Assembly: GCA_001803635.1 (NCBI GenBank)
Contig: MHDU01000038.1
Span: forward strand, 1 to 64,000
DNA length: 64,000 bases
Origin: Nitrospirae bacterium GWB2_47_37
Lineage (GTDB): Bacteria > Nitrospirota > Thermodesulfovibrionia > Thermodesulfovibrionales > Dissulfurispiraceae
Direction: 5' to 3'
In this document: positions 1 through 64,000 of the stretch, in pieces
Layout of the letters: each line of letters begins with the position of its first letter
How positions within the stretch are numbered: the stretch's first letter is position 1
The notes under the pieces: generated by a model
The model's input: the letters and a program-made list of their open reading frames with translations, nothing else
What the model was told of the DNA's origin: nothing
Database searches by the model: none
Translations under genes and position numbers: made by a program

Positions 1-761
1 AACAGGCGCAGTTGACTTTCGGCATATATCCATACGATAACCCGTCAAAGATCTATCAGGACTTTGAGCCTTTATTGAGGCATCTATCGCGGGAAACGGG
101 AATAAAAGTAAAACTGATTGTGGCTCCTAACTATATCTCCAGTGTCAGAAATATCGGTGAAGGCAAAGCGGACATCGCGTTCATGGGGCCTTCGCCTTAT
201 ATAAGGGCGCAAGACAAGTTCGGAGGGGTAGAGCTTCTGGCAAGGCTTATAATGCGGGATAACAGGATAGACAGCATGGTGATTATAGCGCATAAAGACA
301 GCGGCATTAAGTCGCTTAGAGATATGAAAGGAGGAACATTCGCTTTCGGCGATCCTCAGTCATACGGAAGTCATTTTTATCCGCGTTATCTTTTAAGCAG
401 AGCCGGAGTTAAACTTAAGGATTTGAAATATTACGATTATCTCGGCAGCCACTCAAGAGTTATACTTGCGGTAGCTCACCGTGATTTCGATGCGGGCGGG
501 GTCAGGGAGGACATTTATGAAAAGTATAAAGGGCGTCCCATAAGGGTCATCGCGGGTCCCTTTCCTATTCCCCCTCATGTAATCGTATGCAGAAAAGAAT
601 TACCTGCTGAACTTAAGACAAAACTGAAAAAGGTCCTTTTAAAGGTTAAGGATAAAGCGGTACTGACCGGCATAGACCCTGAATTCATCGGATTTTCTCC
701 TGCAAAAGACGCGGATTTTTTACGGGCCCGGGAAACGGTTAATTTTATAGAAGGCATATGA
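1..761 (+). CDS. PhnD/TtrS-type periplasmic substrate-binding protein (5' end missing)
   Basis: The reading frame is open from the first base, and the first visible residues (QAQ then LTFGIYPYDNP) look like the end of a signal peptide followed by the mature start of a PhnD-family binding protein, so the true start lies before the window. Family features are the GIYPY start, a GKADIAFMGPSPYIRA segment and a GGTFAFGDPQSYGSHFYPRYLL segment that line the ligand cleft in this family. The stop overlaps the start of the kinase at 758, so the two are translationally coupled. No permease or ATPase gene is visible, which suggests a sensing partner rather than a transporter. PhnD-like domains form the sensory part of TtrS/ThsS tetrathionate and thiosulfate kinases; a sulfur oxyanion ligand is therefore my inference. 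Confidence 0.85.
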   Translation, partial: QAQLTFGIYPYDNPSKIYQDFEPLLRHLSRETGIKVKLIVAPNYISSVRNIGEGKADIAFMGPSPYIRAQDKFGGVELLARLIMRDNRIDSMVIIAHKDSGIKSLRDMKGGTFAFGDPQSYGSHFYPRYLLSRAGVKLKDLKYYDYLGSHSRVILAVAHRDFDAGGVREDIYEKYKGRPIRVIAGPFPIPPHVIVCRKELPAELKTKLKKVLLKVKDKAVLTGIDPEFIGFSPAKDADFLRARETVNFIEGI

Positions 762-2482
762 GCATAAAAAGGGATTTCTATAAAAGACTCAGTTTTATTG
801 TGATGATCTCAGCGGTGATTATCAGCGCGGTCGCTATTGTCGCAGAGCGCAATATAGTCCTCGACGATATGAAAGATAAAGGAGACTCGATAGCGAGAAT
901 GCTTTCTGCGGTCGCCAGAGACTCTATGCTTACCCATGATTATGTAACTATGGAAAGGTACGTCATGGAAGCGGTCAACGACAAAAATATAGAGTCGCTG
1001 AGAATTATCCGCAGCGACGGTGAGATTCTTGCGGAGGCCGCGACAAAAAGACGGGCAACGGCGGAAAATTACCGGCTGCAATATCCCATAGCGATGGGAG
1101 AGTCCAGTCTCGGCACGATAGACATAAGCTTCTCGATGGAGAGGGTTAATTCCATATCGAAGAGGATAATAATATCCGCCGTTATATTCATAGCGTTTGT
1201 ACACGGCTTTGCGCTCATTGTTAACAATATTATCATCAACAAACTGATAATCATTCCTGTCAGATCGCTCATGCAGGCGACAAAATCCTTGAGGGACGGC
1301 AGTCTGAGAAACCGTATAGAGATCCGCTCTGAAAATGAGTTCGGGGAACTGGCGTCTGCTTTTAATGATATGGCGGCTACGCTTGAGAGCAATTTTGAAG
1401 AAATTAAAGCGAAACAGAAAGAGATATTTACGGAAAAAGGCAAGTTCGAGGCCATTGTAAAAAGCCTTGCCGACGGGCTTTTCGTTACAAACAGCGATGG
1501 CTTGATCGTTTCGTTTAACCGTGCCGCGGAGATGATAACAGGATACGGCGAGAAGGAGACGATAGGCCTGCACTGCGAAGATGTATTCAAAACAAGGCTT
1601 TGCGAAGACGCTTGCGCATTGCATAATGAAGACAAAACGATAAGCGCTAAAGAGAGCGAAATTATTACAAAAGGCGGAAAGAGACGCGTTGTCTCCGTGA
1701 GTTCGGCAATAATCAGGGACAGGGACGGCAGGGTTCTCGGCGGGGTGCAGACATTCAGGGATATAACGGAGGAAAAACACCGGCAGGCGATGCTGTGTCA
1801 GGCTGAAAAACTCGCCGCAATAGGCCATCTTTCGGCAGGTCTTGCCCACGAGATTAATAATCCCATAGGCAATGTTGTCGGATATGCGAAACTCCTGCTA
1901 AGGGACGCCTCTCTTAATGAGAAACAAAGGGAAAGGCTCGACATAATATCCGAGCAGGCTGAGAAGGCCGGGGGGATTGTTCAGGGGCTTTTAAATTATT
2001 CAAGACGGCAGGAATCGAAAATGGAAAGGACTTTCATAAACGGCGCGGTAGAGAGCGTCGTTAAAGTTGTTTCACTGCAGGCTGAAAAAAGCAATATAAA
2101 GATCGGCGTCGATCTGAAAGATGTCCCGGCTGTAAAGGCCGATCAGAGACAGATGGAGCAGGTCTTGTTTAATATTATCCTTAACGCCGTTCAGGCTATA
2201 GGCTCGGACGGTTCCGTCCTGATCCGGACAGATGAAACGGATGACGGTTTTGTGGAAGTTCGGATAGAGGACACGGGTCCGGGGATTCCGGAGGAACATA
2301 TTCACAAAATATTCGACCCGTTTTTTACGACAAAACCGGTTAATAAAGGAACCGGATTAGGACTGTCCGTATGTATGGGTATAATCAGGGAGCATAAAGG
2401 GTTTATAGAGGTGGAGAGCGAGTACGGGAAAGGGTCCGCGTTTATTATAAAACTGCCTGTAATGGAGGATGAAAATGCTTGA
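758..2482 (+). CDS. Membrane sensor histidine kinase, HAMP-PAS-HisKA-HATPase
   Basis: 574 aa. A transmembrane helix (about 12-29), a periplasmic stretch of about 105 residues and a second helix (about 137-158) are followed by HAMP (about 160-215), PAS (about 228-340), HisKA with the phospho-acceptor His364 in AHEINNP, and a HATPase domain with DTGPGIPE and GTGLGL boxes. The PAS domain carries three cysteines (C273, C282, C286), which could bind a metal or react with sulfur or redox signals; that is inference. The ATG overlaps the stop of the binding-protein gene and the 3' end overlaps the response regulator, so the three genes form one unit. It probably phosphorylates the regulator encoded next and reads ligand binding by the upstream periplasmic protein. 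Confidence 0.93.
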   Translation: MSIKRDFYKRLSFIVMISAVIISAVAIVAERNIVLDDMKDKGDSIARMLSAVARDSMLTHDYVTMERYVMEAVNDKNIESLRIIRSDGEILAEAATKRRATAENYRLQYPIAMGESSLGTIDISFSMERVNSISKRIIISAVIFIAFVHGFALIVNNIIINKLIIIPVRSLMQATKSLRDGSLRNRIEIRSENEFGELASAFNDMAATLESNFEEIKAKQKEIFTEKGKFEAIVKSLADGLFVTNSDGLIVSFNRAAEMITGYGEKETIGLHCEDVFKTRLCEDACALHNEDKTISAKESEIITKGGKRRVVSVSSAIIRDRDGRVLGGVQTFRDITEEKHRQAMLCQAEKLAAIGHLSAGLAHEINNPIGNVVGYAKLLLRDASLNEKQRERLDIISEQAEKAGGIVQGLLNYSRRQESKMERTFINGAVESVVKVVSLQAEKSNIKIGVDLKDVPAVKADQRQMEQVLFNIILNAVQAIGSDGSVLIRTDETDDGFVEVRIEDTGPGIPEEHIHKIFDPFFTTKPVNKGTGLGLSVCMGIIREHKGFIEVESEYGKGSAFIIKLPVMEDENA

Positions 2483-3812
2483 GATTCTCGTTATAGACGA
2501 TGACATGCGCATGAGGCAGCTTATAGAAGAGATACTCACAGAGGAAGGGCATAGCGTTACGGCTATCGGGGACAGCCGCGAGGCGATGCTTATGCTTAAG
2601 GAAAGGCATTACGACCTCGTTGTCACGGACCTGAAAATGCCTTACGCGGACGGCATGGAAATACTCGCCTACGCAAAAAAAATAAATCCGGAATGTCTTG
2701 TGATAATGATCACGGCTCACGGCACAATCGAGTCGGCTATCGAGGCGATAAAGAAAGGGGCATATGATTATATCCAGAAACCTTTTGGCCCGGACCAGCT
2801 GCTTGTCCTTGTACAGAGGGCGGAGGGGCATATAAAGCTGATCCATGAAAACAAGAGGCTCTCCGAAGAGGTCAGAAGTTTTACGGAGACCGGTTTTATC
2901 GGCACAAGCAGAAGCATTGAAAAGATAAAAGACCTGATAGAAAAGGCCGCCCCGCTTGACACGACAATATTGATTCAGGGCGAGACGGGAACCGGCAAAG
3001 AGCTTGTTGCGCGTCTTATTCATAAGAAAAGCACGAGGTTTCAAAATACATTTCTTCCGGTCAACTGCGGCGCGTTGTCGGAGGGTATTCTCGAGTCCGA
3101 GCTTTTCGGGCATGAAAAAGGGGCATTCACCGGCGCAATGAGCCGGAGAAAAGGGCTTTTTGAAACGGCAAACGGAGGCACGGTATTTTTAGACGAAATA
3201 AACAACACATCGCCTTCGATGCAGGTAAAGCTGCTGAGGGTCTTGCAGGAAAATACAATCATGAGGGTGGGCTCGTCGATGCCCGTGCCGGTAGATGTGA
3301 GGATTGTCGCGGCATCGAACACAAATCTCGCGGAAGATGCGGCGGCAGGCCGATTCAGAAAGGATCTCTTTTACAGGCTCAATGTCGTTGCCGTAGACAT
3401 ATCTCCTTTGCGGGAGAGAAGGGAAGACATACCGCTTCTTGCTCATCATTTCCTTAATAAGTACGGGAAAAAGTTTAATAAAGAGATAAGCCGGTTCAGC
3501 CCGCATGCCATGGAGATTTTATCCGTTTATGCATGGCCGGGTAATGTGAGAGAGCTTGAGAATGTAATGGAGAGAACGGTTATCATGGAAACTTCTTCGG
3601 AAATAACCCCGCAATCGCTTCCGTCCGAAATCAGGGGTGAACCCCCCGATCCTCTTTCTTGTATCGGCCTTATGACGCTTGATGATATGGAGAAGTTTCT
3701 GATACAGCGGACTCTTCGAGAGCTTGAAGGGCAGAAGAATAAGGCGGCGGAAGCGCTCGGGATAGATGTATCTACGCTCTGGAGAAAGATAAAGAAATAT
3801 AATATCGAGTAA
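2475..3812 (+). CDS. NtrC-family sigma-54-dependent response regulator
   Basis: 445 aa from the ATG at 2475. That start is preferred over the ATG at 2469 because the GGAGG at 2464-2468 is then spaced 6 nt away. The receiver domain has acidic residues 8-10 and phospho-acceptor Asp52 in TDLKMP. The AAA+ domain has Walker A GETGTGKE (169-176), the sigma-54 contact loop GAFTGA (216-221) and Walker B VFLDEI. The C-terminal Fis-type helix-turn-helix ends ALGIDVSTLWRKIKKY. It overlaps the kinase gene by 8 bp. The paired palindromes and -24/-12 promoter immediately downstream (3819-3921) suggest it activates the UGA-containing rhodanese gene that follows. Confidence 0.95.
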   Translation: MLEILVIDDDMRMRQLIEEILTEEGHSVTAIGDSREAMLMLKERHYDLVVTDLKMPYADGMEILAYAKKINPECLVIMITAHGTIESAIEAIKKGAYDYIQKPFGPDQLLVLVQRAEGHIKLIHENKRLSEEVRSFTETGFIGTSRSIEKIKDLIEKAAPLDTTILIQGETGTGKELVARLIHKKSTRFQNTFLPVNCGALSEGILESELFGHEKGAFTGAMSRRKGLFETANGGTVFLDEINNTSPSMQVKLLRVLQENTIMRVGSSMPVPVDVRIVAASNTNLAEDAAAGRFRKDLFYRLNVVAVDISPLRERREDIPLLAHHFLNKYGKKFNKEISRFSPHAMEILSVYAWPGNVRELENVMERTVIMETSSEITPQSLPSEIRGEPPDPLSCIGLMTLDDMEKFLIQRTLRELEGQKNKAAEALGIDVSTLWRKIKKYNIE

Positions 3813-3818
3813 AAATAT

Positions 3819-3849
3819 TTGCATTTTGCAAGGGCATTGTAAAATGCAA
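3819..3849 (+). promoter_or_regulatory. Tandem palindromes, likely activator binding sites (UAS)
   Basis: Two 13-bp palindromes lie here: TTGCATTTTGCAA at 3819-3831 (perfect, arms TTGCA/TGCAA) and TTGTAAAATGCAA at 3837-3849 (one mismatch). Their centres are 18 bp apart and the second centre is about 64 bp upstream of the -24 element. That geometry fits upstream activating sequences for the activator encoded just before them. The binding assignment is inference. Confidence 0.6.
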
Positions 3850-3905
3850 AGCCTGCCGTATCGTTTGATCGATCCATAATCCTTAAAATTCAAAGCATTT
3901 TTTCC

Positions 3906-3921
3906 CGGCACAGTATTTGTA
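3906..3921 (+). promoter_or_regulatory. Sigma-54 (-24/-12) promoter
   Basis: CGGCACA-N4-TTGTA matches the sigma-54 consensus TGGCACG-N4-TTGCW with exact spacing: the -24 element is 3906-3912 and the -12 element 3917-3921. It is 36 bp upstream of the start at 3957, and AAGGAGG (3943-3949) lies between them. The preceding activator gene supports the call. Confidence 0.65.
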
Positions 3922-3956
3922 TTGAATAATGAAAAAAGATCTAAGGAGGTTTGTAT

Positions 3957-5327
3957 ATGAAGAAGGTTTTAAACATTATCGCCTCGCTGATTGCCGTTGC
4001 CGCCCTGACTGTTACAGCAGGAAACGCACAGGCAGCAGACGGCAAAAACACAATTCAGCCTTTATGTGCTCAATGCCATAAGGCGGAAAACAATGTGATC
4101 ATAGGCACTGTTGTGCCCGGCTCGCAAATGAACGGGAGTTCATTTAAAGTACAAACAGGCGGAACGGTCTGGGATGTCAGCTATGACAAAAGCACAAAGA
4201 TGAAAAAAATGAGGACGGCTAAAGAGTTTCCTAACGATGAAGGGGTAAAGATCAAGATAGCTTCGGTTAAAGGGAATCAGGCTTACGCGGAGGAAATGAG
4301 CTATAAACCGTCTTATAAATTTAAAAATCCCGACGATATAATTTCGGTAGGAGAGGTGGCGGAACTTCTCAAAAACAAGCCTACTAAAGACGGCGACTGG
4401 GTGTTATTCGACTCCAGAGGTTATGACAACTATATAGAAGGGCATTTACCGGGAGCCGTTTTGCTGCCTTATTACGAAATGGCTGCTTATATGGACAGCC
4501 TGCCGAAAGATAAAAATACATTAATTGTGTCCTATTGCCGGGGTGGAACATGAGGCATGAGCCCTCACTTTACCCGTGTGGTAACGGAGTTGATGGGTTA
4601 TAAAAACGCTAAGTATATGCTTGCCGGTCATAAAGTATGGGAAGAAGCGATGTATCCATGGTACACCGAGCCCGAATTCGTAAAAATGGCGATTGACGAA
4701 GATATACCGCATATTTTAGTTGATTTGAGGAGCGAAGAAAAAGCTAAGAGAGAACAGATACCCGGCGCCTTCAATTACGCATCAAATCAGATTAAAGAGT
4801 TATACCAAAATCTGCCTAATGATAAAAAGAAGACGAGAGTTATTCTTTACTCCGATAACAATGAAGAAGCCGTTAAGGCGTATTCGGCTCTCAAGGCGAA
4901 TATGTATGAGATGGTATCGATTTTAAACGGCGGCATAGATGCATGGAAGGCAAAAGATTATCCGGTCGAAAGCAATAAGATCAGAAAAGAAATGCCTAAC
5001 GCCCTTCCGGCCAAACTGCTGCCGGGAGCGATAAGCACGGCAGAATTCAAAAAGCTGGCTCTTAATATTCCTCCGGATACCGTTATTTTTGATGTCAGGA
5101 GCCCGGACGAATATCTTAGCGGCGCGGTTCCGGGAGCCCTGACGGTTCCTATTGCGACAATAATTGCGGGACGATGGAATGAAATACCGCAGGATAAAAA
5201 AGTGGTCATACACTGCGCCGCAGGCAACCGTGCGCTGCAGGTATGGCGCTTCATGAAAAATAAGGGATATAACAATATCGTATGGGTCGACGGGAAACCG
5301 CCTAAGGAAGTTTTAACGCAAAAATAA
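3957..5327 (+). CDS. Exported haem c/triple-rhodanese protein, candidate selenoprotein (in-frame UGA at 4551-4553)
   Basis: Read through the UGA this is 456 aa. A signal peptide (about 1-28) is followed by one c-type haem motif CAQCH (37-41), a linker domain, and three rhodanese domains (about 130-235, 240-340, 355-456). UGA is codon 199. It lies five residues after Cys194 in the first rhodanese, giving C-R-G-G-T-U-G-M-S. Many rhodaneses of this subtype have C-x-G-x-x-C-x-x-S here, so UGA falls where homologues carry a second cysteine. The frame continues with clean rhodanese sequence and the ATG after the UGA lacks a ribosome-binding site. Domain two has Tyr-Ser-Asp instead of the catalytic Cys and is probably inactive. 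Domain three keeps CAAGNR with Cys420. The start at 3957 is set by AAGGAGG. A nonsense mutation or sequencing error is the alternative. Confidence 0.75.
4565..4589 (+). promoter_or_regulatory. Candidate bacterial SECIS hairpin just after the UGA
   Basis: Arms TTACC (4570-4574) and GGTAA (4580-4584) close a five-base loop CGTGT. An outer CTC (4564-4566)/GAG (4587-4589) helix sits beyond a small internal loop. The loop G-U starts 23 nt after the UGA, inside the range usually quoted for bacterial SECIS elements. The stem is short, so this supports the selenocysteine reading but does not prove it. Confidence 0.45.
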
Positions 5328-5359
5328 CGAATCAAAACAGTGGCGATGTGATTTAAAAA

Positions 5360-5381
5360 GGGGAGGAAAATTTTTCTCCCC
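5360..5381 (+). other. Intercistronic hairpin
   Basis: GGGGAGGAAAA (5360-5370) can pair with TTTTTCTCCCC (5371-5381), with one G-T pair. It sits between two rhodanese genes. There is no T-run after it, so it may stabilise or attenuate the transcript rather than terminate it. Confidence 0.4.
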
Positions 5382-5419
5382 CCCTTATCCGATCCTAAAA
5401 AACAAAGGAGGATGTAACA

Positions 5420-6349
5420 ATGGTTTTAAAAATATTGTTTTTAGTTATAGCATCGTTTATGGTGTGGGCATCCGCTGCCGGAGCCATCGAGGTTGTCGAA
5501 GCCGAATGGCTCAAAAATAACCTTGAAAACAAAAATATTATAATCGTAGAGGTGCCTGAAAAGGCGGAACCTATCGCAGGCGAACACAAAGCGGGCGTAA
5601 TGCACATTCCCGGCACCGTTGTGGCCAACAGGTATCTCGACCTCGGCAACACATCAGTCGTGCCGCCTACTCTCTATCCTTCAAAAGAGCAGTTCGAAAG
5701 GCTTATGTCGAGGCTCGGCATAGATGAAGACACGACGGTCGTTGCCTACGACGACAAATTCGGCCTCTTCGCGAGCAGGCTGCTTGTAATAATGGAATAC
5801 TACGGGCATGATACGAATAAGTTAAAGCTTCTAAACGGGGGGATTGTCAATTGGAAAAAACTCGGCTATCCGCTCTTTGACGGGCATCGCGAGGTCAAGC
5901 GCACAAGCTATAAGGTGGAAAAAGCAAATCCGATACTCCTTACATGGAGCGATATTTACAGGGATGTAGTGCGCGGCGGAAGGCATGATGTAGTATTGGT
6001 TGATGTGAGGCCTGCCGATGAGTATAGCGCAAAGAAGATACGCTCGATAAGAGGCGGTCATATACCCAAGGCAATAAATGTTACGGGAACGGATGCAAAC
6101 GATAAACAGACGCATATGTTTAAGTCTGTAGATGAGATTAAGAAGATGTTTGAGGCAAAGGGTATAAAAGGCGATAAGGCTATATACGAGTATTGCCACA
6201 GCGGCGACCGCTCTGCGCATGCCTATATAATCCTGAAATACATTATCGGATATAAAGATGTAAAGGTGTATGACGGTTCATGGATTGAATGGTCGACAAT
6301 TCTTTCCCTGCCCGCTGAAGGTCAGGTCTGGTATATAGAGCAGAAATAA
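5420..6349 (+). CDS. Exported tandem-rhodanese thiosulfate sulfurtransferase
   Basis: 309 aa with a signal peptide (about 1-22, cleavage near AGA-IE) and two rhodanese domains, SseA/TST-like. The first domain (about 25-150) has Tyr-Asp-Asp where the catalytic cysteine would be and is the usual non-catalytic half. The second (about 175-300) has the active loop CHSGDRS with Cys259. The predicted role is transfer of sulfane sulfur in the periplasm. GGAGG precedes the ATG. It follows the UGA-containing rhodanese by 92 bp in the same direction and is probably co-transcribed from the sigma-54 promoter at 3906. Physiological donor and acceptor are unknown. Confidence 0.92.
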   Translation: MVLKILFLVIASFMVWASAAGAIEVVEAEWLKNNLENKNIIIVEVPEKAEPIAGEHKAGVMHIPGTVVANRYLDLGNTSVVPPTLYPSKEQFERLMSRLGIDEDTTVVAYDDKFGLFASRLLVIMEYYGHDTNKLKLLNGGIVNWKKLGYPLFDGHREVKRTSYKVEKANPILLTWSDIYRDVVRGGRHDVVLVDVRPADEYSAKKIRSIRGGHIPKAINVTGTDANDKQTHMFKSVDEIKKMFEAKGIKGDKAIYEYCHSGDRSAHAYIILKYIIGYKDVKVYDGSWIEWSTILSLPAEGQVWYIEQK

Positions 6350-6370
6350 GGATTATGCTTTTACGTTTCA

Positions 6371-6403
6371 TTACGGCAGTGTCGGCTCTCGGCACTGCCG
6401 TAA
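6371..6403 (+). terminator. Perfect 11-bp stem-loop after the rhodanese gene
   Basis: TTACGGCAGTG (6371-6381) is followed by an 11-nt loop and the exact complement CACTGCCGTAA (6393-6403). It lies 22 bp after the rhodanese stop and 70 bp before the permease gene. There is no T-run, so it is a stable transcript end or pause site rather than a textbook terminator. Confidence 0.5.
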
Positions 6404-6472
6404 TATGCTGCCTTCCCCTGTAAGTTTATATAAGTGATGGTTTTATTGTAAAATACAAAAGGGGAAGATAAG

Positions 6473-7600
6473 ATGCTTGATGGCCTTTCTCAAATTTTTT
6501 TCCTTAACCTTGCGTTGGGCGCAATCTTGGGCTTTGTATTCCACAGGTCAGACCTTTGCATGGCAGGGATGTTCAGGGATATCTTTCTGCTCAAACGCAC
6601 GTTCTTATTAAGGATTCTTTTTTTGCAGGTAGTTGTTACGATGGTATTCTTTTTTATCGCAAAGAAGTTAGGACTTATCGGCCTGTATCCCCCTCCGAAC
6701 CTCGGTTTAGCATCATTAGGAACCATTATGGGAGGCATAGTATTCGGAGCCGGTATGGTATTGGCAGGCGGCTGCGTAATGGGGACTCTCTACAAAATGG
6801 GGTCGGGAAGTATTATCAGCATTATCGCCTTTGCCGGTCTCATAATAGGGAGCGCGATTTTTGCGGAGTTTTATCCCGCATGGTTACAGATCACCAAAAA
6901 GACCGCCGTATCGGAGGCCGTGCTTTTATCCCAGCTTGCCGATGAGAATCTTCTCACAATACCCGTTTTGATTTTTTCATCGATCATTATTCTCAGATGG
7001 ATAAACCTCAAAAAACTATCTCAAAAGGCTTATGCGGAGGGGTATATCGATCCTTGGAAAGTCGCTATTATAATTGCCGTTTTGAATCTTATCATATATC
7101 TAAGCTCCGACATGCCGATGGCTGTCAGCACCGGATACGCAAAGATCGCCGCATATATCGAAAAGGCGCTGATTCCTGAGCATTTTGACACGGTAGCCTT
7201 TTTTGGAAAAGAATCATACTCGGTTCTGCATCCGGTCAGCAAGGCCGCAATTGTCGGCGGTCCTATGGCCGTGTTTGACCACATGTTCGCCACCGAAATT
7301 TCACTTATCATCGGGGTTGTCCTCGGCTCTTTTATATCGGCAATCATGCTGGGGGAGTTTAAACTGACCCTAAGCACGTTCCCTCCCCCAAAACAGAATG
7401 TTTCCGCCTTAATGGGTGGCATGCTACTTGCTTTAGGTTCAAGGATGGCAGGGGGGTGTAATGTAAAGTTCCTTATGAGCGGTCTTCCCCTGCTTTCCAT
7501 TCAGGCGTTCCTGTTCGTTTTCGGGATGCTTCCGGGCGCATGGATAGGAACTTATTTGTTCAAGAAATTTGTTATAAGCTATGACAGGGAGGGGCAGTGA
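6473..7600 (+). CDS. YeeE/YedE-family sulfur-compound (thiosulfate-type) permease
   Basis: 375 aa, very hydrophobic, with about nine to ten membrane segments arranged as two YeeE repeats. Three family cysteines are visible: Cys29 in HRSDLCMAGMFRD, Cys101 in GGCVMG and Cys329 in GGCNVKF. In the structurally studied thiosulfate transporter YeeE (TsuA), three cysteines at similar places pass thiosulfate by S-H-S hydrogen bonds. The predicted job is import of thiosulfate or another sulfane-sulfur compound. The next gene is a TusA-like protein starting inside its stop codon (TGATG), a pairing typical of YeeE/TusA. GGGGAAG precedes the ATG. Confidence 0.9.
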   Translation: MLDGLSQIFFLNLALGAILGFVFHRSDLCMAGMFRDIFLLKRTFLLRILFLQVVVTMVFFFIAKKLGLIGLYPPPNLGLASLGTIMGGIVFGAGMVLAGGCVMGTLYKMGSGSIISIIAFAGLIIGSAIFAEFYPAWLQITKKTAVSEAVLLSQLADENLLTIPVLIFSSIIILRWINLKKLSQKAYAEGYIDPWKVAIIIAVLNLIIYLSSDMPMAVSTGYAKIAAYIEKALIPEHFDTVAFFGKESYSVLHPVSKAAIVGGPMAVFDHMFATEISLIIGVVLGSFISAIMLGEFKLTLSTFPPPKQNVSALMGGMLLALGSRMAGGCNVKFLMSGLPLLSIQAFLFVFGMLPGAWIGTYLFKKFVISYDREGQ

Positions 7601-7878
7601 TGACGGATAAAATAGAGATCAATCTCGATACAATTAACCTGGATATTCGCGGGCAGATATGTCCAGCCTGCCTGCTCATTTCTTTAAAGGAAATAAACAA
7701 ACACAAGGAGACTTTAAGGTGCAGGGGTGCTAACCTCGTTGTAAAGACAGACCACAGGGATGCCACACGGACTATCCCCGATGCGGCTACCGCAATGGGA
7801 TATACGGTTTCTGTAGAAAAGAAAAAGGGATATTATGAGATTACGGTAGGACTGGAACATGAAGGCCGGCAGGCATAA
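7600..7878 (+). CDS. TusA-family sulfur carrier with CPAC in place of CPxP
   Basis: 92 aa. The fold signature is TusA/SirA: LDIRGQICPACLLISLKEIN at the N-terminus and a conserved D-H-x-D-A strand. The sulfur-carrying cysteine is Cys21. The otherwise near-invariant second proline of CPxP is replaced by Cys24, giving Cys-Pro-Ala-Cys, a thioredoxin-like spacing that could allow a disulfide or persulfide exchange (inference). The ATG at 7600 overlaps the permease stop and GGGAGGGG lies just upstream; the in-frame GTG at 7597 is less likely. It overlaps the next kinase gene by 20 bp. It probably accepts sulfur from the permease next to it. Confidence 0.88.
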   Translation: MTDKIEINLDTINLDIRGQICPACLLISLKEINKHKETLRCRGANLVVKTDHRDATRTIPDAATAMGYTVSVEKKKGYYEITVGLEHEGRQA

Positions 7879-9157
7879 CAACCGTACATACCCGACGGCG
7901 GGAACGGAAAACGTAGAAGGAAAGAACACGGTTCTGCTTCGGTACATAAGGGACAAGGTAAACCAGTTGCTGCAGATTATGGGCACAAAGCCCCTGAGGG
8001 AAGAGGAACTCAACGATGAAAGCCTTATTGCTATCGATCCCATCGGCATCATCGCAGAATCATTCGAGCAGGTGCTCGAGCACCTGAAGGAGAGTAACAG
8101 ACAGTTGCAGCTTGCGCGGGATTATCTTCAGGCGGTCTTTGATACCGCAGGTGTGGGCATATCCATTATCGACAGGGACATGAGAATCATCAAATGCAAC
8201 GAGAAGCAAAAAGAACTTCTTGCAAACGGCATCGCCTTGATAGAAGGCAAACATTGTTATGAGGTCTATTGCGGAATGGATTCTCCGTCGCTTATGTGTC
8301 CTGCCATAGAGACTCTGGAAACGGGGCGGGCAGTCATGTTAAAGGAAGTGACCAAAAAGGGCAGGGTGTTTCAAATCGCCACGTCTCCGCTGAAAGATAA
8401 GAGCGGAGATATTATAGGGGTTGTAGAAGTAAATATGGATATAACGGAAAAGAAAAGGGCGGAAGATGCAATGTGCCAGTCCGAAAAACTTGCCGCCGTC
8501 GGACAACTTGCGGCAGGTATCGCCCACGAATTGAACAATCCTCTCGGCAATATTCTCGGTTACGCAAAACTTCTCCTTATGGATGAAAACCCCTCGGAAC
8601 CCCAGAGGGAGAGAGTGAAGGTAATTGTAGAGCAGGCAAAAAAAGGAAGCGGGATTATAAAAAGTCTTCTGGAATTTTCGCACCAAAAGATGCCTGTTTT
8701 TGAGAAGATTTCCATAAATACCTGCATAGAACAGGCGCTGCAATCCCTACACGGAGAGACTGAAGGCATTAATATAGAGATATCAACGAGACTCGGAGAT
8801 GTCCCTCATATAATGGCCGATCCGAAACAAATGGAGCAGGTCGTCTACAATATACTCCTAAATGCGGTGCAGTCTATGGAAGGAAGGGGCGGCACCGTTG
8901 AGGTAAGTAGCGAGTCCGCGAACGGTTCGGTGGAGGTCACCATAAAAGATGACGGTCCCGGCATACACCGGGAGCATTTGTGCAGGATTTTCGAGCCGTT
9001 CTTTACTACAAAGCCCGTAGGTAAAGGCACGGGGCTCGGTCTAAGCATATGTTCCGAGATATTGAAGAAACACGGCAGTAATATACGCGTCGAGAGCGAA
9101 AAGGGCAAAGGCGCCAAGTTTTATTTCAGACTAAAGGACGGTATTCCCGATGTTTGA
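7859..9157 (+). CDS. Soluble PAS-containing sensor histidine kinase
   Basis: 432 aa with no membrane segment. A helical N-terminus (about 20-90) leads to a PAS domain (about 88-200), HisKA with His223 in AHELNNPL, and HATPase with DDGPGI and GTGLGL boxes. The PAS domain has a cysteine set C133-x4-C138-x8-C147 similar in place to that of the kinase at 758, so a cytoplasmic redox or sulfide/persulfide cue is plausible (inference). The gene overlaps tusA upstream by 20 bp and the response regulator downstream by 8 bp. Its partner is the activator encoded at 9150. Confidence 0.92.
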   Translation: MKAGRHNNRTYPTAGTENVEGKNTVLLRYIRDKVNQLLQIMGTKPLREEELNDESLIAIDPIGIIAESFEQVLEHLKESNRQLQLARDYLQAVFDTAGVGISIIDRDMRIIKCNEKQKELLANGIALIEGKHCYEVYCGMDSPSLMCPAIETLETGRAVMLKEVTKKGRVFQIATSPLKDKSGDIIGVVEVNMDITEKKRAEDAMCQSEKLAAVGQLAAGIAHELNNPLGNILGYAKLLLMDENPSEPQRERVKVIVEQAKKGSGIIKSLLEFSHQKMPVFEKISINTCIEQALQSLHGETEGINIEISTRLGDVPHIMADPKQMEQVVYNILLNAVQSMEGRGGTVEVSSESANGSVEVTIKDDGPGIHREHLCRIFEPFFTTKPVGKGTGLGLSICSEILKKHGSNIRVESEKGKGAKFYFRLKDGIPDV

Positions 9158-10487
9158 TATCCTGGCGATAGAAGATGACCTGAGGATGAGGGAACTCCTG
9201 AAGGAGATATTGAGTAGGGCCGGCTGTTCCGTATTTACGGCGAAGAACGGAGAGGAAGGTCTTGACTTCCTTGAGAGAAGGACATTCGACCTTGTAATCA
9301 CGGATCTTAAAATGCCGGACATAGACGGTATTACTATCCTCTCGAAGGCAAGGGAGTTTAATCCGGAGGGTCTTGTAATTGTAATCACCGCATACGGCAC
9401 AGTGGAATCCGCCATCGAGGCTATGAAATTAGGCGCGTATGACTACATACAGAAACCCTTCGAACCCGAGGAACTCATGCTGGTCATAAAGAAAGCGCTG
9501 GACTATAAAAGGCTTGCCGATGAAAATTTAAGGCTCTCGAGCCAGCTTGAGTCGTGCAAGGCAGAGGAGATGATAGGCGCAAGTCCCCGCATTACGGAAG
9601 TAAAAAGGCTTGTCGATAGAATTGCGCCGCTCGACATTACCGTAGTCATAGAGGGAGAGACCGGGACGGGGAAAAATCTTGTAGCTAAGACAATTCACAG
9701 GATAAGCAAAAGGGCATCAGGAAAATTCCTGAGCATAAACTGCGGTGCATTGACGGAAACCCTTCTCGAATCGGAGCTCTTTGGACATGAAAAGGGCGCC
9801 TTTACCGGAGCCGTAAAACAGAAGCACGGACTTTTCGAGGCAGCGCATGGAGGCACATTGTTCCTCGATGAGATAAACAGCGCGAGCCCCGGAATGCAGA
9901 TAAAACTCCTAAAAGTTCTGGAAGACGGAATGATCATGAGGATCGGCTCTACCGAAACGGTTCCCGTGGATGTCCGCATTATTGCCGCAAGTAATATACT
10001 GCTCAAAAAGGAGATAGATGAAAGCAGGTTCAGGCAGGATCTGTACTACCGCCTTAAGGTAGTGACTATTACAATGCCTTCGTTGAGGGAAAGGCGGGAC
10101 GATATACCGTTGCTGGCGCACCATTTCCGCGACAGGTATCGCGGGAAATTCAGTAAAGACATTACAGGTTTCACAACGGAGGCGATGGATGCGCTTCTCA
10201 CATACGATTGGCCCGGCAATGTCAGGGAACTGGAGCACGTTATCGAGAGGTCCGTAATCTTAGAATATGGAAAGAAGATAGATATTTCTTCCCTTCCGGC
10301 GGAAGTCGTATCCCGCCCGAGAGAGATATTATCGCCGAAGGGCATCGTAAGGCTCGAAGACATGGAAAGACAGTTAATCCAATCAGCATTGAGGTTCTTT
10401 AACGGTAAGAGGGATTCTGCTGCACGCGCATTAGGCATCAGCCATGCTACGCTTTGGAGAAAGGTTAAGAAGTATAATCTCGATTAA
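9150..10487 (+). CDS. NtrC-family sigma-54-dependent response regulator
   Basis: 445 aa, clearly paralogous to the regulator at 2475. The receiver has Asp52 in TDLKMP. The AAA+ domain has Walker A GETGTGKN (169-176), GAFTGA (216-221) and VxLFLDEI-type Walker B. The Fis-type helix-turn-helix ends ALGISHATLWRKVKKYNLD. The start overlaps the kinase gene by 8 bp. The recognition helix differs from the paralogue (SHATLWRK against DVSTLWRK), and the palindromes immediately downstream differ accordingly (10515-10545). It should activate the perfect sigma-54 promoter at 10589 and the long sulfur-transfer operon behind it. Confidence 0.95.
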   Translation: MFDILAIEDDLRMRELLKEILSRAGCSVFTAKNGEEGLDFLERRTFDLVITDLKMPDIDGITILSKAREFNPEGLVIVITAYGTVESAIEAMKLGAYDYIQKPFEPEELMLVIKKALDYKRLADENLRLSSQLESCKAEEMIGASPRITEVKRLVDRIAPLDITVVIEGETGTGKNLVAKTIHRISKRASGKFLSINCGALTETLLESELFGHEKGAFTGAVKQKHGLFEAAHGGTLFLDEINSASPGMQIKLLKVLEDGMIMRIGSTETVPVDVRIIAASNILLKKEIDESRFRQDLYYRLKVVTITMPSLRERRDDIPLLAHHFRDRYRGKFSKDITGFTTEAMDALLTYDWPGNVRELEHVIERSVILEYGKKIDISSLPAEVVSRPREILSPKGIVRLEDMERQLIQSALRFFNGKRDSAARALGISHATLWRKVKKYNLD

Positions 10488-10514
10488 CAGCTATTTTGTC
10501 CTTCTGCGAATTTC

Positions 10515-10545
10515 TTTCATTCTGAAATAATCGTTCATTTTGAAA
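10515..10545 (+). promoter_or_regulatory. Tandem palindromes, likely activator binding sites (UAS)
   Basis: TTTCATTCTGAAA (10515-10527) and GTTCATTTTGAAA (10533-10545) are copies of a TTCA-N3-TGAA palindrome with centres 18 bp apart, about 51 bp upstream of the -24 element. The spacing is identical to the pair at 3819-3849 but the half-site differs. Confidence 0.6.
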
Positions 10546-10588
10546 TGTCTTGCCGGCTGAACTTTATGGAATACCGCCTTTTTCTGCT

Positions 10589-10604
10589 TGGCACGCCTGT
10601 TGCT
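10589..10604 (+). promoter_or_regulatory. Perfect sigma-54 (-24/-12) promoter
   Basis: TGGCACG (10589-10595), four bases, then TTGCT (10600-10604) is an exact match to the sigma-54 consensus. It is 43 bp upstream of the rhodanese start at 10647 and follows a sigma-54 activator gene. Confidence 0.85.
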
Positions 10605-10646
10605 TATACCCCATTGTTAAAACTTTTTTTATGAGGAGGTAACGAG

Positions 10647-11645
10647 ATGAAGGGGAAGACATTAGTATTGATGATGATCGCTGTCTTTATGGCTATTTCC
10701 GTAAATGCCTACGGATGGGCGAATCCGGATCTTTTAATGAATCCCGATGATGTGGAAAGGATTGCAACGAAACCGGACTGGGTAATCCTTGACTGCCGCG
10801 GCAAAGATGCATACGGGAAAGAACATATTCCGGGTGCCATAGTCCTCGATTGCAGAAAGGACCTGAGAGATGGGACAGAGAGGATATCGAAGCCTGCGCA
10901 GCTCGAAAAGATATTGGGGAATGCAGGCATCAGTAATGACAAGCATGTTGTTGTATATGGAGATGCAAAGCAGATTGTTCACGCATCTGTCGGATTCTGG
11001 ATACTTGAATACATGGGCCATGATAAAGCCCATTTCCTCGATGGCGGTCTTACTGAATGGAAAGCGGCTGGGAAACCTGTAACGGCAGAGCCGAAGACGC
11101 TGCCTCCGGCAACATTTAAGGCCAATGTTGTTTCATCCAGGTATGCTCCAACAGAGGAGATGTTAAAGATTGCAAAGGGAGAGACAAAAGGTATTCAGGT
11201 TATAGATGCGAGGACGGAAAAGGAATACGCCGGTAAGGAATCCCGCTCCTTAAGGGGAGGGCGTATTCCCAATACAACCATAAATGCATCCCACGACATC
11301 ACGTATGACAAACGCACGGGAAAGATACTTCCGGAGAAGTTCTTAGCAGGAAAATTCTACGGCAATCTGGATAAGAGCAAGAGGACAATAGGCTTGTGTC
11401 AGACAGGTTCCCGTTCAACGCTCACATACCTTCAGTTGAGGCTGCTGGGCTTTAAAGATCCCGCGAACTATGACGATTCATGGATTGTGTACGGCAGCAG
11501 CGTATATCCGCCGTATCCGGTGGAAAACGAGCAGTGGATTAATATGGAAGGCCTTGTGAAGATGAGCGCAGACATCAAGAAGCTGAAAAAAGAGATTGAA
11601 GACCTGAGAAAAGAGTTAAAGCTTCCGCCGAAAGAAGGAAAGTAA
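10647..11645 (+). CDS. Exported tandem-rhodanese sulfurtransferase with C-terminal coiled coil
   Basis: 332 aa. The signal peptide covers about 1-25 (ANA-type cleavage is unclear; AYGWA-NP is likely). Two rhodanese domains follow: the first (about 30-145) lacks a catalytic cysteine (VVYGDAKQ), and the second (about 165-290) has CQTGSRS with Cys251. A charged coiled coil (about 304-328, MSADIKKLKKEIEDLRKELK) ends the protein and may mediate oligomerisation. GAGGAGG lies 8 nt before the ATG. It is the first gene after the sigma-54 promoter at 10589 and heads the operon to 15849. Role: sulfane-sulfur transfer outside the inner membrane. Confidence 0.92.
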   Translation: MKGKTLVLMMIAVFMAISVNAYGWANPDLLMNPDDVERIATKPDWVILDCRGKDAYGKEHIPGAIVLDCRKDLRDGTERISKPAQLEKILGNAGISNDKHVVVYGDAKQIVHASVGFWILEYMGHDKAHFLDGGLTEWKAAGKPVTAEPKTLPPATFKANVVSSRYAPTEEMLKIAKGETKGIQVIDARTEKEYAGKESRSLRGGRIPNTTINASHDITYDKRTGKILPEKFLAGKFYGNLDKSKRTIGLCQTGSRSTLTYLQLRLLGFKDPANYDDSWIVYGSSVYPPYPVENEQWINMEGLVKMSADIKKLKKEIEDLRKELKLPPKEGK

Positions 11646-11665
11646 AGAGATTATCAGAGGTCGAT

Positions 11666-12214
11666 ATGGGTGAAAGCATAAAAATAGTTCCGCTCGGTGA
11701 TATTGACGGCGGTCTTATAATGGAAATTGCATCTCAGGTGAGCATGAGCTTTGGAATAACCGCAATAGTCGATGAGATGCAGTGCTGCCATGAATCCGCT
11801 TATAATCGCCGGAGGAACCAATATTCTGGTGAAGCCTTTCTAAAATTAATGGAAGATGTTCGCGGGGAAACTCCGTTTCCCCGCGAACACCGGGTGCTCG
11901 GCATTACCGATGTTGACCTCTATATACCGGATTTGAATTATGTATTCGGCCTTGCTGACGAAACCCGTTCTGTTGCCCTTGTCTCCGTCGCGCGGTTCAA
12001 AAAAGGAAACGGTCGATTGATTGAAAGGGCCGTTAAAACCGCAGTCCACGAGATCGGGCACACATACGGGCTTGCCCATTGCCATGACAATAGATGTGTT
12101 ATGTATTTCTCCTATAATCTTTCCGATACGGACTATAAAGGCAAGGAGTTTTGTCTCAAATGCCGGAAGACTTTGGACGCAAGGATATTATCCGGAGAGG
12201 TGATGTGCGCATGA
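11666..12214 (+). CDS. Archaemetzincin-type zinc metalloprotease (peptidase family M54)
   Basis: 182 aa. The zinc site reads HEIGHTYGLAHC, that is HExxHxxGxxH followed by Cys, then CVMYFS and a late CLKCRK pair. This order (HExxHxxGxxHC, CVM, CxxC) defines archaemetzincins, which bind a second structural zinc through the cysteines. No signal peptide is visible, so it is probably cytoplasmic. It lies 20 bp after the rhodanese and overlaps the DsrE-like gene (ATGA), so it is embedded in the sulfur-transfer operon. Its substrate is unknown; processing a pathway protein or sensing thiol state are possibilities. Confidence 0.9.
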   Translation: MGESIKIVPLGDIDGGLIMEIASQVSMSFGITAIVDEMQCCHESAYNRRRNQYSGEAFLKLMEDVRGETPFPREHRVLGITDVDLYIPDLNYVFGLADETRSVALVSVARFKKGNGRLIERAVKTAVHEIGHTYGLAHCHDNRCVMYFSYNLSDTDYKGKEFCLKCRKTLDARILSGEVMCA

Positions 12215-12513
12215 AACTGGGTATTTTAGTGAATGCGGATAAAAACCTTATCCATATAGTAGGCATTACAAAGGCGGCAATAGGTAAGGGGCATGAGGTT
12301 ATTATCTTCAGTATGGACGAAGGCGTCAGGCTTCTCGGCGAACCTGCCTTCAGAGACCTATGTAACGTAAAAGGCGTGTCTATGAGTTTTTGCGACCACA
12401 GCACCCATATGTTTAATGTGTCGAAAGAGGGCGTCTCCGACGAGATAATCTGCGGCAGTCAGTTTAACAATGCTGCCATGAACCACGATGCAGACAGGGT
12501 TATCGTTTTATAA
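12211..12513 (+). CDS. DsrE-family sulfur carrier (DsrE-like)
   Basis: 100 aa from the ATG at 12211, chosen because GGAGAGG (12194-12200) precedes it and it overlaps the protease stop. The DsrE/TusD fold is suggested by MKLGILVNADKNLIHIVGITKAAIGKGHEVIIF and the flavodoxin-like alternation of strands and helices. A cysteine in EIICGSQFNNAAM lies where the active-site cysteine of DsrE/TusD sits. The next two genes look like DsrF and DsrH, giving an E-F-H trio. Expected role: cytoplasmic acceptor of persulfide sulfur from TusA. Confidence 0.8.
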   Translation: MKLGILVNADKNLIHIVGITKAAIGKGHEVIIFSMDEGVRLLGEPAFRDLCNVKGVSMSFCDHSTHMFNVSKEGVSDEIICGSQFNNAAMNHDADRVIVL

Positions 12514-12524
12514 GGAGCACAGGC

Positions 12525-12806
12525 ATGGATAAAAAGAAGATAGCGGTAATCGTCAGGGACAGGCAGTCAGAGGCGTTTAGAATGGGAGTAGGCCTCACTG
12601 TCCTTGATGATACGATAGATGTTTTTATAACCCGGCCGCTTAAGGATGACAAGGAGACCCTTGCTCAACTTGAAGGAGTAAAAGAGATGATGGAACTGGG
12701 CATAGTAAATCTCTTTACAACCGTTGAAGGGACGGGCTTTGAATTTATAACCGCAAATGATATGGCGGGGAGGTTGCTCGAACATGACAGCATCCTGCCG
12801 TATTGA
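12525..12806 (+). CDS. DsrE/DsrF-family protein
   Basis: 93 aa, MDKKKIAVIVRDRQSEAFRM start, with AAGGAGC upstream. The pattern of a short strand, a helix beginning EAFRMGVGL and a late strand VNLFTTVEGT is that of DsrE-family subunits, but it contains no cysteine, as is common for the non-catalytic DsrF/TusC subunit. It sits 11 bp after the DsrE-like gene and 9 bp before the small DsrH-like gene, so a heteromeric complex of the three is likely. Assignment rests on size, context and fold pattern. Confidence 0.7.
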   Translation: MDKKKIAVIVRDRQSEAFRMGVGLTVLDDTIDVFITRPLKDDKETLAQLEGVKEMMELGIVNLFTTVEGTGFEFITANDMAGRLLEHDSILPY

Positions 12807-12815
12807 GGGGGATAT

Positions 12816-12986
12816 ATGAAGGTCTTACATCTGCTTAAGTCCGAACCCGATGAAACTGTAAACGTAATAATAGACGCACATAAAGCGGGAAATGACGTAA
12901 AGGTCGTTGATCTCAAAAAGAGAGATATTTCTTACGAGAGTGTCGTGGGAGACATATTCGATTATGACAGGGTTATATCGTGGTAA
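12816..12986 (+). CDS. Short DsrH/TusB-like protein (56 aa)
   Basis: This small gene encodes MKVLHLLKSEPDETVN... ending DYDRVISW. The start is ATG at 12816 with GAGGGGGAT upstream and the stop is TAA at 12984-12986. DsrH/TusB proteins begin with a similar hydrophobic strand but are usually about 90-100 aa and carry a cysteine; this one is shorter and has none. It follows two DsrE-family genes in DsrEFH order. It may be a reduced third subunit. Confidence 0.65.
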   Translation: MKVLHLLKSEPDETVNVIIDAHKAGNDVKVVDLKKRDISYESVVGDIFDYDRVISW

Positions 12987-13019
12987 AGAGATGTAATAAA
13001 AAAATAAAGGAGGATAAGA

Positions 13020-13184
13020 ATGGGTGAGGTAAAAGGTGGTCTTACATTACCGTGGCTGTGGGTAGCAGTTATTATTGCCCTTTTGTCTCTGGGTTTTATA
13101 CTGCCGCCGCTCGATAAACCATTAAGGGATCTCGCTAAACAGGCAGAACAGATGAAGGCGGCACAGGAACCTGTTTCTCAATAA
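13020..13184 (+). CDS. 54-aa single-span membrane protein
   Basis: MGEVKGGLTLPWLW start, one hydrophobic segment (about 10-30, PWLWVAVIIALLSLGFILPP) and a polar, glutamine-rich tail ending EPVSQ. AAGGAGGAT precedes the ATG by a good spacing, so translation is likely. No domain is recognised. It lies between the DsrE-like trio and the exported Gly-Gly-Cys protein, and could anchor or recruit a soluble partner to the YedE permease. I recall hypothetical proteins being part of the yedE-tusA-dsrE cluster described for sulfur disproportionators; this is a candidate. Confidence 0.75.
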   Translation: MGEVKGGLTLPWLWVAVIIALLSLGFILPPLDKPLRDLAKQAEQMKAAQEPVSQ

Positions 13185-13222
13185 GACTTTTTAGGCAAAA
13201 TATCAATATGGAGGTGTAAAAG

Positions 13223-13699
13223 GTGAGAACGAAAAAGAGAATGGTGTTGTCGGTTATGGTGTTGACGGCATTCTTAACAATGCCTTTATTAAGCGGACTT
13301 AAGAATGCGCAGACTACGGTTTCATTGGTATCCGAAGCGCATGCCGAGGATGTCAAGGGTTTCAAATGGATTCCGAGAAGGCCCGGGATTACAAGGGCGC
13401 AGATAGCGCTCGGAAGGGCTGTTACCCTGCCTTTTGAATTCACCGTTACGGGAAACGTGAAAAAGGTGAGGTTTGAGCTGCCGAAAAAATTTACAGGCCT
13501 CGGCATCGATGTGATGGACGATGAAGTGGCTGTGAAGGGTGGAAAGGCATCATCGGCTGTATTGTTTGCGGTGCCGCCGGGAAAACCTCTCGGCAAGTTC
13601 GACATGGCAGTTACGGCAAAGGATGCCGCAACAGGTAAAGAGATAGGTAAAGGCACAATACAGTTTATGCTTCTACCGCCGGGTGTCGGAGGCTGTTAA
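13223..13699 (+). CDS. Exported protein with a terminal Gly-Gly-Cys, possible sulfur-carrier
   Basis: 158 aa from a GTG start preceded by GGAGGTG. A signal peptide (about 1-41, AHA-ED cleavage) exports it. The mature part (about 117 residues) looks all-beta and Ig-like, with alternating strands such as VTLPFEFTVTG, KKVRFELPKKF and KFDMAVTAKDA. The only cysteine in the entire protein is its last residue, in PPGVGGC. SoxY, the periplasmic sulfur carrier, is also an Ig-like fold with its sole working cysteine in a C-terminal Gly-Gly-Cys-Gly-Gly arm. By analogy this may carry sulfane sulfur on a swinging C-terminal cysteine (inference; no SoxY homology is claimed). It is followed by the YedE permease. 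Confidence 0.85.
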   Translation: MRTKKRMVLSVMVLTAFLTMPLLSGLKNAQTTVSLVSEAHAEDVKGFKWIPRRPGITRAQIALGRAVTLPFEFTVTGNVKKVRFELPKKFTGLGIDVMDDEVAVKGGKASSAVLFAVPPGKPLGKFDMAVTAKDAATGKEIGKGTIQFMLLPPGVGGC

Positions 13700-13728
13700 T
13701 TTAAGTCTGAAAAGGGAGGAGAGATAAA

Positions 13729-15135
13729 ATGGGCGATTTGGATTTTGGCATAAAAGGCTGGTGGGATTCATGGTATAAAAAATTCTTCCGTGAAAAATGG
13801 CCCCTCTGGATAGCAGCCATATTTATGGCTCTTTCAGGAATAATAGCATACGGAATAGCCGTATGGTCGCTGTCAAGAACAGTAACGGGAGAGAATCCCT
13901 ATGATCAGGCAAAACCACTGGGAACATTCCTTGGACTCAAAGAACTCGGAGGCATTATCAACAGCTTCCTCGGCAAGATAGGTCTGCCTCACTATCCTTT
14001 CAGCGGCTATGTGTGGCCTGACGGCCAGACTATAAATTATTTTGTCCAGTACCCCAATCCGTTCCTTGAGCCGACGGCAGGGACGATGCTCGGCATACTC
14101 TTCGGGGGGCTTATAGCCGCGCTTTTGGCTAAGGAGTTCGCACTCAAGGTGCCGCTTGACAAGACGGAGTATGGACTTGCGCTTTCCGGCGGCGTGATGA
14201 TGGGTGTAGGCGCGGTCTTCATGTTCGGTTGTCCTCTTGTGAGCACAACCAATATAGGCGCTATGGGTGTTCAGGCTATTCTTATGGTTATAGGTATGAC
14301 CGTAGGTTCATTCTTCGGCGCAAAGGTGATTGTCTGGCTTGAGAAGCGAAGGTTGGCATCCCTGTCATGCGCTGCCGACGGCGCAGGCTACGTGCCGTTA
14401 ATGCATTTTGAAAAAACAAAGACCATATGGCCTAAAATGCCGGTTAATGCGGACGGAGGAGAGCCGTTCGGTATAAGGTTTCAGCCTAAAATGGCAATAA
14501 TCCTGACGCTTGTCATGTTCATTGTCCTGGCACGGTTTACCAATATCGGCTACCCTGCCCTATCCATGTCATTTCTGGCGGCAACGCTGACAGGATTTGC
14601 CATGCAGAGGGGAGGCATGTGTTTTGCCTATGCATACAGGGAACCCTTTCTAACGGGCTTCAGCGATATGTCGAGGGCAATGGCGCTTCTCTACATCCTG
14701 TTGGTAATAGGTTTTCTTCCGTTTAAACTTCTCGGCTCGGTGTCACCTGACATCGCCTACGCCGAGATCTTCGCCATAAGCCCTGCCGGAATAGGGATAC
14801 TTATAGGTTCAGCCCTGTTCGGACTCGGCATGGCGCTCAATGGAGCGTGTGTCAGCGACAGCCTCTGGAGAACTGCCGAGGGACAGGTAAAAATATGGGT
14901 AGGTCTCTTAACGCTTATCTGCATTTCCTCATGGCTCTTTCCGATGAGGGAGGAGGCATGGTTCAAGACTATCTTTGCGCCGTACGGTTCAAAAAATATA
15001 ACGGATGTGTATCTGCCCCAGATATTCGGGAGTTATCCCATAGCGGTCGTATTTACCATAAGCGTGATACTTATATGGGCGCTTGTGATGACATGGTTTG
15101 CAGGCAGGACGTTTAAAAAATATATGGAAGGATAG
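13729..15135 (+). CDS. YedE-type sulfur-compound permease
   Basis: 468 aa integral membrane protein with about ten to twelve segments and an N-terminal cytoplasmic stretch. Two YeeE/YedE repeats are visible. Conserved cysteine motifs are FMFGCPLVSTTN, RGGMCFAYAYRE and LNGACVSDSLWR. A loop of about 50 residues (around 205-255) separates the halves. GGGAGGAG precedes the ATG. It is the second YeeE/YedE protein in the window and is flanked by the exported Gly-Gly-Cys protein and by canonical TusA, which suggests sulfur is passed from outside to TusA at the membrane. The transported species is not determinable from sequence. Confidence 0.9.
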   Translation: MGDLDFGIKGWWDSWYKKFFREKWPLWIAAIFMALSGIIAYGIAVWSLSRTVTGENPYDQAKPLGTFLGLKELGGIINSFLGKIGLPHYPFSGYVWPDGQTINYFVQYPNPFLEPTAGTMLGILFGGLIAALLAKEFALKVPLDKTEYGLALSGGVMMGVGAVFMFGCPLVSTTNIGAMGVQAILMVIGMTVGSFFGAKVIVWLEKRRLASLSCAADGAGYVPLMHFEKTKTIWPKMPVNADGGEPFGIRFQPKMAIILTLVMFIVLARFTNIGYPALSMSFLAATLTGFAMQRGGMCFAYAYREPFLTGFSDMSRAMALLYILLVIGFLPFKLLGSVSPDIAYAEIFAISPAGIGILIGSALFGLGMALNGACVSDSLWRTAEGQVKIWVGLLTLICISSWLFPMREEAWFKTIFAPYGSKNITDVYLPQIFGSYPIAVVFTISVILIWALVMTWFAGRTFKKYMEG

Positions 15136-15145
15136 GAGGGTTAAA

Positions 15146-15382
15146 ATGACAACGGAAGTCAAAATCGATAAGGTGCTCGATGTAAAAGGTCTTGTATGCC
15201 CGAGGCCTATGGTGATGACCATGAACACATTAAAGACAATGGAAAAGGGTCAGGTTCTGCATATTATGGCGAATGACAGCAGCACAAAGCACAGTATTCC
15301 GGCACTTTGCGAGAGGAGCGGGTATAAGCTTGTGGAGATGAAAGACGAGAGCGGCAGCATCAGCTTTGTAATACAGAAGTAA
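15146..15382 (+). CDS. tusA: TusA sulfur carrier (canonical CPRP)
   Basis: 78 aa from the ATG at 15146, preceded by GGAGGG. The signature LDVKGLVCPRPMVMT contains Cys18 in a standard CPxP motif, followed by a conserved D-x-S-x-K-H-S-I-P strand. TusA accepts persulfide sulfur from sulfurtransferases and delivers it to DsrE/TusBCD-type proteins or other acceptors. It follows the YedE gene by 10 bp. Unlike the copy at 7600 it keeps the proline, so the two probably have different partners. Confidence 0.93.
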   Translation: MTTEVKIDKVLDVKGLVCPRPMVMTMNTLKTMEKGQVLHIMANDSSTKHSIPALCERSGYKLVEMKDESGSISFVIQK

Positions 15383-15393
15383 ACGGAGGATAT

Positions 15394-15849
15394 ATGTATA
15401 GGAATATTTTATTGCCTACGGACGGCTCAAAGCTGTCTGAAGAAGCGGTAAAGAGAGGGGTAGAACTCGCTAAATCCATTAATGCAAAGATAACCGGGCT
15501 TTATGTAATGCTGAAACCGAGTGCCGGCGATATATGGGACGTATGGGCTCCTGAAAACACGGAGGAAGGCAAGATGTTCAGAACTAAATTCGAGGCATCC
15601 TTTGAGTGCACGGCAGCTAACTATATTTCAGTGATCGAGAATACTGCAAAGGAAGCAGGGGTATCCTGCGAGTGCTTCTATGTAAAAGGCGAATCTCCCT
15701 CCGATGAGATAATAAAGGCGGCGAAGGATAAGGGCTGTGACCTTATCTTTATGGCATCCCATGGCAGGGGAGGCATAGGCGCTTTTTTGGGGAGCGTAAC
15801 AACAAAGGTTTTAGCCGGTTCAAATATCTCGGTATTGGCACATCGATAA
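15394..15849 (+). CDS. Universal stress protein (UspA family)
   Basis: 151 aa. It starts MYRNILLPTDGSKLSEEAVKR, the nucleotide-site start of UspA proteins, and ends with the ATP-binding loop GRGGIGAFLGSVTTKVL, matching G-x2-G-x9-G-S/T. It is the last gene of the run beginning at 10647, 11 bp after tusA. Its link to sulfur transfer is unknown; a role in energy or redox stress is usual for the family. Confidence 0.92.
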   Translation: MYRNILLPTDGSKLSEEAVKRGVELAKSINAKITGLYVMLKPSAGDIWDVWAPENTEEGKMFRTKFEASFECTAANYISVIENTAKEAGVSCECFYVKGESPSDEIIKAAKDKGCDLIFMASHGRGGIGAFLGSVTTKVLAGSNISVLAHR

Positions 15850-15890
15850 GTGATAGGCGGGGCCTCCCCACCCTCCATCCCCGCCTTCTT

Positions 15891-15919
15891 GGGCGAACCT
15901 CTTATGGTTCGCCCTTTTT
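15891..15919. terminator. Rho-independent terminator between convergent genes
   Basis: GGGCGAACC (15891-15899), a 6-nt loop, GGTTCGCCC (15906-15914) and then TTTTT. The T-run serves the + strand operon ending at 15849. The - strand trpC ends just beyond, at 15922. Confidence 0.85.
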
Positions 15920-15921
15920 AT

Positions 15922-16704
15922 TTAGCGGGTTTCTATCAGTTCGTCTATCTTTTTTCCGATGTCTGCGGCTTCCATTAAGGAAGTTCCTATGAGCATCGCG
16001 TCGATGCCGGCATTCTGAAGCTTAATAACATCGTCTCTGGTTCTTATTCCGCTTTCGCTCACAACTATTTTGTCTTTAGGGATCTCTTTCTTTAGTCTGA
16101 AGGTGGCGGATAAATCAATCTTTAATGTCTTGAGATTGCGGTTGTTTATCCCTATTATATCCGCATCTATCGAAAGCGCCTTTTCGAGGTCGTCTTCATC
16201 GTGAACTTCGAACAATACATGAAGCCCTAATTCATTTGCGAGATGCATATATTCTTGAGCCTGATTTTTTTCGAGGGCAGCCGCAATCAGCAGTATAGCG
16301 TCCGCATGATTCACCCTCGATTCGTATATCTGGTATTCGTCGAAAATGAAATCTTTTCGTAATATCGGCTTTGAGGTAATATCTTGGACCATTTTAATAT
16401 ACGAGATATGTCCCTGAAAAAAATCCTCTTCCGTCAGAACGGATACGGCGCCGACAGGTTTTTCTTCATAAATTGCCGCTATCTTTGCAGGATCGAAGTC
16501 TTTTCTGATAATTCCTTTTGAGGGCGATGCCTTTTTTATCTCCGCTATGAGTTTTATCTTTCCGCCGCCTGTTATCGCTCCTCTGAAATCTCTCGCGCCT
16601 TCCATTTCCGTCAGTCGTTTTTTGAGTTCGTGAATCGGGACGGCGCTTTTCGCGTATGATAAACGCCCGGCTTTTTTGTCGATTATTTCAGTCAGTATAT
16701 TCAT
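15922..16704 (-). CDS. trpC: Indole-3-glycerol-phosphate synthase
   Basis: 260 aa TIM barrel of normal length for the enzyme that closes the indole ring in tryptophan synthesis. Typical segments are AEIKKASPSKGIIRKDF, PVGAVSVLTEEDFFQG, PILRKDFIFDEYQ, HADAILLIAA, GINNRNLKT, VSESGI and AMLIGTSLM. It stands alone, with no other trp gene in the window. The start overlaps the end of the DUF721 gene, so both are probably one transcript, ending at the shared terminator. Confidence 0.96.
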   Translation of the reverse strand: MNILTEIIDKKAGRLSYAKSAVPIHELKKRLTEMEGARDFRGAITGGGKIKLIAEIKKASPSKGIIRKDFDPAKIAAIYEEKPVGAVSVLTEEDFFQGHISYIKMVQDITSKPILRKDFIFDEYQIYESRVNHADAILLIAAALEKNQAQEYMHLANELGLHVLFEVHDEDDLEKALSIDADIIGINNRNLKTLKIDLSATFRLKKEIPKDKIVVSESGIRTRDDVIKLQNAGIDAMLIGTSLMEAADIGKKIDELIETR

Positions 16705-17165
16705 AACGGCCTGTTTTTCCGGCTTCGGAGCGTGCTTTCGATCGCCCTTTTTATATCCTCTTTTAATTCGGTGTCAGAGACAGCGGAGACTGTTTCATCG
16801 ATCCATTGGAGGTCGGAAGGTGTTATCGGCTTAGAGTTTTTGCCGAAATCGTTTTGCATCTTGTTTTTTGAATCCCGCCCGCTTTTATGATAAACCGTTC
16901 CGTGTTTAAATCTTATTTCTTTAATGCCGTAGGCGCTAAGTTTTTCGATCATGTCCCGCTTGAAAAATTTAAGCTGCGCGAGCCATGCCGGGGAGTCCAC
17001 ATTGACGGACAATTCGCCGTTTTTTATGTCCGTAGGATAGGTGTGAATGGAGAGAGGCTCTTTGAACAGGCCGCGCCACTCCCTCTGCAAGGAACTCAAC
17101 GCAATTTTATCCTCGATGCCGAGGTTCTTGAGAAGAGATGAGAGCAGAGAGCCGACAGGTCTCAA
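16701..17165 (-). CDS. DUF721/DciA-like protein
   Basis: 154 aa. The N-terminal domain (MRPVGSLLSSLLKNLGI, then REWRGLFKEPLSIHTYPTDIKNGELSVNVDSPAWLAQLKFFK) is the DUF721 fold, which in many bacteria is DciA, the replicative-helicase operator. The C-terminal half is charged and low-complexity. It overlaps trpC by 4 bp. Function by homology only: loading or control of DnaB. Confidence 0.8.
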   Translation of the reverse strand: MRPVGSLLSSLLKNLGIEDKIALSSLQREWRGLFKEPLSIHTYPTDIKNGELSVNVDSPAWLAQLKFFKRDMIEKLSAYGIKEIRFKHGTVYHKSGRDSKNKMQNDFGKNSKPITPSDLQWIDETVSAVSDTELKEDIKRAIESTLRSRKNRPL

Positions 17166-17178
17166 ACTTCAATAAAAC

Positions 17179-17367
17179 CTACGCCGCTTTTACTACTTTT
17201 TTGGAGCGGATGCAGCGCGTGCAAACATATGCCCTTTTTGCGCCTCCGGGCGTTGCGATCCTGATTTGCTGTATGTTCGGCAGCATGACGCGTTTTGTCC
17301 TATTGTTCGCATGGCTTACGTTGTTGCCGACTGTTCTTTTTTTTCCGCATACGGAACAGCTTGCCAT
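17179..17367 (-). CDS. rpmB: Ribosomal protein bL28
   Basis: 62 aa, starting [22 protein letters not shown]. The ATG at 17367 is preceded by AGGAGG, and the long upstream extension of this frame has no support. The zinc-binding C-x-x-C pairs at 4-7 and 49-52 (CTRC) mark the C+ form of L28. It is a component of the large ribosomal subunit and is transcribed divergently from infB. Confidence 0.96.
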
Positions 17368-17409
17368 AATCATGTCCTCCTTTGTTTCATTGCATAAAAA
17401 AAGTCTTTT

Positions 17410-17438
17410 ATGATAACATTTTAGGAATAATGTTACAA
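17410..17438 (-). promoter_or_regulatory. Sigma-70-type promoter for rpmB
   Basis: On the - strand TTGTAA (17438-17433), a 17-bp spacer and TATCAT (17415-17410) lie about 45 bp before the rpmB start. Confidence 0.5.
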
Positions 17439-17473
17439 GCCCGCAGAAAAGTGATCGAAAAACCGGAGGTTGA

Positions 17474-19966
17474 ATGCCCGATAAGGAAATAAAAAGCACG
17501 GAACTGGCAAAGGAGTTAAAAGAAGCGAAGATCGATGTGAAAGCCACCGATATCGTGAAGGAACTTGCGCGGTTGAGAAGCGTGGAGTTTAAAAGGGGCA
17601 CGACTCTCGTCAAACTCACTATTGAAGAGGCGGATAGGATAAGGCAGATATTTAGGCAGAAAAAGGCCGCAAAACCCAGGGCGAAGGCTGTTCCTGCAAA
17701 AGAGGCGAAGGCAGAGGCGAAAAAACCGGAGAGAGTTGAAAAGGTTAAGAAGGTAGAGAAGGTCGAAGAGCCGAAGAAGGCTGAAAGACCGATTGAAGAA
17801 CCCGCAGAAAAACCGGCCAGGAAACCTGAAAAGATAGAAAAAGCGGAAATAATAGAGAAGATCGAGAAACCGCCGTATCCGGCAGTAACGGCAGCGGCTG
17901 AAACGGCGATTGAGGAGATAAAGAAACCGGAGATAGAAGCTGCGCCGCTGGAAGAAGCGCCCGCAGTAGAAGAAAAGGCGCCTGCTGTTGCGCTTCCGGA
18001 AGAAGAAGAGATAAAGATACCCGATAGGTTCAAGAAAGAAGTAGAGGTCGAGAAGGTAGAGAAGTTCAAGGTAAAGCCGGGAATGCAGAAGGCGTTTCAG
18101 GCGATAAAAAAGATCGAGCCCAAGAAGTGGGTCGAACAAAAGTCGGGAAGAAGAACAAGAGATAGATTCAGGAAGGCCGAACCGGCTGCTCCCCCTTCGA
18201 TAACGGCGCCGAGGAAGAAGTCCATAAAATTGGAAGAAGGCACATCGGTTAAGGAATTTGCGGAGCTGATAGGTCAGAAGATCCCTGACGTTATTAAAAA
18301 GTTTATGGAACTCGGCTACATGGCTACTCTTAATCAGCCCGTGGACATGGATGCGGCTGTGATTGTCGCAGAAGGCTTCGGAGTGAAGGTTGAAACCGTA
18401 ACGGCCGAGCAACTCGATATTATCGAAGAGGTCGCGGAGGATGCATTAAATCTTGCTCATAGGCCGCCTGTAGTGACAATAATGGGTCATGTAGACCACG
18501 GGAAGACTTCGCTGCTCGACGCGATACGCCGGACCAAGGTTACCGAGACCGAGGCGGGAGGCATTACACAGCATATAGGCGCGTATAAAGTATCACTTCA
18601 AGGCAAGGAGATAACATTTCTCGATACCCCCGGTCATGAGGCGTTTACCGCGCTCAGGGCGAGGGGGGCAAAGATTACCGATATTGTCGTTCTCGTCGTG
18701 GCTGCCGATGACGGAGTTATGCCGCAGACGGTTGAGGCAATAGACCATTCAAAGGCCGCTAACGTGCCTATTGTCGTAGCGGTCAATAAAATAGACAAGC
18801 CGGATGCGAATCTTACAAGAGTCAGGAACGAATTATCCGAACGCGGGATCATATCGGAAGAATGGGGAGGCCAGAATATTTTTGTCGAGGTCTCCGCAAA
18901 ACAGAAGATCGGCATCGAGCATCTGTTGGAGATGATACTGCTTCAGGCCGAGGTTATGGAATTAAAGGCAAATCCGAACAGGGCCGCCCTCGGAACGATT
19001 GTCGAGGCAAAGCTCGACAGGGGAAGGGGACCGGTAGCAACGGTGCTTGTTCATTCAGGGACATTAAAGATAGGAGACGCATTTGTTGCCGGAACCACAT
19101 CAGGCAAGGTAAGGGCGTTGATCGACGATACGGGCAAGAGGATAATCAATGCAGGGCCTTCGACCCCCGTGGAGATAATCGGTTTTTCGGAAGTCCCTAC
19201 CGCAGGAGATGCGTTTACCTGTGTCGAGGACGAGAAGAGGGCCCGGCAGGTCGCCCTTGCGCGACTCCAGAAACAGAGGCTTGCAGAAGTCGCGCGGCAT
19301 AAGAAATTAACGCTCGACGAGTTGTACGCGAAGATACAGGAAGGACAGGTAAAAGAGCTCGGCATTGTAATAAAAGGCGATGTGCAGGGATCGGTTGAGG
19401 CTATGCGGGGTTCCCTTGAAGGCATAACTCATCCTGAAGTAAAAGTAAGGGTTATTCATGCCGCTGCCGGCGGCATAAACGAATCGGACGTGATGCTGGC
19501 TACCGCTTCAAATGCGATAATAATAGGGTTTAATGTTCGCCCGGAGATTAAGGCATCGCAGCTTGCGGAAAAAGAAGGCGTCGATATTCGGTTGTATAAC
19601 ATTATTTATAACGCCATCGAAGACGTAAAGAAGGCTCTCGAAGGAATGCTTGAGCCTACGCTCAAAGAAAAGGTTTTGGGCAGGGCGGAGGTAAGAAATA
19701 CATTCCAGGTGTCGAGGCTCGGCACGATCGCGGGATGTTACGTTATAGACGGCTCGATAAGCCGCGCAAGCGACGGGATCAGGATTATCAGGGACAATAT
19801 AGTCGTTTACGAGGGAAAGATAGGATCTCTTAAGCGTTTTAAGGAAGACGTCAGGGACGTGCAGACCGGCTATGAGTGCGGGATAATGATAGAGAATTTC
19901 AACGACATTAAAGTCGGGGACATATTCGAAAATTACGTCATAGAGAAGATAGCGACGAAATTGTAA
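17474..19966 (+). CDS. infB: Translation initiation factor IF-2
   Basis: 830 aa. The N-terminal IF2N-like segment is followed by a long Lys/Glu/Ala/Pro-rich linker (about 55-200), a second IF2N domain (about 250-305), the G domain with GHVDHGKT (338-345), DTPGHEAF and NKIDK, and the conserved C-terminal domains that bind initiator tRNA. GGAGG precedes the ATG. rbfA follows 30 bp later. The nusA/rimP genes usually found upstream are absent; divergent rpmB is there instead. Confidence 0.98.
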
Positions 19967-19996
19967 TTAACCCTTTAATTCCTCAACTATAAGGCT

Positions 19997-20350
19997 ATGC
20001 ATCCATACAAAAGATCACAAAGACTCGGCATTCTCCTGAGAGAAGAAGTTGCCGACATCATAATGAGAAGGGTCAAGGACCCCCGTCTCGGTTTTGTTAC
20101 GGTTACCGACGTGGAGATGTCCGAAGACCTGAAGACCGCATGGATATACGTCAGCGTTTATGAAGGAGATAAAGACCTGACGATGGAAATCCTGAATTCG
20201 GCAAAGGGTCTTATCAGGAGCGAGGTGTCAAAGAGGATAAAGGTGAAGTTTATTCCGGTAATCGAGTTCAGGATCGACAAGTCCGTAGAGCACGGCGACA
20301 GGATAGACAGGCTGCTTAAAGAAATAAAAGAGACTGAAGGAGAAATGTAG
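19997..20350 (+). CDS. rbfA: Ribosome-binding factor A
   Basis: 117 aa with the KH-like RbfA pattern: YKRSQRLGILLREEVADIIMRRVKDPRLGFVTVTDVEMSEDLK (start of family match), AWIYVSVYEG and a C-terminal HGDRIDRLLKEI. It matures the 30S subunit. It sits between infB and nrnA, the common order infB-rbfA-nrnA. Confidence 0.96.
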   Translation: MHPYKRSQRLGILLREEVADIIMRRVKDPRLGFVTVTDVEMSEDLKTAWIYVSVYEGDKDLTMEILNSAKGLIRSEVSKRIKVKFIPVIEFRIDKSVEHGDRIDRLLKEIKETEGEM

Positions 20351-20371
20351 CAGCTTCATGAACGGTGATAT

Positions 20372-21355
20372 ATGATTCCGCCTGTAGAACTTCTTGACTT
20401 CCTGAGAAAAGAAAACAAGTTTATTGTCGCTACCCATATGAGTCCGGACGGCGACGGCCTCGGCTCTGCGATCGCTCTTTCAACGGCCCTTCGGAAGATC
20501 GGCAAGGAGGCGATTCTTTTATGCAGAGACTCCGTGCCGCAGCAGTGCAAATTTCTACCGGGGCAGGAAGGGTTTATTACATTGGAGCAGTTTACGGTTC
20601 AAGGTTCGCGGTTTGCGGATTTCAGGAATTTAATCCTCGTGGACTGCAACGATTTAGACCGTATTTCTACGGAAGAATCTCAAATTTCAAATCTTAAATT
20701 TCAAACCTCGGCGGTTATCGACCATCACGAATCGGAGAAACCGTTCGGCGACATAAGGTGGATAGCGCCTGAAGCGGCGGCTACCGGATTAATGGTTTTT
20801 TATATCATAAAAGAACTCGGCGTGGAAATTACCGAAGATATTGCGATAAACCTTTACGCGGCCATATCGGTCGATACCGGCAACTTCAGGTATGAAAATA
20901 CGACTCACGAGGTTTTCAGCGTTGCCGCGGAATTGAAAAAGGCGGGCGCAAAAACGCACGCGATTTACAGGGAGCTTTTTGAGTCGTGGTCGGAAGGCCG
21001 TTTTAAGCTTTTCATAAATGTGCTGAATACATTAGAAAGAAAAGACGGAGTAGCCATTGTCAGGGTCACAAAAAAAATGTTCGAGGAGACGGCAACTTCT
21101 CCCGACGATACGGAACACTTCGTAGATTTTCCGAGGATCATGAAAGATGTGAAGGTGTCGATACTTTTCAGGGAGATAGAGGACGATTATTATAAGCTCA
21201 GCCTGAGGTCAAAGGACGATATCAATGTGGCGAGTACGGCAGAGGCGTTCGGAGGCGGAGGGCATAAAAACGCCGCAGGCTGCAGGATACGGGCTGATTT
21301 TGAAACGGCTAAGAGAGAAGTCCTGAAAGCTTTTCGTAAAGTTCTTCCGGCGTAA
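20372..21355 (+). CDS. nrnA: Bifunctional oligoribonuclease / PAP phosphatase NrnA (DHH family)
   Basis: 327 aa. DHH-family metal motifs are present: SPDGDGLGSA near the start, LVDCND, DHHESE, and the DHHA1 motif GGGGHKNAAG near the C-terminus. NrnA degrades nano-RNA and converts 3'-phosphoadenosine 5'-phosphate to AMP. The 3' end overlaps the converging vorB by 47 bp. Confidence 0.95.
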   Translation: MIPPVELLDFLRKENKFIVATHMSPDGDGLGSAIALSTALRKIGKEAILLCRDSVPQQCKFLPGQEGFITLEQFTVQGSRFADFRNLILVDCNDLDRISTEESQISNLKFQTSAVIDHHESEKPFGDIRWIAPEAAATGLMVFYIIKELGVEITEDIAINLYAAISVDTGNFRYENTTHEVFSVAAELKKAGAKTHAIYRELFESWSEGRFKLFINVLNTLERKDGVAIVRVTKKMFEETATSPDDTEHFVDFPRIMKDVKVSILFREIEDDYYKLSLRSKDDINVASTAEAFGGGGHKNAAGCRIRADFETAKREVLKAFRKVLPA

Positions 21356-22358
21356 TTATTCCGCCGCCGGGCCTGCCGTAAAAAAAGACTTCCGATTTTC
21401 CGTTCACCGCGAGTTTCACATCTTCCACCATCTGGCCCGCATTCAATTCAACGGCAATGAATTTTCTGCCGGAACCGGCCAAATCATTCAGTTGTTTTTC
21501 CGGAAATGGAAACAATGTTACCGGCCTGAAGAGTCCGGCTTTATGTCCTTCGCTTCTTAGTTTTCTGACTGCAGCAGTCGCTATCCGGGCGGCAATGCCG
21601 AACGCGACTACAATTAATTCCGCGTCTTCTATGTCGTAAACCTGAAACCTTGTTTCTTTGTCTTTCATTTTTTGATATTTGGCCTGCAGCATATAATTTC
21701 TCTGCTCAAGTTCGCCTTCGCCCATGAAGAGCGATTTTATAACGTTCGGCTTCCCGTCTTTGCATATATTGAGAGCCCATGTTTTTTCAGGGAGGTCGGG
21801 TTTTGCATACGGAGTAGGGGTAAAAGGCTCCATCATCTGACCGAGTATGCCGTCGCCTAATATCATGACGGGATTTCTGTATTCGTCCGCCTTGTCGAAG
21901 GCGAGCATGGTTAAATCCCAGAGTTCCTGAAGATTATACGGCGCGTAAACCAAAAGGCGGTAATCGCCGTGTCCTCCGCCCTTGACCGCCTGAAAGTAAT
22001 CGGCCTGGCTCGCGGAGATGTTGCCGAGCCCCGGACCGCCTCTCTGTATGTTTACGATAACCGCAGGCAATTCCGCACCCGCAAGGAAAGAGATGCCTTC
22101 CTGCTTCAGGCTTATTCCCGGACTGCTCGATGACGTCATCGCCCGGACGCCGCATGCGGACGCGCCGTAGACCATGTTTATGGCGGACAATTCGCTTTCG
22201 GCCTGAATGAATGTGCCGCCGGCTTCAGGCAGCCGCCATGACATGTATTCGGGAATCTCGTTTTGGGGGGTTATGGGATAACCGGCGTAAAAAGCGCATC
22301 CGGCCCGAACCGCAGCCTCGGCAATTGCCTCATTGCCTTTCATGAGAATTTTTTTCAT
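21309..22358 (-). CDS. vorB: 2-oxoacid:ferredoxin oxidoreductase alpha subunit (VorB/KorA type)
   Basis: 349 aa, starting MKKILMKGNEAIAEAAVRAGCAFYAGYPITPQNEIPEYM, the pyrimidine-binding domain of these enzymes, followed by a transketolase C-terminal domain. VorB-type subunits work with a beta subunit carrying thiamine diphosphate (plus gamma and a ferredoxin-like subunit) to make acyl-CoA, CO2 and reduced ferredoxin. None of these partners lies beside it: downstream is antisense nrnA and upstream is divergent mutL, so they must be elsewhere. Whether it prefers branched-chain 2-oxoacids or 2-oxoglutarate cannot be told. Confidence 0.88.
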   Translation of the reverse strand: MKKILMKGNEAIAEAAVRAGCAFYAGYPITPQNEIPEYMSWRLPEAGGTFIQAESELSAINMVYGASACGVRAMTSSSSPGISLKQEGISFLAGAELPAVIVNIQRGGPGLGNISASQADYFQAVKGGGHGDYRLLVYAPYNLQELWDLTMLAFDKADEYRNPVMILGDGILGQMMEPFTPTPYAKPDLPEKTWALNICKDGKPNVIKSLFMGEGELEQRNYMLQAKYQKMKDKETRFQVYDIEDAELIVVAFGIAARIATAAVRKLRSEGHKAGLFRPVTLFPFPEKQLNDLAGSGRKFIAVELNAGQMVEDVKLAVNGKSEVFFYGRPGGGIITPEELYEKLSGLLS

Positions 22359-22394
22359 AAAAATAATTATAGCAGGGCTGTGTTAAAATATTCC

Positions 22395-24074
22395 ATGCCG
22401 TGTATAAACATCCTTCCGTTAAATCTCCGAAATAAAATCGCTGCCGGCGAGGTGGTCGAGCGCCCTGCATCCGTAGTCAAGGAACTCATAGAAAACTCAA
22501 TAGATGCCGTAGCTTCGAGAATAGAGATAGACATTTCAAAAGCCGGCAGGAGGCTTATTAAGGTTTCCGATAACGGAGCCGGAATGGACAGGGAAGACGC
22601 CCTGTTAGCGTTCGAGAGATACGCAACGAGCAAGATTAAGGATGATAATGATCTTTTCAACATAAAGACTATGGGCTTTCGTGGAGAAGCGCTTTCTTCA
22701 ATCACGTCTGTTTCCAAGGTTCGCCTGCTTACTTCCATTCAAAACGAGACAGGAACCTGCATCGAGATTATCGGAGGGGATGTAAAGGAAATAAAGGACT
22801 GCATGACCGTAGGGACGACTATCGAGATAAAAGACCTCTTTTTCAACACCCCTGCGAGACGCAAATTTCTGAAGTCGGACGGCACGGAAAATTATCATAT
22901 CGTCGATACGGTGACGAGGGAATCGCTGTCCCACCCGATGATAGGATTTGTTCTAAGGATGGACGGAGATTACGCGCTTGATCTGCCTGCGGCATCGTCA
23001 TATAGAGAAAGGATTGTGCAGATTTTCGGCAAGGATTTTGTCGACGGGCTCATCGAAACCGGGACGGAACACGGCGTGATGGACATTAAGGCGTTTTTAG
23101 GCAATGTTTTACATTTAAGGAATAATAGAAATAACCAATTCCTCTTTATCAATAAAAGACCCGTCAAAGACCAATCCATAAACTATGCCGTTTATAAGGC
23201 TTATGAAGGCCTTATACCGAAGGATAAGCACCCCGTATTTTTGCTTTTTATGGAGATAGATCCCTCCGATGTCGATTTCAATGTCCATCCCGCTAAAAGA
23301 GAGGTGAGGTTCAAGGATAAAACCGGCGTGTTCAATTTTATATATCAAGCGGCAAAAGGAGCATTAAAGGTTGAGAATGAACTAATGGAGGCTTGGAGTA
23401 ATGAGAGAGTAATGGAAGATTTTCCCCAATACCCCGATATTTCAACATTCCCCCAAAGTGTGCACGGCATATCGGAATCAACATCCCTTTACGATGATTC
23501 AACATTTGCCCACATACAGGCGTTTTACCTCGGCGATACGCTTGTCGCTATCCCCGATAAAAACGGCCTTACAATAATCGACTATCATGCCGCCCATGAG
23601 AGGATCAATTACGAAAGGATATTAAAAAAAGGACAAGGGGTAAAGATCAATCTGCTTTTCCCTCAACAGGTAAGATTGCAGGGCAGCGAATATAGGGTAA
23701 TAATAGATAATCTAAAGGTATTAAACGATATTGGAATTGATGCTGAAGATTTCGGTCACGGGACAATAGTAGTGAGAAGCCTTCCTGATTTCCTAAAGGA
23801 CGACGATGCGAATTCATTGATGAGCGATATGGCGGATTCATTGAGTTCGGAGTTTCCTAAAGGGATGGAGGCTTTAAATTCGAAAAAAAAAGCGCTTGCC
23901 GCAAGGCTGGCATGTCATTCATCCATAAGGGGCAAGGAAGTCCCGGACGGCATGAGGATAGAACGACTGCTTAAAGACCTTAATGAGATGGAAGACCCGG
24001 AACATTGCCCTCACGGAAGACCCACGAGAATATTGATGTCGATTAATGAATTAAGGAAGATGTTCAAGAAATAG
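22395..24074 (+). CDS. mutL: DNA mismatch repair protein MutL
   Basis: 559 aa from the ATG at 22395 (MPCINILPLNLRNKIAAGEVVERPASV), the normal MutL start; the longer open frame upstream overlaps vorB. GHKL ATPase motifs are visible: ELIENSIDA, DNGAGM, TMGFRGEAL. The C-terminal dimerisation domain has ACHSSIRGKE and the CPHGRP motif typical of MutL proteins with endonuclease activity. It couples MutS to strand incision. Confidence 0.97.
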   Translation: MPCINILPLNLRNKIAAGEVVERPASVVKELIENSIDAVASRIEIDISKAGRRLIKVSDNGAGMDREDALLAFERYATSKIKDDNDLFNIKTMGFRGEALSSITSVSKVRLLTSIQNETGTCIEIIGGDVKEIKDCMTVGTTIEIKDLFFNTPARRKFLKSDGTENYHIVDTVTRESLSHPMIGFVLRMDGDYALDLPAASSYRERIVQIFGKDFVDGLIETGTEHGVMDIKAFLGNVLHLRNNRNNQFLFINKRPVKDQSINYAVYKAYEGLIPKDKHPVFLLFMEIDPSDVDFNVHPAKREVRFKDKTGVFNFIYQAAKGALKVENELMEAWSNERVMEDFPQYPDISTFPQSVHGISESTSLYDDSTFAHIQAFYLGDTLVAIPDKNGLTIIDYHAAHERINYERILKKGQGVKINLLFPQQVRLQGSEYRVIIDNLKVLNDIGIDAEDFGHGTIVVRSLPDFLKDDDANSLMSDMADSLSSEFPKGMEALNSKKKALAARLACHSSIRGKEVPDGMRIERLLKDLNEMEDPEHCPHGRPTRILMSINELRKMFKK

Positions 24075-24082
24075 ATGGTTTC

Positions 24083-25912
24083 TTACTCCCTTTGTTTTTC
24101 AGGCCGCTGAAATCCCTTGAAGAGCGCCTTGAACGTCTGTCCGACTATCTTAGGTTTCAATTCCTTCAAGTATTCGGTATCGGGATAAAGTAAGAGTCCT
24201 TCTTCTACTGTTCTCATGGCTTCGTCAAAATATTCGTATTTACCTTCATGAATACCTAAATTCAATAAAACAAGGGCGTCGTATTGAAATACCGGCAATA
24301 CAGGCAGACGCCGCTTTTCGGCGCCGCTCCATTTGATAAAGTCGTTTAAGAAGTCTTTATTTTTTTCCATGTCTTTTACGGCATCTTCGGCATTTACGAA
24401 CATGTACATGGGCTTCGCCCAGTTTTTAAGATATATATTTTTGACGGCCGGCATTATGTTTTCCATGCCGCCCTTTCTGCCCTCTGTATTGTCTATATAC
24501 CATATCACAAGCTGATTATAGGCGATAAAGGTTTTTATAGTATATGCCGCGAAGGCTATATACGCGCAAGATAACAATACGACAATGACCTTGGCAGCCT
24601 TTTGAGACAGTTTCGGTTCGGATGCCTTTAAGAAATGCGAGGTTGCCGTATAAGCCAATAGTATAAATGCAAGATAATGGGCGGTTGAAAGTTGAAGCGG
24701 ATATTCGACAAGAATATGAACCGTGAGAGGCGTTAGGAGGGCTATATACAAGCCTGCCCGTTCTTTTCCGTATTTCAACAGTAGTTTGGCGAAGCCGTAT
24801 AAAAGGATTAAAACTCCTATAATACCCGCAACACCGCTCTCCGACAGTATGAGGAAAAATTCATTATGAGGGTGCGACGTATAGCTGTGCCCTACTTCTT
24901 TATATTGGGGATCGGCTTTTTTGACTTTTCCCTGATAATACATATACAGGCTGCCGAAATTAGAGAATCCCTGACCGAGCAAAGGCTTTTCCTTAAACAT
25001 GGCAACGGAGGTTTTATACATAAGTATGCGTTCGGCATATGAGGTTTGTCCCGTATCGGAAAACCATTCTATCTGTTTAACGGTAAGTTTTTCTATGCCG
25101 AGCCTGTCTTTAATTGAAAGCAGATAAAATCCGCCTGCCGTGCCGATAAGAAATACCATAAGCCAGATTATCAGATTTTTTTTGACAGCCGAATAATGTC
25201 GTTTTCGTGAAGGCAGTATTACTATCATTGCAAGCGCAACGCCTAAAAGACCTGCCCGCGAGCTTGCGATAATAAGGCTCAAAGACAACAGGGCTGCGCA
25301 TGTCCAAAACAATATTTTTTTCTTTGAAGGATAATTTTTAAATCTGTTTGTAGTTATAAAATAAAGGCTGATAATCAGTCCTGTCGCTGTCCATGAGGCA
25401 AAAAGATTTTTTTGCTGGAATACTCCCCCGGCCATCCCGATAGAAGGCGCGGGAGTAATCGGGATATATCTGTAAAGGCCGAAAAACTGCATTGTTCCTA
25501 TTGCCGACTCAATGACGGCGGAAACGAATATCAGGAACAGAATAGAGATTTTTTCTTTAGGGGTTAAATCAAATTGAAGGAGCGCAAACCATAGAATAAC
25601 CCCTGCGATAAGCCGCGCTGCATTTTGAAGGAATAAATCCATATTCTTGATGGGATTGGATATGCAGCTTGAAAGCAACAGAACCGCAAATAAAAAGATA
25701 TATATTCCAATCGGAGATTCCAAGAGCCGTTTTTTAACGACGGCATTTAATATCCCGAGAAGGATAATTGCGCCTATGGCAGTCCATATGATATATTCCC
25801 TTTGATGCGCGAGCACGCCTCCGATATTGGGGAGGAAGATATGCATGATAAAAAGAAAGATAGACGATAGTATTATTAAGAGATAACGGTTAGTGTTAGT
25901 TGAAATTGTCAT
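24083..25912 (-). CDS. O-antigen ligase / pilin O-oligosaccharyltransferase-like membrane protein
   Basis: 609 aa with about eleven membrane segments and a soluble C-terminal region (about 465-609). The Wzy_C signature lies in the large periplasmic loop: GHSYTSHPHNEFFLILSESG. Proteins of this family join lipid-linked glycans to lipid A core (WaaL), polymerise O-antigen (Wzy) or glycosylate pilins (PglL/TfpW). The next genes upstream on this strand encode two pilin-like proteins, which favours a pilin glycosyltransferase; that is inference. Confidence 0.82.
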   Translation of the reverse strand: MTISTNTNRYLLIILSSIFLFIMHIFLPNIGGVLAHQREYIIWTAIGAIILLGILNAVVKKRLLESPIGIYIFLFAVLLLSSCISNPIKNMDLFLQNAARLIAGVILWFALLQFDLTPKEKISILFLIFVSAVIESAIGTMQFFGLYRYIPITPAPSIGMAGGVFQQKNLFASWTATGLIISLYFITTNRFKNYPSKKKILFWTCAALLSLSLIIASSRAGLLGVALAMIVILPSRKRHYSAVKKNLIIWLMVFLIGTAGGFYLLSIKDRLGIEKLTVKQIEWFSDTGQTSYAERILMYKTSVAMFKEKPLLGQGFSNFGSLYMYYQGKVKKADPQYKEVGHSYTSHPHNEFFLILSESGVAGIIGVLILLYGFAKLLLKYGKERAGLYIALLTPLTVHILVEYPLQLSTAHYLAFILLAYTATSHFLKASEPKLSQKAAKVIVVLLSCAYIAFAAYTIKTFIAYNQLVIWYIDNTEGRKGGMENIMPAVKNIYLKNWAKPMYMFVNAEDAVKDMEKNKDFLNDFIKWSGAEKRRLPVLPVFQYDALVLLNLGIHEGKYEYFDEAMRTVEEGLLLYPDTEYLKELKPKIVGQTFKALFKGFQRPEKQRE

Positions 25913-25946
25913 TATTAACTATTATACACAAAGTCGAAGATGCAAT

Positions 25947-25969
25947 AAAAAAGGGAGGCATTGCCTCCC
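25947..25969 (-). terminator. Rho-independent terminator of the first pilin gene
   Basis: On the - strand GGGAGGC, a 3-nt loop, GCCTCCC and TTTTTT (25969 down to 25947) lie 29 bp after the pilin stop at 25998. Confidence 0.85.
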
Positions 25970-25997
25970 TTTCAAAATATAGACGAGTAGTTATCTA

Positions 25998-26627
25998 TTA
26001 TCGTTTTCTGTCAAAGAAATAGGCAAAAGCCTTTGCAGCGGATGTGTAAGCAACTGCGTTAGTAGCCGATGCAATTTCCGCTCTCCATGTTGCAGAATCT
26101 GCCGTAGTAAGAGTATCAAAGCCGAGTACCCTGCCTGCTGTTCCATCTACCGTGTCATCAATAGCGCCGTCAAAGAATTTTGCATAGCCTGTCTCTTCAG
26201 GCGCGCTGAATGTTGTAGTGCAGTCTTCGGATACGCAAACTATAATTGCATTCTTTTTCGTTCCTGCATTTCCAAAAAATATGTAGAATGTCGAAGAACC
26301 GAGAGTGAGAGAGTTTGCAGAAGGCTGGCTCGCGAAAGCTGCGGTTGTAAAATCACTTTTAGGATTTTCCGTAGATTCTCCCATGGTACCGTCACTGTCA
26401 GAGTCTCCGGGAAATCTTTTTTCCCTGTCAAAATATGTCCATATTAGGACTTCCCATTGCTTGATTTCAGCGCCGAGTCTTTTATGCCTGCCGTTTTCTA
26501 CAAGATCCTGCCCTTTGAGCACAGCGCCGATGATGATTCCGATAATAACCAGAACGATGGCCAGTTCGATGAGAGTGAAACCGGCCTGCCCCCTGAACCA
26601 TGAGTTTTGCCTATTCGCATTTTTCAT
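25998..26627 (-). CDS. Type IV pilin-like protein
   Basis: 209 aa. A 16-residue leader ends at Gly16 before Phe17-Thr-Leu-Ile-Glu21, the prepilin peptidase site with Glu5 of the mature pilin, followed by the hydrophobic helix LAIVLVIIGIIIGAVL. The mature domain is rich in Ser/Thr/Ala and has a Cys pair (C-V-S-E-D-C) and a calcium-loop-like DSDSDGTMG segment. It resembles the pilin at 27081, including the shared KGQDLVENGRHKR start and FDRKR end, so the two are paralogues. Its own promoter and terminator flank it. Confidence 0.93.
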   Translation of the reverse strand: MKNANRQNSWFRGQAGFTLIELAIVLVIIGIIIGAVLKGQDLVENGRHKRLGAEIKQWEVLIWTYFDREKRFPGDSDSDGTMGESTENPKSDFTTAAFASQPSANSLTLGSSTFYIFFGNAGTKKNAIIVCVSEDCTTTFSAPEETGYAKFFDGAIDDTVDGTAGRVLGFDTLTTADSATWRAEIASATNAVAYTSAAKAFAYFFDRKR

Positions 26628-26675
26628 TTTTGACCTCCTGTTTTAGGCTCCTGACAATTAGCCCTGTTTATTTCA

Positions 26676-26703
26676 ATTATATCGCTTAAAAACCCATTGT
26701 CAA
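26676..26703 (-). promoter_or_regulatory. Sigma-70 promoter of the first pilin gene
   Basis: On the - strand TTGACA (26703-26698), a 16-bp spacer and TATAAT (26681-26676): both boxes match consensus exactly. It is 49 bp before the pilin start. Confidence 0.75.
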
Positions 26704-26710
26704 GTGAAAA

Positions 26711-26740
26711 AAAGGAGGGGAATCCCCCTTTTATTTTTAT
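26711..26740. terminator. Short GC hairpin with T-runs on both sides
   Basis: GGGG-AAT-CCCC (26717-26727) is flanked by A7 on the left and a T-rich stretch on the right, so it could terminate the small membrane-protein gene on the - strand. Confidence 0.5.
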
Positions 26741-26750
26741 CTTTATAGGA

Positions 26751-26984
26751 TTATAGTTTCAGCGGCGTAGTGCGTAAAACGTAGACAACGAACAGTCCGA
26801 AGATAAGCAGGATTATTCCTGCAATTACACGGTATGCGAACATATACTGCTCGGTTCCCACAATGAGCTTGCTTGTCACTTCATTTATTTTTGCCAATGC
26901 CTTCGGGAAAAAGAGAAGCAAAGCGCCCAACAAAAAGGCGGAAACCGCCGCGGCATACAGAAAATACATAGCAAATAAGTTCAT
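26751..26984 (-). CDS. Small membrane protein, 77 aa
   Basis: Two hydrophobic segments (about 4-28 and 50-70) with a short polar loop between (PKALAKINEVTSKLIVGTEQYM). The topology suggests an inner-membrane hairpin. It lies between the two pilin genes on the same strand. I do not recognise a family. Context suggests a link with pilus or glycosylation, but it could be independent. Confidence 0.65.
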   Translation of the reverse strand: MNLFAMYFLYAAAVSAFLLGALLLFFPKALAKINEVTSKLIVGTEQYMFAYRVIAGIILLIFGLFVVYVLRTTPLKL

Positions 26985-27036
26985 TCCGGCCCCCCCGACT
27001 ATTTTCGTTTTGCAAAGGTTTTTACGGGATGCGCCT

Positions 27037-27059
27037 AAGGGGAGATTGTACCTCCCCTT
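27037..27059. other. Intergenic hairpin after the second pilin gene
   Basis: AAGGGGAG (27037-27044), a 7-nt loop and CTCCCCTT (27052-27059). It lies 21 bp beyond the pilin stop. It has no good T-run, so it is a weak terminator at best. Confidence 0.45.
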
Positions 27060-27080
27060 ATTGTGATGGCAGTAATATCC

Positions 27081-27668
27081 TTATTTCCTGTCAAAATAAT
27101 AAATTAATGCCTTGGTGGTAGTTGTCCAATTACCTGTAACCTGCGCAGAAGTTACAGTTGCAAACCAATTAGCGCTGGTGATAGTGGCAGCAGTTGCCGC
27201 CCTTACCCTTCCATCTGTTCCAACCGCTGTTCCATCAATAGAAGTATCAAATGCCTCCATATAAGCAAGTTCTGCGTCTTCAAAAACGTCAGGAGTTGCA
27301 TTTTTTGTTACAGCAATAATATTTTTTGTTCCATCATTGCCAAGCCAGACATAGAAGGTATATGAGCCGAGGGTGATCGAATTAGTTGAAGGCGGATCAA
27401 GAAATCTGCCGGTTGTTGTGAGATCACTATTTACATTGCCGTCTATTTTTCCGTCTTTATCACTATCTCCCGGAAAATATCCTTTCCTGTCCAAAAAACC
27501 CCATGATAGCACTTCAAACTGTTTCACGGTATTTGCAAATTTTTTATGCCTCGCGTTCTCTATCAAATCCTGCCCTTTTAGCACCGCGCCGATGATAATG
27601 CCGATAATAACCAGCACTATTGCCAGTTCGATGAGGGTAAAACCTTTCGCATTTCTAACTGTTGCCAT
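27081..27668 (-). CDS. Type IV pilin-like protein
   Basis: 195 aa. The short leader MATVRNAKG is cleaved before Phe10 of FTLIELAIVLVIIG, with Glu14 as mature Glu5. Downstream KGQDLIENARHKK and GDSDKDG segments and the end YFDRK match the pilin at 25998, so this is a duplicated pair with diverged C-terminal domains. It lacks the cysteine pair of its neighbour. GGGAGG precedes the ATG. The assembly machinery is probably the MSHA-like set at 36-45 kb. Confidence 0.93.
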   Translation of the reverse strand: MATVRNAKGFTLIELAIVLVIIGIIIGAVLKGQDLIENARHKKFANTVKQFEVLSWGFLDRKGYFPGDSDKDGKIDGNVNSDLTTTGRFLDPPSTNSITLGSYTFYVWLGNDGTKNIIAVTKNATPDVFEDAELAYMEAFDTSIDGTAVGTDGRVRAATAATITSANWFATVTSAQVTGNWTTTTKALIYYFDRK

Positions 27669-27828
27669 TGTAACCTCCCGCTTTAATTTTTAGAGGCCGG
27701 TTGCGCCACTCAGCCTTGCCATAATCACCATGGCGCCCAGATCGGCGGATTACGGCTTAACGCTTTCCTTTTTTAGTTGTTTCTGCTGAATAATATCATT
27801 ATCCTATGGAAAAATTCCACAGTTTTTA

Positions 27829-27857
27829 TTGACAAGCGCCATGTAGTCCTCTATGAT
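27829..27857 (+). promoter_or_regulatory. Sigma-70 promoter of the hydrogenase operon
   Basis: TTGACA (27829-27834), a 17-bp spacer and TATGAT (27852-27857). The predicted leader to the start at 28036 is about 170 nt and would contain the whole repeat at 27891-27994. Confidence 0.7.
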
Positions 27858-27890
27858 TTGATTATAGAAATTCACAAATTACGATAACCG

Positions 27891-27994
27891 AGACGGAAGG
27901 CAAAGTATTGGAGCGACTTCGGCAGCCCAAGCGTAACAAGGATGTTTAAGCGGGCGGGCGCAGCTTCGGAGGAAGGCTCGGATGCCTTCCGTCT
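27891..27994 (+). repeat. Dispersed 0.1-kb repeat, copy 1
   Basis: The element begins AGACGGAAGGC and ends with its exact complement GCCTTCCGTCT (11-bp terminal inverted repeat). About 93 bp of its core match the inverse of 46411-46546 with roughly five differences. A second internal GGAAGGC (27971-27977) can pair with the same right arm, so two alternative hairpins are possible. Confidence 0.8.
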
Positions 27995-28035
27995 TGACAA
28001 AGAGTGCAGATTTTAAAAAGATCGGTGTGAGAGAT

Positions 28036-29073
28036 ATGGAATACGTAATATTAATGAAAGAGGATTTCGGCGGTTTCATAGCGAGGCTTGCCAAGCTACA
28101 AAAACTGGCGGCCCCGGTATCGAAAGGGTATAACAACTTTTCATTTCAGGAAGTGCGTTCCGGCGATGAAATCGCCTTGAAGTATATCCCGACCATCATC
28201 CCGCCTAAAAAGTTTTTCATGCCCCGGCAGGAAACCCTGCTCGAATTCAATATCGCAAAAGGCCTCGATGTAAAGCCGGTCGTGGAGCATGAAAAGATAA
28301 CGCTTTTCGGCGTGCATACATGCGACCTTGCCGGAATCCAGTGCCTTAACATGGCCCTTTCCATCCGTCCGAGAGATTACAATTACCTTATCAGAAAAAG
28401 GAAGATAGACATAATAGGCCTTGAGTGCAATGAATACTGCGATGAATACGCGAGTTGTTGCCTTGTGAGTTCCCATCTTCCTAACGGAGGATACGACCTG
28501 TTCTTCACCGACCTCTGCGATTATTTCATGGTGCATGTGAATACGCAGGCCGGCGAAGATATGGTGGAATCTGCAAGGCATTTTCGATGCGCCGAAGATT
28601 GTCATTTGGAAGAACTTAGAGCCTTTCGCGAGAGGAAAAGAGTCCTGTTCAAAAACGAGGTGCCGATAGAGTCGAGGTTAATACCGGAGATGTTCGACAG
28701 GGCATTTGAAAGCCCGGTATGGAAGGATCTGGAAGAGAGATGCCTTGCGTGCGGCAACTGTACTAATGTCTGTCCTACCTGCTATTGCTTTGACATCATG
28801 GACGAAATGGATATGAATTTGAAAATGGGAAGGCGTTATAGAAATTGGGATTCATGCCAACTCGAGCCGTTTGCAAAGGTGGCGGGAGGAGAGAATTTCA
28901 GGAAGGAGCGCTCCGCCCGGCAGAGGCATCGTTATTACCGTAAGTTCAGGTATCCGGTGAGCAAGTTCGCGAGATTTTTTTGCACCGGCTGCGGCAGGTG
29001 TAGCAGGGCGTGCATGGCAGGGATAAATCTGAAAGAAACATTGAATGCGTTATTAATGGAGGTCATAACATAA
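28036..29073 (+). CDS. hydB: Sulfhydrogenase beta subunit (HydB-like iron-sulfur protein)
   Basis: 345 aa from the ATG at 28036 (MEYVILMKEDFGGFIARL); the in-frame ATG at 27982 lies inside the repeat and is rejected. Two ferredoxin-type clusters are near the C-terminus: CLACGNCTNVCPTCYC and CTGCGRCSRACMAG. The N-terminal domain matches HydB/AsrA proteins, with HTCDLAGIQ and ECNEYCDEYASCC. In the Pyrococcus enzyme, beta and gamma form the sulfur-reductase and NAD(P)H half of a bifunctional hydrogenase. First gene of four (B-G-D-A), matching that operon order. Confidence 0.92.
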   Translation: MEYVILMKEDFGGFIARLAKLQKLAAPVSKGYNNFSFQEVRSGDEIALKYIPTIIPPKKFFMPRQETLLEFNIAKGLDVKPVVEHEKITLFGVHTCDLAGIQCLNMALSIRPRDYNYLIRKRKIDIIGLECNEYCDEYASCCLVSSHLPNGGYDLFFTDLCDYFMVHVNTQAGEDMVESARHFRCAEDCHLEELRAFRERKRVLFKNEVPIESRLIPEMFDRAFESPVWKDLEERCLACGNCTNVCPTCYCFDIMDEMDMNLKMGRRYRNWDSCQLEPFAKVAGGENFRKERSARQRHRYYRKFRYPVSKFARFFCTGCGRCSRACMAGINLKETLNALLMEVIT

Positions 29074-29927
29074 TGCAGGTCTGCTTCAATATGGAAAAAA
29101 CAGTAATCAGAGAGTCCAATTACAGGATCAGAAACGCGAGGGTCATAAAGACAAGGCAGATGACCGCGCATGAGAAGCTGTTTGAAATAGCGCTCGAAGG
29201 AGGGGATAACCTCGATTACGAGCCGGGACAGTTTGTAATAGTCTCTCTTTTGGGGATAGGAGAAGCGCCCATATCGATTTGTTCCTCGCCCACAAAGCCG
29301 GGTTCGTTCGAGCTTTGCGTAAGGGCTGTAGGAAAGGTGACAAACGCCATGCACAGGCTGGAGGCCGGAGACGATATAGGCATCAGGGGGCCGTATGGAA
29401 AAGGCTTTCCGATAAGAATACTCGAAGGGAACGACCTTCTTTTTATCGCCGGAGGCCTCGGCATAGCTCCGCTCCGTTCCCTTATAAAATACGCATTCGA
29501 CAATCGTCGCGACTTCGGAAAGATACATATTTTGTTGGGATGCAAGACCTCTGAGGATATGCTTTTTGCGGATGAACTTGATCATTGGTTCAAACGAATG
29601 GATGTTCATTATGAATGCACAGTAGACCGCGCCGCGCCCTACTGGGCCGGTCATATCGGGCAGATTACCACGCTTATACCCGGCGTCCATCTTGAGCCTG
29701 AAAGAACATTTGCCGTGGTTGTCGGTCCGCCCATCATGTACAGGTTTGTGATAAAGGAAATCATGGCCAAGGACATACCGGAACGCCGGATATTCGTTTC
29801 CCTCGAGAGGCATATGAAATGCGGCATGGGCAAATGCGGCAGGTGCCAGATACAAAACCTTTACTGCTGTCAGGACGGGCCGGTATTTAATTACGCGGAT
29901 ATTAAAAATATGAAAGAGGCCATTTAG
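29073..29927 (+). CDS. hydG: Sulfhydrogenase gamma subunit (FAD/NAD(P)-binding)
   Basis: 284 aa from the ATG at 29073, which overlaps the hydB stop (TAATG) and follows GGAGGT. A ferredoxin-reductase-type FAD domain (YEPGQFVIVSLLGIGEAPISICS) leads to an NAD(P)-binding domain (FIAGGLGIAPLRSLI) and a C-terminal 2Fe-2S-type cysteine cluster (MKCGMGKCGRCQI then YCCQDGPVF). It should pass electrons between NAD(P)H and the hydrogenase clusters. Confidence 0.92.
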   Translation: MQVCFNMEKTVIRESNYRIRNARVIKTRQMTAHEKLFEIALEGGDNLDYEPGQFVIVSLLGIGEAPISICSSPTKPGSFELCVRAVGKVTNAMHRLEAGDDIGIRGPYGKGFPIRILEGNDLLFIAGGLGIAPLRSLIKYAFDNRRDFGKIHILLGCKTSEDMLFADELDHWFKRMDVHYECTVDRAAPYWAGHIGQITTLIPGVHLEPERTFAVVVGPPIMYRFVIKEIMAKDIPERRIFVSLERHMKCGMGKCGRCQIQNLYCCQDGPVFNYADIKNMKEAI

Positions 29928-29940
29928 ACGGGGAGATGAT

Positions 29941-30690
29941 ATGAAGAGACCTAAAACAGCCTTTTTCGACCTGTCGTGCTGCGAGGGATGCCAGCTTCAG
30001 GTCGCCAATTTAGGCGAATCGCTGTTGGATATCCTCGATGTGATCGATGTGGTTGAGTTCCGCGAGGTCATGTCGGAGAAATGGGATAAAGAGATAGACA
30101 TAGCAATAGTTGAAGGCAGCGTAACCGACGAACATGCCGCTGAAAGACTGAAACGGATAAGGGAGCGGGCGAAGATCCTGATAGCTTACGGCTCGTGCGC
30201 TACCATAGGCGGCGTGAACGGAATGAAAAACAGCTTCGACCTTGCGGAAATACGAAAATATGTTTATGGGGAGGGGCATAAATTTTTCCCGACTGCAACG
30301 ACAAAAGCGATTCATCAGGTCGTAAAGACGGATTATTTCGTAAACGGCTGTCCTATCTATCCGCCCGAGTTCGAAAGAGTTTTGAAAAACGCGCTTCAGG
30401 GCATTCCTTATTATGTGCCTGATTATGCGGTCTGCGTGGAGTGCAAGCTTAACGAGAACGTATGCATGTACGACAGGGGCGTTGCCTGCCTCGGCCCGGT
30501 AACGAGGGCGGGCTGCAACTCATGGTGCATAAATAACGGGAACATCTGCTACGGATGCCGGGGCATTGTGAGCAATCCAAATGAAAAGGGCATGAAGGAT
30601 GTAATAGCTAAATACGGCATAGATATGAGGCTTATCGGCAACAAGATGGATATGTATAACAAATGCAGGGAGCTTAAACATGAAGGTTAA
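29941..30690 (+). CDS. hydD: [NiFe] hydrogenase small (delta) subunit
   Basis: 249 aa. It begins MKRPKTAFFDLSCCEGCQLQ, the proximal-cluster CxxC motif of group 3 small subunits; further ligands are in YGSCATIGG, NGCPIYPPEF, CVECKLNENVCMYDRGVACLGPVTRAGC and NICYGCRG. It holds the Fe-S relay next to the nickel-iron site. There is no Tat signal, so the enzyme is cytoplasmic. It overlaps hydA by 11 bp. Confidence 0.94.
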   Translation: MKRPKTAFFDLSCCEGCQLQVANLGESLLDILDVIDVVEFREVMSEKWDKEIDIAIVEGSVTDEHAAERLKRIRERAKILIAYGSCATIGGVNGMKNSFDLAEIRKYVYGEGHKFFPTATTKAIHQVVKTDYFVNGCPIYPPEFERVLKNALQGIPYYVPDYAVCVECKLNENVCMYDRGVACLGPVTRAGCNSWCINNGNICYGCRGIVSNPNEKGMKDVIAKYGIDMRLIGNKMDMYNKCRELKHEG

Positions 30691-32017
30691 ACAAAGCGTG
30701 AATATAAATGTCGAATATCTCACGAGGGTCGAGGGACACGGCAATATCGTCGTCAATGTCAAGGAGGGAAGGCTGCAGGAATGCCGCCTCGATATTGTCG
30801 AGTCTCCGCGCTTTTTTGAAGGCATTTTAAGGGGCCGATCCATATTCGAGGCGCAGCATATTACGAGCAGGATATGCGGTATATGCGCGTGCGGGCATTC
30901 TCTTGCGTCAATTCAGGCTGCTGAAGACGCCCTCGGCATTGCGCCTTCGGCGCAGACCGTAAAACTAAGGAAATTGCTTTTGCATATGGAGATACTCGAC
31001 AGCCATATACTGCATATATATCTTTTAGCCGCTCCGGATCTGCTCGGCGTCAAGAGCTTTATTCCGTTGATCGAGACGCATAATAAGGTTGTGCGCCGCG
31101 CATTGAGAATGAAAAGGGCATGCAATGATGTGTGCGATGTGCTTGTCGGAAGGCATGTGCATCCTGTATCCGCGATTGTCGGCGGATTCACGAAACTTCC
31201 GAAACGGAAAGACCTTGATCCGATGTATAACACGCTCGCAGGCATGAGGCCCGATATAGAGGCTACTATCGACCTTATTTCAAAACTGAAATTCCCGGAA
31301 TTTGAAAGAGATACGGAGTATGTAGCACTCATCAGCGATGAGAGCGAATATCCGTTTCTGGGCGGCGATATAGGCTCCACCGACGGCGTGAGAATGAACA
31401 AGAGAGATTACAGAAAGGCGACTAATGAATTCGTCGTATCCCATTCAACCGCGAAGCATGCGAAGTTGAGCCGCGAATCTTACGCGGTAGGCGCATTGGC
31501 GCGTTTTAATCTCAATTATGAAAAACTCCATCAGAAGGCAAAAGAGACCGCATCTGTTTTAGGAATTAAGCCCAAATGCATAAACCCATATCTCAATACG
31601 GCGGCGCAGTTGATAGAGGCGGTTCACTGTCTTGAAGATGCGATTATTATTATCGAGGATTTGCAGAATAACGGAATCGATTATTCGGAGGAGATTACGG
31701 TCGGACTGAACGAGCAGAAGAAAATCCCTGTAAAAGCCGGAAACGGCATAGGCGCGGTCGAGGTCCCGAGAGGCATTCTTTATCACAATTACGAAATAGA
31801 CGAAAATGGAATAATTATTAATGCAAACTGCGTAATCCCCACAAACCAGAATCTCAATAATATAGAACATGATATGAGAAAACTCGTGCCGGAACTGCTT
31901 GCCATGAATGGAAAGAGCGAAGAAGAAATCACGCTCGCCCTCGAAATGCTCGTCCGGGCATACGACCCGTGCATTTCATGTTCTACGCATATGCTCAAGG
32001 TCGGATTTAATCGATAA
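30680..32017 (+). CDS. hydA: [NiFe] hydrogenase large (alpha) subunit
   Basis: 445 aa. The nickel ligands are in two CxxC motifs: RICGICACGHSLAS near the N-terminus and DPCISCSTHML near the C-terminus; both outer positions are cysteine, so this is not a NiFeSe enzyme. A short tail after the final His fits proteolytic maturation. With hydBGD this resembles a group 3b sulfhydrogenase that oxidises H2 with NAD(P) and can reduce sulfur or polysulfide to sulfide. Maturation genes are not in the window. Confidence 0.95.
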   Translation: MKVKQSVNINVEYLTRVEGHGNIVVNVKEGRLQECRLDIVESPRFFEGILRGRSIFEAQHITSRICGICACGHSLASIQAAEDALGIAPSAQTVKLRKLLLHMEILDSHILHIYLLAAPDLLGVKSFIPLIETHNKVVRRALRMKRACNDVCDVLVGRHVHPVSAIVGGFTKLPKRKDLDPMYNTLAGMRPDIEATIDLISKLKFPEFERDTEYVALISDESEYPFLGGDIGSTDGVRMNKRDYRKATNEFVVSHSTAKHAKLSRESYAVGALARFNLNYEKLHQKAKETASVLGIKPKCINPYLNTAAQLIEAVHCLEDAIIIIEDLQNNGIDYSEEITVGLNEQKKIPVKAGNGIGAVEVPRGILYHNYEIDENGIIINANCVIPTNQNLNNIEHDMRKLVPELLAMNGKSEEEITLALEMLVRAYDPCISCSTHMLKVGFNR

Positions 32018-32018
32018 A

Positions 32019-32048
32019 TTGACAAACTTTTCCTCTAAGATTTACACT
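32019..32048 (+). promoter_or_regulatory. Sigma-70-type promoter for tig
   Basis: TTGACA (32019-32024), an 18-bp spacer and TACACT (32043-32048), directly after the hydA stop and about 36 bp before the tig start. Confidence 0.45.
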
Positions 32049-32084
32049 AAAAGACTTATAAACTAATTGATACGGGAGGAAAAA

Positions 32085-33326
32085 TTGTTAAAAACAGTGG
32101 AAGATATATCGGCTACGAAAAAGCGGCTTAAGATAGAGATACCCGCCGAGGCCATAGAATCGGAGATTAAGAGGGGCCTCGGAGAGGCTCAAAAGAGGGC
32201 GAGGATTCCCGGTTTCAGGCCCGGCAAGGCGCCGATGCATTTGATAGAAAAGAAGTTCGCAAAAGATATAGAGGCCGACGTCCTCGAAAAAATGATTCCG
32301 GATTATTACATTAAGGCATTAAAAGAGGCCGATATAACGCCTGTTTCGCGGCCCGTTGCCGAAGAGTCGTTCGATTTCAAGAGAAACGAGCCCCTTTCCA
32401 TGACCGTTTCGGTGGAGGTGAGGCCGAAGATCGAAAACCTGAATTATGAGGAAATAACCGTTAAAGAAGTTCCGGTCGACGTCAAAGACGAAGACGTGGA
32501 TGAGGTGTTAAAAAGGCTTGCGGAGGAGAGGGCTGCATACGAGTCCGTTGAAGACGCTATAAGCGTCGAAGACCTTATAACAATGGATTATGAGGTTAAG
32601 GATGACGGCACAGCCGCGAATGACGTTGTTTTAAAAGTGGGCAGCGGACCCTATCCTCAGGAGTTCTTCGACGGTCTTATAGGCAGGAAAAAGGACGAGG
32701 GATTAGAGATTACGGCAAGCTTTCCGGAGGATTTGCAGTCGCCGTTTGCCGGTAAAAAACCGACATTTAAAGTAAAGGTAAAGGAAATAAAAAGGCGCAA
32801 TCTGCCTCCTATCGATGACGAGTTCGCTAAGGATCTGGGTTTTGAGAACATAGGATTATTGCAGGATAAGGTGAAAGAGAACATCCTTTTATCCAAAAAC
32901 AGAGACGCTGAAAGGATTAAGCAGAGGGAGATACTCGATAAACTTATAGAATCGCACGAGTTCGAGGCGCCGGAAGGACTTGTTAAAGCCGAGATAGGCT
33001 CAACAGTCGCGGAGATAAAAGCGAGAGGCGGAAACGAAAAGACGGAGGAATCCCTTGCGGAGGAGATAAAACCGCACGCTGAAAAAGGGGTTAAGGCATC
33101 AATCCTCCTCGAACTGATAGGAGAGAAAGAGGGAATAAATGTTTCCGACGACGAGGTCAAGGAGGAGATAATCGAGACCGCTCAGAGGGCATACGTATCT
33201 CCGGAGAATATAATGAAGTATTATGTCGCGCGGGACGGATCGCTGGAGGGCCTGAAGCGCACCGTCTTTGAAAAGAAGGTGCTAAACTTTCTCGTGAATA
33301 AGGCGAAAATAGAAAAAGGAGAATAA
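32085..33326 (+). CDS. tig: Trigger factor
   Basis: 413 aa from a TTG at 32085, chosen because GGGAGGA (32074-32080) sits just upstream and this gives the usual trigger-factor start ([18 protein letters not shown]). The ribosome-binding signature GFRPGKAP lies at about 47-54. A PPIase domain (about 145-230) and a long helical C-terminal domain follow. It chaperones nascent chains. It heads the common tig-clpP-clpX order. Confidence 0.95.
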
Positions 33327-33327
33327 G

Positions 33328-33927
33328 ATGAGCATAGTTCCCATAGTTATAGAGCAGACAGGCAGGACCGAGCGGGCTTACGATATTTATTCGAGGCTTT
33401 TAAAGGACAGGATCATCTTTATCGGCACCGCCATAGACGACAACATAGCGAACGTGGTCATAGCGCAACTGCTTTTTTTGCAGACCGAAGACCCGGAGAA
33501 GGATATTAACATATATATAAATTCGCCGGGAGGCGTTGTATCCGCAGGCCTTGCCATATACGATACAATGCAGTATGTAAAGCCGGATATCGCTACATAC
33601 TGCATCGGACAGGCGGCAAGCATGGGCGCGCTGCTTTTATGCGCCGGAACAAACGGGAAAAGGTTCTCGCTTCCACATTCGAGGATAATGATACACCAGC
33701 CCATAGGCGGTTTTTACGGACAGGCGACGGACGTGGAGATACATGCGCGGGAGATTTTAAGGATGAAGGAAACTCTGAACGGCATTCTTGCAAAACATAC
33801 GGGACAGAGTATCGAAAAGGTTCAGGTGGATACCGAAAGGGATTTTTTCATGTCGGGTCAGGACGCGAAGGAATACGGCATTGTAGATGACGTGATAGCA
33901 ACTGTTAAAGAAACGAAAAAGAAATAG
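33328..33927 (+). CDS. clpP: ATP-dependent Clp protease proteolytic subunit
   Basis: 199 aa. The catalytic serine is in [11 protein letters not shown] (about Ser97) and the histidine in [10 protein letters not shown] (about His122). The start [25 protein letters not shown] is standard. It forms the tetradecameric chamber used by ClpX. Confidence 0.98.
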
Positions 33928-33938
33928 CGGAGGTTTTG

Positions 33939-35186
33939 ATGTCGAAAAAGACGAACGGCGACGTTCTCAGGTGCTCATTCTGCGGAAAAGGGCAGGACGA
34001 GGTCAGGAAGCTTATTGCCGGGCCGATGGTATACATATGCGATGATTGTGTGGGGCTCTGTAATGAGATAATAGATGAAGAGCTTAATGCGCCGGGCAAA
34101 GAACCCTCGAAAAAATTGCCTGCGCCGGCTGAGATAAATAAGTTTTTGAACGATTACGTCATCGGGCAGGAAAGGGCCAAGAAAATACTCTCGGTCGCGG
34201 TGCATAATCACTATAAAAGGATATCCGGCGGAGCCAAGTCCGATGTCGAACTCCAAAAGAGCAATATACTGCTCATCGGGCCTACAGGCACGGGCAAGAC
34301 TCTTTTAGCGCAGACCCTTGCGCGTTTTCTGGATGTGCCGTTCACCATAGCGGATGCGACTACGCTCACCGAAGCCGGGTATGTCGGCGAGGACGTGGAA
34401 AACGTGCTTTTAAAGCTCCTGCAGGCGGCGGATTACGACGCTGAACGGGCGCAGAGGGGCATTATCTACATCGACGAGATAGATAAGATAAGCAGAAAGG
34501 CGGACAGCCCTTCCATAACGAGGGATGTATCGGGAGAGGGCGTGCAGCAGGCTCTTTTAAAGATCATAGAAGGAACGGTCGCTAACATTCCCCCTCAAGG
34601 CGGCAGAAAACATCCCCAGCAGGAATATATACAGCTTAATACTACGAACATCCTGTTTATATGCGGCGGCGCTTTTGTGGGCCTCGATAAAATCATCGAC
34701 CGGCGGATCGGCAAAAAAAGCATAGGGTTCGGATCGGATTTTACGGTGCGCAAGGAAAAGAAGGCGGACAATGTCAATGTCTTGAATCTCGTCGAACCCG
34801 GGGATTTGATGAAATACGGCTTAATCCCGGAGTTTATAGGGAGGCTTCCGGTTGTCGCGACCCTCGATGAACTGGACGAGCAGGCCCTTGTAAAGATATT
34901 GACGACGCCTAAGAATGCGCTTACAAAGCAGTATCAGAAACTCCTGTCTTTCGACAATGTCCGTTTAAAGTTTACGGACGGAGCCTTGTCCGCGATAGCA
35001 AAAAAGGCGGTGCGAAGAAAGGCGGGCGCGCGCGGATTGAGGGCCATACTCGAAGATGTGATGCTCGATGTCATGTACGATATACCCTCGATGTCGGGAG
35101 TAGCCGAGTGCGTCATAAGCGAGGAGGCGATTACCAAAAAGGAAACGCCCTTAATCGTATATGAAAAACAAGCTGAATCGGCATGA
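33939..35186 (+). CDS. clpX: Clp protease ATPase subunit ClpX
   Basis: 415 aa. The N-terminal zinc-binding domain reads [11 protein letters not shown] then CDDCVGLC. Walker A is GPTGTGKT, Walker [10 protein letters not shown] and the pore loop is [13 protein letters not shown] precedes the ATG at 33939. It unfolds substrates for ClpP. Confidence 0.98.
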
Positions 35187-35189
35187 GAG

Positions 35190-35768
35190 ATGTGTAACCT
35201 GATATATAAGGCAGGTGTAATAATCGTTCCATTATTTCTATGTCTTATATTGTTTGCCGACGCGCATGCCTTTTGTTTTGAAGAGGCGGCAAGGACTTAC
35301 GGCATAAATCAGGCGCTTATCGAAAGCATCGCAAGAACGGAATCGAACCTCAACCCGAAGGCTGTAAACAAAAATCTCAACGGCTCCATGGATATGGGGC
35401 TTATGCAGATAAATTCCTTCTGGATTAAGCCCCTCGGATTAAACGCCGGCGAACTCATCTCCAATCCATGCTATAACACAATGACAGGCGCAAAAATACT
35501 CAAACAGTGCATCGATAGGTACGGTTACACATGGGAAGCGGTAGGTTGTTATAACGCGACAAGCAAACATAAAAGGGCGAATTACTCATGGAAGATATTC
35601 AATGCGCTTAATAAAGCCGATAGGTCGGCGGATGGAGAAAGAAAGTTAGAGGTTGGAGTTAAGATTCAGGAAACTCAAAACTTAAAACTCTTTTTCAGCG
35701 TCAGAGACGAAATGTCCGGCCATGAGCCGTCAGCCGTCAGCCGTGTGCTGAAGATGGAATCGCAGTGA
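35190..35768 (+). CDS. Lytic transglycosylase (SLT, family 1) exported
   Basis: 192 aa with a signal peptide (about 1-27, AHA-FC). The catalytic Glu is in ARTESNLNP, with downstream GLMQINSFW and AVGCYNA motifs of the lysozyme-like SLT fold (IagB/PilT-type). The last about 45 residues are unlike the family and include a short tandem of the codons for Ala-Val-Ser. It sits next to the pilus cluster and could open peptidoglycan for the machine. Confidence 0.9.
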   Translation: MCNLIYKAGVIIVPLFLCLILFADAHAFCFEEAARTYGINQALIESIARTESNLNPKAVNKNLNGSMDMGLMQINSFWIKPLGLNAGELISNPCYNTMTGAKILKQCIDRYGYTWEAVGCYNATSKHKRANYSWKIFNALNKADRSADGERKLEVGVKIQETQNLKLFFSVRDEMSGHEPSAVSRVLKMESQ

Positions 35769-36928
35769 GCCTGTTAGCGGATCTCCTCTCCAAGATAAAA
35801 CCTTACACGGCTAAAGGGGACGTGCCTCCCGGCCTTAAAAATGTAGTTTCCGATTCTACAAAAAAAGAAACAGCAAGAAAAAAAATCGTTATATTTTCCG
35901 TTTTAGTTATTCTCGCAGTTGTTGCCGGAGTCGGCGCCGTTTACATAATGGATATTTATCTGAAGCCGTCTCAAATAAAGAGGGCAGAGCGCAGGCCGCA
36001 GCCCGCGGCAGTCGAAAGCCCTAAGGCTGAAGTTAAGATTCAAGAGCAGCCTCCCATTACGGATGCTGTAACTCCAAAAATTCCTTCAGAAGCGGAAACA
36101 AAAGCCGCTTCACGGAAGGCGGCGGATAAGAGAGAGCCGGAAGTTCTTAAAGATAAAGCTCAGCCTGCTGTGAAGCCGAAAGAGAGAGGTCAGGCCGCTG
36201 CCGGGAAAAGAAAAAAGGAGCCTGCCGATAAAACGGTAAAGCAGGCCGAAATGCAGCGCGAGAACATTTCGGACGATTCGCAGCCGAAAAGGGATGTTAA
36301 GTCTCAACAGCCGAAGAAAGCGGAATCTCAGGAAGCCGCTCAAAAAGAAAAACAGGCGCCGGATTCTTCAAGCAGGGATGTGTACCTTTATACCGCAAGG
36401 ACATACGAATCGAGAAGGGATTATCAGCAGGCGTTTTTGAATTATAAAAAGGCATTGGAGATAGACCCTGAAAATTACGTTATCATGAATAATATTTCGA
36501 GCGTGCTTATTCAACTTTCCTCCTTTGAAGAAGCCGTAGGGTATGCCGGCAAGGTCTTAAGCATAAAAAAAGATTACGTGCCCTCTCTTGTTAATTTAGG
36601 CATAGCTTATATACGGCTCGGCAACCTCACCGAAGGCGAGGGGTATCTCTCCAAGGCATTGTCGAGGGAGCCGTCGAATAATTACGCCCTTCTTAATCTC
36701 GGTATTCTTCATGAAAGGCGCGGGGATAATGATAAGGCATACGGATATTTCTTGAAGCTTTCGGATATGAGGGACGTTCAGGGTTATCTCGGCGTCGGGC
36801 GCATTTTTGAAAAGCAGGGCAGGAAGGCGGACGCGTCAAGGATATATAAGGATATACTTTCTATTAATAACATAGATTCAAAGACCAAGAAATTCGTGAA
36901 CGACAGGCTGATACAATTAGGGCAGTAG
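35765..36928 (+). CDS. Membrane-anchored TPR protein (MshN-like)
   Basis: 387 aa from a GTG overlapping the transglycosylase stop. One membrane segment (about 40-62) is followed by a Lys/Glu/Ala/Pro-rich linker (about 70-200) and four or five TPR repeats (about 205-380), e.g. TYESRRDYQQAFLNYKKALE. MshN in MSHA clusters has the same plan. It converges on the MshM-like ATPase gene. Pilus assembly is the likely role, from context. Confidence 0.8.
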   Translation: MSLLADLLSKIKPYTAKGDVPPGLKNVVSDSTKKETARKKIVIFSVLVILAVVAGVGAVYIMDIYLKPSQIKRAERRPQPAAVESPKAEVKIQEQPPITDAVTPKIPSEAETKAASRKAADKREPEVLKDKAQPAVKPKERGQAAAGKRKKEPADKTVKQAEMQRENISDDSQPKRDVKSQQPKKAESQEAAQKEKQAPDSSSRDVYLYTARTYESRRDYQQAFLNYKKALEIDPENYVIMNNISSVLIQLSSFEEAVGYAGKVLSIKKDYVPSLVNLGIAYIRLGNLTEGEGYLSKALSREPSNNYALLNLGILHERRGDNDKAYGYFLKLSDMRDVQGYLGVGRIFEKQGRKADASRIYKDILSINNIDSKTKKFVNDRLIQLGQ

Positions 36929-36939
36929 TGATAGGTTTC

Positions 36940-36988
36940 GGGACAGTCCCGAATCTACGGCTTCGCCCGTAATTCTGGGACAGTCCCC
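36940..36988. repeat. 49-bp REP-like repeat, copy 1
   Basis: GGGACAGTCCC at both ends of a 49-bp unit whose centre ACGG-CTTCG-CCGT is a hairpin. A near-identical unit lies at 43231-43280 in the same orientation. This copy overlaps the last codons of the ATPase gene on the - strand. Confidence 0.8.
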
Positions 36989-38235
36989 TGCTCTAATCTC
37001 ACTGCCTTGTCGGCGATCCAGCCTTCTTTGCCTTCCGATGTTTTTACCTTGTACCATTTCCTGCCGCCGATTTCCGTGAACTCGTCCGTTATCTCGAAAA
37101 CCTTTCCCTTCGACGCCGGTGTAACGGTCTCGGCGTTGATTGAGGGTTCGGTTCTTAGATTGGCGGTATCCGCAACAACTATTAATGTTTTTTGCCGCGC
37201 TGTTATATCTATGCCCGGCCCCGGGAGTTTATCGGTATTGACCGCATCGACCTTAGGCGGTTCTTTTACAACGGCATCCTGCCTGTCTGCTCTATGAGTC
37301 GAATCTGCGACCGGGGTAATATGCAGATCGTAATTCATGATAATCGCAATCGCGAAGGCGGTTATAAGAAGCGCGGCTAAAAGGGATGCCTTTAGAACCT
37401 TTCGCCGTTTAACTACAGGCATCGCGACATCGGAAATATGGCGTATCGCATATTCGACATGCCGTTTTTTAACCTGCCTGCTCATGTCTAAGTAAGCCGC
37501 CATCATAGCCCTCGAACATATCAGGTTTATGAGCCTCGGAATTCCTTTGGATAATTTATGAATAAATCTCTTCGCCCTGTCTTCGAATACGACATTGCCC
37601 TTACCGGCCTTTACCAGCCTGTAATTGATGTAGTCGGAAGCCTCATTTATCGTCAGAGGCATTAGAGTAGTTCTTACGGTTATACGCTGATTCAGTTGTT
37701 TGAGATTTTCCGAAAACAGTCTGCTCCTTAATTCCGGCTGCCCTATCAGGACTATCTGTAGCAGCTTTTCCTTTTCGGTTTCGAGATTCGACAGCAGCCT
37801 TAACTCCTCAAGCGTTTCGTCGGGAAGGTTCTGTGCCTCATCTACTATAATGATTATCCTCCGCCCGAACATAGAGTTTTCTATGAGAAAATCCCTGAAT
37901 GCCCTGATAATCTCGTTTTTATTCGTGTTTTTTACTTTTACGTTAAGGTCTTCGAGCACCGTGAGCAGAAATTCCTCCGGCGAGAGCCTCGGCGTCAGGA
38001 CAAGCGCTATGCCTGCCCTGTCTTTCCACCTGTCGGTGTTGAGGAATGTATTGAGCAGTGTGGTTTTACCCGTTCCGGGTTCTCCGGTGCACATGAAAAA
38101 TCCCTCTTTCTGCTCCACGATGTAATTGAAAGACGAGAGCGCTTCGTTATGGCTCCCTGACGGATAGAAATAAAATGGATCCGGAGTAAGCCTGAAGGGG
38201 TTTTCTTTTAAATCGAAAAATTCGAGGTAATCCAT
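36955..38235 (-). CDS. ExeA/MshM-like AAA ATPase with C-terminal SH3-like domain
   Basis: 426 aa. The start MDYLEFFDLKENPFRLTPDPFYFYPSGSH is typical of ExeA/GspA-type ATPases. Walker A is GEPGTGKTTLL and Walker B IIIVDEAQNL. A membrane segment (about 285-303) separates the cytoplasmic ATPase from a periplasmic bacterial SH3 domain (about 345-415, ANLRTEPSINAETV then GWIADKAVRL), expected to bind peptidoglycan. The last residues (GTVPELRAKP) are encoded by the REP-like repeat. First gene after the GspF-like gene, overlapping it by 1 bp. Confidence 0.9.
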   Translation of the reverse strand: MDYLEFFDLKENPFRLTPDPFYFYPSGSHNEALSSFNYIVEQKEGFFMCTGEPGTGKTTLLNTFLNTDRWKDRAGIALVLTPRLSPEEFLLTVLEDLNVKVKNTNKNEIIRAFRDFLIENSMFGRRIIIIVDEAQNLPDETLEELRLLSNLETEKEKLLQIVLIGQPELRSRLFSENLKQLNQRITVRTTLMPLTINEASDYINYRLVKAGKGNVVFEDRAKRFIHKLSKGIPRLINLICSRAMMAAYLDMSRQVKKRHVEYAIRHISDVAMPVVKRRKVLKASLLAALLITAFAIAIIMNYDLHITPVADSTHRADRQDAVVKEPPKVDAVNTDKLPGPGIDITARQKTLIVVADTANLRTEPSINAETVTPASKGKVFEITDEFTEIGGRKWYKVKTSEGKEGWIADKAVRLEQGTVPELRAKP

Positions 38236-39455
38236 TATCTCCCCTTGCCGAATGTTGAAATAAGGTCATAGAGCGGCAGCATAAGCCCTATGATGATTAC
38301 CGCGAAAAGCCCGCCTACAACCGCGATTACAATGGGCTCTATCATCTTGCCCATTTTATCGGATATATCATCCAGTTTTTTGATATAAAGCTTCGAAAGA
38401 AAGGCGAACTGCTCGTCGAGGTTGCCGCTCGTCTCGCCTATATCCACCATTCTTATAACGAGCGGCGGAAAAACCGGATGTTCCCTCATAGCGTCGGATA
38501 TCCTGCTTCCGGCTGCTATAGTATCGTTCGACTTAAGTATAGCCCTTTTGAACACCTCATTGCCTATAACGTCCGCGATTATATCGAAGGACCTGTTTAT
38601 GGTGAGGCCGGCCACTATAAGTATCCGGAGTTGCTCGGAAAAGAGAGCTAACAGTTTGTTGTATACCACAAGCTTTACGATAGGGAATGCAAGTTTGAGC
38701 CTGTCCACGTAATATCTGGTGCGTTCTTTCTGCTTCAGTATCTGGAAAAGGGCAAAAATCGCGACCGGCATGAGCGGAATAAGATACCAGTATGCCTGTG
38801 TGAAATTGCTTACATGCAGGAGAATCCGCGTTATTAGCGGCAGTTTTACGCCCATTTCCATAAGGGTCTTCATTATCTTGGGCAAAACGTACGCAAGCCA
38901 GAATATCAGGGCGCCCATGGTCGTGACTAAGGCAAAGGCAGGATAAATAAGCGCCCTCTTTATTGCAGAGGCGAGGTCTTCCATTTTTTGCAGGTGATCC
39001 GCAATATCCAGCAGGCTTCTTTCAAGGCGTCCTGTTTCCTCCCCGATCTTTACCAGCCTGACAAAGACATCCGGGAAAACATTTTTGTGGGCATCTACTG
39101 CGTCGGAAAATCTTAGCCCCATTTCGGTGCGTTTTTTTATGTCCGTTATAATGCCGTTGAGTTTTTTATTCTCTGTTGTCGCTATGATGTCTCCGAGCGC
39201 TGAAAGGAGCGGTACGCCTGCCCGGAGCATAATGGAAAGATTATTGGCAAATTCTATGACATCCTTGCGTTGCAGCTTACGCGAGAGTAGGACGCCTCTA
39301 AGATACGCGGCCGCGCTGCTTGCCTTTTTAAGGTTGAGAATATAAAACCCTCTTGAGGCGAGATCGCCGTAAACGGAGCCTATATCCTCTCCTTCGGCAA
39401 GGCCTCTTACGATCACGCCGTCGGCATCTAAGGCCTTATATGAAAAATAGTTCAT
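38235..39455 (-). CDS. Type II secretion/type IV pilus inner-membrane platform protein (GspF/PilC/MshG)
   Basis: 406 aa, beginning MNYFSYKALDADGVIVRGLAEGED. Two GspF domains (about 65-190 and 265-390) each hold a membrane segment pair, with conserved G-E-E-T-G-R-L and DIGETSGNLDEQ motifs. It anchors the ATPase to the inner membrane. Starts overlapping the GspE-like gene by 4 bp. Confidence 0.93.
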   Translation of the reverse strand: MNYFSYKALDADGVIVRGLAEGEDIGSVYGDLASRGFYILNLKKASSAAAYLRGVLLSRKLQRKDVIEFANNLSIMLRAGVPLLSALGDIIATTENKKLNGIITDIKKRTEMGLRFSDAVDAHKNVFPDVFVRLVKIGEETGRLERSLLDIADHLQKMEDLASAIKRALIYPAFALVTTMGALIFWLAYVLPKIMKTLMEMGVKLPLITRILLHVSNFTQAYWYLIPLMPVAIFALFQILKQKERTRYYVDRLKLAFPIVKLVVYNKLLALFSEQLRILIVAGLTINRSFDIIADVIGNEVFKRAILKSNDTIAAGSRISDAMREHPVFPPLVIRMVDIGETSGNLDEQFAFLSKLYIKKLDDISDKMGKMIEPIVIAVVGGLFAVIIIGLMLPLYDLISTFGKGR

Positions 39456-41098
39456 CCCGCTACTCTTAGAACTTCATCGAGGGTAGTAATCCCTTCAGCC
39501 GCCTTTATTATGGCGTCTTCCTTCAAGGGGCGCATGCCTTTTTTTACCGCGGCTTCCTTTATCGCTATGATAGAAGCCCCCGAATATATCATTTCCCGTA
39601 TCTCGTCGTCGATGATCAGTATCTCTCCTATAACCGTTCTTCCGGTATAGCCCGTGCCGCTGCACTTGGAACAGCCCTTGCCCTTAAAGGCGCTGCTTAA
39701 AGTTATCCCGTATTCTTTAAAGACCGATATTTCATGTTCGTTCAGGCTGTATTCAATTTTGCAATAACGGCATATTTTTCTTGCCAGCCTCTGCGCCATT
39801 ATTGCAAGAAGAGATGAGGACATCAGGAACCTATCCACCTGTAAATCCAAAAGCCTCGGGATTGCCGTTACCGCGTCGTTTGTATGGAGCGTAGATAAAA
39901 CAAGGTGTCCTGTTATGGATGACCTGATTGCTATTTTGGCGGTTTCCTCGTCTCTTATCTCTCCGAGAAGCATTACATCGGGGTCCTGCCTCATGAAATT
40001 CCTGCCGGCGAGGGCGAAGTCATAGCCGGCCTTTTCATTGACCTGCGTCTGTTTGATCAAGCTGAGCTTGTATTCAACCGGATCTTCGACTGTAAGGACG
40101 TTCCTTTCAATAAGGTTTATTTCTCTTAATGCGGCATAAAGGGTGGTTGTTTTACCGCTTCCGGTAGGGCCTGTAATAAGAATTATCCCGTAAGGTTTAT
40201 GGAATAATGCCTTTATTTTTTTTGTATTGACCTCATCGAACCCGAGCATTTCGATCCTTAACAGCGACCCCGTGCCTGCGAGTATTCTCATCACTATGTT
40301 TTCTCCATATATCGTAGGAATCGTCGATATGCGGAGGTCATATCCTTTGCTCAGAAAATCGAACCTGAAAGAACCGTCTTGCGGCAACCTTTGCTCCGCT
40401 ATGTCGAGCTGCGCGAGTATCTTTATCCTCGATACGATACCGTTGTGGGCGGCCTTGGGGATGCCGTGGCCGTGCTGCATGACGCCGTCTACGCGGTAGA
40501 AAATATTTATCATGTCGGCGGTGGGGTTGACATGTATATCCGTTGCGTTTTTTCTGATCCCGTCCATTATGATGAGGTTTGCGAGGTTCGTTACGGCGGC
40601 GCCTGTGGCGGTCTCCGTAGCCTTGATCTCGGATATTATGTCTTCCATTCTCTTATGAATAGGGTTTTCGAGGAAAAAGTATGCCCTGTCCATCGCGTCC
40701 CGGAAGCTGTCCGCATCCACCATGCAGACCTTGGGCGGGCTTTTTACGGCCCTTGTAGCGGTATCTACCGCTACAATATTGCTCGGGTTAGTTATACCTA
40801 TGGTCATGCGCCCGTCTTCCATGTCGAGGGGAATGAACCCTGCCTTTTCAGCAATGTCTTTTTGCACGGCCCTGAGGGCATTTTCCGATATGGCATACTC
40901 GCCGAGGTCTATGAATTCTATACCGGATTGCTCTGCCAGTATCCGCCCCAGCTCTTTAGACGATATAAAGCCGAGATTTACGAGGGCGTCGCCGAGCAGG
41001 GTGCCGGTTATTTTTTGCTGGATTAAAGCGACATGGAGCTGTTCGTCGGTGAGGAGCCCCCGCGCCTTTAATAAATCGCCTATTCTTATAGTTGCCAT
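39452..41098 (-). CDS. Pilus assembly/secretion ATPase (GspE/PilB/MshE)
   Basis: 548 aa. The N-terminal MshEN domain (RIGDLLKARGLLTDEQLHVAL) is often a cyclic-di-GMP receptor; binding here is inference. Walker A is GPTGSGKTTTLYAAL, the Asp box and Walker B (DPDVMLLGEIRDEETA) follow. The zinc-binding C-x-x-C pairs are CRYC and CSKC. It powers pilin extraction. Confidence 0.95.
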   Translation of the reverse strand: MATIRIGDLLKARGLLTDEQLHVALIQQKITGTLLGDALVNLGFISSKELGRILAEQSGIEFIDLGEYAISENALRAVQKDIAEKAGFIPLDMEDGRMTIGITNPSNIVAVDTATRAVKSPPKVCMVDADSFRDAMDRAYFFLENPIHKRMEDIISEIKATETATGAAVTNLANLIIMDGIRKNATDIHVNPTADMINIFYRVDGVMQHGHGIPKAAHNGIVSRIKILAQLDIAEQRLPQDGSFRFDFLSKGYDLRISTIPTIYGENIVMRILAGTGSLLRIEMLGFDEVNTKKIKALFHKPYGIILITGPTGSGKTTTLYAALREINLIERNVLTVEDPVEYKLSLIKQTQVNEKAGYDFALAGRNFMRQDPDVMLLGEIRDEETAKIAIRSSITGHLVLSTLHTNDAVTAIPRLLDLQVDRFLMSSSLLAIMAQRLARKICRYCKIEYSLNEHEISVFKEYGITLSSAFKGKGCSKCSGTGYTGRTVIGEILIIDDEIREMIYSGASIIAIKEAAVKKGMRPLKEDAIIKAAEGITTLDEVLRVAG

Positions 41099-41136
41099 AA
41101 TTTTCTAAAACCGTTTAAACTGTTTGAACCGTTTAT

Positions 41137-42795
41137 CTACCTCGATACCAGTATAGGCTGAAGGACGATAACAAGCTCCGAACGGGATTCCAGCTTGTCC
41201 CTGTTTTTAAATGCCTCGCCTAAAACAGGCACATCACCCAGCCCCGGAATTTTATAATCGCTGACGCTCTCTTTTTTGGATATCAATCCGCCGATTACGA
41301 CCATCTGCCCGTCCCTTACCTTCACCGTAGTGCTGAGTTCGCGCAGATCAACCGTAGGGAGCGAGATTTGGGTTTGGGTCGTCCCGCTTCCGAGCGTTTT
41401 ATCTTCGAGTTTTATCAAATCCGAGATTATGGGGGTTATTGTCATTGAGATCTCCCCGTTTTCATTGATGTAGGGAACTATTCCTATCATAATGCCGGAA
41501 AGTATGTTGCTCGTCGTAACCGTAAAAGAGGTTGTCGGAGTAGTGCCGGTAGTAGTTATCGTTTCGACTTTCGATATGAAACTCTGATTTCTTCCGACGC
41601 TTAGAAGGGCTGTCTGGCCGTTCATTATGTTGACCCTCGGATTTGACAGTGTTCGCACATCCCCCTGTGATTGAAGAGCCTTTAAAAGTGATGTAAAGTT
41701 TCCCCGTGTAACACCCATATTTATGTAAGGGCTTGTAAGAGGAACTACTCCTGTAAAGCCCGGTGTCAGCGTGGTAAGGTCGATTTTAAAGTCGTCCAGT
41801 TTCTGGTTTAGTAAACCCCAGTCGATTCCGTATTTCAATCCTTCGGATAACTGTACCTCTATTATTTTAGCCTCGACAAGAACCTGCCTGCTTATAATCC
41901 TTTTTATCGTATTCAGATATTGCTCGACCCGTTCTATATTCCTCTTCGTAGATGTTACAAATATTGTCCCTGTCAGCCTGTTAATAGTATGGCTTTGCTG
42001 TACCGGAGCGACTGTTGTTGCAGGCGTGCCTCCAGCAGGGGGCGCTGTTGCCGGCTGCGCCGCGCCTAAAATGCTTGCGATAGATTTTTCGATCGCATCC
42101 CAGAAATTAAAGGCGGTGGTATCGCTCTTTGTATTCTGGGTAATATTTCCTTTTATAGTTGTACTCCCTCCCGATGTGCTTCCTCCAGCCAACGAGCCCG
42201 TAGCACCGCCGAGTATATCGCCGCCGACATCGACGCTGTAAGTCTGCAAAACAGCCGGATGCCCCAATTCGAATATCTTTGTATCGACAGCTTTTACAAA
42301 AAGCATATTGTCTTTTATGTTGTAAAAATAATCCACGGACGAAAATATCGTATTCAGGGCGTCTTCGGCGCTCATGTTCCTTAATGTCAGGCTGATGGGA
42401 GTTTCGGCGTTAACCCCCCTTTCCATAACGAGATTAAGGCCCGTAGCCTCGGAGATAACGTAAAGCACGTCCCGCAAAGGCGTGTTTCTTGCCTTAATAT
42501 CGACAATTCTTGTTTTGAGGGGAGAAACGTCTTCAGTCACCGGCATAAAGTCCGGCATCTTCGGCTCGGATGGAGGCGGCCTGTCAGGTTTTACCTCCTG
42601 AGCCTCTTTCGGTATCTGAATTTCTCTCTTTATGTCGGTGTAAGAACAGGATAAAAGCAGCAGAGCAGCAGAGCAATAGAGCAGTAAGTTTAGAGCGGTA
42701 GTCTTTAAGGGGTATAAATTTATTTCATAGCGTAACTGTTGTTCTGATGATCTGCTGCCCTGTTGCTCTATTCTATCTTTATCCATTTTGCCCAC
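41137..42795 (-). CDS. Secretin (GspD/MshL-like lipoprotein)
   Basis: 552 aa. After about 35 residues of repeat-like Gln/Ser/Arg sequence comes a lipoprotein signal (LLLYCSAALLLLSCS). A STN/N0 domain (about 95-165), a Gly/Ser/Thr-rich linker and the secretin domain (about 320-550, ending VPVLGEAFKNRDKLESRSELVIVL) follow. It forms the outer-membrane ring. The exact start is unsure: GTG 42795 and ATG 42786 both lack a clear ribosome-binding site, and the first codons overlap the PilP-like gene. Confidence 0.9.
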   Translation of the reverse strand: MGKMDKDRIEQQGSRSSEQQLRYEINLYPLKTTALNLLLYCSAALLLLSCSYTDIKREIQIPKEAQEVKPDRPPPSEPKMPDFMPVTEDVSPLKTRIVDIKARNTPLRDVLYVISEATGLNLVMERGVNAETPISLTLRNMSAEDALNTIFSSVDYFYNIKDNMLFVKAVDTKIFELGHPAVLQTYSVDVGGDILGGATGSLAGGSTSGGSTTIKGNITQNTKSDTTAFNFWDAIEKSIASILGAAQPATAPPAGGTPATTVAPVQQSHTINRLTGTIFVTSTKRNIERVEQYLNTIKRIISRQVLVEAKIIEVQLSEGLKYGIDWGLLNQKLDDFKIDLTTLTPGFTGVVPLTSPYINMGVTRGNFTSLLKALQSQGDVRTLSNPRVNIMNGQTALLSVGRNQSFISKVETITTTGTTPTTSFTVTTSNILSGIMIGIVPYINENGEISMTITPIISDLIKLEDKTLGSGTTQTQISLPTVDLRELSTTVKVRDGQMVVIGGLISKKESVSDYKIPGLGDVPVLGEAFKNRDKLESRSELVIVLQPILVSR

Positions 42796-43208
42796 ATTTT
42801 ATCTTTTAATAAGACCCTGCCTCTTTCTATTTTTTCGACCCGCATGCTGTCGATAGAATCCCCTTCGTTGACTATGATACCATTTATTATTGCTATTTTT
42901 CTGCCGCCGTTTATGAGTATAAGCGAGACCTTTTTTTCTTCGGCCTTCGCTTCCGGAGGGGGCGCCATTTTATCGAGCGGGACTTTAGGGAACGCGACTT
43001 TAGGGGCTTCAAGAGAGATCGGATTGGCGAGCGAAGGGACAGGAGCGGGCTGTTTGAATGAAATTTTCGTTTTTTGGTGATAAAAGGCGAGGATCTGCTT
43101 TTCGCCAGGGGACATGAAAGGCTTAAACTTCGCGCTCGACGAGATCACGACGCCTAATGCGATTGCGATCAACGGCGCTGCCGATATTAGTACGAGTTTT
43201 TTGTCCAT
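42768..43208 (-). CDS. PilP/GspC-like (MshK-type) periplasmic connector
   Basis: 146 aa. One N-terminal membrane segment (about 5-25), a Pro/Lys/Ala-rich linker (about 50-90) and a small beta domain (about 92-146, KVSLILINGGRKIAIINGIIVNEGDSI) resembling the GspC homology region. It would link the inner-membrane platform to the secretin encoded next. Confidence 0.8.
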   Translation of the reverse strand: MDKKLVLISAAPLIAIALGVVISSSAKFKPFMSPGEKQILAFYHQKTKISFKQPAPVPSLANPISLEAPKVAFPKVPLDKMAPPPEAKAEEKKVSLILINGGRKIAIINGIIVNEGDSIDSMRVEKIERGRVLLKDKMWAKWIKIE

Positions 43209-43230
43209 TTCCCCTTTCTGTCTCAGGGCG

Positions 43231-43280
43231 GGGACAGTCCCGATTCTACGGCTTACGCCCGTAAATCTGGGACAGTCCCC
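43231..43280. repeat. 50-bp REP-like repeat, copy 2
   Basis: This unit has the same GGGACAGTCCC ends and ACGGCTTACGCCCGT centre as the one at 36940-36988, with a few changes. It is in the 235-bp gap between the PilP-like and PilO-like genes, which holds no other feature I can see. Confidence 0.8.
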
Positions 43281-43443
43281 CGTTTCATAATTTCCCGCTC
43301 TTTATTAGCATAAAACATACCAATAATTAACCGATTGATTTTAAAATGAATAATAACATATTATCATCATATTGACATTAAAAATGGAATAATAATGCCT
43401 GATTATCTATAGCAGTAGGAAAAATTTTCCCGACGGTCGGTTC

Positions 43444-43992
43444 TCAGTCCTTATAGCTTTTGCTGTCTTTTAATGTCCTGAGAGCGCCCTTTATCTCGTA
43501 AGAGACGGCCGTTTTATCCTGCGACTGGAATACGGCTATCGAACTGATGGAGAAAAACGGGAATTTCAGCGACTGTAACCAGCCGATATTATTTACAAAT
43601 GCGGTATAGTCTTTCATTTTATTGGCCTTTATCCCTACGGGCATGCCGATCTCATTGCCCTTGTATTCTATATTGGTTATGCTTACCTCCGCGTCCCTGA
43701 AGCGAGACTTCAGTTCGTCAATCCTGATATAGATAAGCTCTTCGGCCGTTTTTTTGTCGAATATGTCGGGCATTATCATTTTTGCTTCCGCAATGGTCTT
43801 ATCTATATCTCCGATCGCCTCTTTCATGCCGAAGACATTTTGTTTGGCTGTCTGAAGGCTTTTCCGGGTTGCGAAAACCGAATCTCCGTATTTTTTAGCG
43901 ACAATGATTCCGGACACGACAATTATTAGGAGGATGCTCGCCGCGATGTATCCTGTCAACAGATTTTTAAGATTGTAGTGCCTATTGTCCAT
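43444..43992 (-). CDS. PilO/MshJ-like membrane protein
   Basis: 182 aa. A single membrane segment (about 14-33) is followed by a coiled coil (about 40-70) and a ferredoxin-like beta-alpha domain. Size, topology and position after the PilM/PilN-like gene support PilO (MshJ), part of the inner-membrane alignment complex. Confidence 0.78.
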   Translation of the reverse strand: MDNRHYNLKNLLTGYIAASILLIIVVSGIIVAKKYGDSVFATRKSLQTAKQNVFGMKEAIGDIDKTIAEAKMIMPDIFDKKTAEELIYIRIDELKSRFRDAEVSITNIEYKGNEIGMPVGIKANKMKDYTAFVNNIGWLQSLKFPFFSISSIAVFQSQDKTAVSYEIKGALRTLKDSKSYKD

Positions 43993-43997
43993 AGTTG

Positions 43998-45398
43998 TTA
44001 TCTTTGCGCTCCGGTTCCTGATTGTTCGGTATATTTCAACTCCATTTGAAACTCTTTGCTGTTTATATCTATCCTGTCGGATAACATCTGAATACCCTTT
44101 GTATTTTTAAACGAGACAACTAAATTCTGATACGCCTGCTGCATCTCTAAGAGGTCTTTTGCCGGGGCGCTGCCCTTTATGCCTATGCGCGATGCGTTTC
44201 CTTCAGGAATGATATTTATGGAGCGGATATTTATGGATCTCATGCCCGGATAATTTAATGACGATACGGCTATTAACGCCTTCTGCATGTCGGGCGAAGC
44301 GTTAACTGCATTTATAAAGTTTATTAGAGGCATGAACCTCTCCATCTCTTTTTTCTTGTTTTCATAGGCCGTGATTATAGGCTCCATGCCCTTTATCTCC
44401 GACCTGACGGCCTCTGCTTTTTTCTTTGAGGCGAATATCTCGGATGATTTTGCCTTCAGGTAAAATGCGCCTGCCGTCAGTATGATAAGTAGTGTGAAGA
44501 GCAGATATGAAATGACGGTCTTGTGGAGATAGAAATCCCTGTAATCCTTGGGGAGAAGGTTAAACGCCGGGAGTTCTTTAAGATGCCGTATCGCCGATAT
44601 CGGGGCTAAAAATTCATCGAGAGGCTCTTCGCGCTTTCCGGATGTCGTAATATCGGACATGCTCCGCATGCATATCGCGGGCGCTGCCGGTTCCATGACG
44701 GCATCGTATATTGTGCAGGGTGTGCCTATGAGAATTACTTGAGAAGGACTTAACCTTAATGTCTGCCGGCAGTAATTTATCGTCATGTTTATACCCTGCA
44801 CGTCAACGTCATGAATCCCTTTCTCAGGGGATTGCATCGTGCGTATGAAATGCGGCATCCCGTCTTTCATTAAAAACATAGTTTTGCCTGCGTCGGATTC
44901 GGCTACGCATAATAACGGCTCGGAGGTAATGCCGTAAGACGAATTGACCGACTTGGAAAGCGCAAACGGAGCAGGGAATATATGCCTAATCCTCTTGCCG
45001 TGCCTGCCGAACCTCTCGACAAGCCTGTTCAGGTCATCATTTGCGACGGCAAAGAAAAATGTTTCTTTGACTCTTCTGCCCTCATGCATGCGCTCTCCGA
45101 GAATTGAATGGAAGAACGTAAAATCCTTTAATTCGGAGAATCTTTTTTTAGCCTCCGCTTCCACGATGTTCTTGAAGTATTTTTCGTTTACGGGGGGCAA
45201 AAGCATTATATCCTGATAGAATATCTTGAAATCGCATACTACTATGAAGTCGCGGGACTTTTCTTTTTTGAGGAAGTCTTCGAATTCGTCGTTCGTGAGG
45301 GTGAGAGTCTTGCCGATTAGAAGATTACGACCTTTAAAAGAGGCGTATACTATTTTGACTGTTTCATTTTCAAAACTGACAGCTATTTGCCGTGCCAA
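43998..45398 (-). CDS. PilM-PilN fusion (GspL/MshI-like)
   Basis: 466 aa from a TTG at 45398: GGAGG lies 6 bp upstream and the protein then begins LARQIAVSFENETVKIVYASFKG like other PilM proteins. The upstream in-frame ATG (45455) would overlap the neighbouring gene and lacks a ribosome-binding site. An actin-like PilM domain (about 1-250) is joined to a membrane segment (about 305-330, SYLLFTLLIILTAGAFYLK) and a PilN-like periplasmic domain. In many type IV pili these are two proteins. It is the first gene of the pilus run (45398 to 36955). Confidence 0.85.
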   Translation of the reverse strand: MARQIAVSFENETVKIVYASFKGRNLLIGKTLTLTNDEFEDFLKKEKSRDFIVVCDFKIFYQDIMLLPPVNEKYFKNIVEAEAKKRFSELKDFTFFHSILGERMHEGRRVKETFFFAVANDDLNRLVERFGRHGKRIRHIFPAPFALSKSVNSSYGITSEPLLCVAESDAGKTMFLMKDGMPHFIRTMQSPEKGIHDVDVQGINMTINYCRQTLRLSPSQVILIGTPCTIYDAVMEPAAPAICMRSMSDITTSGKREEPLDEFLAPISAIRHLKELPAFNLLPKDYRDFYLHKTVISYLLFTLLIILTAGAFYLKAKSSEIFASKKKAEAVRSEIKGMEPIITAYENKKKEMERFMPLINFINAVNASPDMQKALIAVSSLNYPGMRSINIRSINIIPEGNASRIGIKGSAPAKDLLEMQQAYQNLVVSFKNTKGIQMLSDRIDINSKEFQMELKYTEQSGTGAQR

Positions 45399-45435
45399 AT
45401 ACAACCTCCGACCCTCTACGATTGACGCTATTATA

Positions 45436-45882
45436 TCACGGCAAACGCCTGTCATGCATTCTGTGGTTTCTCCATAGAGGCTTGCAAGAAGAGTCTCTCA
45501 ACATTATCGTTTTTCCGGTCGTTAAATCTTTTATCTGCCTGCCTATGATGTATAAGTTCCCGTCCCTGCCGAAATATTTTGAACCGGTAATTTCCATTAA
45601 GGAGTCCGTATTGAAAGTTATCGCCTCCCCGGACAAATACCGGTGCGGCGCTGTAACGACAGTGTAGGACTTACCGCTTGTTTTTACCCTTAAGATGACC
45701 GGGCCCCTCTTGACATGGATTATCTCTGTAACAGTCCCCTTAATAGTTATCTCGGTGTTTTCATCATAGCCCTCTTTTATATCGGACTCGGCGTAAGCAG
45801 ACGAAAACGGAGAAAGCAATAAAAAAAATGCAAATATGACTGCTGTTCTTATTTTTAAATTATCTGTCATTTCATCTCTCAA
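45436..45882 (-). CDS. Exported protein with an OB-like domain
   Basis: 148 aa. A signal peptide (about 1-31, AYA-ES) is followed by a beta-rich segment (ITIKGTVTEIIHVKRGPVILRVKTSGKSYTVVTAP) resembling bacterial OB-fold exported proteins. I do not recognise a specific family. It lies 37 bp before the pilus gene start and may share its transcript. Confidence 0.7.
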   Translation of the reverse strand: MRDEMTDNLKIRTAVIFAFFLLLSPFSSAYAESDIKEGYDENTEITIKGTVTEIIHVKRGPVILRVKTSGKSYTVVTAPHRYLSGEAITFNTDSLMEITGSKYFGRDGNLYIIGRQIKDLTTGKTIMLRDSSCKPLWRNHRMHDRRLP

Positions 45883-45938
45883 ATGTTTTTGGAGTAATGG
45901 AGTGATGGGAACAACACTCCATTACTCTACGGTTTTTA

Positions 45939-46331
45939 CTATATTCCCATTCTGCCCATTTTGGACATGCCCATGCCCATGCCTTTCCCGCCTTTGCAAA
46001 GGCCGGGACCGAAACCGGAAATGCCGGCTTCCGCTGCTTTTTTCTGGATCTCCGTTCTGACGTCGACCATTTCCTTCTGCTTTGCCGCTATGGCGTTCCA
46101 GTCCGGTGTGGCTGCGGTTCTGAGGGTCATAATCTCAGTCTTGAGCTGGAGCATTTTCTGCTTGAGCGGAAGTATATCTTTCTGGAACTGCGTATGCTTC
46201 TGCGTCTGCTCCGGCGTAAGGTTAGCTCCCGTCATGCCCATGCCGTAACCGGGGCCGAAGGCCATTGCTGTTGCGGTTACAGAAACTACAAGAGCAACCG
46301 CCAATACTATGCCTATTGTCTTTTTCATCAT
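45939..46331 (-). CDS. Spy/ZraP-like periplasmic protein
   Basis: 130 aa. The signal peptide (AMA-FG) is followed by a long helical segment with the LTxxQ-type motif (NLTPEQTQKHTQFQKD) and Gly/Met-rich ends (GPGYGMGM and GGKGMGMGMSKMGRMGI) that could bind metal. AGGAGG precedes the double ATG (46331/46328). Kinase and sigma-54 activator genes lie upstream on the same strand and a sigma-54 promoter directly in front, as in the E. coli zinc-responsive ZraP/ZraSR system. Function by analogy: envelope chaperone and metal or stress buffering. Confidence 0.85.
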   Translation of the reverse strand: MMKKTIGIVLAVALVVSVTATAMAFGPGYGMGMTGANLTPEQTQKHTQFQKDILPLKQKMLQLKTEIMTLRTAATPDWNAIAAKQKEMVDVRTEIQKKAAEAGISGFGPGLCKGGKGMGMGMSKMGRMGI

Positions 46332-46378
46332 CTTCACCTCCTTTCCTCTATCCGGCTTTATCGTTTGCTTTTTGTTTA

Positions 46379-46394
46379 AGCAATCGCCGTGCCG
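46379..46394 (-). promoter_or_regulatory. Sigma-54 (-24/-12) promoter of the ZraP-like gene
   Basis: On the - strand CGGCACG (46394-46388), four bases, then TTGCT (46383-46379). This matches the consensus with one change and exact spacing, 47 bp before the gene start. Confidence 0.75.
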
Positions 46395-46410
46395 GCTAAG
46401 GAAAGGGATT

Positions 46411-46546
46411 ATTAATGGAAGACAAAATATTTCCGCTTCATTCTCGGAAGGCATCCGGCCTTCCTCCGAAGCTGCGCCGGCCCGCTTAAACATCCGTGTT
46501 ACGCTTGGGCCGCCGAAGTCGCTCCAATACTTTGTCTTCCATTAAT
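46411..46546 (-). repeat. Dispersed repeat copy 2, with 21-bp terminal inverted repeats
   Basis: The unit begins ATTAATGGAAGACAAAATAT and ends with its complement with one mismatch over 21 bp (46411-46431 and 46526-46546). The inner 93 bp match copy 1 (27891-27994) with about five differences. An inner hairpin GGAAGGC-5 nt-GCCTTCC is also kept. Confidence 0.85.
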
Positions 46547-46562
46547 ATCGTAAATAATATCA

Positions 46563-46732
46563 ACATATAGCACAGGTCTTCTTCAATGACTTTATCTGCG
46601 GAACTCTTTAACCACATACTCTTTTATCCGTCCTCCGCATCGGAGGAATCTATTTGATGAAGCGTATAGTATCTTTGCTCTGAACAAAAAACGACACTTA
46701 TAAAGGCATAGAAGAAGACCTGCGCTATGTGT
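46563..46732. mobile_element. MITE-like element, 170 bp with about 33-bp terminal inverted repeats
   Basis: The left end (46563-46595) and the right end (46700-46732) are inverted copies with about four mismatches; the shared core reads CAGGTCTTCTTC. A perfect hairpin TCCTCCG-CAT-CGGAGGA lies in the middle. There is no transposase gene. No obvious target duplication was seen. Confidence 0.7.
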
Positions 46733-46739
46733 CACTACA

Positions 46740-46773
46740 TGCAATTTCTGCATCTGTAAGTGCAAAGTTTGCA
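46740..46773 (-). promoter_or_regulatory. Tandem palindromes, likely activator binding sites (UAS)
   Basis: TGCAAAGTTTGCA (46761-46773, perfect) and TGCAATTTCTGCA (46740-46752, partial) have centres 21 bp apart and lie directly after the activator stop codon. They parallel the pairs at 3819 and 10515. Confidence 0.55.
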
Positions 46774-46774
46774 T

Positions 46775-48109
46775 CTATGAAATTCCATATTCCTTTATTT
46801 TATACTGCAGCGACCTCAGCGATATCCCCAACATCCCAGCCGCATTTTTTCTGCTGCCCCCTGTTTTTATTAATGCGTTTTCGATAGCCGTTTTTTCTAT
46901 GCTCTTTAAATCGGCGGCTGCACCGTGCCCTGAGGACATTTCATTCGGCGTTTCGAGATCGGGCAATATCAACTCCGTCCCCTTGCTTATAATTACGCTC
47001 CTCTCTATTACGTTTTCGAGTTCCCGTATGTTGCCCGGCCATGTATAAAACGTTAATTTATCCATCTCATCGGCAGAAATTTGTTTCGGCTCTTTGCCGA
47101 GCCGCAGGGAGATGACCTTTACGATATGATTTGCAATATCGGGTATATGCTCTTTCCTGTCGCGCAGCGGGGGAATATTTATGGGGAACACATTCAGGCG
47201 ATAATAAAGATCTTCCCTGAACTTCTTTTCTTCCACCAGAGACTTGAGGTTTTTGTTTGTCGCCGCAATCACCCTTGCGTTAGTTTTTATTGTATTTAAC
47301 GAGCCGAGCCTTTCGAATGTCCTGTCCTGAAGGATTTTTAGGAATTTCGCCTGCAGCGCCGGGCTCATCTCCGATACCTCATCGAGGAATATGGTGCCGT
47401 CCCCTGCCAGTTCAAATCTCCCTTTTTTTTGGGACAGCGCCCCTGTGAAAGCGCCTTTTTCATATCCGAACAACTCGGATTCGAGGAGGGTTTCCGGTAT
47501 TGCGGCGCAGTTAATGTCCACGAACGGCCCGCTCCTGCCGCTTTTGTTGTGAATAATTTTGGCTATCAATGTTTTGCCTGTGCCTGTTTCGCCGTAGAGG
47601 ATAACAGTCGCATCGGTGGGCGCTACATCGCTAATATCTTTGAGTATACCTTCCATCCCGGGAAAAACAATCTCTATAGGAGGAATATCGGAGAACATTT
47701 CCGACTTGAGCATCCTGTTTTCCGCTGTGAGTCTCTGCCTTTCATATATCTTAGAAACGGCAATACGCAATTGATCGGGGTCTTTGAGCGGCTTTGTGAT
47801 ATAATCGGCGGCTCCCTTTTTCATCGCCTCGACGGCGGTTTCCACCGTAGCAAAGGCGGTGACCATAAGGAAATCCATATCCTCATTCTTTTTCTTAAGC
47901 TCGTCCATGAACCTGATGCCGTCCATTTTAGGCATCTTAAGGTCGGTTATTATTAAGTTAGGCGAGAACGAATCGACGGCCTTCAGCGCTTCTTCGGCGT
48001 CCGTAAAGCCTTTTACAACGTAGCCGGAGTCCTCAAGTATTTTGGTCATGAGGAGCAGGAACGACTTCTCGTCGTCAACTATCACTATTCTGAAATTTTC
48101 ACGCTGCAT
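46775..48109 (-). CDS. NtrC-family sigma-54-dependent response regulator (ZraR-like)
   Basis: 444 aa. Receiver domain with Asp56 in TDLKMP, AAA+ domain with GETGTGKT and GAFTGA, and a Fis-type C-terminus (AAGMLGISLRSLQYKIKEYGIS). Partner of the kinase at 48118, 8 bp upstream on the same strand. The palindromes at 46740-46773 and the sigma-54 promoter at 46379 suggest it controls the ZraP-like gene. Confidence 0.95.
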   Translation of the reverse strand: MQRENFRIVIVDDEKSFLLLMTKILEDSGYVVKGFTDAEEALKAVDSFSPNLIITDLKMPKMDGIRFMDELKKKNEDMDFLMVTAFATVETAVEAMKKGAADYITKPLKDPDQLRIAVSKIYERQRLTAENRMLKSEMFSDIPPIEIVFPGMEGILKDISDVAPTDATVILYGETGTGKTLIAKIIHNKSGRSGPFVDINCAAIPETLLESELFGYEKGAFTGALSQKKGRFELAGDGTIFLDEVSEMSPALQAKFLKILQDRTFERLGSLNTIKTNARVIAATNKNLKSLVEEKKFREDLYYRLNVFPINIPPLRDRKEHIPDIANHIVKVISLRLGKEPKQISADEMDKLTFYTWPGNIRELENVIERSVIISKGTELILPDLETPNEMSSGHGAAADLKSIEKTAIENALIKTGGSRKNAAGMLGISLRSLQYKIKEYGIS

Positions 48110-48117
48110 AATGTTTA

Positions 48118-49383
48118 TTATATAGGATTTCGCGGCAGTTCTATCTTTAAAAGCGTTCCTTTTTGCGGTTCGCTCTCGATTTCTATCTTACCTCCGAGGG
48201 CCTTCAGCAGTTTGTCCACGATAGCAAGACCGAGTCCAGTGCCTTTTGTCTTTGTGGTAAAAAAAGGCTTAAACGCCAGTTGTATTGTTTCTCTGTCCAT
48301 TCCGCAGCCGTTGTCTTTTACCGTGACATTTATTTTGTCGCCGGAGGATTCTGCCTTTATCTCTATGACCCCGTCGGTATTCAGCGACGCGGAGGAATTA
48401 TCGATAAGATTCATCAGCACCTGCTTCAACTTGTCCCGGTCTGATTTTACTCTGAGGCCTGAAGGCGCGGAAACTTTTATGTCGATGCCTTCGGCATTTC
48501 CGCGCGGCCGGGCGGTTTCAATAATTTCATTCAAAAGGTCGTCCATGTCGAATTCTTCCCGCTTTATTTCCACGGGCTTCGCATACGTCAGGAGATCGTC
48601 GGTTAATGCCTCCAGCCTATTCGATTCCGAAACTATGATGTTAAGGTATTCGTTTGCGACCCTTGCCTCTTGCCCCTCAATAATATACTGCGCGAATCCC
48701 TTAATGCTGCCCAAAGGGTTTCTTATCTCATGCGCCAGCACCGACGCCATTTCTCCTATTACGGCAAGCCGTTCCCTCTCCGCCATTTTTGTTTTTAATT
48801 CCTCGGCATGGCGCGATGCCCTTATGAAGAAATAACCGATGACCCATAGAATGCCTATTACAACAGCCATGCCTAAGGCCTGCAGCCGCGCCTGTCTTGT
48901 AATGCCTTCAACCGGATACGTGCGAAGCGCGAGCCTGAGTATATTTTCGGTGTTTTTTATATGTACGGGGAAATCGAGTATAAAAACCCTCTCGTCCGTC
49001 CCGAGCACAGTGTAGTCATGAAGCGGCCTGCCGGTTTCGGCCACAGTCTTGATTGATTTGTCCTGAACGATTCTCCCTATGAGGTTTTTGTTTGAATGAA
49101 GGAGTGTTTTGCCTTTCCTGTCATAAAGGGCGATAAAAGCCATGCCTTCCCACTTGCCTTCGGTAATGATGTCCTTGAATATGTTTTCTTCGGCTGGCAG
49201 TCCTTTTGACAGTAATGCCTCGAGGCTCACGGCTATGCCGAGGGACTGAAGCTCTATGGAATCTTCGGCAGCCTTAATGGAATTTTTATAGGTAAGGGCC
49301 GCGCTTATTGCGGTTATAACGGTTGCGAGTGCGAGGACGGCAATGATATAAAACCGGCTTCCATTTGGGTGTTTGTCGTGCAT
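48118..49383 (-). CDS. Membrane sensor histidine kinase (ZraS-like)
   Basis: 421 aa. Two membrane segments (about 10-30 and 170-190) enclose a periplasmic sensor domain of about 140 residues (YDRKGKTLLHSNKNLIGRI). HisKA has AHEIRNPLGSIKG and HATPase has DNGCGMD and GTGLGLAI. No PAS domain. It fits the ZraS/AtoS type with the next gene as its regulator. Confidence 0.93.
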   Translation of the reverse strand: MHDKHPNGSRFYIIAVLALATVITAISAALTYKNSIKAAEDSIELQSLGIAVSLEALLSKGLPAEENIFKDIITEGKWEGMAFIALYDRKGKTLLHSNKNLIGRIVQDKSIKTVAETGRPLHDYTVLGTDERVFILDFPVHIKNTENILRLALRTYPVEGITRQARLQALGMAVVIGILWVIGYFFIRASRHAEELKTKMAERERLAVIGEMASVLAHEIRNPLGSIKGFAQYIIEGQEARVANEYLNIIVSESNRLEALTDDLLTYAKPVEIKREEFDMDDLLNEIIETARPRGNAEGIDIKVSAPSGLRVKSDRDKLKQVLMNLIDNSSASLNTDGVIEIKAESSGDKINVTVKDNGCGMDRETIQLAFKPFFTTKTKGTGLGLAIVDKLLKALGGKIEIESEPQKGTLLKIELPRNPI

Positions 49384-49400
49384 TTAATATTATACTTTAG

Positions 49401-51281
49401 TCAGCCGTTCAGGATGCGTCTTATGTTTGTCAGCATGTTCTGCAGATCGAGGGGTTTTGCCATGAATTCCTGCCCCTCTTCGTAAACCCCCTTGGAAACG
49501 AGTATGTCGCCGGCATAGCCGCTTATAAAAAGGACTTTTATGCCGGGTTTCATATCCCTTATGGAGTCATAGACCTCTTTGCCGTTTTTCTTGGGCATAA
49601 TAACGTCAAGAACGGCCATGTCGATACGTTCTTTATGCTCCTTATATTTTTCGATCGCATCGGCGCCGTCAACAGCCGGTATTACGGTATATCCGTATTT
49701 TTCGAGGGTGTCTTTAAGAAGGGAACGTACGGAGTTTTCGTCTTCGGCTATCAGTATCGTTTCGCTGCCTCTGATGTCTACTATGGGTTCCTGTATATCC
49801 GCTTTATGCCCGACTTTATTTTCTCCGGATGCCGGCAGGTATACTTTGAAGGTAGTGCCCATGTTTTTTTCGCTGTAAATGTTGATAAACCCATCGTGCT
49901 GCTTTATTATGCCGTATACCATAGACAGGCCGAGACCTGTCCCCTTGCCTTTTTCCTTGGTCGTATAGAATGGTTCGAATATATGCGCCATGTCTTTCTT
50001 GTCTATGCCTGTCCCTGTATCGCTTATGGAAAGTATCATATAATTTCCGGGGTTTGCGCCGTATTTATCCGTATAGTCCACGGAAAGAGCTGAAGGCGCG
50101 GTTTCTATGGAGAGTATTCCTCCCGCCGGCATGGCGTCCCTAGCATTGGCGACGAGGTTCATTATTACCTGCTCTATCTGGTGGGAATCTACGAATACCG
50201 GGAATTCCGCATTCGAATATTTGAGCCTGAATTCGATATCTTCTCCTATAAGGCGTTTTAGCAGGCCGGATATGTTCTTGATTATCTCATTCAGGTTGAG
50301 CGTTCCGGGCTTTATGATCTGTTTACGGCTGAAAGCCAGAAGGTTTGAGGTAAGGTTCTGCGCCTTCTCGGAGGCATCGAGGACCTGTTTGATATAGTTT
50401 TGCGCCTCTTTATCGCCGTCATTCAGTTTATGCTTCAGCAAGGAAGAATAGCCCATTATAGCCGTTAAAAGGTTGTTGAAGTCATGCGCCACTCCTCCGG
50501 CCATAATGCCGAGGGATTCCATTTTCTGCGCTTGAATCAACTGCCCTTCAAGATTTTTTCTGTCGGAGATGTCCCTGTTGCTCACCCTTCGCCCTACGAA
50601 TTTATCCTCGGCATAAATAGGACCGCATATATGGGATATCCATTTGACGTCCCCGTTTTTTGCGACGATGCGGAATTGTATCTCCTCATGCTTGAGCATC
50701 ATGAAGTCGTCCATATGATTTTCGAATACGTGTTTATCATCGGGATGAACGATGTCCCATAAAAGCGCGGGGTTGCGCGTAAACTCTTCCTGCGTATAGC
50801 CTGTAATATGTCCGCACGAAGGGGCGATAAAAATAATTTCCCTGTCTTCGGTTATCCAGTATTCCCAGTCGTAGGCGAATTCCGAAAGGGTCCTGAACTT
50901 CCATTCGCTTTCGGTGATTTTCCTCTGATGCTCCCCGATGTTTTTAGAGAACGTTAAAATAGCCCCCATGCCGACGAACCACAGGATAAGATGCGTAAAA
51001 ACTATCTTTGTGATCTTCGTTTTTATTCTTTCGCCGTAATGATATGTCTTCTGGACCGCAATTATTGCGCCTTTGCCGGTTTCGCTGACCGTGTGCTTCA
51101 GATTGTATTCGTGCTGATCATATGCGTCATGAGAGGCTTCGTATATATTCCATACGGCTGAGGCGGCTATAAGGATTGTCCATGTAATGAGCAGGCATAT
51201 GGCATGACCCTTGGTATATCCCTCGGCGACGCGCTTGAAGTCTATGACCTTCTTTGCCGTATTACGAATAACGCTGCTCAT
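49401..51281 (-). CDS. Hybrid histidine kinase with PAS and receiver domains
   Basis: 626 aa. Two membrane segments (about 28-46 and 95-115) frame a short periplasmic part, then PAS (about 130-255, ITGYTQEEFTRNPALLWDIVHPDD), HisKA (GGVAHDFNNLLTAIMGY), HATPase (DTGTGID, GTGLGLSM) and a C-terminal receiver with Asp in AVLDVIMPKKNG. The start overlaps the fumarase stop (ATGA). Output partner unknown. Confidence 0.93.
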   Translation of the reverse strand: MSSVIRNTAKKVIDFKRVAEGYTKGHAICLLITWTILIAASAVWNIYEASHDAYDQHEYNLKHTVSETGKGAIIAVQKTYHYGERIKTKITKIVFTHLILWFVGMGAILTFSKNIGEHQRKITESEWKFRTLSEFAYDWEYWITEDREIIFIAPSCGHITGYTQEEFTRNPALLWDIVHPDDKHVFENHMDDFMMLKHEEIQFRIVAKNGDVKWISHICGPIYAEDKFVGRRVSNRDISDRKNLEGQLIQAQKMESLGIMAGGVAHDFNNLLTAIMGYSSLLKHKLNDGDKEAQNYIKQVLDASEKAQNLTSNLLAFSRKQIIKPGTLNLNEIIKNISGLLKRLIGEDIEFRLKYSNAEFPVFVDSHQIEQVIMNLVANARDAMPAGGILSIETAPSALSVDYTDKYGANPGNYMILSISDTGTGIDKKDMAHIFEPFYTTKEKGKGTGLGLSMVYGIIKQHDGFINIYSEKNMGTTFKVYLPASGENKVGHKADIQEPIVDIRGSETILIAEDENSVRSLLKDTLEKYGYTVIPAVDGADAIEKYKEHKERIDMAVLDVIMPKKNGKEVYDSIRDMKPGIKVLFISGYAGDILVSKGVYEEGQEFMAKPLDLQNMLTNIRRILNG

Positions 51282-52687
51282 CCCGTTTTTTTCTCTCCCT
51301 GAATGCCGCCGGAGGTCATGCGTTTCGGGTCTAAAAGGCGTTCAATATCTTCTTTAGGTATGTCCGTCATCTCAACAGCAACTTCCTTTATTGTCCGTTT
51401 TTCCGCGTAAGCCTTTTTCGCGATCTGCGCGGCCTTATCGTATCCTACCAGACCGCTCAATGTTGTAACAAGGATAGGGTTCTGTTCGAGAAGTCCGGAG
51501 ATCCTTTCATTATTCACGGAAAAGCCGGATATCGCCTTATCCGCAAGCGACCGGGCCGAATTTGCCGTGAGCATGATTGATTGAAGAAGGTTGTGGGCGA
51601 TAAGCGGGAGCATGGTATTTAATTCGAAGTTTCCGGAGCTGTTGCCGATTATAATCGCAACGTCATTTGCTATGGTTTGACGGCACGCCATAATTACCGC
51701 TTCGCACACAACGGGGTTTATCTTTCCGGGCATAATGCTCGAACCCGGCTGCAAGGAAGGCAGAGATATTTCGCCGAGTCCCGCGACCGGGCCGCTGTTC
51801 ATTAAGCGCAGGTCATCGGCAATTTTTATCATGGATGAAGCAATTGTTTTCAGGTGCCCGCTGAGTTCAGCAGCGGTGTCCATGGAAGCCTGTGCCGCAA
51901 AATGGTTGTCCGCTTCTACAAAAGGCAAACCCGTATATGATGCTAATTTTGCCGCCGTGCGCCTCCCGAATTCCGGATGCGTATTGATCCCGGTTCCCAC
52001 GGCAGTGCCGCCGCCGGCAAGTTTCGCAAGGCGCGGCAGGCATGATTCGATCCTTTCCATTCCCTGTTGAACCTGATACGCCCATCCGCCTATCTCTTGC
52101 CCTAATGTTACAGGCACGGCGTCCATCAGGTGCGTGCGGCCTGTTTTTACAACATCCTTAAATTCAGTCTCGCGGTTTTTCAGGCCGGCGTGCAAGTGTT
52201 TCAAAGACGGCAGGAGCGTATCATTTACCTGCATATATGCGCTTACGTGTATTGCCGAAGGGATAACATCATTAGAAGATTGTCCCATATTCACATGGTC
52301 GTTGGGATGGACGAGATTTGAGCCTGATTCGCCCCCTAATATCTGCGCCGCCCTGTTGGCGATGACTTCGTTAGCATTCATGTTTGTGGAAGTTCCCGAT
52401 CCCGTCTGGAAAATATCCAACGGGAAATGGTCGTCCCATTTGCCGCCGGCCGTTTCATCCGAAGCTGTTTTAATCGCCTTTGCCGTTTTTGAATCGAGAA
52501 CGCCCAACTCTGCATTTACTTCAGCGGCAGCGGCTTTTATCAGGCCGAGCGCCTTGATAAAAGCCCTCGGAAACCTAATTCCGCTTATCTTGAAATTTTC
52601 GATTGCCCGCTGCGTCTGCGCCCCGTACAGCGCGTCTGAAGGCACTTTCACCTCTCCCATCGAATCTTTCTCGATGCGGTAATCCAT
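51278..52687 (-). CDS. fumC: Fumarate hydratase class II
   Basis: 469 aa from the ATG at 52687 (MDYRIEKDSMGEVKVPSDALYGAQTQRA), which overlaps the malic enzyme stop (TGATG). The signature GSSIMPGKINP and the catalytic TGRTHLMDAVP and SSNDVIPSAIH segments are present. It interconverts fumarate and malate, linking the malic enzyme with the succinate/fumarate enzyme at 54-57 kb. Confidence 0.97.
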   Translation of the reverse strand: MDYRIEKDSMGEVKVPSDALYGAQTQRAIENFKISGIRFPRAFIKALGLIKAAAAEVNAELGVLDSKTAKAIKTASDETAGGKWDDHFPLDIFQTGSGTSTNMNANEVIANRAAQILGGESGSNLVHPNDHVNMGQSSNDVIPSAIHVSAYMQVNDTLLPSLKHLHAGLKNRETEFKDVVKTGRTHLMDAVPVTLGQEIGGWAYQVQQGMERIESCLPRLAKLAGGGTAVGTGINTHPEFGRRTAAKLASYTGLPFVEADNHFAAQASMDTAAELSGHLKTIASSMIKIADDLRLMNSGPVAGLGEISLPSLQPGSSIMPGKINPVVCEAVIMACRQTIANDVAIIIGNSSGNFELNTMLPLIAHNLLQSIMLTANSARSLADKAISGFSVNNERISGLLEQNPILVTTLSGLVGYDKAAQIAKKAYAEKRTIKEVAVEMTDIPKEDIERLLDPKRMTSGGIQGEKKTG

Positions 52688-54096
52688 CAGCTTTTCCTTG
52701 CGAGCCCGGTCTTTACAGCGCATTCCGCAACCGCATGGGCAACGGCGGCAATAACCTTCCTGTCGAAAATGCTCGGTATGATGTAATCCTCATGCAGTTC
52801 GTCGTCCTTAAGCGTACGGGCAATAGCATTTGCGGCGGCGAACTTAATATCCTCATTCACTCCCTTCGCCCTGACGTCAAGCAGCCCCCTGAATATGCCG
52901 GGATAGCTGAGCATATTGTTTATCTGATTGGGATAGTCGGACCTTCCGGTGGCCAGTACCCTTACAAGCGGAAGCGCCTCTTCGGGCGCGATCTCCGGCT
53001 CCGGGTTTGCGAGGGCGAATACGACGGGTTCCTTTGACATTTTTCTTATATCATCCGCCGTAATGACATCCGGGGCGGAAAGGCCTATAAAGACGTCGGC
53101 TCCTCTCATCGCATCCTGTATGCCGCCTTTGATCCTCCTCGGATTGGTCATCTTTGCAAGTCTTCTCAGGTGAGGATTCATATGCCGCCGCCTGCCTTCA
53201 TAGACGGCGCCTGCCTTATCGCATACTGTTATATCTTTTACTCCGTAACCCGAGAGTATCCGAGCCGTTGCCGAACCGGCGGCGCCGGCCCCGACAACGA
53301 CCACCCTGAACTTTTTTATATCTTTTTTTAATAGTCTCGCCGTATTGATAAGAGCGGCCAATACCACCGTTGCGGTTCCATGCTGGTCGTCATGGATAAC
53401 GGGTATATCGAGGTCTTTCCTCAATCTTGCCTCTATATCGAAACAGCGCGGCGCGGATATGTCTTCGAGGTTTATTCCGCCGAACGGGACAGAGATGTTT
53501 TTGACGGTTTTTATTATCTCTTCGGGATCTTTTGTCTTTAGGGTTATAGGGAAGGCATCGATGCCCGCGAATTCCTTAAAGATCATTGCCTTGCCTTCCA
53601 TGACAGGCATTGCCGCCTCAGGCCCTATATCGCCGAGACCCAGCACGGCAGTGCCGTCCGAAACTATCGCCACGGAATTGCCCTTTATGGTATACCGGTA
53701 AACGTGTTCAGGATTGTCGTGTATATCCCTGCATATCCTTGCTACTCCCGGAGTATAAACCTTGGAAAGGTCATCTCTGTCCCTCACAGGCACTTTGTTA
53801 TGGATCTCTATCTTGCCCCCCTCGTGCGACGAAAAGGTGCGGTCCATAACCCTGACGACCTTAGCTCCTTCGATGCTCCTGATGGAGTTTACGATCTTTT
53901 TTTCATGGTTTTCGTCCCGCGCGTTTACGGTTATATCTCTGGTTATCTTTCCTCTTTCTACGCGGACTATGTCGATAGCGCCCATATCTCCGCCCGCCTG
54001 GCTTATAGCGTTCGCTATTTGAGAGAACATGCCTATCCGGTTTTCTATCTCCACACGGATTGTGATGCTGTAACTCGGACTGGGTATGCGTAACAC
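52687..54096 (-). CDS. NAD(P)-dependent malic enzyme with N-terminal ACT domain
   Basis: 469 aa. An ACT domain (about 8-80, RVEIENRIGMFSQIANAISQAGGD) precedes the malic enzyme core: VYTPGVARICRDI, GDIGPEAAMPVMEGKA, PVIHDDQHGTATVVLAALINT and the Rossmann motif GAGAAGSATARIL. It decarboxylates malate to pyruvate. The ACT domain suggests allosteric control by an amino acid or similar ligand. Confidence 0.94.
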   Translation of the reverse strand: MLRIPSPSYSITIRVEIENRIGMFSQIANAISQAGGDMGAIDIVRVERGKITRDITVNARDENHEKKIVNSIRSIEGAKVVRVMDRTFSSHEGGKIEIHNKVPVRDRDDLSKVYTPGVARICRDIHDNPEHVYRYTIKGNSVAIVSDGTAVLGLGDIGPEAAMPVMEGKAMIFKEFAGIDAFPITLKTKDPEEIIKTVKNISVPFGGINLEDISAPRCFDIEARLRKDLDIPVIHDDQHGTATVVLAALINTARLLKKDIKKFRVVVVGAGAAGSATARILSGYGVKDITVCDKAGAVYEGRRRHMNPHLRRLAKMTNPRRIKGGIQDAMRGADVFIGLSAPDVITADDIRKMSKEPVVFALANPEPEIAPEEALPLVRVLATGRSDYPNQINNMLSYPGIFRGLLDVRAKGVNEDIKFAAANAIARTLKDDELHEDYIIPSIFDRKVIAAVAHAVAECAVKTGLARKS

Positions 54097-54194
54097 GTTT
54101 TTCCCTCCTTACCCCTAAAGATATTATACTCCAAAATTCGCATGCCTGCGCGTTGATCCGTAATCCGTAGTCATCATGATGTAAGGCATACTTC

Positions 54195-54324
54195 AAAAGC
54201 CTTTACTAAGTGTAGTTACCGGTGCAATCCAAAGATTACATTTGTATCATCCAATAAGAAAGTAATGTTGTAGCTCACGAGAAAGAGGATGCTGTTATGA
54301 TATTACATATGAGTAAAGGCTTTT
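54195..54324. repeat. 130-bp segment bounded by perfect 13-bp inverted repeats
   Basis: AAAAGCCTTTACT (54195-54207) and its exact complement AGTAAAGGCTTTT (54312-54324). There is no gene inside. It could be a small non-autonomous element or a paired leader structure. Confidence 0.55.
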
Positions 54325-54410
54325 TCAGCACGCCTCACGTCCTACAATTTATAGTCAAACATTAAAAGGGCATTGAAGCCGTGCCTTCCATGCCTTGACT
54401 TGTTGTAAGA

Positions 54411-54439
54411 TTGAATCTGAGTCTGTTGTATGGTATTTT
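54411..54439 (+). promoter_or_regulatory. Possible promoter for sdhCAB
   Basis: TTGAAT (54411-54416), a 17-bp spacer and TATTTT (54434-54439), about 39 bp before the sdhC start. Both boxes are imperfect. Confidence 0.35.
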
Positions 54440-54477
54440 AAAGTTAAACAAAGTTGAACGCAGAAAAGGGGTAATCC

Positions 54478-55053
54478 ATGCGTTTTTTTCGGGACACCGT
54501 AGGCAGGAAGATAGTCATAGCGGTTACAGGACAGATTATGGCCGGCTTCGTCATTCTGCACTTAATCGGCAACCCCCTTAATCCATACCCGGTGAAGCTG
54601 CCTGATATAGGCTTTCTCAAACAGTTGTCTCGCGTTATATTGCTCCTGTCTTTTATTTTTCATGCCTTATTCGGCGTGCAGGTTGCCGTCGAGAACCGGG
54701 CTGCAAAACCGCAAACTTATGTTGTCAAAAAAAGACTCCGCACCAATTTTGCGGCGGAGAATATGAGATGGTCGGGCGTTTTAACGGCGGCTTTCATTAT
54801 TTATCATCTGTTATGGTTTTCGCTTCCGAAAGCAGGAAGCGGCTATGCAGTCACGGCTGTTTATTCAGGCGGTTTAACGGCTTTGTTTTTGCATCTGTAT
54901 CACGGCATTGCAAGTTTCTTTCAGACAATCGGGTGCAATAGCGAGAGGACAATCCCTGTTGTCGAGAGGGCAGGCAAGGGCACGGCCGTTATACTGTTTG
55001 CCGGATATATTTTTATAGTGTTATTGAGCTTCATACAGGAGACTCTACGATGA
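54478..55053 (+). CDS. sdhC: Succinate dehydrogenase/fumarate reductase cytochrome b subunit
   Basis: 191 aa with five membrane segments, the plan of the single dihaem anchor subunit of B-type (Wolinella/Bacteroides-like) enzymes. Likely haem-ligand histidines lie in [25 protein letters not shown] and LHLYHGIAS. It overlaps sdhA by 4 bp. Confidence 0.9.
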
Positions 55054-56963
55054 TACTTGACGGAAAATGTCCATCAGGGCCGCTCCATGAAAAATGGGAC
55101 AGGCGCAAGCAGGAATTGAGGCTTGTCGGTCCCGTCAATAAGCGGCAATATAAAATCATTGTGGTCGGCGCCGGTCTCGCAGGCGCATCGGCAGCGGCAA
55201 CGCTCGGAGAACTCGGCTGTAATGTCGAGGCGTTTTGTTATCAGGACAGCCCGCGCAGGGGCCACAGCATTGCGGCTCAAGGCGGCATCAACGCGGCTAA
55301 AAATTATCCGAATGACGGAGACAGTATATTCCGTCTCTTTTACGACACCCTTAAGGGCGGCGACTTCAGGGCAAGAGAGGCGAATGTTTATCGCCTCTCT
55401 ATGGTCAGTAACAATATTATCGACCAGTGCGTTGCTCAGGGAGTGCCTTTTGCGCGCGATTACGCGGGCTATCTCGACAATCGCTCCTTCGGCGGAGCGC
55501 AGGTGTCGAGGACATTTTACGCCAGAGGACAGACAGGACAGCAACTGCTCCTCGGCGCATATTCCGCCCTTATGAGGCAGGTAAGGTCAGGGACGGTTAC
55601 GATTCATCCCCGGATGGAAATGTTGGATTTAGTGATTGTCGATGGAGATGCAAAGGGTATTACCGTCCGTGACCTCGTCTCTGGAGATATTAAATGCCAT
55701 GCCGCCGATGCTGTTTGCCTCTGCACCGGAGGCTATGCCAATGTCTTTCATCTTTCTACAAATGCTATGGGATCTAATGTTACCGCCGCGTTCAGGGCGT
55801 ATAAAAAGGGCGCGCTTTTCGCGAACCCCTGTTTCACGCAAATACATCCGACATGTATACCGGTTTCAGGAGAACATCAGTCGAAGCTTACGCTTATGTC
55901 CGAATCGTTGAGGAACGACGGCAGGGTATGGGTTCCGAAAAATAAAGGCGATAAAAGGCTGCCGTCCGAAATACCGGAGGCAGAGAGGGATTACTACCTT
56001 GAGCGCAAATATCCCGGTTTCGGCAACCTCACTCCGAGGGACATAGCATCCCGCGCCGCTAAAGATGTCTGCGACGAAGGCAGAGGGGTGGGGCCGGGGG
56101 GCTACGGAGTTTATCTCGATTTTGAGGATGCGATCGGGAGACTCGGCGAAAATACAATAAGGGAGCGTTACGGCAATCTTTTTGAAATGTATGAACGGAT
56201 AACAGGCGAGGATGCCTATAAACGGCCCATGCGTATTTATCCGGCGCCCCATTATGCGATGGGCGGCCTCTGGGTCGATTATAATCTTCAGAGCAACATC
56301 CCGGGACTCTTTGTCCTCGGGGAGGCTAACTTTTCGGATCACGGCGCGAACAGGCTCGGAGCGAGCGCATTAATGCAGGGGCTTGCGGACGGCTATTTTA
56401 TAATCCCTTACACAATATCGGATTATTTAGCCCGGACCAAACCCGGCGTCGTTAATACGGGACATGCCGAATTCAGAAGATCGATTGAAGATATGAACGC
56501 ATCGGTAAAAAAACTTCTCTCCATTAACGGAAGGAGGACGGTGAATGAGTTTCATCGTGAACTCGGCAGGATTATGTGGGACTACGTCGGGATGTCGAGG
56601 AGCGAGGACGGTCTCAAAAAGGCGCTGTCAATAATACCGGGACTCCGCGCGGAATTCATGGAGGATGTAAAGATTCCGGGAAGCGGCATGGACCTGAATC
56701 AGGAATTAGAAAAGGCGGGCAGGGTCGCCGATTTTTTGGAGTTTGCGGAACTTATGGCGCAAGACGCCCTTCACAGGAACGAATCATGCGGCGGCCATTT
56801 CCGCGTGGAGCACCAAATGCCGGACGGTGAGGCAAAGCGGGACGATGAAAATTTCCGTTATGTCGCGGCATGGGAGTTCAAAGGCATAAATAAGGAGCCC
56901 GGGCTTCATAAGGAGCCATTGTCGTTCGAGAATGTGAAGCCTGCGGTAAGGAGCTATAAATAA
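55050..56963 (+). CDS. sdhA: Succinate dehydrogenase/fumarate reductase flavoprotein subunit
   Basis: 637 aa. The FAD-binding [17 protein letters not shown] and [16 protein letters not shown], whose His carries covalent FAD, are present, along with the active-site segments [10 protein letters not shown] and [11 protein letters not shown]. Length and three-gene C-A-B order fit the B-type complex. Direction (succinate oxidation or fumarate reduction) cannot be told. Confidence 0.96.
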
Positions 56964-57709
56964 TGAACCTGAACCTGTTCGTCTGGCGGCAGAAGCGCAC
57001 CGATGAAAAAGGAGCGATGGAGAGATACGAGGCTAAGGACATAAGCCCGGAGATGTCCTTTCTCGAAATGCTCGATATGGTGAATGAAGGACTGATTAAA
57101 AAGGGCATGGAGCCTATCGCATTCGACCACGACTGCCGGGAGGGTATATGCGGCATGTGCTCTCAGGTCATTAACGGAATACCGCACGGCCCCAAAGAAA
57201 AGACAACGACTTGCCAGTTACACATGAGGAATTTCAGGGACGGCGATACGATTTATATAGAGCCGTTTCGCGCGAAGGCGTTTCCGGTAATAAAAGATTT
57301 GATTATAGACAGGAGCGCGCTGGACAGGATCATTCAGGCGGGCGGCTACATCTCCGCGCATACCGGAGGCGTGCCGGACGCGAATGCGGTGCTGATCCCA
57401 AAGGAAGACGCCGAAACCGCTATGGACGCGGCCGAATGCATCGGATGCGGGGCATGCGTTGCGGCCTGTCCGAACGGCTCCGCAATGCTTTTTACCGCCG
57501 CAAAGGTCTCCCATTTAGCCGTCCTGCCGCAGGGAAAGATCGAAGCCGCGCGCCGCGTCTGCGTAATGACGGAGGAGATGCTGAATGAAGGCTTCGGCAA
57601 CTGCGGCAACCATTACGAGTGCCGGGCGGCCTGTCCCAAAGGAATAGAGGTTAAATTTATAGCGAAACTTAACAGGGAATATATTAAGGCTCAAATAGGG
57701 ATGAAATGA
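56963..57709 (+). CDS. sdhB: Succinate dehydrogenase/fumarate reductase iron-sulfur subunit
   Basis: 248 aa. The 2Fe-2S ligands are in [12 protein letters not shown] and the later TTCQLHM. The 4Fe-4S ligands are in [15 protein letters not shown], and the 3Fe-4S ligands in [15 protein letters not shown]. The start overlaps the sdhA stop by 1 bp. It passes electrons from FAD to the cytochrome b subunit. Confidence 0.96.
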
Positions 57710-57718
57710 TTCTATAGG

Positions 57719-58729
57719 TTACGGCATCCCTATGCCGTCTATTTGCGCCCCGCATTTCGGGCAATTAGAATTTTTCATCTTGATGGTCGTCAGGGAAAAA
57801 CCGAACCTTTCTATCAGGAGTTCTCCGCATGAAGGGCAGTAAGTATTTTCGCCTCCTTCGCCCGGCACATTGCCCTCGTAGACGTATTTCAATCCCGTCT
57901 TTAATCCTATCTCTCGCGCTGTACGCAATGTTTTTAAAGGGGTTCTCGGTTTGTCCAATAATTTATATGTAGGGTAAAATTGCGTAACATGCCACGGCAT
58001 TGCGATGTCGATGGATTTTATGAATTCCGCGACCCACTCTAAAAATTCTTCGGAATCGTTATAGTCCGGTATTATGAGTGTCGTTATCTCTACCCATACG
58101 CCCAGTTCCTTCATGAGCTTAATCGTGTCGAGGACGGGCTGCAGCCTTGCGCCCGCTACCTTTTTATAGAAATCGTCGTCGCCTTTTAAATCGATATTGT
58201 TCGCATCGAGATACGGGGCGATAAGCTTAGTCGCGTCCGGGCTTGAAAAACCGTTGCTGACGAATACGTTCTTTATTCCCTTTTCATGAGCGAGCCGGGC
58301 GCAGTCGTACGCGAATTCCATGAATATCGTCGGCTCCGTATATGTGTAAGATATGCTCTTGCAGCCGGCAAGCTCCGCTTCTCTAACAACCTGTTCCGGC
58401 GTCATATCCTCTCCGGGAATATCCGGGTGCTGTTTCGGATATTGGGATATATCATAATTCTGGCAATGCAGGCATCTGAGATTGCAGCCTACGGTCGCGA
58501 TGGAATAAGACCTCGATTCCGGATGGAAGTGAAACAGGGGTTTTTTCTCTATGGGGTCTATATGACGGGCTATGACCTTTCCGTAAACGAGGCTATAAAG
58601 AGTGCCGTCCCTATTTTCCCGAACAGCGCATATTCCCCGCTTGCCCGGAGATATGGCGCAGTATTGCGCGCAGAGACGGCACTTTACCTTTCCGCCTTCC
58701 TTTTTTTCGTAAAGTATCGCTTCTTTCAT
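57719..58729 (-). CDS. amrS: AmmeMemoRadiSam-system radical SAM protein (AmrS)
   Basis: 336 aa. An N-terminal CRLCAQYCAISPGKRGICAVR segment is followed by the radical SAM cluster motif CNLRCLHCQN and the rest of a PFL-activase-like barrel. Two C-terminal CxxC pairs (CPSCGELL and CPKCGAQ) form a likely zinc ribbon. The usual partners (AmrA/Memo-type genes) are not next to it. Its product is unknown in the family. Confidence 0.9.
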   Translation of the reverse strand: MKEAILYEKKEGGKVKCRLCAQYCAISPGKRGICAVRENRDGTLYSLVYGKVIARHIDPIEKKPLFHFHPESRSYSIATVGCNLRCLHCQNYDISQYPKQHPDIPGEDMTPEQVVREAELAGCKSISYTYTEPTIFMEFAYDCARLAHEKGIKNVFVSNGFSSPDATKLIAPYLDANNIDLKGDDDFYKKVAGARLQPVLDTIKLMKELGVWVEITTLIIPDYNDSEEFLEWVAEFIKSIDIAMPWHVTQFYPTYKLLDKPRTPLKTLRTAREIGLKTGLKYVYEGNVPGEGGENTYCPSCGELLIERFGFSLTTIKMKNSNCPKCGAQIDGIGMP

Positions 58730-58732
58730 TGT

Positions 58733-58918
58733 CTACCGTGTCTTTTTTTGTCCTGACTTTTCAGGGAATGATTTCGGCGGCGTTTTTCTTTGAACGGCAT
58801 GGTGCTGCGTTATTATTTTTTCCGCTTCAAGCCAATGCTCTATGTCCCTGCCGTGAGTATGACCGCTTTTTACCCAAATTTCATGGGCTATTTTTGATAT
58901 TTCATGATGCATGCTCAT
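58733..58918 (-). CDS. DUF2934 protein
   Basis: 61 aa from the ATG at 58918, preceded by AGGAGG. IAHEIWVKSGHTHGRDIEHWLEAE matches the DUF2934 pattern (I-A-x-x-x-W-x-x-x-G-x-x-x-G-x-D-x-x-x-W-x-x-A-E). The tail is basic and low-complexity. Function unknown. Confidence 0.78.
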   Translation of the reverse strand: MSMHHEISKIAHEIWVKSGHTHGRDIEHWLEAEKIITQHHAVQRKTPPKSFPEKSGQKKTR

Positions 58919-59224
58919 AACAGTCCTCCTGATATGGTTGTTTAAACAAAGCATAGCTCTATTTAAAGTTCAATGCAAGGTGTGTGCCCTTTCTGTCCAA
59001 CACGCCAACACGGATTGTCTTCCAGACGACAGTATAATCATTGCTCGGTCTACTATCCTTTTAACGGAGGTTGAATAAAAACATCAAAAATCTTGGAAAC
59101 AGAAAGGAGGAGTCATAGAAAAGGAGGTACAGAAATAGGTGTTAACAGCCCGGAGTCTCCAAAAGGCATCTTGGAGTATCTAATTAATAATCTGCAAAAC
59201 TGTATATAATTGGGAGGGCGTTTT
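58919..59224. other. Intergenic region before the PDC-like gene
   Basis: 306 bp. It contains several GGAGG-like stretches (around 59066, 59106 and 59122) but no convincing reading frame follows them. A TATAAT at 59205-59210 is too close to the start at 59225 to be the promoter. Nothing else recognised. Confidence 0.5.
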
Positions 59225-59782
59225 ATGAAAAAGATTATCTATGCATCGGTTTTACTTATTTTTGTTTTGGGCATGGGACTTCCTGTATATTCAGGAGAAA
59301 TAACTCCCAAGATGAACCCCCAAATAGATGAATACAAGAAAAAGGCTGCGGGATGGGCGAGCAATCCCGCCATTATAAAGGCTGTAAAAGAAAGTAATGC
59401 CAAGGGGCCTATTCAAGGTATGGGCAATGTAAAGTGGCGGGAACTGAAGGAAAATGATCCGATAGTCCATGGGTTCATTACCAGCCCGACCGGGCAACTT
59501 CTTACGCAATGGATGAACGCGGATCCAAAAGGCATAAACAAGATTGTCCTCAGCGGAGATAAGAGTCACCGCGTAGCATTTACATCAATGCCGGCCATCT
59601 ATATCGGCAAGGGCAAACCTAACTTTGACGAAGCTTTTAGCGGTAAAATCTGGCAGCAAGGTGAGTCCAAGCCCGACCCCAGCACCAATATCGACACGGT
59701 CCAAATTGCTGCGCCTGTTAAAGACGGGGGTAAAATTATTGGTGTGCTTCTTGTGAGTCTTACTACAGCGAACCTTAAATGA
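59225..59782 (+). CDS. Exported PDC/Cache-like periplasmic protein
   Basis: 185 aa from the ATG at 59225, with GGGAGGG just upstream. A signal peptide (about 1-23) is followed by a helical segment and a PDC-type sensor fold ending VQIAAPVKDGGKIIGVLLVSLTTANLK. Such folds usually sit in receptors, but here there is no membrane anchor or output domain. It precedes the anion transporter by 10 bp, so it may be a ligand-binding partner. Confidence 0.7.
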   Translation: MKKIIYASVLLIFVLGMGLPVYSGEITPKMNPQIDEYKKKAAGWASNPAIIKAVKESNAKGPIQGMGNVKWRELKENDPIVHGFITSPTGQLLTQWMNADPKGINKIVLSGDKSHRVAFTSMPAIYIGKGKPNFDEAFSGKIWQQGESKPDPSTNIDTVQIAAPVKDGGKIIGVLLVSLTTANLK

Positions 59783-59792
59783 GGAGGGGTGT

Positions 59793-61325
59793 ATGAATGA
59801 AATGAAAGGTACGACAGGCATAGCAACATCCGCCGCAACCAACAGTTTCTTCGGCCAGTTTTTAGAGAACATTCGTGCACGAGGACGTGCTCCGGCTAAG
59901 ACGTTGATCGGTTTTTTTGTTGCATGGGCAGTGTTTTTTTTCATTGTATGGATTATGCCGCTCCCTGAAGGCATGTCAAGCGCCGGGAAGGCGACACTGG
60001 CAGTTCTGGCATGGGCCACACTTATGTGGATAACCGAAGCGCTGCCTGTAGGAGTTACAGGACTTCTTATTCCCATGCTCCTGGTCATGGGTGGGGCAGT
60101 CGGTAAGTTCCCTGCGGCAGCCGGCGGTTTCAACCAGCCCGTAGTTTTCTTAACACTGGCAGCATTCATATTTGCGGCTATTATACAAGCTGCAGGTCTT
60201 GATCGGCGCATTGCCCTCACACTCCTGAAAAAACTGCGAGTCAAGGAAGTAGGGGGGGTGATCTGGGGCATGTTCGGTGTCAACCTTGTCCTGTCGCTGA
60301 TCATCCCTGCAGCCAATGCCCGCGCTGCTACATTGTTGCCCGTAGTGAACGGTATCACACGTTTATTCGGGGATACACCAGAGGAGCGCGCAGGCAAAAA
60401 AGCAATCGTGATTCAGACGCTGGTCTATGGTTCCATGATCAGCGGCATGTGTATTATGACTGCGCATCTGCCCAATCTGATCCTCGTCGGACTTTTTGAA
60501 ACAGAGCTGGCCTATAACTTATCCTATTTTAACTGGTTCCTGTTGCAGTGGCCATATCTCGGCATGTTTGTTATAACACAGTGGTGGATACGCCGCTATT
60601 TCAAGACAAAGGGAGTCGCAATCCCCGGCGGTATAGCAAAGGTGAAGGAAATGCAGGCCGAGTTGCCCAAGACCAGCCAAACCGAATGGCTGATAATAGC
60701 CGTGTTCGCCTTTGTAGGGCTCATGTGGATGACTGAGTCGGTGCACAAAATAAAGGCGCACAATGCAGCGCTGATGGGCATTGCGATCATTTTCATTCCG
60801 GGGATGTTCGGCTTTAAATGGAAGGCGCTCCAGGACCGCACAATATGGGGAACATGGTTGCTGCTGGCCGGAGCCATGTCCATGTCCGCGGCTATGGGAT
60901 CGTCCGGTCTGGCACAGTGGCTGTCGGATATAGTTCATCCCATTGCAAATGGGCGTCCATGGTGGGCAATCCTTCTTATACTCATGGTGGGTACGCATAT
61001 CATTCGATTGGGAATGCTTTCCAATGTTGCGGCTATTGCCATGCTGGCGCCTATCCTGATTGCCTTAGCGCCTAAACTGGGACTGCATCCGGTGGCATTC
61101 ACCATGCTGGTGTCCGATACGGATACCTTTGCTTATATATTGCCGACACAGATTACCGCAGCAGTGATCGCATACAGCAGCGGTACTTTCAGTATGGCGG
61201 ATTATGCAAAAGCGGGCTGGGTATCCGTGCTTATTGCCATTGCATACGGCATTCTCATTATGGCGCCATGGTATGCCTTTATGGGAATTCCAGTTTGGGA
61301 CCCTGCAGCTCCATGGCCGTTCTAA
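59793..61325 (+). CDS. DASS-family (SLC13-type) anion transporter
   Basis: 510 aa with about twelve membrane segments. Family features are MWITEALPVGVTGLLIPMLLVMGG, the first helix-hairpin region with AANARAATLLPVV and the second with MLSNVAAIAMLAPI, corresponding to the SNT-like motifs of sodium-coupled dicarboxylate/sulfate carriers. GAGGAGGGG precedes the ATG. The neighbouring AprA-like gene suggests sulfate or another sulfur oxyanion as substrate, though C4-dicarboxylates are possible. Confidence 0.9.
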   Translation: MNEMKGTTGIATSAATNSFFGQFLENIRARGRAPAKTLIGFFVAWAVFFFIVWIMPLPEGMSSAGKATLAVLAWATLMWITEALPVGVTGLLIPMLLVMGGAVGKFPAAAGGFNQPVVFLTLAAFIFAAIIQAAGLDRRIALTLLKKLRVKEVGGVIWGMFGVNLVLSLIIPAANARAATLLPVVNGITRLFGDTPEERAGKKAIVIQTLVYGSMISGMCIMTAHLPNLILVGLFETELAYNLSYFNWFLLQWPYLGMFVITQWWIRRYFKTKGVAIPGGIAKVKEMQAELPKTSQTEWLIIAVFAFVGLMWMTESVHKIKAHNAALMGIAIIFIPGMFGFKWKALQDRTIWGTWLLLAGAMSMSAAMGSSGLAQWLSDIVHPIANGRPWWAILLILMVGTHIIRLGMLSNVAAIAMLAPILIALAPKLGLHPVAFTMLVSDTDTFAYILPTQITAAVIAYSSGTFSMADYAKAGWVSVLIAIAYGILIMAPWYAFMGIPVWDPAAPWPF

Positions 61326-61339
61326 AACATCGACAGAAT

Positions 61340-61376
61340 TGAAGTCCTGTCTGTGCATTGCACCGACAGGACTTCA
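61340..61376 (+). terminator. Long hairpin after the transporter gene
   Basis: TGAAGTCCTGTC (61340-61351) pairs exactly with GACAGGACTTCA (61365-61376), and an inner GTGC-ATT-GCAC extends the stem beyond one mismatch. No T-run follows. Confidence 0.6.
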
Positions 61377-61474
61377 GCTTAGGCGTATGGACAAAGTTTT
61401 GATGGAGAGTTAAACTTAGAACATAATGGGTTATGGGGCAAGAGATGTAAACACATTAATTCGCAGTTAATTTT

Positions 61475-62164
61475 ATGGAAAAACACTGGTATTTAAGCGC
61501 CATAGACATTATCAATGAATTACCGGAAGGCGAGAGGTCATTTTTTTACCAAAAATCACACAGGAAAAAATATGCTAAAAGCAGCGTTATCTTCTCTCCG
61601 GGCGACCATGGCAATTTAATCTATTATGTTTTAAACGGCAGGATTAAGATCTACAACCTTTCTGAGTGCGGGAAGGAGATTATATACTGGTTTTGTCATC
61701 CAAAGGATTTTTTCGGTCTTGCAGAGGTTTGCGGCGGCGAGATGAGGACCGTCTTCGCAGAGGCGGCGGAGGAGACAGAGGTCTTGTGGATAAACAGAGC
61801 GAATTTTGAAGAACTAATCAGCAGAAGTCCTAAGATAGCCCTCTTTATTATGAGGATACTCGGCAGCAGGATAAGACAGACACATGAGACCATAAAGGAT
61901 CTTATTATGTGCGATGTGCACACCCGGTTGGCACAGCTTCTCATCAAGCTCGGGCAAATATGCGGCTGTTCTCATGATGGGGTTATTACCTTAGAGAAAA
62001 AGTTTACCCATCAGGAAATGGCAAACATGATAGGGGCCACAAGGACAACCGTGACGGAAGTGATGAACGAGTTTAGAAAAACCGGGTTTATTAAGTGTGA
62101 CGGCAGCAGGATCACCATTCTTGATTACGCACGGCTTGCCGGATTTATAGGTTTTTCCGACTGA
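61475..62164 (+). CDS. Crp/Fnr-family transcription regulator
   Basis: 229 aa. A cyclic-nucleotide-type beta-barrel (about 20-135, FSPGDHGNLIYYVLNGRIKIY) is followed by a Crp-type helix-turn-helix (about 175-215, FTHQEMANMIGATRTTVTEVMNEFR). Three cysteines (in LSECGKE, CHPKDFF and EVCGGE) lie in the barrel but without an obvious Fnr cluster pattern at the N-terminus. It is 151 bp upstream of the AprA-like gene and probably regulates it; ligand unknown. Confidence 0.9.
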   Translation: MEKHWYLSAIDIINELPEGERSFFYQKSHRKKYAKSSVIFSPGDHGNLIYYVLNGRIKIYNLSECGKEIIYWFCHPKDFFGLAEVCGGEMRTVFAEAAEETEVLWINRANFEELISRSPKIALFIMRILGSRIRQTHETIKDLIMCDVHTRLAQLLIKLGQICGCSHDGVITLEKKFTHQEMANMIGATRTTVTEVMNEFRKTGFIKCDGSRITILDYARLAGFIGFSD

Positions 62165-62315
62165 TATTTTTCAATCCCCTCTTTATAGTTCTACACAGAA
62201 ACACCCTTCATCGGATTTCTTGAAAAATAATCAATAACTGTCGTCCAGCAAACATAATTAAAGTTTTTTAAGTTGTAGTATAGATTCAATAATACGTTAA
62301 AGGAGGTTAAGGACA

Positions 62316-64000
62316 ATGAAGAAGATTCTCCCAAAAACTATCAAGGATGTTGAAGAAGTGAGGATAGAAACCGATCTCCTCATCATAGGCGGAGGCAATT
62401 CAGGGTGTTTTGTTGCAATCGAAGCAAAGGAAAAAAATCCGGACATCGATGTAACAATTATGGAGAAGGCGCATATCGACAGAAGCGGCGCATTGGCTGC
62501 CGGCATGGATGCCATCAATACCTATATCGGAGAAGGTGAAACTCCTGAAACGATTGTTGCATGGAGCAGGGCACAGGTAGGCGGCGGGCCGCTCAGGGAG
62601 GACCTCGCCCTGAGCAACGCTAAAATCCTCAATGAATGTGTGGAGTCTCTGGAGAAATGGGGAGTGCCTTTCAAAAAAGATGAGAAAGGAAAGTATAAAA
62701 GAAGGGGAAGATTCGACATCTCGATCCACGGAGAGCAACTGAAGCCGATTATTGCGGAGAAGACTAAGAGTTATAATCCACGGATTTTGAACAGAGTGGC
62801 TGCAACGAATCTTATTAAAGAAGGAGACAGGGTTGTCGGCGCAATGGGATTCGGCATCAGGGACGGTAAATTCTATGTGATAAAGGCCAAGGCTACTGTT
62901 GTGTCAACCGGAGGTGCAGCAGGTCTCTACCGTTCGGCAACCAACGACGGTACTACCTCTCATCATCAGATGTGGATGTGCCCCTTTAATGTCGGGACGG
63001 GATATGCCGTTGGTGTAAGGGCCGGTGCTGAATTTACCCTGATGGAGCAGCGGTGGTGTGCGGCGAGAGTAAAGGATTTTACCGGGCCTGTGGACACCAT
63101 ATCCGTGGGGTATAAGGCAAAAATGATAAACAGCAAAGGAGAGATGATCCTCCAGGAAAGATATGCCCACCTCGGGGGGGATACTGCGCCGCGCTATATC
63201 AGGGCGAATGCGCCGATGAATGAATGGAGTGAGGGACGCGGGCCGACTTTTGTGGATACCCGGCACCTTTCTCCTGAACAGGTCAGGGACCTGAAAATAG
63301 ATTACCTCAATGAAAGGCCCACGTATGTGCTTTTCCTGGCTGCAAGGGGGCAGGACCCTGCCAAGGAGCCGTTGGAGATATACGGCAGCGACCCTTACAT
63401 AGTAGGCGGACATACCGGCAGCGGCTATTGGGTTGACATTGACAGGATGTCCACCCATCGCGGTCTGTTTGCCGCAGGTGAATGCGCAGGGGGGATGCCG
63501 AATAAATTTGTAGGCGGCTGTGCTGCTGAAGGCGTACTCGCGGCACGGGGGGCCTTGAAGTATATCGCAAGTGTACAGCACGGCAATCTCGATGAAAACC
63601 AGGCGGCTGGAGAAAAAGAGAGAGTATTTTCACCGCTCCTCAAAGGATTGGGCATGGAAGCTAAATACAATATCCCTGCCGGGCAGGACCAGCGCGGGCA
63701 GTACGATGGCGTTACCCCCGAAGAGATGGAAGAGAGGTTCCAGAGACTCATGGACGAATACGCTGCAGGGGTAGGCCAGTTTTTCAAATGCAATGAAGAG
63801 CAGCTTAACTATGCGCTCAAACATATCAAGATGCTGAAGGAACAGGTAGGCAAGCTGTTCGCTACGGATCTGCATGAGCTCGTTCTGGTACATGATGTTA
63901 TTGACCGGCTCGAGGTGGCAGAGGTTGTAGTAATGCACCTGAGGGAGAGAAGGGAGAGCAGATGGCCCGGGTGGCAGACGAGGACCGACTATCCCGGGGT
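62316..64000 (+). CDS. Adenylylsulfate reductase alpha-like flavoprotein (3' end beyond window)
   Basis: 561 residues are visible, running off the window. The FAD motif is LLIIGGGNSG (21-30), followed by SGALAAGMDAINTYIGEGET, close to AprA SGAVAQGLSAINTY. Arg251 in the ARVKD-x-x-GP segment and His366 in VGGHTGSG match the substrate-binding Arg and His of AprA. The end resembles the AprA C-terminus (RRESRWPGWQTRTDYPG). It appears shorter than typical AprA (about 620-660 aa). No aprB lies upstream, unlike the usual aprBA order. It may be a true AprA or a paralogue acting on another substrate. AAGGAGG precedes the ATG. Confidence 0.8.
   Translation, partial: MKKILPKTIKDVEEVRIETDLLIIGGGNSGCFVAIEAKEKNPDIDVTIMEKAHIDRSGALAAGMDAINTYIGEGETPETIVAWSRAQVGGGPLREDLALSNAKILNECVESLEKWGVPFKKDEKGKYKRRGRFDISIHGEQLKPIIAEKTKSYNPRILNRVAATNLIKEGDRVVGAMGFGIRDGKFYVIKAKATVVSTGGAAGLYRSATNDGTTSHHQMWMCPFNVGTGYAVGVRAGAEFTLMEQRWCAARVKDFTGPVDTISVGYKAKMINSKGEMILQERYAHLGGDTAPRYIRANAPMNEWSEGRGPTFVDTRHLSPEQVRDLKIDYLNERPTYVLFLAARGQDPAKEPLEIYGSDPYIVGGHTGSGYWVDIDRMSTHRGLFAAGECAGGMPNKFVGGCAAEGVLAARGALKYIASVQHGNLDENQAAGEKERVFSPLLKGLGMEAKYNIPAGQDQRGQYDGVTPEEMEERFQRLMDEYAAGVGQFFKCNEEQLNYALKHIKMLKEQVGKLFATDLHELVLVHDVIDRLEVAEVVVMHLRERRESRWPGWQTRTDYPG

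Follow-up and report, generated by a model that had tools for sequence, protein, structure and literature searches.

Results

Gene structure and product

The best overall explanation of our data is that the gene at 3957-5327 encodes a selenoprotein, an exported triple rhodanese with a proposed Cys194/Sec199 site, and we hold this reading with very high confidence. The gene lies in a 64,000-nucleotide stretch of contig MHDU01000038.1 from Nitrospirae bacterium GWB2_47_37; the whole stretch is referred to below as the window (Table 1). Comparison of related sequences strongly supports the reading of UGA 4551-4553 as selenocysteine (Sec, U). On the basis that this UGA stands beside the catalytic Cys of an exported sulfur-transfer protein and that both the codon and the hairpin downstream of it recur in more than 50 related genes, we regard the Sec reading as almost certain.

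The frame runs from ATG 3957 to TAA 5325-5327 (456 residues), and TGA 4551-4553, at residue 199, is its sole interruption. The original prediction had described two in-phase frames split by one TGA, had read the whole as a haem c/triple-rhodanese protein and had denied a ribosome-binding site to the downstream ATG. These points held: the product has a predicted N-terminal signal peptide, a CxxCH motif and three rhodanese stretches (PF00581, 147 bits versus a Pfam gathering score of 22.2), and no usable ribosome-binding site precedes ATG 4557. By its CxxCH in an exported protein, the product classifies from sequence as a putative c-type cytochrome, and CxxCH (or Cx4CH) occurs in nearly all family members, being missing from L066, L069 and L070 among 31 aligned sequences. 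In the same alignment residue 199 is invariant when UGA is read as Cys; domain 2 lacks a catalytic Cys at the equivalent position. Cys194 lies five residues ahead of U199 in the local sequence Y193-C194-R-G-G-T-U199-G-M-S202. An AlphaFold model of the product (pLDDT 83, pTM 0.71) places C194 immediately after a strand and residue 199 immediately before a helix, an arrangement that normally frames the catalytic loop of a rhodanese.

Table 1. Positions of the selenoprotein gene, its elements and its neighbours in the window.
Feature	Position	Strand	Remarks
PhnD-like periplasmic binding protein (Phosphonate-bd), probable sensor input	12..761	+	conserved upstream of orthologues
Sensor histidine kinase (HAMP, PAS, HisKA, HATPase)	758..2482	+	
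NtrC-type sigma-54 response regulator	2469..3812	+	upstream in G025 too
Palindrome TTGCATTTTGCAA-GGGCA-TTGTAAAATGCAA, probable activator site	3819..3849	+	kept in G030 and G007, paired changes in G007
Sigma-54-like promoter CCGGCACAGTATTTGTA	3905..3921	+	consensus match only
Ribosome-binding site AAGGAGG	3943..3949	+	7-nt spacing to ATG 3957; aligned in G030 and G007
Periplasmic triple-rhodanese gene, predicted to contain Sec	3957..5327	+	456 residues with U199; 56 UGA genes are homologous over the full length
CAQCH, single haem c attachment motif, residues 37-41	4065..4079	+	within exported N-terminal segment
Codon of Cys194, catalytic-loop Cys of rhodanese domain 1	4536..4538	+	invariant in 31 aligned sequences
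UGA codon with strongly supported Sec reading, residue 199	4551..4553	+	aligned codon also UGA in paralogue and relatives; several homologues have Cys there
Bacterial SECIS-type hairpin	4568..4586	+	stem 4568-4574/4580-4586 (one mismatch), loop 4575-4579 CGUGU, conserved G 4576
Codon of Cys420, catalytic-loop Cys of rhodanese domain 3 (HC-AAGNRA)	5214..5216	+	invariant in alignment
Second exported two-domain rhodanese (SseA-like)	5420..6349	+	
YeeE/YedE (TsuA-like) sulfur transporter	6473..7600	+	below curated cut-offs
TusA-family sulfur carrier	7597..7878	+	

Sec and Cys exchange among homologues

A paralogue elsewhere in the source genome (C15:30033-31316; 33% identity) carries UGA precisely at the codon that aligns with UGA 4551-4553 (YCAGPTURLS). 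Homologues were found in 42 of 120 related genomes, most of them with one in-frame TGA, and in the loci examined the conserved TGA encodes the fifth residue after the catalytic Cys (C-x4-U). A phylum-wide search added further members from other families of the phylum, and a search of plasmids and viral contigs yielded no full-length relative. When the single 3957-5327 protein was used to search contigs, one close orthologue alone was recovered, the patterns being too specific.

The original prediction had aligned the UGA with a homologous Cys in the context C-x-G-x-x-C-x-x-S. Just such a Cys stands at the U199 position of L028, L030, L034, L046 and L058, and likewise in L100, with T in place of S; L059 and L066_1 have a Cys within a loop shorter by one residue, and L051 and L067 have Gly at the Sec position. 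On a tree of the family (midpoint rooting only) Sec is spread over all branches with at least six Sec/Cys changes, and Cys is found mostly at the tips, which suggests that Sec is probably the ancestral state in this family here. One relative, L072 (G004:C102:4828-5532), has UGA both at the catalytic Cys and at the +5 position (FYUGGYHUAF), which argues that the two loop residues are coupled; a perfect SECIS hairpin follows its second UGA, and its frame is broken between domains 1 and 2.

A conserved hairpin downstream of the UGA

The hairpin that follows the UGA has GU at 4576-4577 of its loop. With the T of TGA numbered 0, the stem joins positions 17-23 to positions 29-35, and the 5-nt loop that it closes has G as its second base. 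We scored the inner five pairs together with the loop G and took as null the same proteins recoded with synonymous codons. This pattern was present in 33 of 38 UGA genes, compared to 3.4 expected on average from recoding. With the rule unchanged, an independent set, the 18 additional UGA genes that the phylum-wide search had supplied, gave 17 versus 1.6 expected. Pooled, 50 of the 56 UGA genes have the pattern (about 5 expected from synonymous recoding) versus 1 of 10 non-UGA homologues, with a Fisher p of about 1e-6 that serves as a guide only, the sequences being related. Moreover, 97% of the stem cells are paired, versus 43-56% when the 3' arm is slid, and 29 cells are changed on both sides (compensatory). 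The slid arms and the synonymous null are the informative controls; shuffling of columns left 91% still paired and is uninformative, since most columns are conserved.

The window hairpin taken alone is not significant (fold z -0.89; synonymous-null probability 0.14), and its significance derives from the family comparison. Thus, of the hairpin with G-U in its loop that had been proposed from this one sequence, the existence is confirmed by the family comparison, but the folding of the single sequence did not bear it out. A scan of the window against Rfam at the gathering threshold gave no match, as expected for bSECIS elements.

Selenium machinery in the source genome and its relatives

The Sec machinery on which the original prediction depended is all found in the source genome (2.47 Mb, 81 contigs, 98.45% complete): selA, selB (391 bits versus a curated cut-off of 242), a tRNA-Sec with UCA anticodon and selD (323 bits versus 125). 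As a side observation, this selD (L022, G000:C44:18111-19025) is itself a selenoprotein gene, with an in-frame UGA near its N terminus (RAAGUAAKM).

Among the 120 related genomes 109 have selA, and of those with UGA genes selA is missing only from G029 and G097. The G029 genome is 80% complete and has selB. In G097 neither selA nor selB was found in the presence of a UGA gene, which is evidence against the Sec reading. This gene, L062 (G097:C6:17178-18377), has lost domain 3, its sequence diverging ahead of the catalytic Cys of that domain. The missing selA and selB and the lost domain suggest decay or an assembly fault. In favour of the Sec reading, both selA and selB are absent from G080, which has a Cys homologue, and from G006, which has a Gly homologue; G018, likewise with a Gly homologue, has selB and no selA.

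Neighbourhood and probable regulation

Genes for the PhnD-like protein, the histidine kinase and the sigma-54 response regulator lie upstream of the selenoprotein gene in the window and in G030, G007 and G023, and the regulator does so in G025 too. The gap that separates the response regulator gene from the selenoprotein gene holds the palindrome and the sigma-54-like promoter; in two orthologous loci (G030 and G007) the promoter keeps the same distance to the start codon, 50-52 nt. We propose that expression is probably under the control of the adjacent PhnD-like/kinase/sigma-54 regulator set.

The downstream SseA-like, YeeE and TusA genes point to sulfur metabolism, but we take them as no more than a hint because neither the SseA-like rhodanese nor the YeeE/TsuA-like transporter nor TusA was found beside the orthologues searched. 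Around the loci of more distant members we looked for conserved partner genes and found none, and a fixed operon with YeeE/TusA was dropped for this reason. Further downstream in the window, a second histidine kinase/sigma-54 response regulator pair (7859-10487) is followed by a third rhodanese gene (10647-11645). In G039 a multihaem cytochrome c gene lies immediately downstream of a UGA-rhodanese (L127:10573-12459).

Proposed function of the Cys/Sec site

In the mechanism that we propose, SelB bound to the hairpin at 4568-4586 would bring Sec-tRNA(UCA) to UGA 4551. The product would be exported and would probably have one haem c attached at C37-x-x-C40-H41. It would fold into three rhodanese domains; the catalytic loop of domain 1 would have Cys194 at one end and Sec199 at the other, and domain 3 would retain an ordinary catalytic Cys420. 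In the likeliest course of events, Cys194 would accept sulfane sulfur from a periplasmic donor (for example polysulfide, thiosulfate or a persulfide), and Sec199 would then attack the persulfide or make a Cys-Se bond. The sulfur would be released reductively or passed to domain 3, with electrons perhaps supplied via the haem; selenium species could be the substrate in place of sulfur. Our reading is that the Cys/Sec site would work in the periplasm, either transferring or reducing sulfane sulfur (or selenium) and possibly with a link to the haem, and that the Cys/Sec pair might be unusually reactive.

Alternatively, the selenoprotein could have a redox or detoxification role rather than one in sulfur transfer, the Cys/Sec pair reducing peroxide, selenite/tellurite or arsenate, and we consider this a serious possibility, though one that we rather doubt. 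Rhodanese loops in which five residues separate Cys from Arg are known from Cdc25/Acr2-type reductases, and many family members share the motif C-x-G-x-T-U-R; the Arg after U, however, is not a conserved residue, and the window protein has Gly in its place. The weak profile matches to the rhodanese ExtH of a selenite/tellurite operon and the similarity of many predicted selenoproteins to thiol oxidoreductases (PMC9312934) also favour such a role, whereas the neighbours in the window are sulfur genes (YeeE, TusA, SseA-like).

Other readings of the UGA codon

That UGA 4551 is a true stop, leaving either a pseudogene or two proteins made by re-initiation at ATG 4557, is very improbable. The standard genetic code, the ATG immediately after the TGA and the use of TGA as an ordinary stop elsewhere within the window would fit a stop, but the same UGA recurs in the paralogue and in dozens of relatives, the hairpin is conserved, and a start codon after the UGA is lacking from most homologues, where the sequence is mostly TGA AGG CTN AGY. 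Furthermore, dN/dS versus the nearest orthologue is 0.07 before the TGA and 0.09 after it (rough values, synonymous sites being near saturation), which indicates that both halves are under purifying selection.

A Cys codon (TGC or TGT) turned into TGA by faulty sequencing or assembly, by which the original prediction could have failed, is excluded for practical purposes: homologues with Cys do exist, but the identical codon is found in dozens of independent assemblies, including those of the nearest orthologues at 82% and 73% identity. Reassignment of UGA to a different amino acid, Trp for example, or non-specific read-through, for which we found nothing in favour apart from the open frame, is just as far-fetched, because TGA is the ordinary stop of 9 of the 36 long ORFs in the window, excluding a general change of code, the aligned residue is Cys and not Trp, and the Sec machinery is complete.

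Discussion

Rhodanese selenoproteins are already known, in the UxxS form of Geobacter and in the UxxxxU form of TsoB, and the kind is not new. We tentatively suggest, with confidence somewhat short of even, that the genes described here form a separate, unnamed selenoprotein family of exported, haem-c-tagged triple rhodaneses, in which the Cys-x4-Sec loop (Sec-x4-Sec in one relative) would serve a selenium-assisted reductase of sulfane sulfur or selenium and Sec would be ancestral in the phylum. Rhodanese selenoproteins have stood on lists as computer predictions for twenty years, and in the literature examined we found no report of their biochemical function. Within this large family one catalytic loop occurs naturally with Sec, with Cys, with Gly and with two Sec residues, which provides ready comparisons for asking why selenium is used in a sulfur-transfer enzyme, and why outside the inner membrane near a possible haem. 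Genomes across the phylum probably have these genes annotated as two truncated proteins.

Comparison with known rhodaneses and rhodanese selenoproteins

The window protein stays below the cut-off of every curated NCBIfam model. The best fold matches are the multi-domain rhodaneses 1yt8, EanB and YnjE in the PDB, which likewise have repeated rhodanese domains; the likeness is at the level of the fold (14-20% identity), and, judged by their descriptions, these proteins differ in having no Sec and no haem motif. The rhodanese selenoprotein WP_010941598.1, which we take to be a Geobacter sulfurreducens protein, was predicted from a UGA and a bSECIS, as here. Its U-x-x-S agrees with U199-G-M-S202 at the level of the motif, and it may belong to the same family as the window protein. 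Rhodanese-domain selenoproteins are an established predicted kind, with five forms in the table of PMC13188914, where WP_010941598.1 is form 1 (PF00581, UxxS) and is credited to Zhang & Gladyshev 2005.

ExtH, the rhodanese of a Geobacter selenite/tellurite operon (NF040901; PMC5877670), is similar as a rhodanese-like protein encoded beside multihaem cytochromes; its profile gives marginal matches in 4 of the 31 members and none for the window protein at E 0.001. Form 3, the rhodanese-related (seleno)protein NF041203, likewise has Sec near the catalytic Cys of a rhodanese, but two residues after it (CxU) and not five (CxxxxU) as in the window family; the window protein scores 73 bits versus a cut-off of 115, with the best match in domain 2.

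TsoB, form 5, is a rhodanese/DsbD fusion-like selenoprotein with UxxxxU (NF045694; PMC13188914). Nothing in the source genome scores above its cut-off. The TsoB profile also matches a short rhodanese-like sequence that is interrupted by one TGA and one TAA (G000:C73:6436-6774) and may be either a further UGA gene or a remnant. Domain 1 is matched by the profile in all 31 aligned members, with every score far under the cut-off of 805 bits and the window protein at 50 bits. Unlike TsoB, the window family has no DsbD part, and the first loop position is normally Cys. The spacing of two chalcogen residues within a rhodanese domain is nonetheless the same, and the G004 relative matches the U-x4-U of TsoB exactly.
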